Below are positions 1 through 64,000 of a stretch of 64,000 bases of DNA, one piece after another (position 1 is the first letter of the stretch; every line of letters begins with the position of its first letter). The position numbers and the translations under genes are program-made. Origin of the DNA: Morchella semilibera. Taxonomy: Eukaryota > Ascomycota > Pezizomycetes > Pezizales > Morchellaceae. The stretch covers positions 3,224,001 through 3,288,000 of the forward strand of contig CM018604.1 in the NCBI GenBank assembly GCA_009192285.1, written 5' to 3'. The notes under the pieces were generated by a model that had not been told where the DNA came from, searched no databases, and saw only the letters and a list, made by a program, of their open reading frames with translations.

Positions 1-3000
1 TTATCTTGCCCCTAGAATAGTTTCCGCGTACCTACCCCCCCCTTACTAGAACCATCCCCGCCTGACCCCCCCCCCCTCCTCCCCCGTCCTAGAATCACTC
101 CCGTCCGATTATCTTCTCCCTCCCCTCCCATCTCACCCAGAGTTCTTCCCTCCCATATTTCTCTCGTAAAGTCACCTTTCCAGGCCCCCCCTCTCCCTCC
201 CGTAGGGCAACTGTATTGCATCTCATTTACCTTTATAGGTATAGGCTACGTCTCCACTCCACCTTTATCCTTCACCCCTCTCTTGTAGGACTATCGTACT
301 GCTACCACGGTCTTATTGGCCTTACCTACGCCCGGCACCACTTGCGACCGGCATAGGGAGCTTGAAGGAACAGCATATCGCGCGGGAAGCTTGGCCAAGT
401 CCAAGTAAATGTGGGGTTATGGCCGGTATCAGGGGATATCGAACGAGTGTGGCTGTGGCAAGAATCGGTTATTTCGTTTCTGTTCTCACGAATCGCGAAT
501 TAATAGTGGGTGAAATATATAGTAAAATGGCATCACAAATGCTTTGCCAGGGGATTTCTGGGTTGCTCCTTAGGCCAAGGATCTAAGGAGCCGTTTTATC
601 ATTTACCTTATTTTCACCGGAGCATGTAAGATTGAGTTTCTCTGCTCATTGTTAAGTGGCACTTGTTAGTCATCAGATATATTTCTGTGGAGGTATGGCC
701 TATACGTCGGTCTCGTTCTGATGGAGGCTGATGCTGTTCAATATATACAAGGGATCAGTGTCGGTCTTCGCTGTCACCGGAAGGAGTAAGGTAGCATATC
801 CATTATTGATCTTTTTGATTGTCGCTATTTAGAAAAGGTTGAGACAGCTTATACATATAGCCAGCATATTTGGTGATTAAATCAGAAATAATCACCCCAG
901 ATGATGTAGGTAGAACCATTAAGGTGGGCGTTTACTGGAGAGAGTAGCAAAATATCCGCTTAATTGCTCTCTCCCTTGGTCCAGGGTATGCATTGGAGCT
1001 TTCTTTGTTTATTATTCTTTTGAGGTGTTAGTTGTTAACGCCTGGGTGGGAGAATCTCGTTTACCCCCAAGGTTGTGCTCTCCCAGGGAGGTCCTCGGCA
1101 ACTAGATGTGTGCTAAGCCTCACTTTTTAAACCCTTACTTGATTTCAAACCCATGATCTAGACCTCTTTTCTAAGAGAATTTGCCGCGAAAGAACCGCTC
1201 TCAGATTCAGAGATGACGTACTTCTTTGAGAAATGTAGTGACGCTGGTTGCTCGCCAATAGTGAGTCTGGGTTCCCGCGTGCCTGCCAGGTAATTCCAGC
1301 CGTTTCGAGCCGCACAAACAAGATAAAACCGCATTTACAAATTATCCTTCTCATTCTGACCGCCTTGCCACCGTCCTCTAGATCCCACTTGAGATGATTT
1401 CGATGATTCGGTGTCTGGCCAAACCATTTCATCCTGAGGAGCTCAGAATCATATTGATCATTCTTGTCACGGCATCCTACACAAAGAGGTGCCTACTGAG
1501 GTGCGTCCATGCGCAAGCAGTACCGCAAAATGCGCCTGAGGACCGAAAACGATGAACACAGAGAGCATTCCCGGCGTATATCTGTCCTAGTATACCTGAC
1601 CATAAATATCTCGCAAATAACGTCGACCTCTCGGGGGAGGAATGGATCATAATGATGCTAGGATACTTGGTAAGTTTAATTTGCTCTTCTCTGTGGATTA
1701 GATGGAGACGAATAGACGACAGCTGACCTCTCTATCAGGAACGAAAGTCGCCAGAGCGCTCCGGACTTGGCTGGCAACTGCCCTTCCCGAAAATATAGCC
1801 TTACTGCATCTTCGAATTCCGATGGACTGCTGATAGCTAGTCTGGTCACATGTGAAGATTTTCTTGTGGATGTTTGGGGGAGACAGGGTTTCAGAGCCTG
1901 GGAGAAGTAGGGTATACGTCTCAATAATGTCGCGGTCGAAGAACACCTCAAAGTCGGGGGGTCCCAGTTTGCGGTGAATTTTTCGAGTGGTGGTAAGGGC
2001 GTATTTAATTGTTATATATAAATGTTGATACTGTTCTTTGGATTTCAGTGTAGTGAAGATGAAAGCCGGGTTTACTGCTATAGCTACTATTACTCGAAAG
2101 GCTCTCTGTGTGTTAATAAGTAATCGCTAGACTTGTTTCCTTCCTTTTTATTGTTCGACATGTGGGTGACCTGCAAACGTGGGGTAGAAGAAACACACAT
2201 GCACGAGTTGTGCGGGATGTAAAATCCCTCCGAGGGAATATAGGTTTGCGTTCTAGCAAGCCATTTCGATAGGAAATATGGGTTGTTTTGACCTGGCATC
2301 ATGTCCGACATAAGACTCCCTAAATTCTAGAAGGCTAAGTGTCGGTGTGGTGCATCAGCTGCCCTCTATAAAGAAAACTCTCATTAAAGATGTTGGTATA
2401 GCTGTTACTATGCCTTACTAGAGCTAATTATGTCTGCTAAAACTACTGGTAATGGTGGTGGCTTGTTGGATTTTATGAAGGGATAATTCCTTTCCCTTCC
2501 TCTTGCTGTTGAGGAGAAGGATTCCTTCCGTCAGTTTCGATTCTTTTGTGTTGGCTCATGTTTTAGATTTTAGCGTGGGGCTCACCCCGAGTGTGATATA
2601 TACATGTAGTTAACACGTAACACTGGGATCGTAACACTGGGATGCACCTTATCCAAGCACTGGAAAGGTTCATATCCGAAGGGCGAGAATTGTTTGGTAC
2701 AACCCTAACCCTAAACCCAAACTAGTTGAGTAAAACAGTTTCGACGTAATATTGATGCCCGTTACGCTGACTAAACGCGCACAGGTGCATCTATAGCTCG
2801 GTTTGACAACTTACGGAGTTCTAGCGTAAACGAGTGGTATCTGGCATTCTCATAGGACTCGGTGGCCGAACTACTATTATAGCACTAATTACATATCATC
2901 CCATCTGATCCCACCTGATCAGTTTTTCCTCATGCTTGCATGCGTGTATATTGACTGTGATTTGTAGTGATGGGTTGGGCGGAATCCCCAGCGGTCTATT

Positions 3001-4369
3001 GCCCCTACCTCTTTGGGTGGTGGGGAGTTTTGCAGTCTGGGGGGGGGGGGCGGATGAGATCACTTTAACTCGTAAATCGATACCGAGACTTCGGTAGCGG
3101 CTCTGTTTCGTGGAAAGGCGTCTTGCTAGTTTCTTTATTTTGTCCAACCCTTGACCGCTCTGCTTGTATTTTCAGAGCCTCCCTCCTTGATCCAGCTTCA
3201 TGGGAGAATATCTTTCTCTGTCGGGGCTTGTTTAGGGAGCTACAACGTAGGCTGCGTTATATGGGCTGTTACGGGCACTTACGGAGTTCAACGGTCTGAA
3301 TGAGACCTAAGAAACATATGTGCGCCTAGGCTGGATAGTGGAGTGGGCACGGGGCGCGGTCGCAAAAGCCTTAGGTAGGTGTAATTGTACCCCTTGGAGA
3401 CCCACGACGGCCGGAGTATATCTCTAGCTTGTAGTCTTCAAAGTCTTTGGGTGTTGATGCGAAAAATGGATGTGTATGGTCATGATCCGTGTGATACAGG
3501 CAATGGCGGACGCGGGGGGCGTAAGGGCATTCTCCGTCGCCCGACTGGTGAGCCTGCTCAGGGCGGCTCTAAACGGTGAAGTAAATTCGAGATCACCTCG
3601 GGTGATGTTAAATATTGGAATATTGGGCTCAAACTTCCATAGGTGTGTGGCCGCCAAGAGATGTAATATCACGTGAAAGTTCGAGATAAGATGGGTTTCG
3701 AGTGGGCACAGTGGCATACCTTCGGGGATCCTGGACGGGCGGAGTCCCAGATTCGCGACATGGGCACCTAGCAAAGTAACTGTTCTTATTTTCACGTGTG
3801 ATACAAAGAACAGAGCTAATTGAAAATGAGTGGTAAAAAATTACTACAGAGGGCTGGAAATTGCTGAAAGAGAGTTTCATCCGTCCAATGGATAGAAACG
3901 CTGATATTTCTATAAGTTTGTTGTAGATACAAGTATTGTGGAAGCTACAGGAATCTGGCTCCGCGTGGCATAATCTAAGAAAGCAAGTTGGCAGTAAGGG
4001 TTATTTTCACACCTTTGGCCAGGTAAGGAGACGCCATCTGTCCTCAGCATTGTCATGTAAGTCAACTCTAATCTAGCTGTTTAAAAGGTTCTTTTACTCC
4101 GAGGCACCTCCCCTTCTTGTTACTATATTACCATTAAATCGTCCCACACAGCCTTGTACAGTAGAGCAAGAAGGATATTCGACGATTTCAAATCACCTAA
4201 TAATTGCCAATACATTAATTTACAACTTAGAGGGTTCCTTTTATCGGGGGAACTTCGGATAAGCTTTTGAACTCGCTTGCTATATACTACCTTGTCAGAG
4301 ACGTGTACTGCCTGAATGCCTTTAGGCATTTTATAAATACACAAATCTTTCACAATCCAATCTTATAAA
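1..4369. other. Gene-empty left flank
   Basis: I see no convincing gene in this stretch. It holds C-rich tracts near positions 33-80, a G-run near 3040-3050, and a short telomere-like box at 2701-2720. Open frames here are short, overlap on both strands and lack plausible splice partners. Confidence 0.5.
2701..2720. promoter_or_regulatory. Telomere-like box (AACCCTAACCC)
   Basis: Two and a half units of the TTAGGG-type repeat (reads AACCCTAACCCTAAACCC on this strand). It is too short to be a telomere. Such boxes bind Tbf1-like factors in fungi, but no adjacent gene start is visible. Confidence 0.45.
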
Positions 4370-7300
4370 ATGGGTGATGCGGGGGCAGCGCAACTAATGG
4401 CTAAGTTCGCTAAGGCGCACTTCCTCGCAGAGTGTGAGAAAGGTATGCTGTTCTTAAAACTAGGGATAGTACAGTCAACATATGAAATACTAATCTTGTG
4501 AGTAGTGGTCATAGGAAGAGAATTTCAGGAAGTCGTAGAATCTTCTAAGGCTGAAGCTCGCGTGGGTACATGCTATCGTATCATTAACAAATACGCTGCC
4601 GAGAAGCTGCTGGGGCTACCAGAGAAGTCACAATGGGCCTACTTGCATCCGAGAGATATTGATATTTTCAACTCGATAGTGCTGGGTGATGGGAAGCAAG
4701 ACTTCCCAGGGTCTCTAACGGATAATCTACAAATTAAGTATACTTGGTTGTATATCTTGATAGCTGACGCAGTTCTTGCATTTCCCGGACTCGAAGAGAC
4801 CTGCGACGAAGAGCAGCGTAAGTTGTTTGAAGGGTTAGCATCGACGCAGGAACAACAGGCCAATGGTTTGATAAAACAGTGGGATATTCAAGCATATGGT
4901 CATATGTGGATGGGCCATCTTCAAGGACCAAACGCGGCGGAGAAAAGTTTCCCTCAAGAACTTTATAAGGATATCTTGCAACGCTACTGTGCTTTTAGAA
5001 AGCAAATTGAGGAGGAGGACAAAAAAGGTCTTGAATATTTGGATCAGTGGATGCGAGAGTTCATAAGACTATACAAGGAGCCAAGGGCCGAAATCCAATG
5101 CTTCAATATTTGGTCACTAATCCATAGGACCGGGGATGAATATCACCAGGATGATGTAGTCCAGGCGTGGTCCAAATGTATCAATGAATTTCGCCATGAC
5201 AAAGTATGTATCGGAAAGATGGAGCATACAATTGATGGAATAATTGCAAGGCTTCAGGTTGGGAGGGTGAACATTTGGAAGGAAGTCAAATCAACCTCCT
5301 GGACCAGCAACCATGGCTCGATGAGAGAACAGAAAAGATTGTTTATTCAGTGTTGCCACATCATGGCTGACCTAAAGCTGCGCCAAAAAATGCGTGCTCA
5401 TGGGGAGCAGAGAGAGTTTAACGAACAGGACTTGTATGCGTTAGCCAAGCTACGAGAGGATTCGATAGCAGCTGGCTTGGCCGAAAAAGCGCTCTTAGGA
5501 TATTCTGGAAATCCTATTAATGTCTGGTTTGACGTGCTCATGCGCCACATACAATATGAACGGGTGTGCTCTGGATATACATTCAACTGGATTCAACATT
5601 GCTCAGAAATGAATCCTTTCGATTTTTTGGTCTTGGGTTCAATGTATTATCATGATGATCCAAAGGATTATTCAACTGATGACATATACAAAAACATTGG
5701 TTTATTCCTTGTTAAGCTCAAAGCTTTTGGGAAACGAAGGATGTCGAAGAGGAAAAAAGGGAAAGATGCGGCAAAGGGAGACTTGGCAACGAAATCTGAT
5801 GTGAGTGGAGGCAACAAAAAATATTCAAGTTCCGAGCAACTTTCCAAGACCCATGAGGGCAAAGGGGAGGTGGATATATCGAGTGGTTCTATTGAACAAG
5901 ATAGCTCAGCCCGGAAAAGTACGCTGGATAGGGCGGCGAAAGAGTATAGTACAGCCGCGGACTCTGGAGAGGTAGGCGTGAGTCTTCGTGCATACGCTCC
6001 CGGAGCGTCGAATAAAGAACATATTTTGAACAGAATGATGAGAGGAATGTCGCAACAAGATAACCATTTTGACAGAAAAGAGTGGGGTAGCTCTGGGTCT
6101 GCTAAGGAATTAGACGAGCCTCACTCGGAGCCAGAAGATTCTCCACTGGCACCAGAAACGCCTTCCGCATCAGAAATATCTGCATCTGTATTAGGAAGAA
6201 GTGATTTAGGGCCAGAAATGCCGACTGCGGTATCACAAACACCTACTCTAGAGTCAGAGGCGTCCCCCATACCCCAATCGTCTGTTCTGGCACCAGAGCC
6301 CCCGCCTGTACTAGGGTTGTCCTCTCTGGGGTCGAGTACGGTTTCCCCGGTATCAGAAAGGTCTCTACCGAGATCAAGAAGGCCTACTTCGACATCGGAG
6401 ACCCCGCCGGTGTCGGAATCACCACCTTCGGCAGCAGAAGTGCCTGCCTCCGTGTCAGAAATACATGGCCCTGTCTTCAAAACTTCTGCTCTGGCTTTGG
6501 GGACTTCCACTCCATCACCAGAGGGGCGTTCTCTGAAACCAGAAACGCCACCTGTGTCGGAACAATCTTCTCAAACATTAGGGCGGTCGTCTTTGGTATT
6601 AGAAACATCTGCCACAGAATTGGAAGGGCCTTCTCCGGCACTAAAAACTCCTTCCATGTCGGATGCGCCTGGTCTGGAGCCAGAAAGGTCTACTCCCACA
6701 TCAGAGACACCTACAGTGTCAAACAAGTTGACTCTGGGGTTGGAAGAGTCCATTATAGTATCTGAGTTGTCTCCTGCGGGGATATCCCCGGCCCTGGAAA
6801 GGCCTTCCCCGGTTTCCGCGGCACTCGACCCAGCTCGCGTATCAAAAAGAAGTTCTATACCCATATTGAACGCGAACAATCAGACTATTCACAGGACCTT
6901 AAATGGAGTCAGCACTAACAAGGAGAATGCTTCGGGAGAGGGAGTGCAATATTTAGTCACCAATCTTCGACCTAGAGACCATTACGCATCCTTGAACCCT
7001 AGGGGTGGTACCCAAATCGCAAGGAAATCCCAAATCGACCAAAATCTCAGAGAAAACGTTAATCCAGCGACAACAAAAGAAAACCTTCAAGGTGTGCCAC
7101 CAGCAGGAAAGGAACGTCTTGAGAAGTGCAAGAACGAATGTGACTGTTTAAATTGTGGTACTGGGTTAGAAATGGTAAATAGCCCCGGACCCTTCATATC
7201 AATTAAGACAAATCATGATATCGCCGATACAGCTGTTGGACACCCAAGCGACTTATCGATCACAGCACCAGTTATTCCGGGCGCTGAACATACATTAAAA

Positions 7301-7606
7301 GATCATTCCCTCGAATTGGCGGGTAGGGGAAATGAGAAATTCATGTCTACTACGAGGAATGTAGAAGTCCCAGTCCTTTCAGGAACTATGGTCGACCTCA
7401 ATTATATTGTGGATCTTGGCAAAGAGATTTACAAGGACGATCGGGTAGATACTCAATCACAAGAAGGACTAGCCACGACAACACCTAAGAGTGATAGGGC
7501 AAGGGACAATGACAGGTTAATAAGACCACGTCATGTCCAAATTGATGCTAAGGGGAGGGTGCTTCAGAAGGAACTGAAGAGGAATACGTTGGTTATATTC
7601 AGTTGA
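4370..7606 (+). CDS. Large orphan protein, two exons, about 1,057 residues
   Basis: Function not recognised. The model joins exon 1 (4370-4442, starting ATG GGT GAT after an A-rich leader) to a long exon starting at 4506. The 63-nt intron has GTATGC at 4443, an ACTAAT branch and a TAG acceptor, and the phase matches (1/1). The AG at 4501-4502 would also keep the frame and add one residue. The first 430 or so residues look like a folded helical domain rich in Trp, Tyr and Cys. A basic stretch follows (KRRMSKRKKGKD). Then comes a 250-residue region of imperfect short Pro/Ser/Thr/Glu repeats built around P-x-S-E-x, and a charged C-terminal part with a CKNECDCLNC cluster. The frame stops at TGA 7604-7606 but continues open beyond it (next entry). 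Probably a lineage-restricted gene. Confidence 0.75.
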
Positions 7607-7972
7607 GCGCGATTCCCAATGGGACTCCTGAATTACATGCAACGCGACCTGAAGGTCGAAATTATCGGAGAGGTAGGAAACCCGATGATTTCTTCATGGA
7701 TTACATCTGATGTACATTTCAAAATAGAATTCTCACTGGAGGGCCGGTACTCGACACCCTTTTGGGTCCAATGCAATGATCCCGCCTGCTACGTACATGC
7801 GACCGATGCAGGCGGCCGGGAGACACGATATCACCCTGCAAACATAGGTATTCCCGATGGATTCACAACGAGTTTACAAGAGCGTGGTGACCACGTCCCA
7901 CAGTTCCGGATGCCGCGGCATTTCCGTCCCTGCTTTCTGGCGCGTGCCCGCTTTCACTACCCTTACGATTAA
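7607..7972 (+). CDS. In-frame continuation of the upstream gene, 122 codons
   Basis: This open stretch is in exactly the same reading frame as the gene ending at 7606, separated by a single TGA. It encodes a compact, Cys/Trp/His-containing segment (for example FWVQCNDPACYVHATD) that looks more like a folded domain than the low-complexity region before it. Three readings are possible. It may be the true C-terminus of that gene cut off by a nonsense change. It may be a separate small gene from ATG 7619 (117 residues). Or it may be a last exon, since removing 7592-7654 (63 nt, frame-preserving) would delete the stop, although GTTATA and AAG are weak splice signals. Confidence 0.5.
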   Translation, partial: ARFPMGLLNYMQRDLKVEIIGEVGNPMISSWITSDVHFKIEFSLEGRYSTPFWVQCNDPACYVHATDAGGRETRYHPANIGIPDGFTTSLQERGDHVPQFRMPRHFRPCFLARARFHYPYD

Positions 7973-8559
7973 GTGGAGAGTAGGTATCCTATTATGTAAT
8001 TGCTCAATTAAGAGGAAGGCCACTGATTGGGGTATGTAGATATCCTAGTCCGGTACTAAGGGTTGGAGTACTTGCGTGCATTGATGGTTTGAGTAAGATG
8101 GATGTAGCGTTTATTTAATCGTTGCAAGACCTGTGAGGGGGAGGTGTAACACTATTCAGGAGGGGATAATGCCGAAGTAAATAAGGATACTATTAGGCTG
8201 CAGGAGCGGTCCGGTTTTATTCTGTACTGTACTCTTAAGCAATGAATTAATAAAGAACATTGAATATATTCTTGGGGTCATCGATTCCCAGAAACTTAAT
8301 TTACCCTCGGTAGGGGTTGATTAAGCACCAGATCCCACTACGGCCGGGTCCGCATCTCCATATGTTGATTTTTATGATATGACTAGGTTAGGAAACGCCC
8401 TTCTGCTCAACGCGATTGTTCAATACAGTCTGATGTTCAATCCCCGACTAATAGCTCCATAAGAGCAAGAACGTGACAGTAACAACAAAAAAGGTCGTAT
8501 CACACTAGACCTCCTTCCAAAATGAAGTTTCTGGAGGGCCTCCAGGAAAAGTACAGATA

Positions 8560-8577
8560 ATCATGGGCTATCACTCG
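8560..8577 (-). repeat. CGAGTGAT box, copy 1
   Basis: Reads CGAGTGATAGCCCATGAT on the minus strand. It fits the window-wide consensus CGAGTGATRNCTCATGA at all but one fixed position. Confidence 0.6.
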
Positions 8578-9029
8578 ATGCCATGGACACCATCACGGAG
8601 CACAGTTTACAAAAGCCAGGCAGAACAGGGGTGGAGTAGAGATATATTTTGTCTTGCATATGTAGCAATGTCATATATGGCGTCATCGGTCGGTGGTGTA
8701 GTCGGGTGCTGGTTAGCTGCTATAATGGCGCGGTGATATGGATGGTTAGGCCTAGAATATTTGGGAGAGCTAGGGGACATTAGGGGGTTCAGGACATACC
8801 CACGCGGGCTACCATGATGTTCGGGTGTTGAAGGGCCGTATTCCTGGCGCTGTCCTTTTGAAAACTAGATCGGTACTCATCGCTCCTGCTCACAGTGCAA
8901 AAGGGCCTGGGTGGAAGTATAGACCCCGCCGATCTGTCTCGGAGTAAGTAGAACTAACCCCCGGCGGTGTTATAGACGTTATGTCCGCGAGAGAGCTCCT
9001 AGATGGAGGAATTCCGGAAATAATTCTCT

Positions 9030-9046
9030 TCATGAGATGTCACTCG
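9030..9046 (-). repeat. CGAGTGAT box, copy 2
   Basis: Minus-strand CCGAGTGACATCTCATGA, one change in the first half (GAC for GAT). Otherwise it matches the consensus. Confidence 0.55.
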
Positions 9047-9669
9047 GTAGTCTGGACCCTTGGGAATTGGTTTATCGGGGTTGATGGGGGGTGAGCTGTG
9101 GATATGCGGTGTGTGGGGTGTGGTGTAGAGTGTGTTTGGGCCGGGGCGGCGCTGGGTTTGGGGTTTTCGGTGGGCTGGCGGGGTCTGGGAGTTATTAGTA
9201 CCAGTGGGGTCCACAAGGTATTCCCGCATGGGGCGAGCATTCGGGGTTTGGGTAGTTATATTATTATCAGATGTATAGTATACGTATGTACAGAGCGACC
9301 ACGAAACCATGAGTGCCCGGCCTGTCGCGGGACACGCGAAACAGCAATAGCGGATCGATACATTCCTGACTCCCCTGACCATCCCGCACAACATCTCGCT
9401 GCCCGAACACCCCCCAAAGAAAGGGTAGAGGCACCCACCTCCGCCCAGCCTCGTAGACACGGTAGTTACTGCGTGGGTGGGTGAGTGAGCATGGACAATA
9501 CCATAAACAGGATACGCTTGATAGCTGCGAACAACCACCGATGCACTCGAAATGGACAGAGGAGTACCTGGTCAGGGTTGCATGCCGGCTACCAGTGGCG
9601 GGATGGATTCTGGAAGCGTCTTTTGTTGCCGTGGGGATACAGGGTGTGTTACTCCTGTGGTTCTTCGGA

Positions 9670-9686
9670 TCATGATGTATCACTCG
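9670..9686 (-). repeat. CGAGTGAT box, copy 3
   Basis: Minus-strand CCGAGTGATACATCATGA. It lies about 640 bp from copy 2 and in the same orientation. Confidence 0.55.
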
Positions 9687-10119
9687 GTGGGTTAATTCCG
9701 ACGGTGGCCTATGGGTCGTGGGGCGGCGGGAGGGTGCGAGGAGCATATGAGACGCGTGGAGAAGACCGCTAGGTGGGTGCTTCCGTTATGATCTTGGGAT
9801 GTGTGCATGCCTGGTGGTATAGCTTGGGGGGGGGGTGCACAGGTATTGAGCATGCCGCACGAAATTGGAATAAACACTAGGGCATGTGCTGCGCAAAAGC
9901 TGGTGGATATCTTATGAACACACCCTTCATCGTAAGATTTATCAACATAGATCGCTGCCCCCGGGGCTGTTGCAGTGCACATCGATGGATACAAGCCTCG
10001 CCATGCGCGTGAGATAGGAGGCTATGTTGATAGCCCCGCGAGCCCCTTGTAACCTTAGCTAGTTAAAGACCCCAAGACACAGGACAGATAAAGGTTCCTC
10101 TTATACCATAATTCCAACA

Positions 10120-10591
10120 AGACCTTATCTCACCGCCTTCCCGGAAACATAACCACCACCTATAGTAGCTCCCCTGGACCGTGGCGCAGAAATCCAGAAC
10201 GTAGAGCACATCCTTCCTGAATGCCCCCGCACCACTGAAAGCAGGCGGAAGGCATCAGACCACACGACGGTAAAGCAACTTCTCTGGACAAAGGAAGGAA
10301 CTGGAAATGCATTAGCAATGGACGGAGTACAGGCGGAAGGAGAAGGGCGAAATAAGCAAAGAGGTGGCAGAAAAGGGAAGGGATATAACTGGGGATGGGG
10401 CGACCTCGGAAAAGAATGGCTGTAAGGCGGAAAGGTCAGGTGGATCAAGGATGTCATACTAACTTGTGTCTCTTTTGTTTTATGATTTTCTTTTGTTGGG
10501 GCTGGCGGCGGAAGCGGGGGTGGTTCTGGGGTGGCGCGATAGTGTCATAGCCGGAAGGCTGCATACAATTCATGAATTGAAAAAAAAAAAA
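10120..10591 (+). mobile_element. 5'-truncated Tad1-type LINE, 3' end
   Basis: From about 10183 the plus strand reads an open frame to TAA at 10423-10425. It contains AEIQNVEHILPECPRTTESR and, further on, LLWTKEGTGNAL. That is the C-terminal E-x3-H-x4-C zinc-knuckle-like segment, with its following lL-TKeG-aL motif, found after RNase H in Tad1-clade LINEs of ascomycetes. A 3' untranslated region of about 155 nt follows and ends in an A-run at 10580-10591. Its last 45 nt (CATAGCC..AAGGCTGCAT..CAATTCATGAA) match the tails of three other copies in this window. Only the last few per cent of a LINE remains. The 5' boundary near 10120 is uncertain. Confidence 0.75.
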
Positions 10592-11043
10592 CATCCCCTC
10601 GGCCGTTCGCGACCCAAACATGGGTCCAAAAATCTAAGGAATGCCTTGTCCCTAAGCATATCTCAACACCGATTGGGGACCTAATATATATGTCCCACCG
10701 CCTACACTATCCTAGTGCGTCACGAATAATCTCCCCAAAATAAAATGCAGGGAGTGATTTCCGGCATAGAGGGCAAATTTAATGCAGTCGCAGGTGACGG
10801 TCCAGATGGCATGTGTGGGTTGCTATAAGCGTAGGAAGGGTGCTATAGATACTAACCACTGAACAACGGCTCATTCAGAGGTTCAGAGAAGCTTCGACGG
10901 ACGCGCTTCTAAAAATCCACCATCATGAGCTATCACTCGGCGTATGTTTTCCTTGATACGGGGCTGTAGAGGTCATAGGGTGATGAGGGCTTAGGCTCTG
11001 GCGCTGCGTTTCAGTCAGTACTGGGTATTAAGGGCCCTCATGA
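10592..11043. other. Intergenic, no gene seen
   Basis: No gene. It contains one good CGAGTGAT box (10923-10940) and otherwise nothing I can interpret. Confidence 0.5.
10923..10940 (-). repeat. CGAGTGAT box, copy 4
   Basis: Minus-strand CCGAGTGATAGCTCATGA, an exact match to the consensus CGAGTGATRNCTCATGA. Confidence 0.65.
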
Positions 11044-11371
11044 CATTGTGAAAACGGAGGTGGATACGTACCAGGAGCACCATGAAGAGGAGAGGCATAA
11101 CCGTATATCCAAGCGCAAACTCCTATTGGTGGCAGTGTATATAAGCACCCTTCACAAGCTACAGGGCATCTTCTGTAGCAATGGAGGCGCGGAGGATACC
11201 GGTAGAGAGACTATAGGCCGCACTCTCTCCACACGGGCGAATACTCATCGTGTATAAAGCAGCACATGCAGAACTCAAGTCACCGCATACACGCCCTATC
11301 AAGCATTAGCCACTATCCCGAGACCCAAGGCCGCAACAGACGGCGGTCCACGCAGGATATGGTATATGAAG
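11044..11371 (+). repeat. Inverted duplication, left copy
   Basis: About 320 bp that recur in reverse orientation at 14193-14507 with only scattered mismatches and one short indel. The shared segment starts at CATTGTGAAAACGGAGG and ends near CACGCAGGA. It can be read as a 69-codon frame (MKTEVDTYQEHHEEE...) in the left copy and 104 codons in the right, so it may be a decayed coding fragment. No target-site duplication is visible at the outer ends, so two separate insertions of one repeat are as likely as a single 3.4-kb element with terminal inverted repeats. Confidence 0.7.
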
Positions 11372-11955
11372 ACAGGGATGGAGGGGGTGCTACCTGGTAA
11401 GCCTCCGTGGCAAGGTTGGGGGCTGGGCTTTGGGTAGTTACTGGCAACGAGTGACTCCCGAGCATTCTTCGCGGTGGGAATAGGCACCTGGAGGGACAGA
11501 TGTGGTGTCGGGAGAGCCCCTAGCTGGGGGTTGATATCCTGTAGGACGGGTATAGGATCTGGTTGAAGGGCTGGTTGTGAGGTGTATCCCTAACGAGGAA
11601 GTGGCATTACACAGACGTCATGTGTTTCAGATGGTGTGTACTGCTGACAACGGCGAGTGGAAAGAGAGCAGATTGGGGAATAAACCGCTGGTAGGAGTCG
11701 TTGAAGCGCGCCCGGGGGATGGGCTTGGGGTGGGGGGGGGGGGGTGTTCTCGTGCCGGGCGTGGTCCGTTGTTGTTTATCGTATTCCTCGAGACGATGGG
11801 TGTGTGGGTGATGTGCAGCAACATCGTCGACGCCATGGACACAGGTGGAACAAAAGGCCATTCGACTACTACTACTGTCACTGCCGTCGGCCGTGTTCCC
11901 GTGGTGTGTGTAGGTGTATTATAGCAAATCGAAGGAAGGGCGACGTTTGGAATTG
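11372..11955. other. Intergenic, G-rich
   Basis: No gene seen. There is a G-run at about 11733-11744. Open frames on both strands are products of composition. Confidence 0.45.
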
Positions 11956-12202
11956 GGACATGTTGTTGGTTGGATGGGGTTTTTCTTTTCTTTTGGGGGC
12001 TTGCCGGGTGGATGGTGGGGCTCGGGACAGTGGGCGCGCCAGGTTGGCTAGTGTCGAGGAGGCTGTGTATGTTTTTTTTTTTTTTTTTTTTTTTTTTTTC
12101 ATTTTTGACAGGTTGAGGGAAGAGGGGAGGAAAACAGGCCTGCCCCAGTCCATTGCCATAGTCTTGAGGCTGCATGTAATCAATGAAGTAAACAAAAAAA
12201 AA
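11956..12202 (+). mobile_element. LINE 3' fragment, copy A
   Basis: Homologous to copies B (48335-48621) and C (51023-51320). The shared order is a short coding-like stretch (ARDSGRARLASVEEAV here, against SRDSERIGLASAEDIV in copy B, same frame), a T-run, a GGGAAGAGGGGAGGA block, CATAGTCTTGAGGCTGCATG, AATGAAGTAAAC and an A-run. The T-run at 12071-12099 is greatly expanded in this copy. It is 5'-truncated and non-functional. Confidence 0.7.
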
Positions 12203-12248
12203 CAATGCCATCAGAAACCACATCCGATTCATATTCCCGGGCTCGTAG

Positions 12249-12438
12249 CTAGCTACAGAAAGCCTGCCACTCCTCGGGGCGCAGCCTATACCGCCCCTCC
12301 CCGACGCTGCGCGGCATCTCCCCCTCGTCCTCGGCGAGCTGCTCGGCGCGTATCCTGCGCAGCTCGGCCGGCTCGAAGAAGCTGGCGAGGAGGTTGAAGA
12401 GGAAGGTGAAGATGTTGTGGAGGGAGAGGCTCGTCCTG
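12249..12438 (-). pseudogene. Remnant or last exon of a GC-rich gene
   Basis: On the minus strand from about 12438 an open frame of some 60 codons runs to TAG at 12249-12251. It reads SLHNIFTFLFNLLASFFEP, then AELRRIRAEQLAEDEGEMPR and ends RPEEWQAFCS. A hydrophobic segment is followed by a charged amphipathic tail, which is not what a random frame gives. Just upstream is an acceptor-like ACCCCCAG with a GTCAAC branch, so this could be the last exon of a gene, but I find no convincing earlier exon. Codon use goes from C-ending to G-ending along the exon, as in the GC-rich genes at 30.5, 31.9 and 54 kb. A CGAGTGAT box lies about 310 bp upstream. Confidence 0.5.
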
Positions 12439-14192
12439 GGGGTTGACGTTGGTGCTTTGGCGGGCTTGTTGGGGCCGCGGGGGGTGCATTATGTTGTGAA
12501 GGGGGTAGGAGGGAGTAGTTTAGTTGTGGATTGGGGTGTTTGTGGGGTTGGATTGGAAAAGGGATTTATGGACTGGACTGCTGGGCCTGGTTGAAGGATT
12601 GCGTGGGACGGGATTTGGGCTTATTAATGGGCAGGGCAAACGTGTATTCGGGAATGTGGAGTAACTGTATATATGTGCATTGAACGTAGGTTTGATACTT
12701 GGGGCTCCGTTATCAAAAATAAGGGGGGCGGTGCTACTAGCCAATTTTAATCATAGATTGTCACTCACGCTAACAGAGGTCAGGTGACTGAGTGATAACT
12801 CGTGACTATACGTTTTTCAATGGATGTCTTAGTTTGGAATGGATATCAATAAATAGAGACACAGATTGAATATTCGAATGCGTGGAAGTTTGGCTCCGTG
12901 GGCGTGTTAGTGGTGGCTCGTATGCTCGAGGTAATGTTTTGAATATAGGAGAAATCTTACCTAGCTAAACGTCTGACCAGGTCAGGCGAAAGAAAAAAAG
13001 AAAAAGAACCTTTGTATATACCGCTAGCCAAAAGACAGCAAAAACCTCCTTTGTAATGGCCTTCCTAGTTGTTTGAACGGCGGTGGGTGAGGTGGTGCAG
13101 AGTGTATCCCGAGGGTCCGCATACAGAAACGACTAAAACTAATGTACTATAAGTCTCGAGAAGAACTAGTTGAAGGGTTAAAACCGGGGAACTTGCGTGC
13201 AGAATTGGGGTGTGCCACCTGCTTAAAAAAAAAGTGGGGCTTTCGATTTAGTAACCCGACTAGGGCCTCAAGGCCAACAGCAGATGCCCCACGAAACGTC
13301 GGCCCCGCGGTGGAGGATCAGCTGGCTAAATATCTAGTAAGGGGCTGATCAGGAGTGGGCAGCACATACCCCCGCATGCCGATGGGCTGTGTTACGTCTC
13401 GCTAGGTGCTGCAAAGAGATGATTCGGCAATGGGGGCTCAGGGGGGCGTTATACAGATATGTTTACCCTAAAGGGTTGCCCCGCGTTTGATAGGCTGTCA
13501 GGGCCGTATCGAGGGTTTCAAAGGCCTTGTAGTGCTTTTGTAGCCAAAAAGTCTTTCGGGTATGCCCCACTCGTAGGGTATCAGTACAGTCGAGTAAGGG
13601 CGCGAAAACGCCGCAAGGCCGTACCCTCATTTCGCCCTTATGGATATTTCAGGGTTAGGTTTGTTACAGTAGAAAGTTAACTTTTGGCGGCAAAACAATC
13701 AACCTTTTGTGATGGATTCCAGTTTCCATGCAAACTATAAGGATAACACACCAGAAAATTAGAAAAAGTGCTAAGGTATGAATGAAATCTGAGATAGTAA
13801 ATCTAAGGGTGAATACTGACTATCATAATTATATCCTATAGCCACTTACAGCAGATTGCAACCCGAAACATCCATGACAGCGAGACTATGATTCCCGCCA
13901 ACGGAACCGCCGACAGTCCGTCCAACCCAAGACAAAGCCCTCTACCATCAAGAGCAATCTGTGGTGAGGACCCATGTACAAGACACGAAAGAAGGGGTCA
14001 TCCCCAAAAGGAAGCTTGTTTTAGTAACTTTCTACGCCAGAGTCAGTTGGGTTGTCCTCTAGCTAGCTTCTTAGTCACGAACCTTCAACTGCGGTCGGTT
14101 TTCGGGTAGGGTCCTTGTGGGTGTGCCCGACGCGATGGGGGAGGGCATTTCCGAATCATGTGTCGCCAGCCGCTGATAGCTAACCCTAACTA
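12439..14192. other. Intergenic, no gene seen
   Basis: No supported gene. Two CGAGTGAT boxes (12751-12766, diverged, and 12788-12807) lie back to back. A telomere-like CTAACCCTAACTAAC sits at 14180-14194, directly against the right copy of the inverted duplication. Confidence 0.45.
12788..12807 (+). repeat. CGAGTGAT box, copy 5
   Basis: CTGAGTGATAACTCGTGACT. It faces a weaker, inverted copy at 12751-12766, so together they form an imperfect inverted pair. Confidence 0.5.
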
Positions 14193-14507
14193 ACATACAC
14201 CATCTCCTGCGTGGACCGCCGTCTGTTGCGGCCTTGGGTCTCGGGATAGTGGCTGATGCTTGATAGGGCGTGTATGCGGTGACTTGAGTTCTGCATGTAC
14301 ACGATGAGTATTCGCCCGTGTGGAGAGAGTGCGGCCTATAGTCTCTCTACCGGTATCCTCCGCGCCTCCATTTCTACAGAAGATGCCCTGTAGCTTGTGA
14401 AGGGTGCTTATATACACCGCCACCAATAGGAGTTTGCGCTTGGATATACGGCTATGACTCTCCTCTTCATGGTGCTCCTGGTACGTATCCACCTCCGTTT
14501 TCACAAT
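14193..14507 (-). repeat. Inverted duplication, right copy
   Basis: Reverse-orientation partner of 11044-11371. The left boundary abuts a telomere-like box and the right boundary is CACAATG. It keeps a 104-codon open frame on the minus strand. Confidence 0.7.
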
Positions 14508-15689
14508 GGGTTCAGTATGTAGTGACAGATCCCCAACGCCGGAAAACTCTGTTTACGGCGCCTGGGTTAGATAAAAAAAACCCAAGAAGAGGGGGAGCAA
14601 GTTGGACTATCCATACCTCTCGTAGCAGCTAACTGTTTCGTTTGTTCAACCGCCTCCACTTTTCGGCGGGGGCAGGGTGTGACTAGCTACCCTGTGGTTG
14701 CGACAAGCAGATAGCGGCGACCAGGTCCTCGGTGTGCGTGTGGGGTGCAGCAAGTGGTAAGAGCCATAGATCTGTCGCAAACTCGATGGGGGGGGGGGGG
14801 CGATCACATATCGCGCCCTATCGTGCAGTCAGCCTATGCGTGTTCTGGCGGGGTAGGGGTATATAGTTCAGCAGGTGGGATGTACATACCGCGATGCAAT
14901 CGACACACATGGGCTGTAATAGAGGGGGAGACTGGCATCAAAATTCTGTTGGTGACTGGCTGTCGTAGCGGGGGTCATCATGGGTGGGGAGGCACACAGT
15001 TGCGTCTGTTGTCTCGTGCCAAGACTCGCTGCATCGAGCTTCTAGTGAAGACTCTGAATAGCGTCTTTTATCCACACTGAAGTCTCGGAAGTTGAAAGAT
15101 GGATTTCGAGGCCAAATAACCGGGAGTCGTATGCATAGCTAAACGGGCAGCGCAACCCTGGAAAGCCTGACAGATCATATGTCTAAAATTCAGGGTTAGG
15201 TCTTTTCATGTAAATATCCTGGTAGTTTTTCCTCGGCTACAACTTTCGAGTGTGGGACAAAGACTCTAATACCTACTTGAACATATGGTGATTGCATACA
15301 ACTTGCTATGTACTCCTAGATACGAAAATAGAGACCTTGCATACTTGATACAGCAGGAGAGGAGTTTGTGGTGGAATTGTCGGTGGGGCCAGCTTTTCCT
15401 AGTGCCAGTAGTAACCCTGACCCTGACCCTGACCCTCCTGCAGTTCCACCACGCGTTATACCCACGATAGTGGTGGTTACATGTATGAATTAAGATTTTT
15501 TTGATCATTAAGAAATCTGTGTATTAGAAAGATGCTCATCAGAGAAAAAGTTCTAGAGCGCACACAGAATTGTCACAGAGAATTTATTTTTGTTGCGACA
15601 AAATACATAGCGAAACACAAATAATGATTTCATAGAGACACCTAAGAACGATCAAAGGCAAGAAGACAAAGAACTAAGAGTTATCTAAA
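14508..15689. other. Intergenic, no gene seen
   Basis: No gene. It holds a G-run at about 14787-14798, a variant telomere-like tract (CCCTGA repeats, 15411-15438) and an A-rich stretch from 15660 that would be the 3' flank of the hairpin locus on the minus strand, including AATAAA (minus) at 15700-15695. Confidence 0.45.
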
Positions 15690-15832
15690 AAAAATTTATT
15701 CTAACTAAAAATAAAAAAAAACAAAAGAAAAACAAAAGAAAAACTAACTAAAACAAAAAAGAACTAACTAAAAATTAAAAAAAAAAACCCCCCAAGATTC
15801 CTCCTCTTTACCGGTTTTCCTCCTCTTGAAGT

Positions 15833-15863
15833 CTCTTGGTGTCCCAGCTAGGGACACCAAGAG
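15833..15863. repeat. Hairpin, 13-bp arms
   Basis: CTCTTGGTGTCCC pairs perfectly with GGGACACCAAGAG around a 5-nt loop. It is the last strong hairpin at the 3' end of the locus and could help define the transcript end. Confidence 0.8.
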
Positions 15864-16108
15864 CAAAGCACCACCGACCCCCTTGGTTTGTGTGGGGGTG
15901 GTAGCTCCGAGGTTCCCATCGACCGAGGGTGTCCCGTTGGGACTGACCGCTCGGGAGGAAGTCCTCGGAGCATGGTAGTGCGGTGGTGTGGTGGTAGGTG
16001 GTGCACCCCGCGCGCGACAAGACCCGAGGTCTTGTGCCTGCCGAGATCGGTACAGGCTGGTGGTAGTGGTGGTGGTGGCGCGGGGTGCTGGCTCGAGCGC
16101 TCAGCTCG

Positions 16109-16165
16109 ATGGTAGTGGTAGTGGTAGTGGTAGTGGTAGTGGTAGTGATGGTGGTGGTGGTGGTG
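16109..16165. repeat. GGTAGT microsatellite
   Basis: About six GGTAGT units followed by GGT repeats. Similar GGT tracts occur at 18867-18911, 19285-19350 and near 20610-20655 in the same locus. Confidence 0.85.
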
Positions 16166-16367
16166 TTTGTTGGCCTCGGTGGCCCTTGTGGCTGCTGCGT
16201 TGCAGCGTAGCCGACGACGTAAGGGCCCAACCAGATCTCCATGTCTGGTTGGCCATCTCGAGGCGTGATGATGGTGGTGATGGTGATGATGATGGTGGTA
16301 GTGGTAGTGGTGTCCCGGGTCCGCCAGTCGGGACTTTGGTGATGGCAGTTGGGAAGGACATCCGGGA

Positions 16368-16422
16368 CCTCGCATCATATGCGAGGGTTTTGGTAGCTGA
16401 GCTCCGCTGGTTGGGAGCTCAG
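16368..16422. repeat. Two adjacent hairpins
   Basis: CCTCGCAT/ATGCGAGG with a 3-nt loop (16368-16386) and CTGAGCTCC/GGAGCTCAG with an 8-nt loop (16397-16422) stand 10 nt apart with unrelated stem sequences. Confidence 0.8.
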
Positions 16423-16529
16423 TGCCTTTACAGACTGTGCTGTAAGGTCTTGTTGTCCCTATATTTCTGTGAATTGTTAGACAAGAAGAACATGTAAATA
16501 TTAGAATCGAGAAGAACTTACCTTTTTTC

Positions 16530-16760
16530 ACCCCTTGGGGTAACAACCATTTCTTGCCCAGCAAGGCAAGACAAAACCACTTCTGTCACCCAATGGTGAC
16601 TCTTCTGCAGGCCCCAAAGGCCACAGAAACTCTCTCTCGCCCAGTGGCGACTCTCCCTCTCTTCTGACCCAAAGGCCAGAAACCCCACTCGCCTCTCAGG
16701 CGACCTCATCCTCTCTCGCCTTCTCGGCGACTCCATCCTCTCTCTCGCCTCCATGGCGAG
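16530..16760. repeat. Hairpin array A1
   Basis: About nine hairpins in a row with pyrimidine-rich spacers. Stems include ACCCC/GGGGT, CTTGCC/GGCAAG, GTCACC/GGTGAC, GGCC/GGCC, TCGCC/GGCGA (several), and CTCGCC/GGCGAG. Loops of 0-6 nt differ freely while the arms stay complementary. Confidence 0.8.
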
Positions 16761-17090
16761 CTCATCCCCTCCACCCTCTCCTCTCCTCTCTCCTCTCTCC
16801 CCTCACCCCCTCTCCCGGCCACTCCACTCCTGGCCACTCCACTCCACTCCACTCCACTCCCCCTCTCCTCTCCTCACCCCCTCTCCTCTCCTCACCCCCT
16901 CTCCTCTCCTCACCCCCTCACCTCCTCACCCCCTCACCCCTCACCCCCTCACCCCCTCACCCCCTCACCCCCTCACCCCCTCACCCCCTCACCCCCTCAC
17001 CCCCTCACCCCCTCACCCCCTCACCCCCTCACCCTCTCTCCTCTCCTCTCCTCTCCTCTCCTCTCCTCTCCTCTCCTCTCCTCTCCTCTG
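16761..17090. repeat. CT/CCCTCA low-complexity tract
   Basis: CTCTCC, CCACTCCA and CCCCTCA repeats, changing to a pure CTCTC run at the right end. On the minus (transcribed) strand this is G-rich and could form quadruplexes. Confidence 0.85.
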
Positions 17091-18392
17091 GGATGGCTCA
17101 TCACACCACCCCCCGCCAGACCCACCCGCGATACCGCACGGGGCGACCCGGGTAGTCCGATGATCGACTACCAGGTGAAAACAAACTAACAAGTCGGTAT
17201 AGTTAGCATCTCCCAAAGGTTAAGACTTACCTGGCCATTGCGCTCAGTTGGGAGATTTCTCCCTCTCCTCTCCCTTCGGGCATCTCAAGGTCAGAGGGGG
17301 TCTGACAACTCCAACTCCGGGCCATAATACCGGTTCAACCCAGGACTCTCCAGGAGTATCTCCCGGGAGGACACAGACGGCACGGAAGGTATCCATCAGG
17401 CGGGCTTCTAGGCATTTTCGAGATGGCGGTCTCTTAGCTTATCAGTTATGATAGCTAGCCATTCCTTGAAGGACATGGACTTTTGCACACAATGTGTGAG
17501 AACAGGGAGCTTGTCCTTCCTTGTTCTTTTTGGTGGTGGTGGTAGTGGTAATGTATGTGGTGGTGGGGGTTTCGGGAGTACCAGGGGCCATAAGCCCCCG
17601 GGGTACCCGGTATTTCTAGCAGCAGATAATTAGCCTGATACAAATACGCTTTTTTTTGGAGAGGAGGGAGTGGAAGTGGGGGAACGTTGTGGGATTGGTG
17701 AAACAGAAAGCGTAGGGAATAGACAGACCTTTTGATTTTGTCGCTGCTGGCTTTTTGAATCCGGTAGCCCATAGGCTGACCGGCGGAGACGGCATAACCT
17801 GCCACCATGTTAGCCTGTTACAAGATAAGACCTTTTTTTGAAGTCTGAATGGCAGTGAAGGAAAGTAGAGGAAAAGTAAACAGAAAGGTAGGAAAGGAGT
17901 AATACTGACCGCTCATCTAAACAGTGTTCACTGTTTAAGAACAAGGAAGGGAGGAGAAAGGAAAAGTTTCTGGTGTTTGAGAGACCGCCAAGTCTCTCTG
18001 CCCAGAATGCCCGCCGAGGACTCGCTGTCCTTATGCCGTCTGCTGAGGTCCTCCCTAAGGAGAACTCAACCTTTGAGCCCTGAATGGGTCTCCCCGCTAC
18101 TTCTGGCCTTTCGGCAGAATTGTCTCGCCCCCCCAGTTCCCCTCAATGCCCTAAGGAGAGGATCGTTCGATCACTCCCCATGCCCGACTTGAAGTCAGGC
18201 GGGCGACTAGGCCAGGCTTGCCAGCTCCTCTGAGAGGTGCCGACCACACCGACCAGTCCGTAAGCTCTCTCCCCCCCATATCCTGGAAATCCAAGACACG
18301 GGGGAGCCCAACCACAACGTGCGGTATCTCCCAAGAGCAGCAAGCTGCCCCCCGAAGTACCCCGTCCTCTCCGCCTTTCCTCCTCTTCTCTC

Positions 18393-18679
18393 TCGCCCCA
18401 CGGGCGACACTCCTCTCTCGCCCCACGGGCGACTCTCCTCTCTTGCCCATTGGGCAAGTCTCCTCTCTCTTGCCCACAGGGCAACAGACTCTCTCTCGCC
18501 CCTCGGGCGACTCTCTCTCATGCCCCTCAGGCATCACTCTCTCTCGCCCCTCGGGCGACTGACTCTTGCCCTCGGGCAAAAGCTTCTCTCTCGCCCACTG
18601 GGCGGCTCTCTCTCATGCCCCTCGGGCATCACTCTCTCTCTTGCCCCTCGGGCAAAAGACTTCTCTCGCTTCTCGGAGA
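18393..18679. repeat. Hairpin array A2 with stem switching
   Basis: Twelve hairpins, each about 15 nt, spaced by CTCTCT-like linkers. Stems fall into three versions that differ by paired changes: TCGCCC/GGGCGA, TTGCCC/GGGCAA and ATGCCC/GGGCAT. Almost every change in one arm is matched in the other. Loops are two or three bases. This is the clearest covariation in the window. Confidence 0.85.
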
Positions 18680-18866
18680 GACTCCCACTGTCTCCCGGTC
18701 GGCGGTGCTCTCTCGCCCCAAAGGGCGGAAACCATTTCTAGCCCTCGCGGGCGGAGACTCTCGCGAGTCCCAGGCGTCGAGACGCCTTCGCGCATCTTGT
18801 GCGCGGGTCTTTTTTTGGCCTCGAGGCCAGCTCCAGTCTCTGGAAGAGAGACGCCAGACTGGAGCT

Positions 18867-18911
18867 TAGGTGGTGGTGGTGGTGGTGGTGGTGGTGGTGG
18901 TTGTGGTGGGG
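18867..18911. repeat. GGT microsatellite
   Basis: Uninterrupted GGT units, then a few variants, inside an exon of the hairpin locus. Confidence 0.85.
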
Positions 18912-19194
18912 TCCGGAGTACCGGAGGTCTTGGAAATTCCAAGATCCCCTCTACCTATGGTCGTAGAGGGGTCGGCCAGCAGGAGAATCGGGCCTTGCGG
19001 CCAGGGTGGTGAGGCCGCTTGGTGTATGGAATAAGGGTTCCAACGGGGAACCCTTATTCTCGAAATCAGAAACGCCCCCAACGGAGTTGGGAGCGTTCTG
19101 TTCTCCCCCCGAAGTCATTGGGGGGAGCCAGAAAGACCTGTTGGCCTGTGGTTTTTGGGAATGCCGAACCTGTGTTCGACATTCCCATCGGGTT

Positions 19195-19225
19195 CCGGTA
19201 GTAGTTCTTGACGAACTACTACCGG
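19195..19225. repeat. Hairpin, 13-bp arms
   Basis: CCGGTAGTAGTTC pairs with GAACTACTACCGG around TTGAC. A neighbour at 19157-19186 (GGGAATG...CATTCCC) has one mismatch. Confidence 0.8.
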
Positions 19226-19748
19226 TATCCCGCCGGTTTGGGGGGGCGGGAAACCGCCACCTCGCTGGTTAGGAGTAACCAGCAAAGGTGACGGTGGTGG
19301 TGGTGGTGGTTTTAGTGGTGGTGGTGGTGGTGTTGGTGGTGTTGGTGGTGATGGCCATATGGCCCCGAATTGTGATGGATAGAGAGCCACAAGGGCTCTC
19401 ATATCCGATCCAACAGCCCATGTGGTTATTGCACCGCGGTGCAAGAACCTGAGCAGAGAGGATCTCCTATATAAAGGTGAGTTAGAATAAAAGTAGTTAC
19501 TAGAAGTTTTAGGGGCGAGACTTACTGCTCTGATATCACCATCCCCGGCAGGGGATGGGATTTTAGCAGACGAAGTCATTGACTTCGCCGCCAACCAGCC
19601 CAGAAGGTGCAGCAGCAGAGAGACTACTGCACCAAGGCCTCTGGGGCCAGTTTCTAGGATGCCTAGCTGAGAAAGATGTTAGTATGAGAATAGATGTTAG
19701 GATTTCCGCAGGGTGACTTACCATCCAAATGTCAACATAGATTGACAT

Positions 19749-19789
19749 AAGGAAAACGGTAAAGGGAATGACCCTTTACCGTTTTCCTT
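19749..19789. repeat. Longest hairpin, 18-bp arms
   Basis: AAGGAAAACGGTAAAGGG pairs perfectly with the arm at 19772-19789 around a 5-nt loop. It lies in the exon just upstream (in transcription order) of the 19667-19721 intron. Confidence 0.85.
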
Positions 19790-19919
19790 CCCACTTTCCC
19801 ATTTCCTCCTCTTTCTTTTTTTTTTTTTATCTTTTTTTTTTTTTTTTTTTCGGGGCGGGGAGAGGGCAAAAGCCCATTCCCTTCGGAGGCCTAGGCCTCA
19901 CCCATATTTTTTTTTTCGA

Positions 19920-19995
19920 CAGTAGCCACGGCAGTGGCTACTGGACTTCCGACACGGTAGTCGGGAAAGCCTCCTCATCCGGCAGGATGAGGAGG
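19920..19995. repeat. Two hairpins with GGCA loops
   Basis: CAGTAGCCAC/GTGGCTACTG (19920-19943) and CCTCCTCATCC/GGATGAGGAGG (19970-19995). Both have the same GGCA loop although the stems are unrelated. Confidence 0.8.
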
Positions 19996-20130
19996 GGAAG
20001 GAGGTTGTTGGTGGCGGAGAGCAGAGGTCTGCGCTCGATCCGCGGGAGGTTTTGGTGGGCGGGGCGGGCGGGCCGACAGGATGTCGACCATTGTGGTGCT
20101 CCGCTTGGGGCCCAGTGGTGTTGGGACAGA

Positions 20131-20157
20131 TGGAAATGATCGCAATGATCATTTCCA
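20131..20157. repeat. Hairpin, 11-bp arms
   Basis: TGGAAATGATC/GATCATTTCCA with loop GCAAT. More follow: 20230-20256 and 20383-20405 (GAGACTGTCT/AGACAGTCTC). Confidence 0.8.
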
Positions 20158-20983
20158 CTGTAGGCAGCCCGAGGGCTGCGCGGTGGTGGTGGAGGTGGAG
20201 GTGGAGACGGCGGACGGTCTCGGGCGAGCTGGGGACAGTATCACCTCGCGGTGATATGTCCCGCGGTGGTGTTGCCCATTGTTGCTTCCCTTTCTGGAGA
20301 AGGGCGCTGGTGGTTGCCGGTGGTGGTGGCGGTCCAGTCTTGTCCGCAAGAGCTGGCGTTGGGGGGGGGGGGGTTGGTCCTTGAGACTGTCTAGTAGACA
20401 GTCTCGACCTCGGAGGAAGTGGCGGTGGTGGTGCCCTCAGGTGTCTGCAGCAGGCAGACCCCCGAGCATCGGTATCGCGGCGGTATGGGGGCCGGGCCGA
20501 TCTGGTATGTGGTGGAGGTGGTGGTGGAGGAGGAGGCGGGGGCTGTCCTGGTAGACAGCTATCCTCTTGTCGACGGAGCCCTTAGCCTTGGGCCCGCACA
20601 ACAAGAACGATATGTGGTGGTGGTGGTGGTGGAGAGGAGGTGGAGATGGTGGTGGGCGGAGTTGTAGGGGGCCAGTCCGCGGCGGCGCAAGGTTTTCCGA
20701 ACAGCCCGTGGGGCTGTTTGTCTCTGCCTGAGACGCAGGCACAGAGACGGTTGGAGGAGGGGGAGGGAAGCTCTCGGCGGCTTCTTTCTTGCAGTGTCGT
20801 GAGGCGGGGACACAGCACAGGTCGTTCTCAGACAACCTAAAGGTACCTGTAATTAACTTGTTAGCATATTACTCAACGCACTATGAAAGGATATAAAAGG
20901 AAAGGAGTAAGAAGATAACCTACCAGTTTAACTGGTGCCACTCTCTGGTCAGCAATAACCGGATTGCTCCACCCACGCCGCCC

Positions 20984-23709
20984 CCAGATGCACCTCCATG
21001 CGGTCTGGGGTCGCGGGTCGGAGCGCCGGAGTTGACTTTGATGGGTGCCACCCAATCCAAATGCACCTACATGCGGTAAGGAGAGGGGCACCAGAGGCTC
21101 TACCCACGTCGCCCTCAGATGCATCTCTATGCGGTCTGAGGTCGCGGGCCAGAGCGTCGGAGTTGCCGTTTTGACTCGAGTGCGGCCCCGATCTAGATGC
21201 ACCTCCATGCGGTCTAGAAAGGGTGCACCAGGGCCCTCCCCACGGCGCCCCAAGATGCACCACTGTGCGGTCAAGGGGGGTGGGTCTGAACCCCGGAGTC
21301 GTTGAATTTTTGAGTGCTGTCCCCAATTCAGATGCACCTACATGCGGTCTGAACCAGGGAGCACTGGCTTCTCCTAGAACCCTAGATAAAGTCAGTCAAA
21401 GTTAACTTCAAAGAAAGGAATAAGAAGACAAACTTACCAGTCCAGCTGGTTCTAGTCTCCAACGCCGAAGTGGTGGGGCCGGATGCCAGACCACTGGGGC
21501 GGTGCCGGGCGCCTCTCCCCACGACGCCCCTAGATGCACCGCTGTGCGGTCTAGGGTGGTGGGTCTGAGTGCCGGAGTTGATCTTAACGGGTGCCACCCA
21601 ATCCAAATGCACCTACATGCGGTTCAGAGAGGGGGCACCACGGGCTCTACCTACGTCGCCCTCAGATGCATCTCTATGCGGTCTGAGGTCGCAGGCCAGA
21701 GCGTCGGAGTTGTCGTTTGACTCGGGTGCGGCCCCGATCTAGATGCACCTCCATGCGGTCTAGAAAGGGTGCACCAGGGCCCTCCCCACGGCGCCCCAAG
21801 ATGCACCACTGTGCGGTCAAGGGGGGTGGGTCTGAGCCCCGGAGTCGTTGATTGTTTGTTCCCAGTGCTTCCCGATCCAGATGCACCTCCGTGCGGTCTG
21901 AAAAGGGGGCACCTCCAGAGCCCTCCCCACGGCGCCCCAAGATGCACCGCTGTGCGGTCGAGGGGGGTGGGTCTGAGCCCCGGAGTGGTTTGGTTCCAGT
22001 GCTTCCCGATCAAGATGCACCTACGTGCGGTCTAGAAAGGGGCACCAGAGTTCTCCTAGAACCCTATATATCAATGTCAGTCAGTGTTGGTTCCAAAGAT
22101 AGTAATGAGAAGACAACTTACCAGACGAGCTGGTCCTAGTCTCCAACGCCAAAGTGGTGGGGCCGGATGCCAGACCACTAAGGCAGCTACCGGACGCCTC
22201 TCCCCACCTAGCCCCTAGATGCACCGCTGTGCGGTCTAGGGTGGTTGGTCTGAGTGCCGGAGCCTTCTTGTCCCTGTGCCACCCGATCCAGATGCACCTC
22301 CATGCGGTCTGAAAAGGGGGCACCTCCAGAGCCCTCCCCACGACGCCCCAAGATGCACCGCTGTGCGGTCGAGGGGGGTGGGTCTGAGCCCCGGAGTGGT
22401 TTGTTCCAGTGCGGTCCTATCTAGATGCACCTCCATGCGGTCTAGACAGGGGCACCAGAGTTCCTCTACCGATCTGAATATCGTTAGAAAAGGCTATCTT
22501 CAAGAAAAAAATAAGGAAGAAAGGGAAAACTTACCAGTCTGGCTGGTCTCTCTATCTAGGGCTGAACTGGAGGGGCCTCCTCCCACGTCGCCCCCAGATG
22601 CACCTCCATGCGGTCTGGGGTCGTGGGTCTGAGTGCCGGAGATGTCTATTTGGTGCGGCCCAATCCCAGATGCACCACTGTGCGGTCTGAAAAGGGGCCC
22701 ACCCGAGCCCTCCTCACGAAGACCCCAGATGCATCGCTATGCGGTCCGGGGCCGTGAGTCTGAGCGCCGTAGATATCTGTTCCAGTGTGTCCCACTCCAG
22801 ATGCACCTACATGCGGTCTGAAGTGGGGACACCGGGTTTTCCCTACCATTCTAAATATCAAAGGTCAGACAAGATTATTTTTTTAAAAGAAAAAGAAAGT
22901 AGAGAGATAACTTACCAGCCCTGCTACTTCTCCTCTCCAACGCCATTTGGCTCCGGGTTCCTCCACCCACGACGCCCCCAGATGCACCTCCATGCGGTCT
23001 GGGGTCGTGGGTCGGAGCGCCGGGGTTCTCTGTTCCAGTGCGGTCCTATCTAGATGCACCTCCATGCGGTCTAGACAGGGGCACCAGAGTTCCTCTACCG
23101 ATCTGAATATCGTTAGATAAAGCTATCTTCAAGGAAAAGAAGGAAGAAAGAGGACAACTTACCAGTCTGTCTGGTCTCTCTATCTAGGGCTGAACTGGAG
23201 GGGCCTCCTCCCACGTCGCCCCCAGATGCACCTACATGCGGTCTGGGGTCGTGGGTCTGAGTGCCGGAGATGTCTATTAGGTGCGGCCCAATCCCAGATG
23301 CACCACTGTGCGGTCTGAAAAGGGGCCCACCCGAGCCCTCCTCACGAAAACCCCAGATGCATCGCTATGCGGTCCGGGGCCGTGAGTCTGAGCGTCGTAG
23401 ATATCTGTTCCAGTGCGGTCCCACTCCAGATGCACCTACATGCCGGTCTGAAGCGGGGACACCGGGTTTTCCCTACCATTCTAAATATCAAAGGTTAGAC
23501 AAGATTGTTTATTTTTAAAAGAAAAAGAAAGCAGAGAGATAACTTACCAGCCCTGCTACTCCTCATCTCCAACGCCATTCGGCTCCGGGTTCCTCCACCC
23601 ACGACGCCCCTAGATGCACCTACATGCGGTCTAGGGTCGTGGGTCGGAGCGCCGGGGTTCTCTGTCCCAGTGCGGTCCCAATCCAGATGCACCTACATGC
23701 GGTCTGAAA
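20984..23709. repeat. Hairpin array B, 30 copies of a TGCA-GCGGT unit
   Basis: Thirty copies of a roughly 23-nt core, GATGCACCTCCATGCGGTC and variants, spread over eight exons. The inner stem is GCAC/GTGC or GCAT/ATGC, varying together (about half keep a C-A mismatch). The outer arms also change in pairs: CCAGA/TCTGG, CTAGA/TCTAG, CTCAGA/TCTGAG, TTCAGA/TCTGAA, CCCCAGA/TCCGGGG. Between cores are shared phrases such as CCGGAG and GGGGGCACC. Larger exon-plus-intron blocks are duplicated: 22474-23102 resembles 23103-23736. Confidence 0.85.
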
Positions 23710-23967
23710 AGGGGGCACCAGAGTCCACCAACCAACCTAAACATTGAAAGTTAGTCAAAGTTATTTTTCAAAACAGGTAAAGGTGAAAGCAGAGAGAGAC
23801 ACTTACCAACGAATCCTCCAAAACAAACCAGCCCCCCACTCACCCTCCCTCCTCCACACTCCCATCCCCCAAAGATGGCCTGACCCCACCCAGACCACCT
23901 AGTCCTCCTACGAGGGACTAGGCATCGGGGTCGTTGGGGTCGACCACCCTTCTCTCCACGCTGACCG

Positions 23968-26676
23968 TCATACGGACCGGTCCGCTAGCCACCACTGGGG
24001 GCGGCAAGGAGTTGTTTTGGGGGGTGGAGCCCTCCCGCCAGATGAGAACTGGCTCATGTCTGGAGGAGCCGCGCTAGCTAGCCTAGGCGCGACAACCTCG
24101 TACATTCTCGCCGTCTCGTTGGCGTCGGCAAATAGTGCCAGGGCTCCACGCAGGGCGGAAGTGCGGGTTCGGGCGGGGTGAGGTTCGCCGGAGCGTCGGG
24201 GAGGCTGCTGCCTCTGTTGCTGATGCTGCTGCTGCTGTTGCGTGCGCACAAGCGGCACCACTGGCATGGCGGGGGCGGGACTGTTGGAGATGGTGGCATC
24301 GGCCTCGCCCATCTCAACATCTGCCTCCCCCGAGTAGGTCATTGCCAGCGGTGCTGCTGGCGGGACTGCGGCAACCTGGGCCATCTGGGACGGCCAAGCA
24401 TCCTCCATCAGGACATCGCTGTCCCTCATCTGGAGTGTCCGCCCAACACCCCTGCTGACCCTTGCTCGCTTGGCAGGGCGCTGACGGCCACCCTCCAAGT
24501 TCGGAAGCATGGCAGCTGGCGAGAGTGCGGGCGGACGAGACGCGAGGCGAGCCCATCGGACCCGGTTTTGCTCGCGCAGTCCGGTCTGGCGCCTGCGATA
24601 GGCTGCGAACGGGCGGACCGGGGCGGCGAGGGAAGCGGCGGCGACGGTCGGCGCAGGAGCAGGAGGCTTTGAGGCACAGGCCCCCATGAGGAGGTCCATG
24701 CGCTCTAAGCTCCGCTTCCTGAGGTTGGCGGCGGGAGCAGGGCGCGTGGCGACGGCAGCGGCAGCGACAGGGGAGGCGAGGATTGGAGCAGGCGGGTCTG
24801 GGGTCGGGGGCACCAGCCTGTCGAGGATGGCGTCCAGGTCTCGGTCGGGCCGAAGACCACGCACCGCGCGGGATCTTGCGGGAGGGCGTGCGGTGGTCTG
24901 CGGCGCTGGCGCTGACGGCGGGGCCTCGCCCATCTCCATGCCCCTGTTGACAACCATTGCGGCCGGTTGCCTGGCAACTACATCTGTCACCGTCCCAGCA
25001 GGGAAAGCGGTGACAACCGCAGCGGGCACCGGCGCAGGGGGGTTGTGGTTGCCAACTGGAACCTGGGTGGCGGCGGCCCGTAGTCCTGGCATCCGGATGA
25101 CCGCGATCCTCTCCGGGACGAATCCGTTGGTTGGTCGGCGGGGCGCGCCTGGTGTCAGTACAGGTGCGGGTGCGGGTGTGGTTGGTGCGGGGACCGGTGC
25201 GGGTGCAGCTTCTGGTGCTGATGCTGGTGCGGGACTGGCCGCCTGACGAACCGCCACTGGCACAACGGACACAGCGGCGGGAGCGAGCACAGGAGCAGGG
25301 ACAGCAGGAGCGGGGACAGAAGGAGCAGCGAGGGTGATGGCGCGCAACGCCAGCAGTACTTCGTCGACAGTACTGCCGGGGGCGGGATCAACGGCTGCGG
25401 GCACGGCGGGGGTCCAGGGCAGCAAACCCACTGCTGGTGTGGCGGCGGCCTCGGGAACGGCGGCGGCTACAACTATAGCAGTTGCAGGTGCACCGGTACT
25501 GACACCGGCGGCGGGGTGAGTGACACGGGCACTCGTGGCGGCAGCTGCGACGGGGACGGCAGCTGCGGCGGCGGTAGGGCGGCCAGACGCGAGAGACACA
25601 CGGGGAGGCGACCGGGGGAGAGGAATTGCACGTGGTAGCCTTGCAGCTACCTCGTCCTCACCGAGGCTTAATGCTCGCGAACGAGCGGGGGCACTAGCCT
25701 GCACCGGCCTTGCGGCCGGGTCACTCCTAGCAGGAGCTCCAGAGACGGAAGGAGCAACCGCCGCAGTGTCTACCGAGCTTACGGCCTGACTTCCTGCGGA
25801 GCTACTCTCTCCGCTCCTTTGCTGCCTACCAGGCAGACCGTTTGTAAGGCGCATGAGGAGTTCCTCATGCTCTCTGACATCACCACTGATGGCCAGATAG
25901 TGCTCCCATGCCTTTGCCTGATGGTTGGTCAGGGCAGATATAAAGCCGGTGAGGCTCTCGATGGTCCATGGGACCTGGTCGTTCTCGCGGGGGTCTTGCG
26001 GGGCTTGAAAGCAGACCCCGGTTGTTGCCTCGCGGCGTTCGGCCACCCTACGGCGGGGTGGGGATTGGCAGGGGTCCTGCTGAGTCTCTTCGGGAACAGA
26101 GACAGCAGCGGGCACTGCGGTTGAGCGGAAGGAGGTGGAGGCGGCGAAGGGAAAGGGGGTGGCCGACCGAGCTGCCTCACCAAGCAACACACCCTCGCGG
26201 GTGGCGGGCTCTGCAGCTGACGAGGTCGACCGTGGGGAAGGGGGGGGAAGGAGGGGGGAACGGGAACGGGAACGGGAACGGGAAGGGAAGAAGACGGGGG
26301 ACCTATCGGCCTGGCCAAGCAAGGGCTCTACGGCTTTCAAGGCCCTCGTCGGGGCGGCACTTGCAAACCCAGCTGCCTGGCCAAGCAACACACCCTCGCG
26401 GGTGGCGGGCACTGCAGATCTGGAGGTCGGCGTGGTGTCGGTAGCGGCGGGGGGGGGGGGACTGCGGCGGCGGTAGGCGCGACGGGTGTCGACAACTCCG
26501 GTGGCGGTGGAAGCGGCGGTGGACCGAACCGTCTGGCCAAGCAACACACCCTCGCGGGTGGCGGGCTCTACGGTCCTGGAGGTCCTCCTCCTTCTCGGCG
26601 TCGTCATCGTCGGTGTCGTCCTCGTCGTCCTAATCGCGGCGGCGGAAGCGGGGTGGGGTTGCTCAGACCCAGACAT
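23968..26676 (-). CDS. Pro/Ala/Ser-rich 902-residue protein with a TREGVLLG repeat
   Basis: Single open frame from ATG at 26676. Function not recognised. The N-terminal 170 residues carry three copies of PATREGVLLG(Q/E), at about residues 38-48, 90-100 and 157-167, a shortened one at 117-122, and an SR-dipeptide run at 132-140. One likely folded segment lies near 225-285 (PWTIESLTGFISALTNHQ, then AWEHYLAISGDVREHEELL). The rest is Ala/Pro/Val low complexity. The DNA repeat behind TREGVLLG contains the palindrome CACCCTCGCGGGTG. Other perfect hairpins lie inside the frame at 24985-25015, 25353-25376 and 25851-25870. The frame is GC-rich, so a long open frame is easier by chance, but the peptide repeat argues that it is translated. 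It ends 161 bp before the first intron donor of the hairpin locus on the same strand. Confidence 0.6.
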   Translation of the reverse strand: MSGSEQPHPASAAAIRTTRTTPTMTTPRRRRTSRTVEPATREGVLLGQTVRSTAASTATGVVDTRRAYRRRSPPPPAATDTTPTSRSAVPATREGVLLGQAAGFASAAPTRALKAVEPLLGQADRSPVFFPSRSRSRSRSPLLPPPSPRSTSSAAEPATREGVLLGEAARSATPFPFAASTSFRSTAVPAAVSVPEETQQDPCQSPPRRRVAERREATTGVCFQAPQDPRENDQVPWTIESLTGFISALTNHQAKAWEHYLAISGDVREHEELLMRLTNGLPGRQQRSGESSSAGSQAVSSVDTAAVAPSVSGAPARSDPAARPVQASAPARSRALSLGEDEVAARLPRAIPLPRSPPRVSLASGRPTAAAAAVPVAAAATSARVTHPAAGVSTGAPATAIVVAAAVPEAAATPAVGLLPWTPAVPAAVDPAPGSTVDEVLLALRAITLAAPSVPAPAVPAPVLAPAAVSVVPVAVRQAASPAPASAPEAAPAPVPAPTTPAPAPVLTPGAPRRPTNGFVPERIAVIRMPGLRAAATQVPVGNHNPPAPVPAAVVTAFPAGTVTDVVARQPAAMVVNRGMEMGEAPPSAPAPQTTARPPARSRAVRGLRPDRDLDAILDRLVPPTPDPPAPILASPVAAAAVATRPAPAANLRKRSLERMDLLMGACASKPPAPAPTVAAASLAAPVRPFAAYRRRQTGLREQNRVRWARLASRPPALSPAAMLPNLEGGRQRPAKRARVSRGVGRTLQMRDSDVLMEDAWPSQMAQVAAVPPAAPLAMTYSGEADVEMGEADATISNSPAPAMPVVPLVRTQQQQQHQQQRQQPPRRSGEPHPARTRTSALRGALALFADANETARMYEVVAPRLASAAPPDMSQFSSGGRAPPPKTTPCRPQWWLADRSV

Positions 26677-28491
26677 TAGGATGGTATGCGGTGGTATTTG
26701 ATAATGAATTAAAATTCGATTATAATATGCACTTTATACGATCAGAATGAACTGGGGGAGAAAAAGGAGGGAGAGGGGAAACGTCAAGATGGGCGTGGGT
26801 GGTGGTGCGGGGTCCCCTAGGACTGGGTAACTCAACTTTTCGCCTGTTTGGGAAGAACGTCAAAAAAAAAACAGTGGCGCCAGGACAACAATCGCTACTA
26901 CATTGTGTGTACTATGCATTTATTGCACATTTACACGGGGTATTATTATGGGAATTTACAGAGGCTATAGTCTTTAGGAGAGGTTATGGACGTGGGTTTT
27001 TTCTCATGGGCACTGGCATGGGCAGATGGATTGATATTCAGCTGCCTGTGTATATATACAGTCTTATTTACTAATTATTTACTCTGGGTATCTACAGGGC
27101 GGATGTGGGCTATGATGTGGGCATTTATTTTGGATTCACAGAGTGTTGGTGTTGATGTTTGTTTTGGCGGGGGCGGATGGATATTCTGCTAAGTACAAAA
27201 ACACCATGTCACAGCTGCAACAAACAGCGGTAGGGGATATCACAGGTACTCTCTATTCTCTATATATCTAATATGTAGTAGCAATTGAATTAAATCAGCA
27301 CAGCTGTATTATTTATCAGACCTCAAAGTCCATACACGCAGCAGCAGCAGCAGCTACAAATACACCCCCTTCACACACAATACCCCAACAAAACCAATCC
27401 AGTCCCCAGCCCACGCACGCACAAATGTACAGAATCTGTTGTGGGGACCCCAGCGTGACTGCTTTTCTGGCGCTACCCGTGAGTTCTGGAGTTGATGGTT
27501 GGGTGTGGGTAGCGGGGTGTGTTTGTTGGGGAGGCGGGGGTTGCTGTGGTGAGCGCGGGTTGTGGTGCAGCCTGGATATTTGGTCTTCACGCAACACTGG
27601 CTATGTTCTCTACACTGTTGCTACTGCTACTGTCGCTGTCCCACACCGACACTGCTGCTCTGCAGCAACGTCCACAGCCACTCACACTGCTCTCACACAC
27701 CACACTGCGCCCCGCCCCAAGTGAGCCCACAGCAACAAATGTACATAGTGTATAACCCCCCAGCCAGCCTCAAATACACACCACTAGATAACTGTACAGC
27801 CCATCTCTCCACCAACCCTAACCCCCAAACCCACCCGCACCACCACCATCCCATGCAAGCTGAAAACACCACTCCCCACCCTGTAAGCCACGCCACAAGT
27901 GCCCCCGAGAACGGGGGCTGCGCCGTTCCCACGCGGCGTGTACCGGTAGGGCGGTCATTGACCTGTCGTTGCGTGCGGGCGCTAGTGGCTTGGCGCGGCG
28001 GGGCGGGGCGGGGTGGGGTTGCACTAGATTGTGTTGCGGTGTAATTCTCTGCACATAGGTTTCTTGTACACAGCGCACAGGGGAATGGAAAGAGTTGCAC
28101 CATGCTGTACAACCCGTGTTCCTATTGTTGCAACACCCCCCGGGGTGCGGGGGTGCTCACCACACCCACCGCAGTGTTGCAACAGCCTCCCCTAACCCTG
28201 CCGCCTCATGTGCACCCCCAACAAGTGAACCACAGCAGGTAACAAAGGTAAATAAAGGTCACACGAACCCCGCGGCACAGGCCATCACTCGCGGCACAGA
28301 CTCTCACTCGCCGCGGTGGGCGGTCACGTGACTACGCTATGAGCTTGTCGCCCGAAGCAGAGTGTTGGAAATATATAGACTTTGTTTTTGGCGGGTGGTA
28401 TTTACAGGTGAGGATAAAAGAAAAAGGAAGCAGCAGACCAGCGGGGGCCCTGGGTTGTCTAAGTACATGTATGTAATAGTCCTGATCGAAG

Positions 28492-28511
28492 ACTAACCCT
28501 AACCCTGACCC
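28492..28511. promoter_or_regulatory. Telomere-like box
   Basis: CTAACCCTAACCCTGACCC, two perfect units and one variant. No gene start lies close by. Confidence 0.4.
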
Positions 28512-30260
28512 GGCTGGTAGGATTGTGGTAAAGGCGCGCGGTGTATATACTAGCTGGCCCACCAACCAGCCTTGGCGATGTCTAATGATCCGGACTGTAG
28601 GCGTCTGGAGTGTGTGGGGTCGACTATATACTGTACAGAGCTGGGTCTCGGTGGCTTGACGCGCCTGCGTGCAGGAGGCTTGTTTTATTCTTGTCTGTGG
28701 GTCGATCCCATGAGTTAAGGCCCCAGCGATGTAGCCATATGTAGCCCGCTGCCAGACCCTGACCAGTGCGGTCTGTGGATGGCGGTACGGACGTAACGGC
28801 TGGAATGTGCTTAAGTTACCTTATACCTGCTGGCCAGAGCCTCTGTTTATCAGCTCCCCCTTTCCCGCCCAGTCATGTACTTTTTGAAACAGGGTCATGA
28901 CTCCCTAGGCTATTGTTATTTCTGTTCCTTTTCCATATGATACAACAGTAATCGGTCACGCCAATGGGCTGATATAATATAAATGACCAATATCTGAAGT
29001 AGCCGTACTAACAGATAACATCACCTCCCTTCTACCAGTACTAACCTAGCCCTTCAGTGGCGGGTTGCATACACTCTATGCTCGTTGTCAGAGTTGTCAG
29101 GATCAATGGGGGTGGTTTTTTTGCAAAAATGTGTGCCGACCTAGGGTTACGTTGTATCAAAAACCAATATGGTCTAGATACATGTAGTACCTATATAGAT
29201 TGATGGTCCCAACCAGTAAACTACCAAGCTAGCAGACGTAGCAACATAAGTAGGTCTCGACCACAGTACAGCACGATGTTGCGGCCAAAAGCGGGGGGGG
29301 GGGGACGGTAGAGCGTACGATCGACGTTGTAATCTAAGGTACCAAAAATAACCAGAAACCAGCCTCGCAACAAAGTGCAAAATTAACCGGGTACCGCGTC
29401 GAAACCAAATTTTGTATGGGAAAGCAACTTCAACATCGACTACACCACAACCAAAACAGATAAATGTATGAGATTTCATCTTTGGTGTTCTCTATACTCA
29501 TACTACCATATACTCCAACGTGGACTCAACTAAAGCAATTTGAAAACTCGGTTATTGTAGCCCATTTGCATGGTGCAACGTGAGCGTCCGGTTAATTTTG
29601 CGAACCCACAGCAAATTTTGAAAGTACCGCCACCTTGAGCGCGCACAAAAACCCTAGACCATATAACTATATCGGATCACAGAACTGAAGTCCCTTGTCT
29701 CATTTGTGGTGTAAAGCGATGTTGAAGCTGCATGCATTCCCATACAAATTTTGGTTACAGCGAACATTTTGACAACCTGCCATAGCAGCAACGCGTACAA
29801 CCGCCCCGCACGCAGCATGATGTCGGTGTATGCGTGTGGAGCTGTCTCCAGGCCCTGCACACATGCGCCCTGATCGGGGGTGGGTTGAGGTATATCGACG
29901 TTGGGGTTTAATTGCTAGCTAGCTACCTGTGTGGGTGTGTACTGTTTGGTTACCGGGTTTTTGGAGGATGGGTTTTCCTCACTAGGTATGTTATATAGGC
30001 TGCATTCCCACAGGTTGGGAATGTGTATATACGGTCGTCCAATTTCTTCCCTAGTTGCACATCTACACCCCACCTACCGGCTGTTTGACGACCCATTGAC
30101 CGGGCTATAGATAGCTACGGTCAGAGGATGTCTAACACAACCCCATCTACCACCACCACAACGCACCCCCAGCCGGAAACAAGACCAACTAAGCATACAC
30201 CGGACCTAGCCAGCCACACCGCCCGGCTGTGCGCGGGGAAGAAAAAGATACTTAGCGCAA

Positions 30261-30280
30261 CCGAGTGATAGCGTGTGAAC
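30261..30280 (+). repeat. CGAGTGAT box, copy 6
   Basis: CCGAGTGATAGCGTGTGAAC, 255 bp upstream of the ATG at 30535 and in the gene's orientation. Confidence 0.55.
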
Positions 30281-30534
30281 ACACCGCACCAGCGCAACCA
30301 CAGCACCCTTGAATGTGGGTTTTGATATCGATTGTTTTTCATCCCCGCTGCTACTAGGCCGCGGTTCTTTCAAAGCGGTTATGGCGCTGTTTCAAGCGCC
30401 GCTGTAGACAGCTTGACACTACGCTGTACTGGTATATATTTATGTAGCGTTGAGCTGTGAGCACTCCGATACAGTACACAAACTAGAGCCATCACATCAC
30501 AGCAGAACTACATACCAAAACACCCACAAAAACC

Positions 30535-31056
30535 ATGGTCCTCCGCCCAATCGACACCCAAAAGCCGACCGCGCGCCTCCAAAAGTGGAACGACAACACC
30601 TACACGCGCAGCGAGCAGCGCCACGACTCCACCACGCACATCCACAACAACGAGTAATCCCCCCCCTTAATGCACCTTTTTTTTTTTGTGTTTACTTCAT
30701 TAATTACATCCCTTAATTCACCTAATACTAACACACACACGCACGGCAGACGCTACAACAACGAAGCCCGCCTCATCAACGCGCAGCGCTGCCGGGGACT
30801 CGAAGCCGGGCACCCGCCGAACGGGCTGCTGCGCCTGGTCGACCCCGTCAGCGGACAGGCGTGCCCGGTTGCGCCGCGCCGCCTCCAGGCCTTCGAGCGG
30901 ATCCCGCCGGCGGACCTGCAGGCTATTAGCGTGCATTATGGGTTCCGGTGGGTTGTGCCGCGGGAGGGGGTGGTGGTCGTGGGGGAGCCGACGCCCGTGA
31001 TTGAGATGTTGGATGATTATTGTGCGCATGTTGGGGCGGCGGACTTTTGGGTTTAG
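30535..31056 (+). CDS. GC-rich orphan protein, two exons, 141 residues
   Basis: Starts at ACCATGG. Exon 1 is 30535-30653 and exon 2 is 30750-31056. The 96-nt intron has GTAATC, a perfect TACTAAC branch at 30726-30732 and GGCAG. The phase is consistent (2/1) and the join reads HIHNNERYNNEARL. The protein starts with polar residues and continues as a compact segment (LLRLVDPVSGQACPV, then HYGFRWVVPREGVVVVGEP). No family recognised. Third positions change from mainly C to mainly G/T along the gene. The intron carries an antisense LINE tail (next entry). Confidence 0.75.
30677..30711 (-). mobile_element. LINE tail fragment inside an intron
   Basis: A T-run followed by GTGTTTACTTCATTAATTAC, the reverse complement of the 3' tail shared by LINE copies A-C. 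Only about 35 bp remain. It lies wholly within the intron of the 30535 gene, between donor and branch site. Confidence 0.7.
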
Positions 31057-31950
31057 AGGGGGACAGGGCGCAGGACTGGAGTTGGGGTCCGGGTAGTGGT
31101 AGGGGTGTTTTGGATGATTTAGAGGTTGGGTTTTGAGTGCGATTTAGAGGTAGAAGTAGAGGTAGTGTTTGGCCTGGCCTGATGTGCTTGACCAATATTT
31201 CTCATGAACTATGACTAGCCCGATGAAAAAGCTTGTGACCAAACATTCCCCATGAACCATGATCAGCCTGATGAGGAACCGATTTCAATTCGTTCAGAGG
31301 TCCATATATACACAGTGCCTAGAATATATGCATGATGAACATGGACATAAAAGAGACACAGGGCGTGTACGGGAGATCCCCCTCGGCACCATCTCCGGGA
31401 GACGAAAACAATGTTGTATTATTGTCGGTTGACAAAAGGAAGCGTGCAACCAGAGTCTATATGGCAATGCGTCCTAAGGCAGGTATAACTCCACAACCAT
31501 AATAGATATGAAATAAATAAAGAATTATATAACTAAAAATCGTCAAACTGATAGAGCCTACCGATGAATCTCGGGAACTGGCTTTGGCGGTTGGTCGGTT
31601 TGCTGGTTGCTACGCAAAACCACATAGTAACGGTCCGAGTGATGTCTCATGTCTAGGCTGTTTCCTTCACCCACTTGACCTGCCGAGTCGGTCTATTTAA
31701 TAACGACTATTCAGAGTTGGAGGGCAGAGCATGATGAGTATAATTACACACACTAACCCAGTTCTTTCAGCACCTGTTCCTGGCCGGTGTGGGCGCGACA
31801 CAAAGAAACGCACACCCTGAAAGAACAAGCACCAAAACAAGCTCCTTGACCACCCACAAACCGCTCTCTTTGTTATACCTACACGATAGATAAACCGCCC
31901 GCCCCCCCGACCCCCATCCGCCAACTCGACACCCCCAGCCCAAAACACAC
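31057..31950. other. Intergenic, no gene seen
   Basis: No gene. One CGAGTGAT box lies at 31635-31654. The last 100 bp before the next ATG are C-rich, as expected for a leader. Confidence 0.5.
31635..31654 (+). repeat. CGAGTGAT box, copy 7
   Basis: CCGAGTGATGTCTCATGTCT, about 300 bp upstream of the ATG at 31951 and in the same orientation as that gene. Confidence 0.6.
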
Positions 31951-32612
31951 ATGGCCCCCCGCCCAAACCTCGGCCCGCTACCGTCGTCGTCCGCCACGCC
32001 AACGCCGGGGCCACGACCACGACAAATCCCAAAACCAAAGGCCCAGACCGCGAGAAAGTCAAAGGCAAAAGCAAAGGCAATCAAAGGAAAGATCAAGGCG
32101 GAGCGCATCGCGGGGCAGATAAAGGGGGAGGCGGACAACAAGCCGCCCGAGCACGTGCGCCCCGTGGATACCTACGACCCCCCCGTCGAGGGGCTGATGG
32201 TTGCGACCAAGACTGGGCGCGCATCGTGGCGGTCCCGCGAGTTGCGCCATGATACGAGAGAGGCTGTGCTTGCGAATGCGTATGTTTGTCTTGATCCCCC
32301 CCCCAGGCGAATGGCTTGTGCTGATGGCTGCGCAGATGGTATAACCTAGAGTGCCGCACCGTTAACCGCCAGCGGAGCATGCCCATTGAGGGTAACACGG
32401 ACCCCGAGTGGCCGATATATCTGAGGATGTGCGACATTGTGACGGGGCTGCAGGACACGACGGCGCCGGCGACGAGGGGCGCGATCCAGAGGGCGTCGAG
32501 GGGCCAGTGGACGAATGTGGGGCGGTTCTATGACCTGCCGTGGGTGCCGGCTACGCCGATTGAGCAGATCAGGTTGGATTATAAGGCGTTTCTGGGCGCG
32601 CTTGATACGTGA
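31951..32612 (+). CDS. GC-rich orphan protein, two exons, 201 residues
   Basis: Exons 31951-32279 and 32280-32335 removed as a 56-nt intron (GTATGT donor, GCTGAT branch, GCGCAG acceptor), then exon 32336-32612. The phase is consistent. The N-terminal 60 residues are Pro-rich and then strongly basic (KSKAKAKAIKGKIKAE), which looks like a nuclear or nucleic-acid-binding tail. The remainder seems folded (YLRMCDIVTGLQDTT, then GQWTNVGRFYDLPWVP). No family recognised. It shows the same C-to-G/T codon drift as its neighbour at 30535. Confidence 0.75.
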
Positions 32613-35011
32613 TTGGATAGTTTGACAATATAGTGGAGTCTAGTCTATTTGTGCAAGTGGTTTCGTTCTACGAGTGTGTGCCTGTGACTAGCTGGAATAT
32701 GTTAGAACAGAGACTAGATGGTAATGAGTCTGACTATTCACTCTGTGATGGTTGTGCGCCGGTAACATTAAATCGCGCTGTATCCCTCTATGCCCTATCA
32801 AGTGCGGTCTCCATGCCTTCAACAATTCCTACCCATCTAGCGGAATAACCCAAGTCAACGCCCCAGGACCAGGGTTCTCAATGGTACGTATCAGTATGAT
32901 TTCCATGCCATATCGTACCTACTGTTATATACTGCGGTGGTTTATATCGAACTGCATGATACTTTGCAGAGTCCTTACCATACCAACTATAACGAACCAT
33001 ACTGTAAACGAGTGATGTCTTATGTTGCTGGAAGTACTTCAGGGCAAAACCCAGGCGTTCCCTTTCTTTTCCTCCTCCTCCTGATTCATGAACTGCATAA
33101 ATTTAGGTTAGTAAAGGTAAATGAAGATCCACTTGGGCGCCAAGCCCCTACAGCATGATATTCATGCTGTTATCGATACAGATAAGGTCCATATCCTACC
33201 TATCATTACCTAATCATCATATCGTACTCTACTCACTGTACTACCAGCGAGCTTTATCGATATGTATTACAACACCGCATTACCACCTTGAACCCTGCCC
33301 AGGACAGCAGCGTCGCAAAGATATCTAGTGATCATGATTCCAGCCCCGTTCCTCTTTCTAGAAGGATGGCAAAGTGAGCAGTACTGAGGGGGGACACCTA
33401 CTCCCCGCGTAGCATTGCCCACCCAATACTAGCCAGTGTTTCCAACGGTTCTCAGCCCAAACCGGTCCACCAGAACCGTTCAACAAAACAGCCCACTCCA
33501 GTTTTGTCCTGTCCAGCTTTGGGCTACGGTAAAACCGGTTTTGCATCCTCATACAAATTACAAACACCCTATCCAGAGGAGACCCTAGCTAGCCCTGACC
33601 ACCTTTGGGGTATACATGTACTCACGGTGCCGGAAATTGGTGCACATTTGATAATATATCAGCCACCAGAGGCTTACATACCACACGCGATCACTCCCAG
33701 GTCGCTATGAGCGTTGGGATGCATATTGTAGCCAGGAACCAAAAAAATATAGTCTGTTATCGATTCTTTTCTGTGACCTTTACCACCATGAAGTGACTTC
33801 TTCCCTATAAAGCAAACAGACATCTCTGTAATAGTAGAGGAAATATACACTCGAAACCCCGCCTAGGGAGTATTTTCAGTCGGCGTATTTTGGTGCATTT
33901 AGGCGTTGTTAAGTCAAGATGTGCACCACCCCCCAACACCCTGGCTACATGCAGTTCCTGCTGTAAACCACTTCTTATTGGGTCGGGTCAGTTGCACGGC
34001 GTGTTTGTCCAGCCCAGTTCATTTCAGTTCAGCTCAGTTTTGCTGGAGGTACAAACCTGTTACAACTGCTGGAAGCAGTGAATCATTATTATTATTATTA
34101 TTACTATTACTAGCCACCAGACCGACCTCCAACGTAGGAGTCGCTGACCTGGCGGTGAGGGATTTGGGTCCAGTGGGGCACGCTAGCAGCAAATTTGGAA
34201 GATGTGGTAGGTATGGCTCAGGGCCTGTTTTGATTGAAACCAGACAAAACGGGGTCAAGGGATCGTCTAGCTAAACCGAGTCCACAGGGCGAAAACTCCC
34301 GTCTCCAAACGCAATGATCTAGCCCCCTGTCTATGTAATGTAAGTGGAATGCGGCCTTCGCTCCGGCCGCATATGTAGGCTGCATTCCAGTCCGTAATGA
34401 TTCGTCTCTGCGCGGCGCGAAAGAATCCTTTAACAGCGCAGTCATGTCCACTCAGTTAGGCCTGCTTGTGAAAGATGCAGGAATCGAGAGATAATATATA
34501 AAAGATTACAGACGTATTTTGCTCATGCCCTTTTGTACAGCAACGGTGTGCAATCCCTCTTAATGTAGCTTCCTTCCATTCACGGGAGCGATCTTTTTGT
34601 CAGTATGTATGCTTCTAGTATATCACTGATATGCTAGCCACGTTCTAAAATACTGCGTCTCCAACCACACCACAATAGGGGATGGGCACGAGACTACTAA
34701 TATGCAAACCATCTAGATATGCCCCTGATGACGATGGACAGGCATATACTGTTTAGATGTGTGTGGCCGTGGATTGGGTATAAAATCAAGTGGGTTACGA
34801 ATTTCTGTAGTCTTAGTGTGTGGTAGATCTTGCTACTGTCCTATTCTCTCGTGCATTAATTACTTCCCCTATAGTAGAGTAGTTGAGATGTGTTTTTTCT
34901 TAGAGGGGCGGCATTTTATGGATGGGGGGTGTTTCGAATGAGGGATACCTTGAGATTCCAACTATAGTTTGATGTTCCAATACTTTGATGTTCCAATGCG
35001 CCCACTTCTAG
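32613..35011. other. Intergenic, no gene seen
   Basis: No gene supported. It contains an ATT microsatellite near 34085-34110 and a nested hairpin at 34345-34389. Open frames are short and unconnected. Confidence 0.45.
34345..34389. repeat. Nested hairpin
   Basis: Inner arms TGCGGCC/GGCCGCA (34350-34371) sit within outer arms TGGAATGC/GCATTCCA, outside the main hairpin locus. Confidence 0.6.
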
Positions 35012-35299
35012 GATACTGTATTTAGACTAGCGGAAAATAGGTCCACGGAGATCTCCGACAGAGTCATTCTCAGGGCCCTTGCTATGCATAGACCAGGTAT
35101 AACCGCCAAGCTTTGCGCTAAATCTAATTCCAACGACCTCAATCGTTTTCCTGAGATTTCACTTGTGCCGCCCGAAACTATCATCACGAAAGGGGTCAAG
35201 AACAAAGACGTTCCTATTATGTTAAAACTTTTACCTCAACCTATCCTAGTTACAGAAATGAACACGAAAATGCTCCATGGTATGTGTCGATGGAAATGA
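35012..35299 (+). pseudogene. Isolated exon-like frame, 95 codons
   Basis: Opens right after an acceptor-like CTTCTAG and stays open to the stop at 35297-35299. It reads EISDRVILRALAMHRPGITA, and further on FPEISLVPPETIITKGVKN. The composition looks protein-like, but no earlier exon, start codon or family could be found. Possibly a gene fragment. Confidence 0.3.
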
Positions 35300-35425
35300 A
35301 ACCCTGCCTCCAAGCAGACTACAAGTAATTCCACCAGCAGGAGTGTCTGATAACATACACTGACACTGGTTTGGATAGACATAGTTAGCATAGACCTAAA
35401 ATCAGGGAAGCACAATGGCGCATAC

Positions 35426-36266
35426 CTAAACGTCGCAGCCACTCTTTCCGTGCCTGATGCACTTTGAGCACTTGATTGACTTCTCGATCTGCTCGCTATC
35501 TGCAACCTTGATGCAGACCCAGCCCCTCCTCGTGCAGCTTGGGCAGGTGCTGATGCGTGTTGCGCACCGAACCCCGTTGACCGTGAAGACTCCATCCATG
35601 TAGTCTGCCCTCGGTACATGCCAACGTTTGAGGCCAGCGGCCCTTCCGCGCGCCCCGATTGACTCATAATCAGGGATATCCCCCCCGCTTGACCCTTGGC
35701 CAGGTTCCTCAGAGGGCGCCTTCACCGCCCCGATTGACTCATAATCAGGGATATCCTCCCCGCTCAATCCTTGGCCGGGTTCCTCAGAGGGAGCCTTCTG
35801 ATGCTCGTCAGGTGGACAGGCCTCGTCTGCAGCCTTGACCTGGTTTCGCCCGAGGAGGCCAACCGAACACGAAAAAGGGATGTATTCATCCTTTGAACAA
35901 TCCTTGTCACCCTCAGCCGTGATGCGGAGCAGTCCCTCCATGCCCTCTGGGTATTGGTTTGTCCGGTCAGCCATGCAGCGGATGTTTTGGGGGGTTAACG
36001 ATGATATATACCTTCGTCGCTCGCCTTAGAGCACTCTCCTTCAGCTTCAGAGAGGAACATGCGGAGCTTTTCCAATTCGATACCAAGTGCCTCGTGCTGA
36101 GTCTTTGTGAGGACCACTAGGTTGACATCCACCCGTTAGAATGTGTGCTCAGAAAGGATGTAGAGGGGCATGGTATACCGTTACACTCGCCACTATCGAC
36201 GATTGCTTGCAGGTTTTTTCTTAGCAGCCCATCTATGAACTTGGAACCGGTTTCGAGTAGTGGCAT
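35426..36266 (-). CDS. Cysteine-rich orphan protein, three exons, 237 residues
   Basis: Exons (minus) 36266-36179, 36116-36012 and 35946-35426. The introns of 62 and 65 nt have GTATAC/TTCTAAC/CCTAG and GTATAT/GCTGAC/CCCAG signals, with phase 1 at both joins. I start at ATG CCA CTA CTC; the frame is open further up, so an earlier exon is possible. The protein begins with a helical region (LLRKNLQAIVDSGECN, then EALGIELEKLRMFLSEAE). Two 22-residue acidic repeats follow (APSEEPGQG-SG-DIPDYESI). It ends with seven cysteines in the order C-x6-C-x2-C-x6-C-x14-C-x2-C-x7-C, which looks zinc-binding. A paralogous C-terminus lies 720 bp upstream at 36690. Function unknown. Confidence 0.8.
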
Positions 36267-36689
36267 TTCTCCTGATGTTTTAGGACCTTGTTGTTGATGG
36301 GTGATCTGGGTACGCAAGAGCGGGGAATGGTGGTTCTTGGTCGTTTACTGGCTTAGCATTTAAGCATTGTAGCGCTCACGCGGGATCCCCCTACCTTCAT
36401 CTCACTCGTTCCACTAGGATACAATATTCGCTGGGACTAGTACATTTTAGCCGACGCCCTGCTAGGGCAATGCAATTCCAGTATTTTCATAGAGCTTTAA
36501 ATTATGATGCAGCGATTCACCGCCCGGTGTTTTTATGTCTAATTAATATACGATATGGAGATATTGAAATACGAAATTACTACGTATTTCGATCATATTG
36601 CTCAAGACTAAGGTACTGGTGGCTTCGGGCTATCTAACAGAGTCCGCCACATGCACAACCAAAGGTACAGGCCATTCGAATTTATTTGT
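36267..36689. other. Spacer between two paralogues
   Basis: No gene seen. It would contain the 5' region of the 35426 gene and the 3' end of the next. Confidence 0.4.
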
Positions 36690-37063
36690 TTAACACCCCT
36701 TTAAGCCATTACGGAAGCAGGCGGCGCATTTTCCTGTCTGTATGAGGGGGTCACTGCCAGCCCAGACACAAGTGTCCTTTCCCCTTTCAATACAGTTTTT
36801 GCACCTGGCCTTTCCTCTACGGACCTCATTCGGGCAGAGACGCCCTTGGATCTTGATTTCCCGATTTATGAAGGCTTCTTTCACCCTTAGGGTCTTCCAC
36901 CCTAACTCTTCCCCTGCTGCGATAATGGAAGGATAGTTTTTAAGGGAAGCTGTCACAGGTGGTGGCTGGCGTCGGCTTTCCTCAAGGGGTCTTGGAGATG
37001 GGGCTAGAGCCTTGCCTGCGCTGCGGGTAGTGACCTGGAGCGACTGAGCCTGGATGCGAGGAC
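36690..37063 (-). CDS. Partial paralogue with the same cysteine module
   Basis: A minus-strand exon beginning after a CGCTAG acceptor (CTGAT branch just upstream) and open to the stop at 36690. After a Pro/Arg-rich lead it reads GWKTLRVKEAFINREIKIQG and then C-x10-C-x2-C-x7-C-x13-C-x2-C-x7-C to the end, aligning with the last 70 residues of the 35426 protein. The upstream exon was not identified with confidence, so this may be a truncated duplicate or a complete gene whose first exon is short. Confidence 0.55.
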
Positions 37064-38368
37064 CTAGCGAATGCGAGAATCAGTACCACCTCGATAGGGG
37101 CCATAGGAAGGGACTTGATTTACCATTACTCTGCGCTGGGTCGTGATATAGTTCCGAACGAGTTGGGGCAGGAATGCGGGACCCTAATAAACCAATATGT
37201 TAATTCGTTCAGAGCGATGGTCTCGGACCCTGGACATACCGTGGTTAGGAGCTGTCGGCCGGTCTGTCCTGCCTTGAGTACTGCTCTCGGGGTTCTCAAC
37301 GCCTATGAGCTCCTCATGGTTTACAATCTTGTTGAGTTTGGGGCGAACTAAATCTGCGAAGAATAAGAGTCGGGGTAAGCATGTTTCCAGATCCTTTGCG
37401 CCATCTATTGATTTCAGTGTACAACCCCACCCCCAAGCAGATGCATCGAACAGGGTACATACTTTGTTCGACATCTAAAACATTCTCTAGTCTCTCTACC
37501 TGCATCATGCAGGCCATGGCTTCTCTCCTTAGCAACAGCGATCTTCCGTTAGGATTGGGGATCATAACCTACATAAAACAGGCGCGGTATTGAACATTTC
37601 GGATGGTGTAAAGCTGTATACTTGCTGGAGGGTTTGTTGTATCTTGCTGGTTGATATCGGTGTTATAGATTGAGCGGGCTCCCGTAAGACGCCTACACCC
37701 TTACATCATCTGGGCAATCCTTGCATGAAAGCTCCCACCTTCATACCTCCGCGTGGAGAAATGACCTACCAAGCACTCCAGTTTAGATATTTCCCAGACC
37801 TAGGTTGCCACGGTCTGTGATCTACATTTACATATCTACCCTGTCTATTTTAGTATTTAACAGTTATATAGAGTAAAGCGCATTTTTAACTTTGTGCAAC
37901 AATGCTTTTTCTTATTTTTGGTACGTAGCTCTAGACCTGGAAATGGTATTATTTGGGTTCGTTGGAGGTAAATTAATTACATGATATCCGATCCTCCCTT
38001 GCGCAACAACGGAGCCCCCAGTTATATTCCCCCTCAGGAAACAAAAGATTCACCAGATAACCCTCCCGACAACCCGAGAACACTCGTAAGACCAGACCTA
38101 TTAGAAAGACTAGATATGAAGAAGCGACTAAGAGCTAGCCTATGTTTGGGAAAGGTATTAAGATCCCAATAGAAACACTCCTCTTGAACTGCGCACTGTT
38201 GAGAAACGCAAACTTTAAAACCCTGAGTATCACTATTCCTGAAACCTATCCTTATTTCCATCTAAATGTTTTAAAACAACATTCTATTTTCACAAGTGCT
38301 CTGCAACTTCGACGAAATATTTCCAGCTCCCATCCGCCCGGGTTAGAGACCGCCGCCAGCTGTATACA
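37064..38368. other. Unresolved stretch
   Basis: No firm gene. A 63-codon frame at 37981-38172 (plus) starts with a good ATG and ends at a donor-like GGAAAG|GTATTA, but no matching acceptor exon was found. A weak RNase H-like fragment is discussed under rejected items. Confidence 0.35.
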
Positions 38369-39328
38369 CTATATGCATCTTGACATCCTTCGATACCTGG
38401 TCCTAGCGAAGATGCCATTCCTAGGAGGTGTGTGTGCGGGTGTCTCATCATCATCCTCATCATCGGTGGTATCGTCGACACCGCTGGTCTCGCTTTCGCT
38501 TTCTAACGGGTGCACAGACGGCGATGCAGTTGCAGAGAGGTGTCCCAGGTCTTCGCAACGCTGGCGGCCAGCAACGATGCCTGCGTTGAAGCCTGCGGTA
38601 TGTCCAGCGTTGAAGCCCGTGGCATGGCCAGTGTTGAGACTTGCAGAGGTGGCAGCTTCGAGGCCGGCGCGGAAGCCGGCCGCGTGGCCAGCAGTATACC
38701 CGTCTTTATAGGGCACCAAATCAGAAACTAAAGCGTTCGTCAATACATGTAGGCTAGGTAGTGAATTAGATGCAGAAATACCTTGATGAGCTGACTGTTC
38801 TATCAATAGCTGCAGACCCGGAGATGACCGTTCTGCATGTTCTTGTCGTTCAGGAGTTTTCTCACGGCCGGTGGCACTTTTAGGTTGAATAGAAGCTTCG
38901 GGAGCAAGTGATATAACTGCATCTGATACATTAGACTTAGGTAATCTTCCAGACAGGGGAGGTTCTTCAATACCGGAGTATTCGTTAGGGCTCGACGCCA
39001 CCTGTCTACTGGTCCCGGAGGCTAGATTCCCCTTATGCTTAGGAGAGGGAGATGGAGACGACAGTGGAGAGCTCGTATTCTCGCAACTAGTTTCGAGCCC
39101 ATCCCCCACAGACGGTTTGGTGTTCACCGCATATGAAACTGGTGGGAAGGAGCCTAGCTCGAGACTTGGCTCCCTCTTAATTCTCTTTCTCGCAGGCTTC
39201 TCGTCAATAGCTTGTTGCCCCCTGGCTCTTGTTCGCCCGACGGGCTCAGCAGCAGGTTTTTGTCGAGAGTTACATGCCCGGGGGCGTGACCCCGTCCCTC
39301 CGGTGCCTCGCTTTTTACCGTAGGGCAT
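38369..39328 (-). CDS. Disordered nuclear-type protein with a GX3 repeat, 319 residues
   Basis: Single exon from an ATG with an A-rich leader. The N-terminal 60 residues are basic with likely nuclear signals (RKRIKREPS at 47-55). A Ser/Pro-rich region follows to about 195. Residues 210-254 show glycine in strict four-residue spacing: G210, 214, 218, 222, then A226 and S230, then G234, 238, 242, 246, 250 and 254. This GX3 periodicity resembles the Yae1/Lto1-type deca-GX3 motif (iron-sulphur delivery factors), but the flanks do not resemble those proteins. The C-terminal part is acidic (DDTTDDEDDDE). The repeat may pack as a helical hairpin. Function unknown. Confidence 0.75.
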   Translation of the reverse strand: MPYGKKRGTGGTGSRPRACNSRQKPAAEPVGRTRARGQQAIDEKPARKRIKREPSLELGSFPPVSYAVNTKPSVGDGLETSCENTSSPLSSPSPSPKHKGNLASGTSRQVASSPNEYSGIEEPPLSGRLPKSNVSDAVISLAPEASIQPKSATGREKTPERQEHAERSSPGLQLLIEQSAHQGISASNSLPSLHVLTNALVSDLVPYKDGYTAGHAAGFRAGLEAATSASLNTGHATGFNAGHTAGFNAGIVAGRQRCEDLGHLSATASPSVHPLESESETSGVDDTTDDEDDDETPAHTPPRNGIFARTRYRRMSRCI

Positions 39329-40174
39329 TTTTGTGATATTGGGCGTGTGTGTTTTCTTGTTGTGGTGATGTGGTGATTGTATGCGGGAGACGGTTAGATG
39401 GACTAAGAGTGAGAATCGGTAGTGGTGTTGGTGTTACAGGGATAAGCGGTAGGCATCAGATACTTTATATCCGGGGGCGCAAGGAAGCTTCGCAATAGAA
39501 TATTGATATTGTCTTATACAATAGGCGAATTAAAAGCTTCTATGTGGGTTTTATGATGAAGATTGCTATTGTTGAGGTTTCTATTTTCGCTTTTTTGTCT
39601 ATATAACTTTTTGGTTTTGGTTTTTTTTGCTTTGTATGTTGATTGTTCCTTTTCGGGCTGATATATCGATACATGTATCTAGCTCTGTGTTTTTGTGATC
39701 AATTGTTGGTACCGACCCTAGGATCGTTAATCACCGGCAAAGTATTCCCGTTCCCTACCAGCACAAAATCACTTGTTATTTCCAGAAATGTGATGTCTCG
39801 GCTGCAAATATAATACATCGGCAGAAGGTGTAATAGATCATTAGATTATCCCCGAGGTTCTTAAAAAGGACCAAACACCCCATATGTTCCCCGCCAGGCC
39901 CACCCTACGCGACTTTAGGGGGAAAAGAAAACATGGTTGTCAACCACTATCAAAAATGAACGAGTGCAAAACCCCCCCAAATTGGACTGGCCTAACAGAT
40001 GCAGAGAAATCTCATTAATTCTCTCCCCTCCGCAATCTAAATACATGAGAGTGCCAATAGGAATATTCATACATGCTGTTCCCAAAAAGGCCAGAAAAGG
40101 ATACATGAGGACCGACAATTCCACCAGAGAATTGGGGCGCTAAGAAAAGATAGAAGTGAGCAGCGCAAAAGAGA
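39329..40174. other. Intergenic, no gene seen
   Basis: The shared upstream region of the 39328 start, otherwise empty. Weak open frames on both strands between 39915 and 40143 are not supported. Confidence 0.45.
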
Positions 40175-40420
40175 ATGGGGTAGCGTGAAGGGAGAGAATT
40201 GGGTAGTGAAAAGGATCGGTTTGGACAAAGAGAGGGGTAAAATTGGGCAATAGGAAGGATGAAATTGGGCAATGAAATGGGTAAAACTGGGCAGTGAAAA
40301 GGATAGAACTAGGTAATGAAAAAAGGGATGGACTGGGGCAGCGTGAAGATTGATATTGGGCAATGAAAGGAAGGACTGGGCAGCGAAAACAGTGGAAGAA
40401 ACGATGGGGCAGTATCAGGT
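40175..40420. repeat. GGGCAATGAAA minisatellite
   Basis: About ten degenerate units of 20-24 bp with the core TGGGCA(A/G)TGAAA, strongly purine-rich on the plus strand. Confidence 0.7.
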
Positions 40421-40483
40421 GCTATGACGGGAGGATTTCTCTGACGGTTTCGTCTTCCTATTTTATATCTTTATTCCTCGGGA

Positions 40484-40690
40484 TCAAGTCCAAATACAGT
40501 ACTTAACCATGTACTCCCTGACATCTGTGGTGGCAGCCACAGGACGGTGAGGAACAAAGAAATGGGGTGTTGAAGCTTTTATAACCGATAGACGTGGTGT
40601 TGTTACTCGGTATTGTAGGTGAGAAGACACGTTGTCGTCTTCGCTGTAAAACCCACGATTTTGCTTCTTTTTCTCCATTAGACTAGCCAT
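40484..40690 (-). CDS. Possible small protein, 68 residues
   Basis: Starts at ATG after a clean A/T-rich leader (AACAATGGCTAG) and encodes a polar, basic peptide (MASLMEKKKQNRGFY...). No family, no splice partner. Could be a real small gene or chance. Confidence 0.3.
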   Translation of the reverse strand: MASLMEKKKQNRGFYSEDDNVSSHLQYRVTTPRLSVIKASTPHFFVPHRPVAATTDVREYMVKYCIWT

Positions 40691-41105
40691 TGTTATAGTT
40701 ATAATTCCGGGACGAGCCGTATGGCTCGTAGTCCTGTTAAAAAAAACTGTAACACATTAAGTGGCCGCAATTCACAACTCCCTTCGCCGCATTACGCGGG
40801 CTAGCTCTAGGATTAAACTATTTTTTTATACGTCGGTATTTGTGGCTGGAGGGATGGAACTGGTAGTAAACCTATTCACTGTCGCGGGGGTTTCCGTAGA
40901 CATGTAGAGAGTTTCAGCCAGACAGAAAAAAAAGTTGACATAAAAAAGATCAGCATCTACTAGCCATAGATAGTAGGTATGATACTTTCAACGCCGCCCA
41001 CAGAGGCCTCCGGTACGGTATCATAAGTGCAACCGGGCACAATGCTGGTCTTTTTTGTGTCGATCTTTTTTTTTGTTGCAACGGACGGTTGGCTTAGACT
41101 CTCAA
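40691..41105. other. Intergenic, no gene seen
   Basis: Nothing recognised beyond T-runs near 40820 and 41068. Confidence 0.45.
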
Positions 41106-41462
41106 TTGGCAGGTTACAAAAATAACTGCGCACCTAACGACAACCCAGACTCCACGAGTTAGTATATCTCAACCACTATAATAAATATGAGAGAGATCGT
41201 TCTATTTCTATAACGTTAACAAGCTATGGAATTGTTATTCTCGCTTGTGATCTGAAAAAACTTGATTTAAGATCCTGTCGTATGAAAATGAAACTTTTGT
41301 CTCGAACCAGTCCAAATTGGGTTTAGTGTTGTTGCTAAATAGGAATTGAGAACAGCCCAAGTTTAATACATGTAGTTGATTAAGACCACCCAACCCAACT
41401 TCTGGTTCGAGACAAACCTCTGGTTGCTATGCGGGTGCGTACTTATTTTTGTAACCTGGCAA
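41106..41462. mobile_element. MITE-like foldback element
   Basis: Terminal inverted repeats of about 29 bp, TTGGCAGGTTACAAAAATAA against TTGCCAGGTTACAAAAATAA on the other strand, enclose a second inverted pair built on TTTGTCTCGAACCAG (41296 and 41400 region). There is no coding capacity. A clear target duplication is not visible, so the transposon family cannot be named. Confidence 0.65.
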
Positions 41463-41901
41463 TACCACGGCCACCCATACCAAGGTAATTCCGTACCAAA
41501 GACACTACCCGCTGGAACAGGCTCTAATTCAAATCAAAGTTCTTAATTGGGATCATGACAAACTCTCAACCACCTTCGAACTATTCCCGTCCAATTTACA
41601 AATGGGCCTAAATTTGTATTACGTTAGATACATCCGCACCACGACACCTGATACATGAGGACGGATTGACATTGGGATTTTCCGCATATGTATAGTTTCT
41701 TCAAGGAGGTAATATATATCAAAAGCCAAACAAAACAGGTCCAGAGTGCTAACCTTTTACATAACAAATCCAGTTACCCCCGAAGAAACGAAATACAACC
41801 TTTTATATCCCTCCTTCACTTACTATACCATCAGCCATCGTCTACACCTCACCGGCAATACCTCTGCAGTGGCTACTAAAGAGCTACAATATGCCATCAT
41901 C
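41463..41901. other. Intergenic, no gene seen
   Basis: 3' flank of the minus-strand gene at 41902. Nothing else visible. Confidence 0.4.
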
Positions 41902-42780
41902 CTAAGTCACGCTTTTCCTCCCCCTCTGTGGTGACGCGTGCACCCGCCTTGGGATCTTCTTCTCGCCCCTGAGTCTCAATATCTCATATCTCGACAACCC
42001 TGGAATGCGTTTGATCAGTCCCTTATAATCCCGCGATCTCGCCTTCCGTTCAGGTACTCCCTCATCAGCTACGACCTCATGTATTACCGAGAGGCGCTTG
42101 GACTTCCTCGACTTCGTAATCTTACGCCTAAGTGTGATTAGCGTTGCTCCATCTCGTGCCGCCTTAATGGGGGTCGTTGGTTCTTCTGGTTCCGGGTTCG
42201 TTGTCTCAAGTTCCGGCTCCATCGATGGATATTGCTGCCCCTTCCATCTCCTGGAGGGGGGTGATTGGCCCTCTCTGTCGGTGGGCAGCTTGTCGCCCCC
42301 ACCTATCCCTAGACCAACCAGATTATCTTGATCCGTACGAGATTCCTCTCTCCCTGGCCCCTTCGGAGCACCCCCTGCTCTACGCATCCTCTGCGATGAA
42401 ACCGTGTTACCATCAAGCGCCCCAATGCCAGAGTCGGTATCGTCAGCCTCCTCATCGGAGGTGGAGGGGCTAGGACTGCGATATTGCTGCGCAATCATCG
42501 GGAAGAAATGGGGCTCGTCCATTTCACCAGTGTCGGAGTTCTCGGCGAGCTCTGGGAGCAGAGGTGGATCTGCGGAGGGAGGATGCGGTGCGGAGAAGCG
42601 GTAGCTGTAGGTGCTCAGTTTCATTTTGGCTTTTGGTGCTGTGAGGTATTTGGTGTTTGAGCGACAGGAAAGGGAGAGGGTTTTTGAGAACCGTAAGTAA
42701 GGGCCTTGCGCGAAAAGCATTTCTTTGTTCTCAGGATATAGGCTTGAGATGTGCTGGTGGGTAAGTACGTGGCTTGGCAT
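41902..42780 (-). CDS. Disordered basic orphan protein, 292 residues (240 from Met53)
   Basis: Single exon. A second ATG at 42624 (CCAAAATGAAACTG) has the better context and would give a 240-residue protein beginning MKLSTYSYRFSAPH. The middle is acidic and Ser/Pro-rich (SPSPSTSDEEADDTDSGIG). The end is strongly basic (LRRKITKSRKSKRLS, then SRDYKGLIKRIPGLSRYEIL). No domain recognised. The last 60 residues, with alternating basic and hydrophobic residues, may be the functional part. Confidence 0.65.
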   Translation of the reverse strand: MPSHVLTHQHISSLYPENKEMLFAQGPYLRFSKTLSLSCRSNTKYLTAPKAKMKLSTYSYRFSAPHPPSADPPLLPELAENSDTGEMDEPHFFPMIAQQYRSPSPSTSDEEADDTDSGIGALDGNTVSSQRMRRAGGAPKGPGREESRTDQDNLVGLGIGGGDKLPTDREGQSPPSRRWKGQQYPSMEPELETTNPEPEEPTTPIKAARDGATLITLRRKITKSRKSKRLSVIHEVVADEGVPERKARSRDYKGLIKRIPGLSRYEILRLRGEKKIPRRVHASPQRGRKSVT

Positions 42781-42916
42781 CCTGTTGGTAGATGGTTTCT
42801 TTGTTCTAATTTTGATATGGTCGGTTAGATGTACCTAGCTATTTAAATTTGGCAGCCAGTAGGCTATACATCAGTCCGGAACTAGACATGGAGGGTTTGA
42901 ACACGTCTCATAATTG

Positions 42917-42942
42917 ACCCTAACTAACCCTAACTAACCCTC
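42917..42942. promoter_or_regulatory. Telomere-like box
   Basis: Three CCCTAA-type units separated by CTAA spacers, about 140-160 bp upstream of the 42780 start and followed 14 bp later by a CGAGTGAT box. This is the only place where both motifs adjoin upstream of a gene. Confidence 0.5.
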
Positions 42943-42955
42943 ACAGTCCCAGAGA

Positions 42956-42975
42956 CCGAGTGATAGGTTGTGATT
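42956..42975 (+). repeat. CGAGTGAT box, copy 8
   Basis: CCGAGTGATAGGTTGTGATT. The first half is perfect and the second half diverged. It is in opposite orientation to the nearby minus-strand gene. Confidence 0.5.
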
Positions 42976-44350
42976 TAAATTCTTGAGCCCGACATTAGAG
43001 GAAATTGATCTTGCTTCGACAATCCGCTAATGTATTTGCAATCTATCTCGGCTGCTAGACTCTGAGCTATGTTTGAGAGATGGGTAACAGATCTCGTCAC
43101 TGGGGGAGTGAACCTATAGACAAATAAACTACATTAAGTTGGCCGTAAAACTAAATATAACGGCATCAGAGAGGTTAATTGCCAGTCTGGATTTCTCGTA
43201 TGGTTTCTGTGACTTTTTAAACCCTTCTGTATTACATTTGGCTTCTACCCCGGTTGCAACTACCTTAAGCACAACCATAAATAAAGTCCTGGAACATAAC
43301 TGCCCAGTTGAATGACCGGAAAAGGAGAGGAAGTGGTTTGTAGAGCCTCTCCCTAATTAATACATCGCGATCGGTACGTAGTTTTACAACGCCCCGGGGG
43401 TTTATCGATCACGATAAAACACTAACTCGTAGATCGTCGACTATTTTTGTAGGGCTAGAAGTGGCAGATTTTGCGACGCATCGCATTAATAGCTTGCAGT
43501 GAGAGGGCCAGGAGTATGAAATAAAATGTCTACGGAAATTGACGCATCGGGCACAGGCTATGCGCACCCCAGACCCAGTAAACAAGAGTTACAGACGCTC
43601 ATAAAAATTGCCCGTGATTGGGATTCAATATGACATGTCCGGCTCAAGTCATCAGTACATAATGACTAAAATCAATATTAGGTGTTCATGATGTTTTTAT
43701 TCCGTTATCAAGTTTCTATAATTTTGTAGATACATTTGAGTTCGTGGGTTCAACTCTGTAAGCTACTTTGAGCACTGACATCTTATATATGAATCACGAA
43801 CACTTTTGAAGAGTAGCTGTACTCTCCGCCCACATGCTGGGCCTCCGCGGGTCACCGTTTATATTAGGTGGCACTCCCATAATGACCTATACTCATAGAA
43901 CACACCTTGTTACAAAAGCCTGGCTAAATAATAATCCCCTAGACAATAAGCGCCCTCTTACAAGAACCTCCCCAACAGAAAAGGTCCCGGGTACATGCTG
44001 GTAGGTAATGGGAGGAACTTGGGAGGCGCAGTAACCTATGGAAGCCGGACACTAGAACTACAGAAGGCTGGGAGAAAGCCTTTTCTTGTGGCTTCTGATA
44101 ACGGCAACCGTTTTCCATACATATACCGGGGCGCTTCTCCACCAGATTCCCGCTGAAAACGCTGGTGCGAGGTTTTGGAGCTATTCCGTCATTTATCTCA
44201 GCTTCTTTCGACATGTGGCCTGGGATTTAATGGAGATAGATGTACTTCCGGGCCTAGGATCAAAAGTACTTAGTAGTCAGCGTAGTCAGCTTAGCGTAGG
44301 TGATGAACCGTGAACAAGTTAAACGGCAGTATAAAAATAGATACCTTGTC

Positions 44351-44369
44351 CGAGTGATGAGTGATGATT
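44351..44369 (+). repeat. CGAGTGAT box, copy 9
   Basis: CGAGTGATGAGTGATGATT. Perfect first half. Confidence 0.45.
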
Positions 44370-45453
44370 AAAGTACCGGAAATGGGCAGAAATTGACTAA
44401 GAATACGGTATTGATGCGGTATCGGTAGGATATTCTACTTGCCATGCTGGTTTAAGCTGGTGTCTTTGGCTGAATAGTGTAGCCCCACGGTTACATCTTT
44501 GCCCCATTTCCTGGAAGCTGTAGTGTGATAGTAAATTGATCTAACACTTTTATAGGTTGGGCGAGGTTGTCTCGCGCAGCTTGGTCCAGGGGTACAGCAT
44601 GGTTGGGTCTCTGTATGTGTGCCTTTTTCTTTTTTTTTAACTCATAATTTCATTCGTTTCTAGGTACAAGAATGTTGCGTGCAGGGAGACCCTATGGCAT
44701 AAACAAACCCAGCCCCTTCAAGACACAAAGAAAACCGCCAGATAAATCGTAACATCATAGAGAATAGAGCCCTTGTTCCTCCATATCAGAATGAAGAAAA
44801 CCAGAAGAAAGAGAAGACAAAGAAGACGATGAAGCCGACGAAGAGAGAGAATAAAGTGGCGATTTAGGAGCCTGATCCTTGAGAGGAAAGCCGGTCCGGG
44901 TCGCACTAATATATTGCGAAAGAGCATAAAAAGATTGAGAAGAAACGAAAAGATCCCTAGGGAGGGAGCAAACGAGATATGAAGAGCCCTTGCCCCATTA
45001 CGGGCTGGGCACGAAAGTAGGGCTCTGTATGTGTGGCTTATAGATTGACATACTAAACCTTGTGGGCATCTAAGGCGGCGTGGTAATTAACTTCCCTGTT
45101 GACCTACAGTGATCTGAGAGAGCGAGGGTAGATACATTACATACGAGTATCTATAAAAATGTCCAAGAAAAACCACCAGAGCGATCAAGCATTAAAGGGT
45201 GTAAACGGAAGCGTGACTATGACAACATGAGGAAGACCTGGTACTGGGCCCTCGTTTTCACATCCACCACTAGGGAACTTTGGGAGGTTGTATTCATGAT
45301 TTTTATTCTTATCTTTGTTACAAGAGACCTAAGGAAACAACTATTTACAAGAGCGCACAATATAAAACTCTACATTGTGACTATGACAGTATGTTTTCCT
45401 CATGTTGAACAAGTATAATACTTTCTCGCTAGTTTTGACTGAGAGGTGGTAGC

Positions 45454-46974
45454 TTAAAGCATGTACTCGTCGTCATCCCAACCACAGAACGAAACATCCG
45501 CGGTTGCGTTGTGCGGTGCAACAAGAAGTTGGTGCCTGGTGTTCCAGTCGATCTGTTGTTGGGTTGCAGCCGCTCCGTTGACGTTTGGCAGAAGAGCAGC
45601 ATACGGATTAGCAGGAATTGGAAACCTCATGCTACGTCCAGCCGACTCCTCAATCACAATTAGCTGGCTTGATCTACAGGATATGTTAGTGAATACTTCA
45701 ACGATCTCACACTATGGCAGGTCTTACCCAGATGGCTCTCCTCCAGTGGTGGGCATTTTCGTGGCTTGGCTATTTAGATGATTGGCAGCCTGAGGAAGAT
45801 TGCTCAATCTCTGCATTATTTCCGTGAAGCTATTCGCTGCCTGGTTCTCTCCGTTGTTACCAGTATGCTGTCCTGGTCACGATTAGCTGCTACCTGAGGA
45901 GAAAAGAGGGTATGTGAATCACCTTCACCTCTTACAGAATCGAGTTCCTTCTTATCAGGCACGCTTTGCCTCTCCCATGCTGGTATACGTGTACTAATTT
46001 GTGATGCCTCATTTACTTGAGGTGTACGGGAAAACGCAAGGGACGGGACGCGGGCCGGTGGTGGGCTTCGGCTCAGCCTGGCACGAGCAGGCAGGGCCGA
46101 TGTGCTCCTAAGCTGAATATCACCATCGTTAATAAGTTTCATTTGGTCGTCATAGTTGCTAGCTCGCATCCGCTGATCCTCAGTTCTAGAGAAAAGACTT
46201 TGAGTTGATTGCGTTTGACGGACAGGTTGCGGCGGACGATCATCTTCTTTCATTATAGTGAGAGTTGTGGCGTCAAGCCGAGACCTATTTCGACCCGAGA
46301 ACATGCGTTCAGACGTCCGCCGCCACTCATCTGACCCAGAGGCCCTACGGTGCGCATCCCTAGGAGTTGTATTATGAGACAGGTGACTTTGCATATCCCT
46401 AGCGGGAGCCCTTGGGGGGCCCAGAGGCTGTGAAGGACTGGTGCCCCCTTGACGTTGGCTTCTAATGATTTCCTTAATTAGGATTTGTTTTTCATGGGGG
46501 AGTTTCAAGTGGAGGTACTCACTGGCTGCCATGTCGACCGATATCGGAATCATCTACGGCGGTCTTGACTACCCTTGCCATGAAATCGGTTGTCTGTGCT
46601 AGAGTCTGACAAGCCTCCCAAATGGCCCTGTGTGCACTTCTCAGGCTTTGCGACCACGCAATCTCGATGTCATTGTACCGAGTGAGAAGCGTGTTCCTCC
46701 TTTTGTTGAGCTGGTCCTCGCGATTATTGTTTTGATGCCACCCGCCGTTATGTCCGTTACCGCGGTTGCGCACAGCATCTATTTCCTCTTGGTTAAGGCG
46801 GATCTCATCCAGTAGTTGGGTTTTATGTTCATGGGCCCTGTTTTGGAGTCGAAATGTGTCTTCGTAGAGCCTCTGAAACGCCACCCGATCCTCTCTTCTG
46901 GTGCTTCCATGGCCGTTGTATAAGTTGCGGTATCTCGTAATATCCGAACGGTTCCTCCTGTCCACCCCCATCAT
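45454..46974 (-). CDS. Four-exon orphan protein, 450 residues
   Basis: Exons (minus) 46974-46523, 46461-45894, 45840-45728 and 45673-45454. The introns are 61, 53 and 54 nt. Donors are GTGAGT, GTAGCA and GTAAGA, and acceptors ATTAG, ACCAG and TGTAG. All three joins keep the frame, which is the main support. Residues 1-150 are helical and charged (FQRLYEDTFRLQNRAHEHK, EDQLNKRRNTLLTRYNDIEI), probably a coiled coil. Residues 150-340 are a disordered Arg/Ser/Pro region. The C-terminus reads EIMQRLSNLPQAANHLNSQ, then FPIPANPYAALLPNVNGA and ends CGWDDDEYML. No family recognised. Retained introns would give two overlapping shorter frames (151 and 245 codons). Confidence 0.8.
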
Positions 46975-48334
46975 GTTCGGGTAACAGGGATATACCAGAG
47001 ACTGGTCTTGGCGGGGCAGCGGAGCAATCGAGCTGCAAAATCCCCACCACTGTTGGGCCGGGACAAAAGAAGGTTTCCTTTTTTTTTTTAAGAATTCTTC
47101 TGCAGGTGAGGAGCTGGGGGTAGAGGGAAGGGATGAAGTTCACAATCAAGTCGAGAAATTTAGAAACCAGAAAGCAAGCAGACCATTGTCCGGGTAACAT
47201 CATCTCACTTAAACTGACCGGCGGCGGTGTGAGACACTTTGAATGTGTATTACAGGCAGGTACGATATTATAGATGATTCGATATATTTTTCGGATGGTG
47301 AAATGTATTTTAATTATCTGGATCCATGGGTTCTAAGACTACGTACGGGGTGTCAAGACAGGGGGGTGGTGGCACATGTAACACCATATGAATTCAAAAA
47401 GACTTTCCATGTGTATACATGGTATATATATAATATAAATGAATAGGGGACAAAGTACCATAAACCTTTTGCAGAGAAATATTCGATGAGCATGGGAAGC
47501 ACCCCAGAAGGGAAAACAAGTAGCCCATTAAGCCATCATGATATCAGACCTCCGTTTCTGCGGCACAAATACACGTACCTCTACCTCTTCCGCCTCCTAC
47601 ACCTCCCTTAGCCGTGCATGCATGCCGCCGCTAGATGAACTCTTTCCGCGGTTACCACAACCACCGTAACCTGCTTGATCGGCTCATGAGTTTTGCCTTG
47701 TTTATAGACTGGGCTGCGCTGGCACTGCTACTTGAGGACACGAGGATAATGACATGACAAGTACGTATTGGTACATGTATTTAACTACATACTTTATATG
47801 TATAAAGAAAGATCAACCTACTCTCCTGTTATTATACCATATTACTACATACATATATAGAGCACGCATGATCTAGCGCATTTTTATAGGCATGGCCCTC
47901 CCGCCGATCTGACCGCCCGAGCCAACGCATGATTAAGGGTCTATCTATAGGGATTATAGCGGAGATTATATATATGCCTTTATTAACTGGATCACTGCTC
48001 CTGATTCTAAATGTGAAAATCTCTCCCCCATTATTTCGACAGGAGCATACAGCTTCAATGAATAAAAACATAATGAAGGACAACCATAATTAAGCGGCGA
48101 GAGGACACCGGTCTCCCCTATAGACGTTGGACCAATAGATTAGTTTATAATGTTCCCCAGGATCTTAAATATCAATGTGGTAGTATCTGTTCCTATGTTA
48201 TGCAGATTCAGCTTCCCCAGCTTATAAACCCTTCCATATCTATAACAATCGACTTCACTTGATTGTCAAGATACTGTCTGCACTATCTTGCTTACTGATA
48301 CCATTAAAGAGGAAAGAGAGGAAAGGGAATTGTA
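46975..48334. other. Intergenic, no gene seen
   Basis: 5' flank of the 46974 gene. A 67-codon plus frame at 47243-47446 is preceded by an acceptor-like TTACAG but has no partner. Confidence 0.4.
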
Positions 48335-48621
48335 GCAAGGCTGGGGCGGGCTGGAAAGAAATTGATAAAAGAAAAAAGGGGAAGGATGAAGTGATAAGTT
48401 TAGAGGCGGCCTACCTGGTGAATGATGAGTCTCGAGATAGTGAGCGCATCGGGCTGGCGAGTGCTGAAGATATTGTTGTTTTTCTATGTTTAGTTTTTTT
48501 TTGTGTGTGATTTTGGCAGGGTGAGGGATGAGGGGAGGAGAATAGGCCCACTCCAGAGGGGAGAGGGTCATTACCATAGCCTAAAGGCTGGATGCAATTA
48601 ATGAAGTAAACAAAAAAAAAA
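48335..48621 (+). mobile_element. LINE 3' fragment, copy B
   Basis: The best-preserved tail copy. The coding-like end reads WKEIDKRKKGKDEVISLEAA and YLVNDESRDSERIGLASAED, followed by a 3' region with GGGTGAGGGATGAGGGGAGG, CATAGCCTAAAGGCTGGATG and an A-run at 48612-48621. The 5' side is truncated. Confidence 0.7.
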
Positions 48622-48921
48622 TACTGATACCATTCTGCCCGCAGTGTCTTCGGTAAACCTGCTTCCAGAGCATAAATTCTAACAGCGTTTAATTATCAGT
48701 GCAGCCTTGACAAATGTACCAAGATACCGCGGCGCCCAAAACTAAACACGGAGGAAATAAGAGGAGGATATGTGTCATGTTTGGAGCCACAATTAAAAAA
48801 GGGGTGTTTTTCACACCTATTGTTATAGGCATTGAGCGCACAGAACGTGATATCTCCCGCCACCCCAGTCATCCAAGAATAAAACAACGGGTGGTACCTG
48901 ATAACCATCATAGCGTTCACA

Positions 48922-50178
48922 ATGGACGCCCGCGCTGACAGCACTCAAAAGCCAGTTGCTACTGGAAGCAACTTACAATCCAAAAGACCCGTGCGTCAGA
49001 TCTATATGCCCGATTTACCAAGGTTTCAGGTGCCGGGTACAGACGGGGGCTCATCGTTGAAAAGGCAAAAGCCGGGTCTCTACTTAAACGATTTACCTCA
49101 ATTCGACGTGGGCTCACTCAAACGCAAGGCTGCCGAAGAATTTACCCAAGAGGACCTGGGGTTTTCGAGTAATTCACTGGACGGCACTACCATTGCAGCT
49201 AGCCCCCAGGAGCGGACTTTGCAGCCTGCATTTGACCTCCCAAGTCATGAAATATTTGAGAGCGATTCCCTTGATTTAGGTCTTATAGATTCCTTCTATG
49301 GGCAAGGTAGCTCCCGCGTTGAGAGCAACACCATCGAAACCGATATCTTTGGAGATGTAGATTTTACCGGTGGTAGTAATGATACTGGTGAAGCCATGTC
49401 CATGAATGAGATGTTATTCCAAAACCCCGCTGCACGCATCGACCGCGACGAGCCCGGTGTTCTCAAGTTCCACCCCACTGCCGTGGATGATGGATCACTG
49501 TTCGCAACTACTATGTACAATGGACAAGTTATGCCCGCAATTAATACCATGGCATATATGACAAAGCACCATCATCCACCTACAACTCCGGACAACGACG
49601 ACAGCGAGGCCCCGACACGCGCCACAGACCATCTACCAAACATTTCCGAGCAAGCTGAAGTGTTTTCTCTCCAAGGCGACATTTTCTCAGTTGTCGAGAG
49701 AGATGGTGTTACTTTGCCTTCAATCAACTCTACGAACATGTTGATGGCACCCTCAGAGCCTAGAGCTGAAAGCCCGCCAGCCGCCGCCGAGATGTCCAAT
49801 GTTACTACAAGACGGGGGGGTAGGAAACCTTTTGCACCAAATCATCCACCCCCACCTGTACATGTTTGGGACCGAACGGAGCCATCTTCGATGATGGACC
49901 TGTTGAACGAACACTTTGTTGACGTGTGCATTGACCATACCCTGGATAAGCTCCATCTCCATCGCTGGCCGTGGGAAGGAGCCCTGAACGGATGTACCGC
50001 TGACCCTGTAGAAGTAGAACGAGTAGTTTTGATAACTAATTTCTATCGGTATCCCGATGGAAGCATGAGTAATCTGAGCTGGGGTGATGTGACTCACCCT
50101 CTCATGATATGCATATCTTGCGGCAAAGAGTTGGAAAAAGGAAAGCGCTGTCAGCTTCGTAAAAAATTACTTGCGTAG
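48922..50178 (+). CDS. Orphan protein with a C-terminal CxxC module, 418 residues
   Basis: Single exon, ATG in good context (TCACAATGGAC). It opens with two related short units (IYMPDLPRFQV and LYLNDLPQFDV), each followed by SLKR and further basic residues that may serve as nuclear signals. A long acidic, disordered middle follows. The last 100 residues look folded (ITNFYRYPDGSMSNLSWGDV) and end with C-x2-C-x9-C (MICISCGKELEKGKRC). The end aligns with the C-terminus of the 51997 gene, so the two are probably diverged paralogues. Function unknown. Confidence 0.75.
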   Translation: MDARADSTQKPVATGSNLQSKRPVRQIYMPDLPRFQVPGTDGGSSLKRQKPGLYLNDLPQFDVGSLKRKAAEEFTQEDLGFSSNSLDGTTIAASPQERTLQPAFDLPSHEIFESDSLDLGLIDSFYGQGSSRVESNTIETDIFGDVDFTGGSNDTGEAMSMNEMLFQNPAARIDRDEPGVLKFHPTAVDDGSLFATTMYNGQVMPAINTMAYMTKHHHPPTTPDNDDSEAPTRATDHLPNISEQAEVFSLQGDIFSVVERDGVTLPSINSTNMLMAPSEPRAESPPAAAEMSNVTTRRGGRKPFAPNHPPPPVHVWDRTEPSSMMDLLNEHFVDVCIDHTLDKLHLHRWPWEGALNGCTADPVEVERVVLITNFYRYPDGSMSNLSWGDVTHPLMICISCGKELEKGKRCQLRKKLLA

Positions 50179-51022
50179 TTTCCCGATAGGATATTAGGAA
50201 GATTAGTGCTATACCTCCTGTCTAGTATCTTGTGCTAGATGTGGCACGGTGATTGGTGTCGGATGTTAGTGTAAAACTGGAAAAGGTCTATGAGTTTATC
50301 AATACCGAGAGCTAGGTAATTGGGTTGCGCCCACCTTATTTTGTAGAGTACATATCTGTCAGGGCGCAGGAAACCTTGCTGCTTGTATCTACTCATTTTT
50401 GTGAGAATAAATTACTAAAGTATTCTCGTTAATTTGCATCTGTATCCTGCCGGTGATCGACGATAAAACCTGCTGGTGTTTTCCTTAAACATGCCCTCCG
50501 CGCTATCCTTATTAGAGCGTGTTGGCCACACTCACATTTTCAAATTTTGAGTTCAGATTTTGAGCTCTCGGCGGGCTATCCACACAAAAACCAGCCGCCA
50601 AGAAATAAATTCTTAGGCTCAGAAGTTCTTGGCCAATACGCTCTATTACACCACCGACACTTTCAAATATAGAAAATTCAGAACGTAAGAAAATCAGCAC
50701 TGATAATTATCGACAGAGTTTTAAAGTTCCTTTCTCCATTTAAGGTCCTTTGCAACCGCAGTATTTATGAATGGGGGGGGGGAGAAATTTGAGAAGCTAA
50801 TGACTGCGGGGAAATTACCAAAATATTTTGTTTATGTTGTCTTGTTTTGTTATGTGTAATTTTATTTATTGTTTTTAGTATTTTTTTTTGACGAGGAATA
50901 TTGTAGCCTGCCTCCAAAGGGTGGGAGGAAACATTTTGCATTAAGTCTGAGCAACCGCTTAGGGCTAGGGGTGAATATCCCGATCATGGTGGATCACTCG
51001 TAACCAGAATACCTCGCGACTC
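50179..51022. other. Intergenic, no gene seen
   Basis: 3' flank of the 48922 gene. There is a G-run at 50774-50782. A CGAGTGAT box at 50983-51000 lies directly beside LINE copy C. Confidence 0.45.
50983..51000 (-). repeat. CGAGTGAT box, copy 10
   Basis: Minus-strand CGAGTGATCCACCATGAT, 22 bp from the A-tail of a LINE copy. Confidence 0.5.
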
Positions 51023-51320
51023 TTTTTTTTTTTTTTTTTTTTTTGTTTACTTCATTAATTACATCCAGCCTTAGGGCTATGGTAATGACCCTCTTCCCTC
51101 TGAAGTGAGCCTGTTTCCTCCCCTCATCCCTCACCCTGACAGCACACACAAGAGGGGGGGGCGCCGGCAGGCGGGGGCGGAGGCGAGGTCATCCCCAGCT
51201 TCCGCAATACACTCCATCCTAGCGCGCTCATTATCGAGCCTCATCATTCGCCAGGTAGGCAACCTAGGCTCCATCCTTTCGCCCTCTCCTTTAATCTCCC
51301 CCCATCAATTCCTTTCTAGC
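51023..51320 (-). mobile_element. LINE 3' fragment, copy C
   Basis: Minus orientation. The A-tail shows as a T-run at 51023-51044, then GTTTACTTCATTAATTACAT, CCTTAGGGCTATGG and CCTCATCCCTCACCC. Homology with copy B continues through CATCATTCGCCAGGTAGGC to about 51320. Truncated at the 5' end. Confidence 0.7.
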
Positions 51321-51996
51321 CTTTTATTTATTTCTTTATTTATTTTTTTATTTTTTTTGTTTACACCACTAACACTTTGTGACCCGCCAAGTTCCCCGTG
51401 ATTATGGCGACGACACTCGCTGGTCGGATTCACTGAGTACTATTTAAGGGCCCAAAGTTATATACATATAGTAACTACTATATCTCCAACTTCTAGCGCC
51501 TGTGAGAGTTTAGGCGACTTTGCCCGTGAAGCTATCGTCATGTTCCACGCTGGATGCAACCCTGTAAAACATATATTCACAACTCTTCCCAGGCTATCCA
51601 CAACCAGTACACTATATTATGCGGGCAGCCTACAAGCGGGGGTGGTACTACTTACTAAACCTTGTATATTCAAGACACGTAGGAGTGATGTCCGGACCTT
51701 GTCGAATTTTGGCATCCTGCCACTGGTCTGCCTGCGTATAGCCACATAGACATTGACATGTGGTAAATTGTTCCATCTCTTCCAGGAACACTTCACCCGT
51801 CCCCCATTCCTTTTCAAGTTCACTCGCTATTGTATTTACAATCTTTCCTAGAATCAACCGCCAGAAATCCTCTGCTCTCACTTGCTTAGTCTGCTAAGAA
51901 TAGAGAAAAGGAGCGACATGATGCAGAGCCCAGGTACCCACCTCCCTTTCATTTTCGTGATAATTACTGTAATACGCTCCGATTGTTTATCCACTC
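51321..51996. other. Intergenic, no gene seen
   Basis: T-rich and otherwise featureless. It would include the promoter of the 51997 gene. Confidence 0.4.
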
Positions 51997-52972
51997 ATGT
52001 ACGTCACTTTCGTTAACAAACCTTCTCGAAAAGAAGATATCGAGGAAGAGCAGATCAAGGAAGACCCATTCTACACAGGGAAACCAGGTAAAGCAACGTC
52101 TCCGCTTGGCATCAACAGGGGTTTACGAAATTTGTTATCGACTAACACACTAAGCTGGAGTTCATGGCGAAACGTCGGGAGAAGAAGAGCACATTGGAGA
52201 AAATACCCTAAGCGCAGAAGAGCTAGCAACGACATTGGAGAGTAGAAGCATACCTCGATTTACCCTTTCCGAGATCGAGGATGTCATCCGAAGCCCTGGA
52301 TTGAAAGCAGAACTAGGGGGAAATAAAGTCCCTGTTTCCAACTCTCAAGAGTCTCAAGAGTTCGGTGAGGGTGAAGGCATTTCTACTAGTGCGGAGGACT
52401 CCAACGAGGAGAAAATTATTCTTACAACTCGTGATTTCTTGAGGGAAGGGGTTCCATATCGCGCATATGGATCTGCTCACTCCCATGGCCGCGACCCTAG
52501 TAAGAAGAAGAAAGGTCCAAGGCGAGACCGGATCCTCTCAGCATCGAAAAACATTCTCTCAAGTAAGGATCGTACTCGTGCAGAGCTAAAGCTATCAATA
52601 TCTGATCCCATACAACTTCCTCGTCCACTGTTACATCCTTGGCACCCTTCAACACCCGACGCTATTTTCGAGCGTCTTTGTTTCCATTTTAGGGATCATT
52701 GCGTGGACGTTGCCGATAATACCGTTATCATACACAAAGACTTCAAGTGCTCGCTGAATTGTAAAAAGTCTCCTGTTCATTGGCGGTGGTTGGCTAAACC
52801 GACGGGAGTGTTTACGCTTTTAGAGGATGGGAGAGAAACCTGTGTAAACGACCCAGGATATAGTGTACCGATTATGATGTGCAAAATGTGCGAACACCGG
52901 ATTGACCTTAAGAGTGTACGCTGTACTATCGGATATGCGGTCACCCCTACGGCCCCGGGTAGGAGGCCCTAG
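51997..52972 (+). CDS. Orphan protein with a C-terminal CxxC module, two exons, 302 residues
   Basis: Exons 51997-52087 and 52155-52972. The 67-nt intron has GTAAAG, a GACTAAC branch and CTAAG, and the phase-1 join reads TGKPAGVHGETS. The first half is acidic and polar, and the centre basic (PSKKKKGPRRDR). The last 110 residues look folded (FHFRDHCVDVADNTVIIHKD, HWRWLAKPTGVFTLLEDG) and end with C-x2-C-x10-C (MMCKMCEHRIDLKSVRC). Placement, order and spacing of these elements match the end of the 48922 protein two kilobases away. An earlier start is possible. Function unknown. Confidence 0.75.
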
Positions 52973-54053
52973 CAGTGGGGTAGGTATGGGACCTTTAGGT
53001 CAGAAGGTATTGTATCTGTTGATTTTGAAACTTGCACCTTTCGCGGAATAATGGGCCGAATGAACATATTAAACTAAGAGGTGCTACCATTGCCTTCGCA
53101 AGTATGTAGGTCATAGGGCCAGTTATTATTACCGGCATGCTGGGATTGTTTTAGTGTTACAGCCGATCGCTTTTTGACTATAATAAAGGTTTCTCTGAGC
53201 GAGTGTGGGCATACGATGTGTAGTGTTTGTCAGCTTTGTCTAGAAAACAAATACCTTCAGTTAGTCGCTTAGAAAATCGCTTTTTTCTATTGTGTTCCGT
53301 TCGAAAACAATCAGATCCCCAAATAAGACGGGTTCAAGTTGCTTTACTTGTAGTAAATCTTGCTCTTTCCCGCTTGTGCCTATAGACATGGTGGTTTAGC
53401 TTCTGCAAAGGCTCTTTACAAGGTGTTATGTACATACATGTACCTCTTGAAATATATATTCTTCACATTAAAAAGAACAACTGACGGAAAGCTACATGCA
53501 CTGGAAGTACGTGGTACCCTTGCTATGATGGGCTTTTATAGCTCTTTTTGATTGTATGGTAGAGATGGGAATTATTGAAAACGGCAAAACATAACCGCAC
53601 ACGCTCAGGTAAGAGTTTTGTCCAGGTAGCCTGCGTACGGTGCTCTGTTTGGGCCTGCCTTGTTTTATATTACGTCAGCCCTCAAGATAAATTTCCATAA
53701 AACGACTTAAAACGTAGCTGTCAAAGTTCTTGCCTGAGATGAGAAAAAAGGGAAGACATACTTCTTTCGTCGGTTTGACGGGCGGGGTAATGATTTCGGT
53801 AGTGGGAATTAAACTTCAACCCCTCCGCAAGTCGCTACATGCGTTATGTTAGTATGCCAAGCATCCTGGTGTGGTGGTTCTTCTCGCAACAATTGTCTCA
53901 CTTACTCAGGATAAAGTTCATTGTTCTCTGGCCCCCACATGTATAAACGGCGCCCATGCCCACCACCATGCTTATACCAGGAGCACTCCCTCGGTTTCAA
54001 TACCCAGCCGGCATATTCCCGTAACATAGATCCCAGAGCTCCGACCGCACCCA
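52973..54053. other. Intergenic, no gene seen
   Basis: No supported gene. The last 100 bp before 54054 are C-rich leader-like sequence. Confidence 0.45.
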
Positions 54054-55248
54054 ATGGATATCGGCCGCAAAGTCAAGGACGAAGCCATCGAACGCCTCAT
54101 CGCCGACCAACAGCGCATCATAACCCACATCCTGAGCACACGGCAGAGCCTGCGCCGGATCCAGTCGCAACGCATCCAACTACACCGCGACCTGAAGGCC
54201 GAGTGCCGCAAGGTCAACAGCGACAACAAGGCCGTGATCGACAGCTACGAGGAGCACCTAACCGCCCACGGGGACCTCGCGGGGCGCCTCGAGGAGGACC
54301 TAGAGAGCTTGGAGAAGCGGCTGGCGGATACGGATAATACGCTGGAGGGCTTGGTGGGACCGCTTCATGTGGAGCTCTGGCATGAGAAGGTGGGCTTGAC
54401 GAATGCGAAATTCCTCGAGCAGTGGAATAGGGTTGTGGCGGTGCTGTACTGGGTTTGTATTGTGCTGATGGCGGTGAATGTGGGCCTGTTTGTGTTTTCG
54501 GTGTTGTGGGTGGCGGCGAATCCGGAGGATCGGGCTCCGCTGAAGAGGGTGCCGCGGGAGGAGAGGTATAGGTCTGTGGTTAAGCCGGTATGTTTGCGTT
54601 GCTCTCGCGCCTTTTGAAATTGGGCGCTGCTGATTTGGGGACTAGCTGTGGGATCAAGGAACCTTTGCGATGGATAGATACAGGGATTATTATTTTAGCG
54701 GGAACCTGCGGGACCCACTGTATGGTGCCGTCACGGATGACGAGATAGAGGAGCTGAAGGAGTATTTGGAGGCGGAGAGGAAGCGGCTTGTGGAGGGGGT
54801 TCGGTCGGGCGTTCCGGTGAGGGATTTCCGGAAGACGTGGAATACCATCCGAAAGGAGGCAGAAATTCAGGAGGGGATATTTAAAGAATACGCGAGGAAA
54901 GTCCGAGAGGCCGAGGGGCTGGATGGAGAGCCAACGAGGCAGGAGGTGGAACAGTATAGGCTGGATTGGGTAAGGGGTCCGCAGGTGGAGGAGGGAGCCG
55001 CCGTCGATTTTGGTAGTGTTGATCATGAGGCTGGAGAGGTTGGCCGGGGGGTTGAAAAGGGTGGTGATGGGGTTGAAAAGATAAGTTATGGGGTTGAAAT
55101 AATAGATAGGAGGGAGGCTGAAGAAGGAGATGACGGGATTGAACAAAAAGAGGGCCGGAAGGAGGACGGAATTAAACAAAAAGAGGAAGAGGTTGGACTA
55201 AAAGGTGACCATAAGGATACACTCAAGGGCTGGAGTATTCTCGATTAA
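54054..55248 (+). CDS. Coiled-coil membrane protein, two exons, about 378 residues
   Basis: Exons 54054-54587 and 54646-55248, with a 58-nt intron (GTATGT, GCTGCTGAT, ACTAG) in phase 0. Residues 5-100 form a long charged helix with a coiled-coil pattern. Residues about 127-154 are one or two closely spaced membrane spans (VVAVLYWVCIVLMAVNVGLF and on). A short basic linker follows (PLKRVPREERYRS). Exon 2 adds a second helical part (EIEELKEYLEAERKRLVEG) and a repetitive Gly/Val/Glu/Lys tail (GVEKGGDGVEKISYGVE). The layout resembles organelle-membrane coiled-coil proteins, but I cannot assign a family. Asp and Asn codons switch from GAC/AAC to GAT/AAT around codon 90. Confidence 0.75.
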
Positions 55249-56900
55249 GAAGAAAAAGCATCACTGTTACCCCTTGAGAATAAACAACTCGCGTAACTGA
55301 GGGCTTGTGGACCTTCACACTGGAGGCCAAGCTAGAATATTGCGAAATATTTCTCACTTCCAAAATCGAACTAGAGGTCTCCGCAAAGCTAGACCCCGCA
55401 TTTCAGGATCTTTGTCTGCATTGTTTCTTTGTTTGTGAGCATGTGTAATGTATCTCGCAATTGGACAATCACTTTGTACATACCCGTTTATGTCGCGAAA
55501 CAAAGAAAAGGTCCAGGGGATTAGCGAGGGATTGCATCCGGCGATGTTCCCGCGTCTCTGCTCATACTCATGCTCGCTCCTTGTTTCTCCCGATGCTGCT
55601 ATAGATTATGTCGCAGGTTAAACGCGAGACTATCGAAAAGTAATCTGTCGTGCTTCAACGAAGTCCTTTGCTCACCCTGATGTTGGTGGGTGCCAAGGCG
55701 GGTGAGTCATCAAATTCCGCGGCTCTACCCAGGACTCCACAGAAGCTAGACATAGGCCTCGATAATGGTGATGGTATTAAGTACATGTAGTATCGTGGGC
55801 ATTAGATCCTGAGAGTTTCCTACTAGCGACCCAGTTCCAACTTCCCTCGTGATGGTGGGAAAACAACTCTTGTGTTGGGGTATTGCGCGCTGCCGAGACA
55901 ATCGAGTGATGCCCCGTGACCAAGCGCACGTGATGTTATCTTTGCGAGTGACGACTCGTGACTCATTGGGCGTTTCTTTTTTTTTTTTTTGTTTGATTCG
56001 TTGGTTGTCGCACTGCCCCAGAACTACCCTCCTTCCGCCGCCATCTTCGAGCAAAACAAATATTAAAAAAAACATAGGAAAATTTAATAAAACTCCATTC
56101 TCACTTCATTCTGTCCCAGCTTTCACTCGATTTCTTTTCTATCGGTTGTATTCCGTTTCTCTTTCTTTTCCTTCTTCATCCTCTTCGCCCTCCTCCTTCC
56201 ATCTGCACTCCGTCCACTGCTTCCAGATGGATGTCCAACGCCTCTTCTGTTCCTTTCTCCGTCTATGGCAATTGCCCTATCGTTGTATGGTTTGGCGCTT
56301 TCGCCCTGCTCCCGGCAGTGCGGGTGCATTTGGGTGGCTGGTCGGGTTCAATCATGTGGATATATCTATCGTGAGGTTGGTTGGCTGCTTCTGTGTGGCC
56401 TGCGGAGGTTTCAGTTCTCTCGCTCTGTGGAACTCCTGCGCTGTGCTTGAGAAGAGGTAAGTTATGGCTTTGTAGTGGTGGGGGTCCGTGTTTAGTGGGG
56501 GAATGAAATTTTTGTGCAAGCTACTCTAATTGCTATCCGCGTACCGGAGGCGACTTGGAGTTATAGGTGGGGATTAGATATGTCCAGACCTACTTCGAGC
56601 AATGTATTAGGGATGGTAATTTCTTCGTCCCTGACATCGATAGCTGTTGGGGGGGGTATTTGGCTGATTTATTTCTCTACCCGTCTCACGCGCGAACATC
56701 TGCATATTTCCTGGTCTTTGCCCATGTGCTATATTCTCTAAATGATTTAGCTACCTAGAACCCCTAAGATCTAACAACGACATTTCCAAAACCTTCTTCC
56801 CTACTGTGCCCATCAACGTTCAACTCCGCAAACTCTCTATTGTTAGCTCCTCCTTTTCTCTGCCCTGTTCTAATCAGTCATCTTTCCAACAGCACATGAT
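55249..56900. other. Intergenic, no gene seen
   Basis: About 1.6 kb. It contains two CGAGTGAT boxes 25 bp apart (55903-55920, 55945-55965) and a T-run at 55978-55990. Open frames between 55849 and 56758 look like composition effects. Confidence 0.4.
55903..55965 (+). repeat. CGAGTGAT boxes, copies 11 and 12
   Basis: CGAGTGATGCCCCGTGAC and CGAGTGACGACTCGTGACTC in tandem. The second also contains the AP-1-like core TGACTCA. Confidence 0.55.
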
Positions 56901-57890
56901 TCAGGGCCTCAAAAAAAATAACTCTACTAGCTCATCAGTAGAAGTTCCTGGTGCCTCCATCATCCCCGGACTCGCCCCTTGACATCCGCCCTGTGCGGTG
57001 CTCTCTGCTACACGAGTCCCATCGACCACCAATTTTAACCTATACAGAGTATTTAAGGTATCAACAGCGGTATCCATGTCCTCCATCTGGACATCCTCGT
57101 TTTCGAGCCCAGTCACAATAAGATCAATATCCATCGGATCCCAACCTACACCACCATCGATATCCACTAGGTCTACACCGTTGCGAGCGTACACCGGCAC
57201 CATCCTCATGGCCGGCCACAGCTCCTGCACTGCCCCTAAGATCTCCGCCGGGTAGAGCTTTAACTGAACCAAGCGAGCCGCAATCACTGCCATCTCGGGG
57301 TCCTCAAAATCCCTTGATAGCCCGTTGTCTGGCCACGCTTCGCCGCTCTCGAGAGTGCTATCCCCTGAGCTACTACTTGATTCTGGCAGCGGGTCGCGCA
57401 TTGCACGGAAAACCCCGCCGAGCTGCATGAGCCTACTAAATACTGGCCTCTCTGGCGGTGGGGTGTCAGGATCGCTTCCAATAGGAGTGATGGGGAGGAC
57501 ATCGAGGAGATATTCTCCAGGGTCGCCGACGAACGCCCGGTAGAATGCATTGTCCCAGGCGTCCTCAATGTAGGGATCCTCTACTGGTGTAGGTGTAAGT
57601 GCATCCAGAATGGAACCCATTTCAGGGAACTTGGGGGAATTGGTGGCGTCGCTCCTGATGGTGAAGGAGTGGAAGGTGTTCAAGGGGCCACGGATGCGGT
57701 GGAAGAGAGTAACCAAGAGAAAAATAAAAATAATGATGATCAATGCCAACGAGATATCGCTGAGAAGAGGATTGATGGTGCCGGCCGGTGGGTAACGGTG
57801 AGGCAAGAGGGGGGGCGTTTCCTTCGTCAAGGGGGTAGTTTTTGTTGAGATCAATTGTGAGTGCTGCATTTTGATAGTTTTGCGCATCAA
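56901..57890 (-). CDS. Single-span membrane protein, 329 residues
   Basis: Single exon. ATG at 57890, or Met8 (MQHSQLIS) in better context. Residues 45-62 form a clear hydrophobic span (ISLALIIIIFIFLLVTLF) followed by a positive HRIR. The remaining roughly 260 residues are acidic and soluble, with a probable folded part (EMAVIAARLVQLKLYPAEIL). The positive charge after the span fits a C-terminus on the cytosolic side. No signal peptide, no family recognised. Confidence 0.7.
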   Translation of the reverse strand: MMRKTIKMQHSQLISTKTTPLTKETPPLLPHRYPPAGTINPLLSDISLALIIIIFIFLLVTLFHRIRGPLNTFHSFTIRSDATNSPKFPEMGSILDALTPTPVEDPYIEDAWDNAFYRAFVGDPGEYLLDVLPITPIGSDPDTPPPERPVFSRLMQLGGVFRAMRDPLPESSSSSGDSTLESGEAWPDNGLSRDFEDPEMAVIAARLVQLKLYPAEILGAVQELWPAMRMVPVYARNGVDLVDIDGGVGWDPMDIDLIVTGLENEDVQMEDMDTAVDTLNTLYRLKLVVDGTRVAESTAQGGCQGASPGMMEAPGTSTDELVELFFLRP

Positions 57891-59380
57891 ATGGCTGAAT
57901 GAATGGTTGTGGTGAGCGTGGAGAGTAGGGAGATGCGGTGATATTTAAATGTAGTGTCATCAGGAGAGGCTAGGTGCAAATGTTCAAGCTCATGAGGATT
58001 TGCACTTGAAAGTTGAATATCCATTCCTGCGGTCTTCAAGAGAGCAGACCTGAATATGTAACTGGGCAGCATCCCCACATATAAGGTAGTTGAAAGTGCA
58101 GAAACCACATGTAGCTGTCGTAAGGCATGGCCGGTAGAACATCCATATTCTGCAGAGGAGCAGTGACCCGAAATGGTGGTTTTAGCTGAGAAAAGGGGGT
58201 TAGCTAGGTCGTAAACAAGGGTACTCCTATTTAGGGACACTCACCCAGAGATATCGATACATAGAATGTATTATGGGTATGGGCTATGTCTCTTGTTCGA
58301 ATACTCGCGTATTGGAGTATCTAGCCTTTGTGAAGGTGAAGAGGTAGCCTTGTGTTAGTAGGATGGATATAGGGGATGGATATAGGGGATGTATATAGGG
58401 CGACGCACTTATTTTGCGTCCGGAGAGTGCTTCTTTCGGCAATTAACATGGAGACAAGGCAAACTGGTCTCGTGGTGGGCTAGGCAACAGCTTGTCACAC
58501 TGGATACGGCGTGATTCGGTCCTTCGCCGCTGATAGCAGTGAGGTTTAATTTAACAGAGGAAGTGGTTTTCTGTCCGTAGCTCAATGTGAATATGACGTG
58601 GGGCGCGAGGGAAGGTGAACTTATAGCGGGGTTGAGCCGGTCAACTGTAACGGGTAAGAAAAAAAGCGATGACGGGGCGTTCTTCCCTTTCCTAAAATAC
58701 TGGCGCGACATGTGGTAGTGAGGAGTCCCCTAACGACCAATGATACCACTCTAGTTCAACCGATAAAAACGTTAGTACGTGGAAGTCCATCCTAGTAGGT
58801 CAGCGTTACATCATGAGTAATATAGGAGGGGTTTGGGGGGGGCAGGTCAGCCCCCTTGTCAGCGGGGAAGAGATATAACTGCATGTATGTACACTTACCC
58901 TTTATGCCACGAGAATGATCTTACATTGACCATAGTCCTTCGAATCTAGGGAGCTTGTACTCACTGCATGTCAACGTTTGCCGTGCCAACACCCCAGTTT
59001 CGAGCCTCGCCACACTTGCTGTTGGTTCGAGCGCGGTCTTATAGTTTAAACCTACTACAGAAAGAGGATCGTACTTGTCACGCCTACCTATCATTCTCAT
59101 ATTCACCCTTCGTGGTAGGATAAAGATATCTGATCTACCAATTGGGGGATTATATACTTGTACTATTTTCTCCCTGGCTTTGTAGCGTCAGCAAAGTCAA
59201 ATTGTAAGTATAGAAACCCCATAGCTCCTCCCACTCTGTACGCACCACCCCCACACACAGATTACTGACGATTGAATCCAGTGCTAGGCCTTGCTCCTTT
59301 TACCTCGTACACCCCATCAGCTGGCGTATAAATCTTAGGCCCGGTAGCTGAGCGCGCACACGCGGTTTCTTTCGGGTCTA
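57891..59380. other. Intergenic, no gene seen
   Basis: No gene. A GGATGGATATAGG short tandem (about three units) sits at 58363-58400, and a G-run near 58833. Confidence 0.45.
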
Positions 59381-59944
59381 ATGCGAAATCCTTTCCCCCC
59401 ACACCCTCTGCATCCAGGGGATAGAAGGATGGCTATGGGGAGCCTAGATCCATCGAGGCTCAGATGCCAAAGTAAGGCACTCCCGAGTGAAGAGGGTTGT
59501 AAGGCATATATCACACTGCCTGATCGAATCGGGAAGGACCCGTCGGGGCCAGGCACAGGATCACTGGAAGGAGAAACAGTCCCCACGGAAACCACCAACA
59601 GCGTTACGAGCGGAAACCTTACCCCCAATGAGACCGCTATGCCTCACGACATCATTAAACCGTGTCACATTGACGGTGTACTAAACCCCAAAACAAGACC
59701 CCCGTGTGGGACAAAGCGACCCGCAGCAGACAGCCTATTCGACAGTCCGCCGGAAAAGAAGATATGTTCTGGCGACATCTACTACATACGCCTCGTTCCA
59801 AGAAAGAGGATCAGGACCACTGCTTTGCCATATGTCAGAGTGGTTGAGCAGTTTTGGGTGATTCCCGACCCTATCATTCGCAGCAGGAGAGAAGGGAGGT
59901 ATAAAGTGAATAGGTATTTACAGAGAAAAGTTGTGTGGGATTGA
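59381..59944 (+). CDS. Orphan protein with a GTKR motif, 187 residues
   Basis: Open frame from ATG 59381, with other in-frame ATGs at 59429 and 59435. The N-terminal half is polar and disordered. The centre has CGTKRPAADSLFDSPPEKK, resembling a bipartite nuclear signal and a motif in the 61266 protein (RGTKRAAPAD..RPPAKALC). The C-terminus is basic and hydrophobic (YIRLVPRKRIRTTALPYVRV, then RYKVNRYLQRKVVWD). An upstream exon cannot be excluded. Confidence 0.6.
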   Translation: MRNPFPPHPLHPGDRRMAMGSLDPSRLRCQSKALPSEEGCKAYITLPDRIGKDPSGPGTGSLEGETVPTETTNSVTSGNLTPNETAMPHDIIKPCHIDGVLNPKTRPPCGTKRPAADSLFDSPPEKKICSGDIYYIRLVPRKRIRTTALPYVRVVEQFWVIPDPIIRSRREGRYKVNRYLQRKVVWD

Positions 59945-61265
59945 TGGTGTCCTAGTCATGTTCCCGCTCCTTCGCCATACTATATCCTTACCATGGTGGA
60001 CGGGCCTCTTGTTTTGGTGGGCCTGTTTCTCTGCTGTCTGCGAGCAATCTTTTCCCAATCTGCACCTCCCCCCACCCTCACCCATCAGCCCAAAAAGAAA
60101 AATCCCAAACTATAGTTAGCGAAAATGTGGGATGCGGAGGCGGATTACACCAAAACCTGTGTTTTTGTGGATCGTTAGGTCGAGTTTTATCGCCACAAGT
60201 GCATTATTCCGGAACATTATGGGAAAGGGAAGGATTTTGAATAACGGCACTCCATATCCCCATGATATACTCCCCTAGTTATTATTTCCCATTACATATA
60301 CAACTCCATTCCATTTATTTCCCATTTTCTCACTCAAGCACTATTCTCCTAAAGGAGTCAACACTCTTGTTCTACTACAACCAAGGGGTCTCATATCTAA
60401 AGCTTTTGTTCGAAGATTTCTTTTTTGGATTGGTAGCGCAGAATGGCAGCGCTTTTGCTCTGTATAAATCTCTATGCCCCGATCTTATACGATAGATTCA
60501 TTGATGCAAACGTTTGGGGAGAGTATCGCATATTCGGATCCATGTAATAGTTATCCATGGGAGATCCATTCAACTCATAGCTTAGGCAATTTAAACGTGA
60601 CATTGATCCCCTCTGACTATCGAGGAATTGTCCTATAATGTTTTCTTTGATAGCTATAGGATAAAGCTTATCTGCCATAGCCTACGCGTAAAAGCCACGT
60701 TTGGTGGTAGTAGTGATTTTTTATATTGTTGGTAATCAGGTACGGTAGATGCAGCTTTCCTACATAGTTGATACAAGTAGGGTCGCTACTACTTTCGTTT
60801 AGGTGAGCCGTTCGTGTCTTGTTGTATCTGTTCTCTCACACCAAGAGTTCGCTGTTATGGTCGAGTGATACCTCATGACTACGATGAAACAAGAACACAA
60901 GGAACAGCGACGGAAGGCCGCGGTCATTGTAGCACTACAATATGAAAAGCATCTTTATATAAATAAAGTTACAAAATTATGCAAAGTTAACATGTAGACA
61001 GAGATTGCCGCTGTTTATTTTCATAAGGAGGTGGACCGGCTGGGATGGGGGCGCCAAAAACACGCCTAATGGCATTGTTTACATTACCGTCTTTAAATTT
61101 CATAAGAGGACAACATAGGCTACTTAGGCTATTGAGAGCGAACACTATAAAACGGTTTTCTCTAGTGATGACGCACTTGCTCTGTACATGACATTCCTTA
61201 CAATTTAAACAATCAAATATAACAACCAAATCTAACAACCAAACAATGTCGACTAATAAAATAAA
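59945..61265. other. Intergenic, one weak small frame
   Basis: A 68-codon minus frame (60678-60472, MADKLYPIAIKENIIGQFLD...) has a good ATG but no other support. A CGAGTGAT box lies at 60862-60880. Confidence 0.35.
60862..60880 (+). repeat. CGAGTGAT box, copy 13
   Basis: CGAGTGATACCTCATGACT, a perfect match, 386 bp upstream of the 61266 start and in the same orientation. Confidence 0.65.
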
Positions 61266-62311
61266 ATGAATCCCAATCTCAACCTAAGCTTCTTGGACAT
61301 GACCATTCAGAAGCAAGATGTGTCTCCTAAGGCTGAAGAATTCTCAAACACATCTACTCATGGTCATCGTCAGTTGTCCAATTCCTTTTTTAGGACTATC
61401 ATTTCCCTTCGCTAATATTTAATTCCCAGAACACAATCACGGACTTAAACATGCCTTGGAACATGAAGAGTCTCATTCTATTCCCTCTACCCCAACAGGA
61501 GTCAAGGTTGCTGCTCGTCTATCCGTCCTCCCCCTGGGGCCTGAACCTCCCCCCCACAGTCCGCCTCAGCTACTCCCTCCTAGTCCTGGGTTAAGTACTC
61601 TTACCCACAATGACTCCACCGACGCAACTAGTTCTGCGAGGTATGATTCTCGAGTGTTGTAAAGGCCTCTCTACCCTAACTAATAAAAACAAAAGTGACG
61701 ATGCTCCCTCCAACCAGACGGTCGAACCGGTTGTCGAAGCGGTCAATGATATGAACGATGTTGAAGTAACTGATACCTTCTATGAGGACACCATGGAGTT
61801 TGATCGCCGCGTATTTGGAGAGTTTTTCCCCTTTGATAATAGCTCGACCATTTCGACTATCGACACTGCATCATTTACTCGCAACACAGCGTCATTCGAT
61901 GATAGTTTCTTCAAGTTCACATCCACATCTGAAGCTAGAAATGTCGAAGCTTCTCTCGCAATCCCAGCAACTGCTCATAACCAGGAACTTATCGATTGGG
62001 CTCAGCGCTATGGTATTCTTACCTCGAGTGATTGTTTCCTCGATCTTCTCAAGGTTGTTCATACCCAAGAAGACAAAGGCCCACCGGCCAACATGGGTCA
62101 GCGAGGAACCAAGAGGGCAGCACCCGCAGATTTTTCTAGGCCCCCGGCAAAGGCTCTTTGTAGGGAAGTTCCCAGACAGCTTAGTGCGGCGCCAAAGAGA
62201 AGAAATGGAAAGGTGGATATTAGGCTTTGGAGACGTGTTGTTCAAAAGTCGGTCACTCCTATTATCCTTGGTGCAAAAACTGCTTGGGTTCAGGTTAGCC
62301 GGGGAAAGTGA
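61266..62311 (+). CDS. Orphan protein with a GTKR motif, three exons, 307 residues
   Basis: Exons 61266-61362, 61430-61640 and 61696-62311. Intron 2 (55 nt) has GTATGA, a CTAAC branch and AAAAG. Intron 1 (67 nt) has a good GCTAAT branch and CCCAG but an unusual GTCATC donor, so its left border is less sure. All phases agree. The start MNPNLNLSFLDM follows an A-rich leader. A Pro-rich segment (PLGPEPPPHSPPQLLPP) is followed by an acidic, hydrophobic part (EFDRRVFGEFFPFDNSS), the RGTKRAAPAD motif, and a basic end (KVDIRLWRRVVQKS). Probably distantly related to the 59381 protein. Confidence 0.7.
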
Positions 62312-62782
62312 GACTGCCATGGCTGTATCTGTGGTAATTTGCGAAGGAATGTTGGGGTGGCTCTCAGTTATCTTAGTATGCTATAGTTGCCAGAAAATAC
62401 TCTTTAGGTTACTGGTCGGTTTACTTTGAGAAATAAATTTGGAATAAATTTGTGTTTGTGATGCTTTTATAATGATCATTTGTCTATCCCGTGTGATGAA
62501 TATCTATATCGGAAGTTAATTAGGAAGGCTCGGTAGAATATAAAATTTGTACAAATGGCTATCGGTATTACATTGCATGCAATGGAATAGGTAACATATG
62601 AGGATTGAGGTCATACTTGACCTTTTTCTGGGCGTAGCTTGGATCACTTTCGAGCCTCAGATATCTGGATTGTATGTACCCACTATTATAGCCCTATATG
62701 TAGCAACGACTTTCTTCTGCCCCATCTAACAGATTTCATGAGCAACGCCAACGGCAAGATAGCTATACTTATCGAGTAAGAA
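62312..62782. other. Intergenic, no gene seen
   Basis: 3' flanks of two convergent genes. AATAAA at 62432 and 62444 would suit the 61266 gene. Confidence 0.45.
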
Positions 62783-63122
62783 TCAATCATTAGCGCTTGC
62801 ACGGATTGGCCTATTGAGATGGAATGGGTAGCAGAACGTGGGGGGATTACATATTGGGTATCCAATCAACCAGGTTTGTGTATAATCGGAATAACTGTAT
62901 CCGTATTTGCTCATTAGGGAGTTAATGGTGGCTAGTTGCTGCTGCTGTGTTAGTGTGGTGATCAGGGTTTTGGGAAGTGGTTCTGGGCTTTTCTTAGACT
63001 TTGTTTGTCGTATTGTATTACATAATGTCGCACCCGCGCCCGTGGTATAATTTTGTACCTCTTGCACTCCACAAACACCAAGACCCCTACATACTAAGTT
63101 ACGGGGTAGCTCTAAAAACGCA
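62783..63122 (-). CDS. Possible exon, about 110 codons
   Basis: A minus-strand frame open from near 63122 to the stop at 62783. It reads LPRNLVCRGLGVCGVQEVQ, then LITTLTQQQQLATINSLMSK and YGYSYSDYTQTW. There is no ATG at its start, so if real it is a last exon. No upstream exon found, no family recognised. Confidence 0.3.
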
Positions 63123-63271
63123 TGCCTAGTATGTATATATACTTACATGCAGTTTTCAAACCTTTTTTTTGTGGGATGCCCCTTCTCCGTTAACCCCCCC
63201 CAACCGACCCGAGTCCCATTAACGAAATACATACTAATAGTCCACCTAGTTGACATCCACTTCTTAAACCG

Positions 63272-64000
63272 ATGTTAGGCCATATACATTGCGAATTTCA
63301 CCAAACTGACCTTGCCAGCGCTCCCTCCGTCACTGCCGTCGATCTCTCTGGGGTAAACACACGAAAAGAGTGCGTTGATAGGGTTGCTGTGGTAAATGGA
63401 TTCTCGCGGATCTTCTCTGCCCCGGCATCTTCGCCTCTGCGCAATGACTTGCTTTATCGTAAATCGTACCATGAAGAGGAGGCACTCATGATCCTAGCAT
63501 ACATACCGTATGGGGAGGAGAGGGGGAAGGTCGATGTTTACACAGATAGAGGTGAGAGTCTGTACAAAACTCACTTGTGACTATTTAGCTGACTATTTGC
63601 CAAGATAGCAAAACTCCTTATGGATACAAATTGTCGTTCACATGCCCTATATCTGAGCTGTTTCAAATTAGGAAAGCGGCCCTTCAATTCGTACCATTGG
63701 GTAAGTCTCAAGAGCTGTCCTCTCTCGTTGCTACTGTACTAAAGCTATGTACTTTCTACGAAGATTCGATTCTCTCCGTTGAGGACGTAGCGCCCCCGAT
63801 CATTTCCAAAGCAGATCCTAACTTTGCATTTCATAAGTTGCATGGGCTGGTAGAGGAGGCATGCCGAGCAAAGACCGCTTTACAAATACAACGAGTCTCC
63901 TCTACTCTCAGGGTGATCGCAACCCCGTACAGGGCGCGAGTTCAACCAAGGCACTATAGTCACACTACTGCGAGTAGGCGGGAAGCCTGTGGCATACGAT
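63272..64000 (+). CDS. Orphan gene running off the right edge, at least two exons
   Basis: Exon 1 is 63272-63551, a 53-nt intron is 63552-63604 (GTGAGA, GCTGAC branch, CAAG acceptor, less usual), and exon 2 stays open from 63605 to the window end. The phase-1 join reads VYTDRDSKTPYGYK. At least 225 residues: the start is polar, and exon 2 has amphipathic helices (ELFQIRKAALQFVPLG, SLVATVLKLCTFYEDSIL) and ends in a basic stretch (TPYRARVQPRHYS). The end lies outside the window. No family recognised. Confidence 0.65.

Follow-up and report, generated by a model that had tools for sequence, protein, structure and literature searches.

Introduction

Clear structural selection has seldom been shown for long RNAs. 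Xist, NEAT1 and NORAD are repeat-containing architectural lncRNAs, and the morel locus described here resembles them in carrying many copies of a short module per RNA, which is suggestive of multivalent binding; it differs in using a covarying hairpin as its module and in having a second part of mostly unique hairpins. Hairpin RNA and pre-miRNA clusters likewise place tandem hairpins on one transcript, whereas the morel stems are too short for such precursors and their conserved part is apical. Orthologs of the Drosophila RNAs roX1 and roX2 were found through focal and repeated RNA structures, according to the accessible part of that report (PMC4719309). Like them, the morel locus would be a long RNA with repeated stem-loops as protein platforms, a role that we propose for it, and its array shows tandem stem-loops under structural constraint, as judged by covariation. 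It belongs to another kingdom and has far more hairpins, twelve introns and a possible linkage to a coding sequence; our best guess is that the likeness to roX may lie in its working only, and we do not class it as roX, a class defined by binding to MLE/MSL proteins and by dosage compensation. Coding palindromes, with many perfect inverted repeats within genes, have been described from the mitochondria of Nematomorpha (PMC6649704). Such abundance within genes is shared by the morel locus, whereas the nematomorph repeats, in the accessible part of that paper, lie in mitochondrial protein-coding genes and those of the morel are nuclear, strand-biased and located in spliced exons that contain no long frame.

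The locus lies within a 64,000-nucleotide stretch of Morchella semilibera DNA (contig CM018604.1; hereafter the window). With a probability of roughly 45%, we read it as a spliced structured RNA that would serve as a multivalent protein-binding scaffold and most probably forms the 3' part of a single transcription unit. We know of no fungal RNA of this build, and the available text of the open-licence literature among the matches listed (morel lncRNA or small RNA, fungal hairpin lncRNA, template switching) describes no such locus.

Results

Predicted spliced layout of the locus

The structured locus occupies 15690-23967 on the minus strand and combines twelve consensus introns with hairpin-rich exons, leaving ~7.5 kb after splicing. 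A strict scan, combining four strong donor hexamers with a branch point and an acceptor, found 11 introns on the minus strand, spanning 16467-23806, and one plus-strand candidate in the region. A looser scan, which gave many weak candidates besides, added 17230-17186 on the minus strand. The adopted set (n = 12, 45-77 nt) bears out the twelve well-formed introns in one orientation that a sequence-only reading of this DNA had claimed. Introns 1 to 3 lie at 23737-23806 (with a second possible donor in the strict scan), 23481-23547 and 23103-23162; introns 4 and 5 at 22851-22915 and 22474-22534 (95% identical to intron 2 and 92% to intron 3, respectively); introns 6 and 7 at 22064-22121 and 21382-21437 (82% identical to each other); introns 8 to 10 at 20847-20923, 19667-19721 and 19467-19525; intron 11, from the looser scan, at 17186-17230; and intron 12 at 16467-16521, all on the minus strand.

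A single frame across the spliced exons was looked for and was absent. Between stops, the longest frame measures 299 aa; it sits in a purine microsatellite and falls inside the range of 40 shuffles, which reach 319, in agreement with the earlier claim that the exons share no reading frame. CTAACCC, CCCTAAC and AACCCTA, which would mark a telomerase RNA template complementary to TTAGGG, are all absent from the spliced region. The locus is presumably transcribed, and as one single transcript.

An array of covarying hairpins in the 5' part

The hairpin array (20988-23703, minus strand) holds 30 copies of ACC-GCAY-NNNG-RTGC-A, with introns interrupting it. Two hairpin types, A and B, alternate with a period of ~135 nt. 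One motif copy has an additional G. An invariant apical part, consisting of a GCA...TGC stem and a CC/A internal loop, sits atop variable yet paired stems, a pattern that would be expected of a protein-binding site. The locus also contains tandem duplications of ~630 nt. Between these duplicates, one exon pair diverged by 2.2% versus 4.6-8.5% in adjacent introns and another exon pair by 10%; given this mixed picture, slower exon divergence was dropped as evidence.

Both-side changes were found in 6 pairs and 13 cells of the B hairpins (reached by 1 and 0 of 500 shuffles, respectively) and in 4 pairs and 7 cells of the A hairpins (10 and 1 of 500); the copies are related by duplication, and these cells are not independent of each other. 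Slid controls of both types were all lower in cells paired and in covariation score, with one slid A version retaining 6 both-side cells versus 7 in the true alignment. Further pair types in the array stems showed no excess over shuffles in any of three counts. G-U occupied 49 cells in 13 pairs, versus 3 cells in 2 pairs for A-C.

Unique hairpins in the 3' part

Mostly unique hairpins, spaced by CCA-type or purine (GAGA) linkers, fill the remaining ~5 kb (15690-20846, minus strand). They include ten tandem mini-hairpins with GAGA linkers at 18390-18690 and a second block of eight with purine linkers at 16520-16790, both on the minus strand. A swap test on these 18 hairpins gave 0/10000, a value that is partly circular, since pairing was used for picking and G-U was permitted. 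In the 3' part, G-U outnumbered A-C by 3-4 to 1 under stricter rules, and by 4 to 2 when two mismatches were permitted; these counts are small and not significant. Local stems with the array included gave a ratio of 15 to 6 when the threshold was loosest, and stricter thresholds gave 10 to 4 and 4 to 3. This local-stem excess, not significant alone, was set aside as evidence, the sense/antisense folding comparison below being the better test.

By a rule requiring perfect stems of at least 8 bp with loops of 3-15, 18 stems were counted in 15690-20846 (34.9 per 10 kb) and 1 in 20847-23967. The same rule gave 0-11 per 10-kb control stretch of the genome (44 in total, mean 2.6) in 17 stretches, of which 16 were taken at a fixed position and one was picked for a motif match, and among which two pairs resemble each other. 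The hairpin density first reported for the whole locus is upheld for the 3' part. With one mismatch tolerated, the spliced 7550 nt contained 33 stems with at least eight Watson-Crick pairs versus 4-12 in 8 dinucleotide shuffles, and 92 with at least six versus 60-78. The description of the exons as almost wholly perfect inverted repeats was overstated: the six-pair stems account for 27% of the spliced sequence (14-18% in four stretches elsewhere in the window), the minimum free energy (MFE) fold pairs 62% of its bases, and the hairpins arrayed in the 5' third are imperfect and share a conserved internal loop. Within each of the 12 introns the longest perfect stem is 3-5 bp, and 29% of 300 exon pieces of similar size hold one of at least 6.

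Six of the 12 splice junctions fell inside a chosen stem in a first listing. Re-formation of hairpins across junctions was rejected as a general rule, because tests with swapped exon ends were mostly not significant: p was 0.59 in one, 0.10-0.70 in another that combined five window sizes with two representative sets, and 0.13, 0.11 and 0.03 at three thresholds in a third, with 2 of 9 intron families. Good individual junction stems occur at introns 6, 7 and 10; at intron 10, splicing would join the halves of a perfect 9-bp stem closed by a 3-nt loop.

A long open frame adjoining the hairpins

A 902-aa frame at 23968-26676 (minus strand), missed by the sequence-only reading, is a probable coding sequence of the same transcription unit, and its stop codon (23970-23968) adjoins the hairpin locus directly. 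It spans 921 open codons, versus at most 455 in 300 shuffles, is single-copy in the genome, and encodes 20% Ala, 14% Pro and 10% Arg with three PATREGVLLG[QE] repeats; no Pfam or PDB match exceeded the cut-off. From 15000 to 27000 the minus strand holds a single TATAAA (26733-26738), which is a candidate promoter, and the sole AATAAA in the 3'-region exons (15695-15700, minus) is a candidate poly(A) signal. Another AATAAA lies at 15588. A long interrupted hairpin (23871-23951, minus; 34 predicted pairs) starts 17 nt past the stop codon.

Since the frame abuts the locus, with the sole TATAAA before it and the sole exonic AATAAA at the far end, the hairpin locus may be a giant 3' part of the mRNA of this frame. 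The label of non-coding locus would then be wrong in one respect: the hairpins would belong to the 3' UTR of an mRNA that encodes a protein. Twelve introns past a stop codon normally invite nonsense-mediated decay, so the frame and the hairpin part may instead be separate transcripts. If they are joined, the structure might act only in cis, where it would govern how stable the 902-aa mRNA is, how it is translated or localised, or whether it escapes decay, with no scaffolding in trans. The onset of structure so near the stop codon and the single TATAAA and exonic AATAAA bracketing the whole unit fit such a 3' UTR, but its size and 30 motif copies go beyond what we would expect of a cis element and the single transcript is itself presumptive; we hold this explanation to be somewhat unlikely.

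Strand-specific folding points to selection on the RNA

Paired sense/antisense comparison showed stronger folding of the sense strand in the array (z -1.73 vs -0.86, p 0.0004) and in the 3' part (z -3.54 vs -2.41, p 0.0006), and no difference in 80 control windows of the genome (p 0.88). In the 902-aa frame, folding did not differ significantly between the strands and the mean z was only -0.54, so the hairpin design does not seem to extend past the stop codon into the frame. Covariation, the large excess of G-U over A-C in the array, sense-strand folding and introns without stems above 5 bp argue for selection on the transcript rather than on DNA palindromes. The locus thus points to a selected, structured RNA without a match to a known family.

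Structured RNA, small-RNA source and palindrome hotspot had been offered earlier as three options. The first is supported by covariation, by wobble pairs biased to one strand and by folding that is likewise strand-specific, and these data disfavour the last. Under the hotspot reading, template switching during replication would make or correct perfect inverted repeats, and transcription would be incidental. Many 3'-part stems are perfect and, by eye, show no sequence relationship to one another, which is the outcome that template switching would produce; microsatellites are plentiful, and template-switch correction could imitate covariation. We would expect such palindromes to show no preference for strand or exon, whereas the locus shows both, and neither the wobble excess nor the confinement of the tested parts to this locus is explained. 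We consider the hotspot improbable as an account of the present locus, although the raw hairpins may have arisen through it.

A precursor of small RNAs, as a milRNA or hairpin-RNA cluster, is considerably more doubtful. The B hairpins (~55 nt, ~20 pairs) resemble pre-miRNAs, and loops reading AGNN, the tetraloop signal of Rnt1-type RNase III, occur in 10 of 15 B and 2 of 15 A hairpins. Dicer-length duplexes of ~20 bp or more, as in miRNA or hpRNA precursors, are nearly absent from the one MFE fold: of its 344 predicted helices, 3 are long enough at 20 bp, all with small bulges or mismatches, and the longest uninterrupted one has 18 bp. The invariant part, moreover, is the apical region and not an arm.

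Single copy and database searches

No further genome copies of parts of the locus were found (2443 of 8278 bases queried; simple repeats skipped). A dispersed repeat or MITE was rejected, as the tested parts and patterns occur at this locus only, except for two chance-level matches to GCAYNNRGRTGCATCT, of whose 20 genome matches the other 18 lie here. Rfam gave 0 matches over the gathering score in the whole window, and 3 matches up to E 1 in 15600-26700, all below the cut-off and 2 on the other strand. The neighbourhood is orphan-rich, with nothing above cut-off in Rfam, Pfam and PDB searches. The locus might instead be the remains of a mobile element, or a product of recombination, that kept its introns by chance. 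This would suit the ~630-nt duplications and the orphan-rich setting, but is highly improbable given the lack of a second copy of any tested part and the signs of selection on pairing.

Discussion

Computation shows the intron pattern, the excess of structure, its covariation and strand specificity, and the single copy of the tested parts. On these we build the following model, in which transcription into one RNA, disorder of the protein, binding and function of the hairpin RNA are proposals. One transcription unit would start near 26.7 kb and end near 15.69 kb. Its first part would encode a probably disordered, Arg-containing protein, and the remainder of the transcript would form a ~7.5 kb spliced chain of hairpins spaced by linkers. 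The hairpin RNA could then offer a multivalent platform to numerous copies of a protein, possibly the unit's own product, and the bound platform might build or anchor an RNP or condensate. The fullest form of this model, an undescribed fungal gene class in which a single RNA both encodes a disordered protein and supplies a 7.5-kb spliced hairpin scaffold, with 30 conserved hairpins binding this very protein so that the gene specifies both components of its own RNP body, is unlikely.

Because the repeats are internal, the locus supplies covariation evidence from one single genome. If transcribed, it would offer a test case for how a transcript with twelve introns past a stop codon escapes decay, and a compact natural system for how a multivalent hairpin RNA assembles proteins.

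Gene layout of the locus

All twelve introns of the hairpin locus (minus strand, 15690-23967), each 45-77 nt long, lie 3' of the stop codon of a 902-aa reading frame on the same strand (ATG at 26676, stop at 23970-23968), and a scan for introns with strong donors found none within this frame. The frame stands open for 921 codons, compared with at most 455 in 300 shuffles, and is unlikely to be a chance product. Ala, Pro and Arg are abundant in the frame, which carries three PATREGVLLG repeats, occurs once in the genome (56,756,124 bases in 23 contigs, with the window at C2:3224001-3288000), and showed no match to Pfam models (E 0.01) or PDB chains. A minus-strand TATAAA at 26738 precedes the ATG, with no second one on that strand between 15000 and 27000, and the 3' region has a single exonic AATAAA, at the extreme end of the locus (15700, minus strand; 50 shuffles predict 0.32 exonic copies); a further minus-strand AATAAA lies within intron 2. 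Because the only TATAAA is upstream and the only exonic AATAAA is at the far end, the frame and the hairpin locus would most simply be read as a single transcription unit. The strongest rival to a proposed scaffold role for the hairpins, in which this region would act in cis as a giant 3' UTR, is compatible with that role.

Upstream of the gene, short interstitial TTAGGG-like repeats occur on the minus strand (27800-28530). Across the window (1-64000), a Pfam search of 26 frames gave none over the cut-off and one weak match below it; the frames lacking a Pfam assignment include one of 1034 aa at 4502-7606 and the 902/921-codon frame, and the neighbourhood within the window is orphan-rich.

An array of 30 hairpins under probable selection as minus-strand RNA

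The motif GCA[CT]NNNN[AG]TGCAT occurs in 30 copies on the minus strand between 23703 and 20988, and not once on the plus strand of the window. The copies alternate between an A hairpin (base GGTGC...GCAC) and a B hairpin (base CCCAC...GTGGG). In every one of the 30, including one with an extra G, the GCA/TGC apical stem and the CC opposite A are constant; the lower stem varies. Motif loops are AGNG in 10 of 15 B and 2 of 15 A copies, and GKAG in the remainder (20988-23703); the AGNN form resembles the signal recognised by the yeast RNase III Rnt1. Within the array, a segment of about 630 nt has been duplicated in tandem (22474-23736), together with two introns. The pattern GCAYNNRGRTGCATCT, which fits only part of the 30 copies, has 20 matches in the genome, 18 of them inside the locus; the two outside are no more than the reversed control yields (3), and the 600 bases inspected at one of them contained no array.

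Pairing was retained in 93.9% of cells across all copies (27 distinct rows), 92.4% in the B type (15 rows) and 93.2% in the A type (15 rows; reached by 2/500 shuffles). Both-side changes occurred in 5 pairs (15/500 shuffles) and 23 cells (0/500) across all copies, in 6 pairs (1/500) and 13 cells (0/500) in the B type, and in 4 pairs (10/500) and 7 cells (1/500) in the A type, where one slid version of the pairing scheme gave 6 such cells. The A-type covariation score was reached by 15/500 shuffles, and for further pair types none of the three sets scored above its shuffles. These counts come from copies related to one another, and from pairing schemes drawn by eye from the first rows, with some bias toward standard pairs. 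In the A and B types together, G-U accounted for 49 cells in 13 pairs, A-C for 3 cells in 2 pairs and other mismatches for 38 cells. Since A-C cells are the wobble pairs of the opposite strand and are far fewer than G-U, selection appears to act on the minus-strand RNA of the array.

Unique hairpins, strand bias and introns

Most hairpins of the part at 20846-15690 (minus strand) have stems unrelated to each other by eye, perfect up to 18 bp and with mostly short loops; they are separated by CCA repeats or GAGA runs, and some are nested within larger stems. Two minus-strand blocks of tandem mini-hairpins (18690-18390 and 16790-16520) hold 18 hairpins whose arms vary together, in a test that is partly circular because the hairpins were picked for pairing. 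An 841-base query across the first block found no genomic match other than itself, and all four occurrences of the block's GAGA hairpin pattern are at the locus.

Perfect stems of at least 8 bp number 18 in the 5157 nt of the unique part; 17 control stretches of 10 kb from elsewhere in the genome have 0-11 each. The highest control (C11:1000001-1010000) has 11 scattered hairpins, one of 15 bp. Two pairs of controls at the same position, on contigs C9/C10 and C12/C13, are equal in hairpin count and GC (26% in C12/C13); the C9/C10 stretches share a 10-bp hairpin, the contigs of each pair are nearly equal in size, and they are possibly redundant or haplotype contigs. Of 1209 candidates for a 5.8S-like match in the assembly, 39 were scored and one was reported, at C19:2699587-2699758; it falls below the Rfam cut-off and resembles a degenerate fragment outside rDNA.

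Both strands were folded in 140-nt windows against the same 50 shuffles. Sense z-scores were lower than antisense in the array (-1.73 versus -0.86; lower in 14 of 18 windows; p 0.0004) and in the unique part (-3.54 versus -2.41; lower in 22 of the 34 windows with a defined z; p 0.0006), and an earlier run on different windows gave the same direction. Strands did not differ significantly in the ORF (19 windows, p 0.18) or in genome controls (80 windows taken from stretches elsewhere in the genome, p 0.88). Perfect stems of at least 6 bp were found in none of the 12 introns, compared with 29% of 300 size-matched exon pieces. A mutational process generating palindromes offers no reason for the strand bias or for the sparing of introns.

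Splicing would re-create a hairpin over the junction at introns 6 and 7 (CTAGRACC...GGTTCTAG) and at intron 10 (GAGCAGAGA...TCTCTGCTC). As a general property this was not supported: the junction set did no better than swapped exon ends, with p 0.03 at the strictest of three thresholds alone.

Proposed function

A small-RNA precursor is unlikely judging by helix length, a dispersed repeat judging by the copy number of the parts searched, and a telomerase RNA because the template is missing. The constant internal loop and apical part, borne on exchangeable stems in 30 copies, suggest that the array RNA may be a protein-binding platform. The linkers separating the hairpins would suit a scaffold. 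In mode of working, the closest analogue would be roX RNA (PMC4719309), although we would not class the locus as roX.
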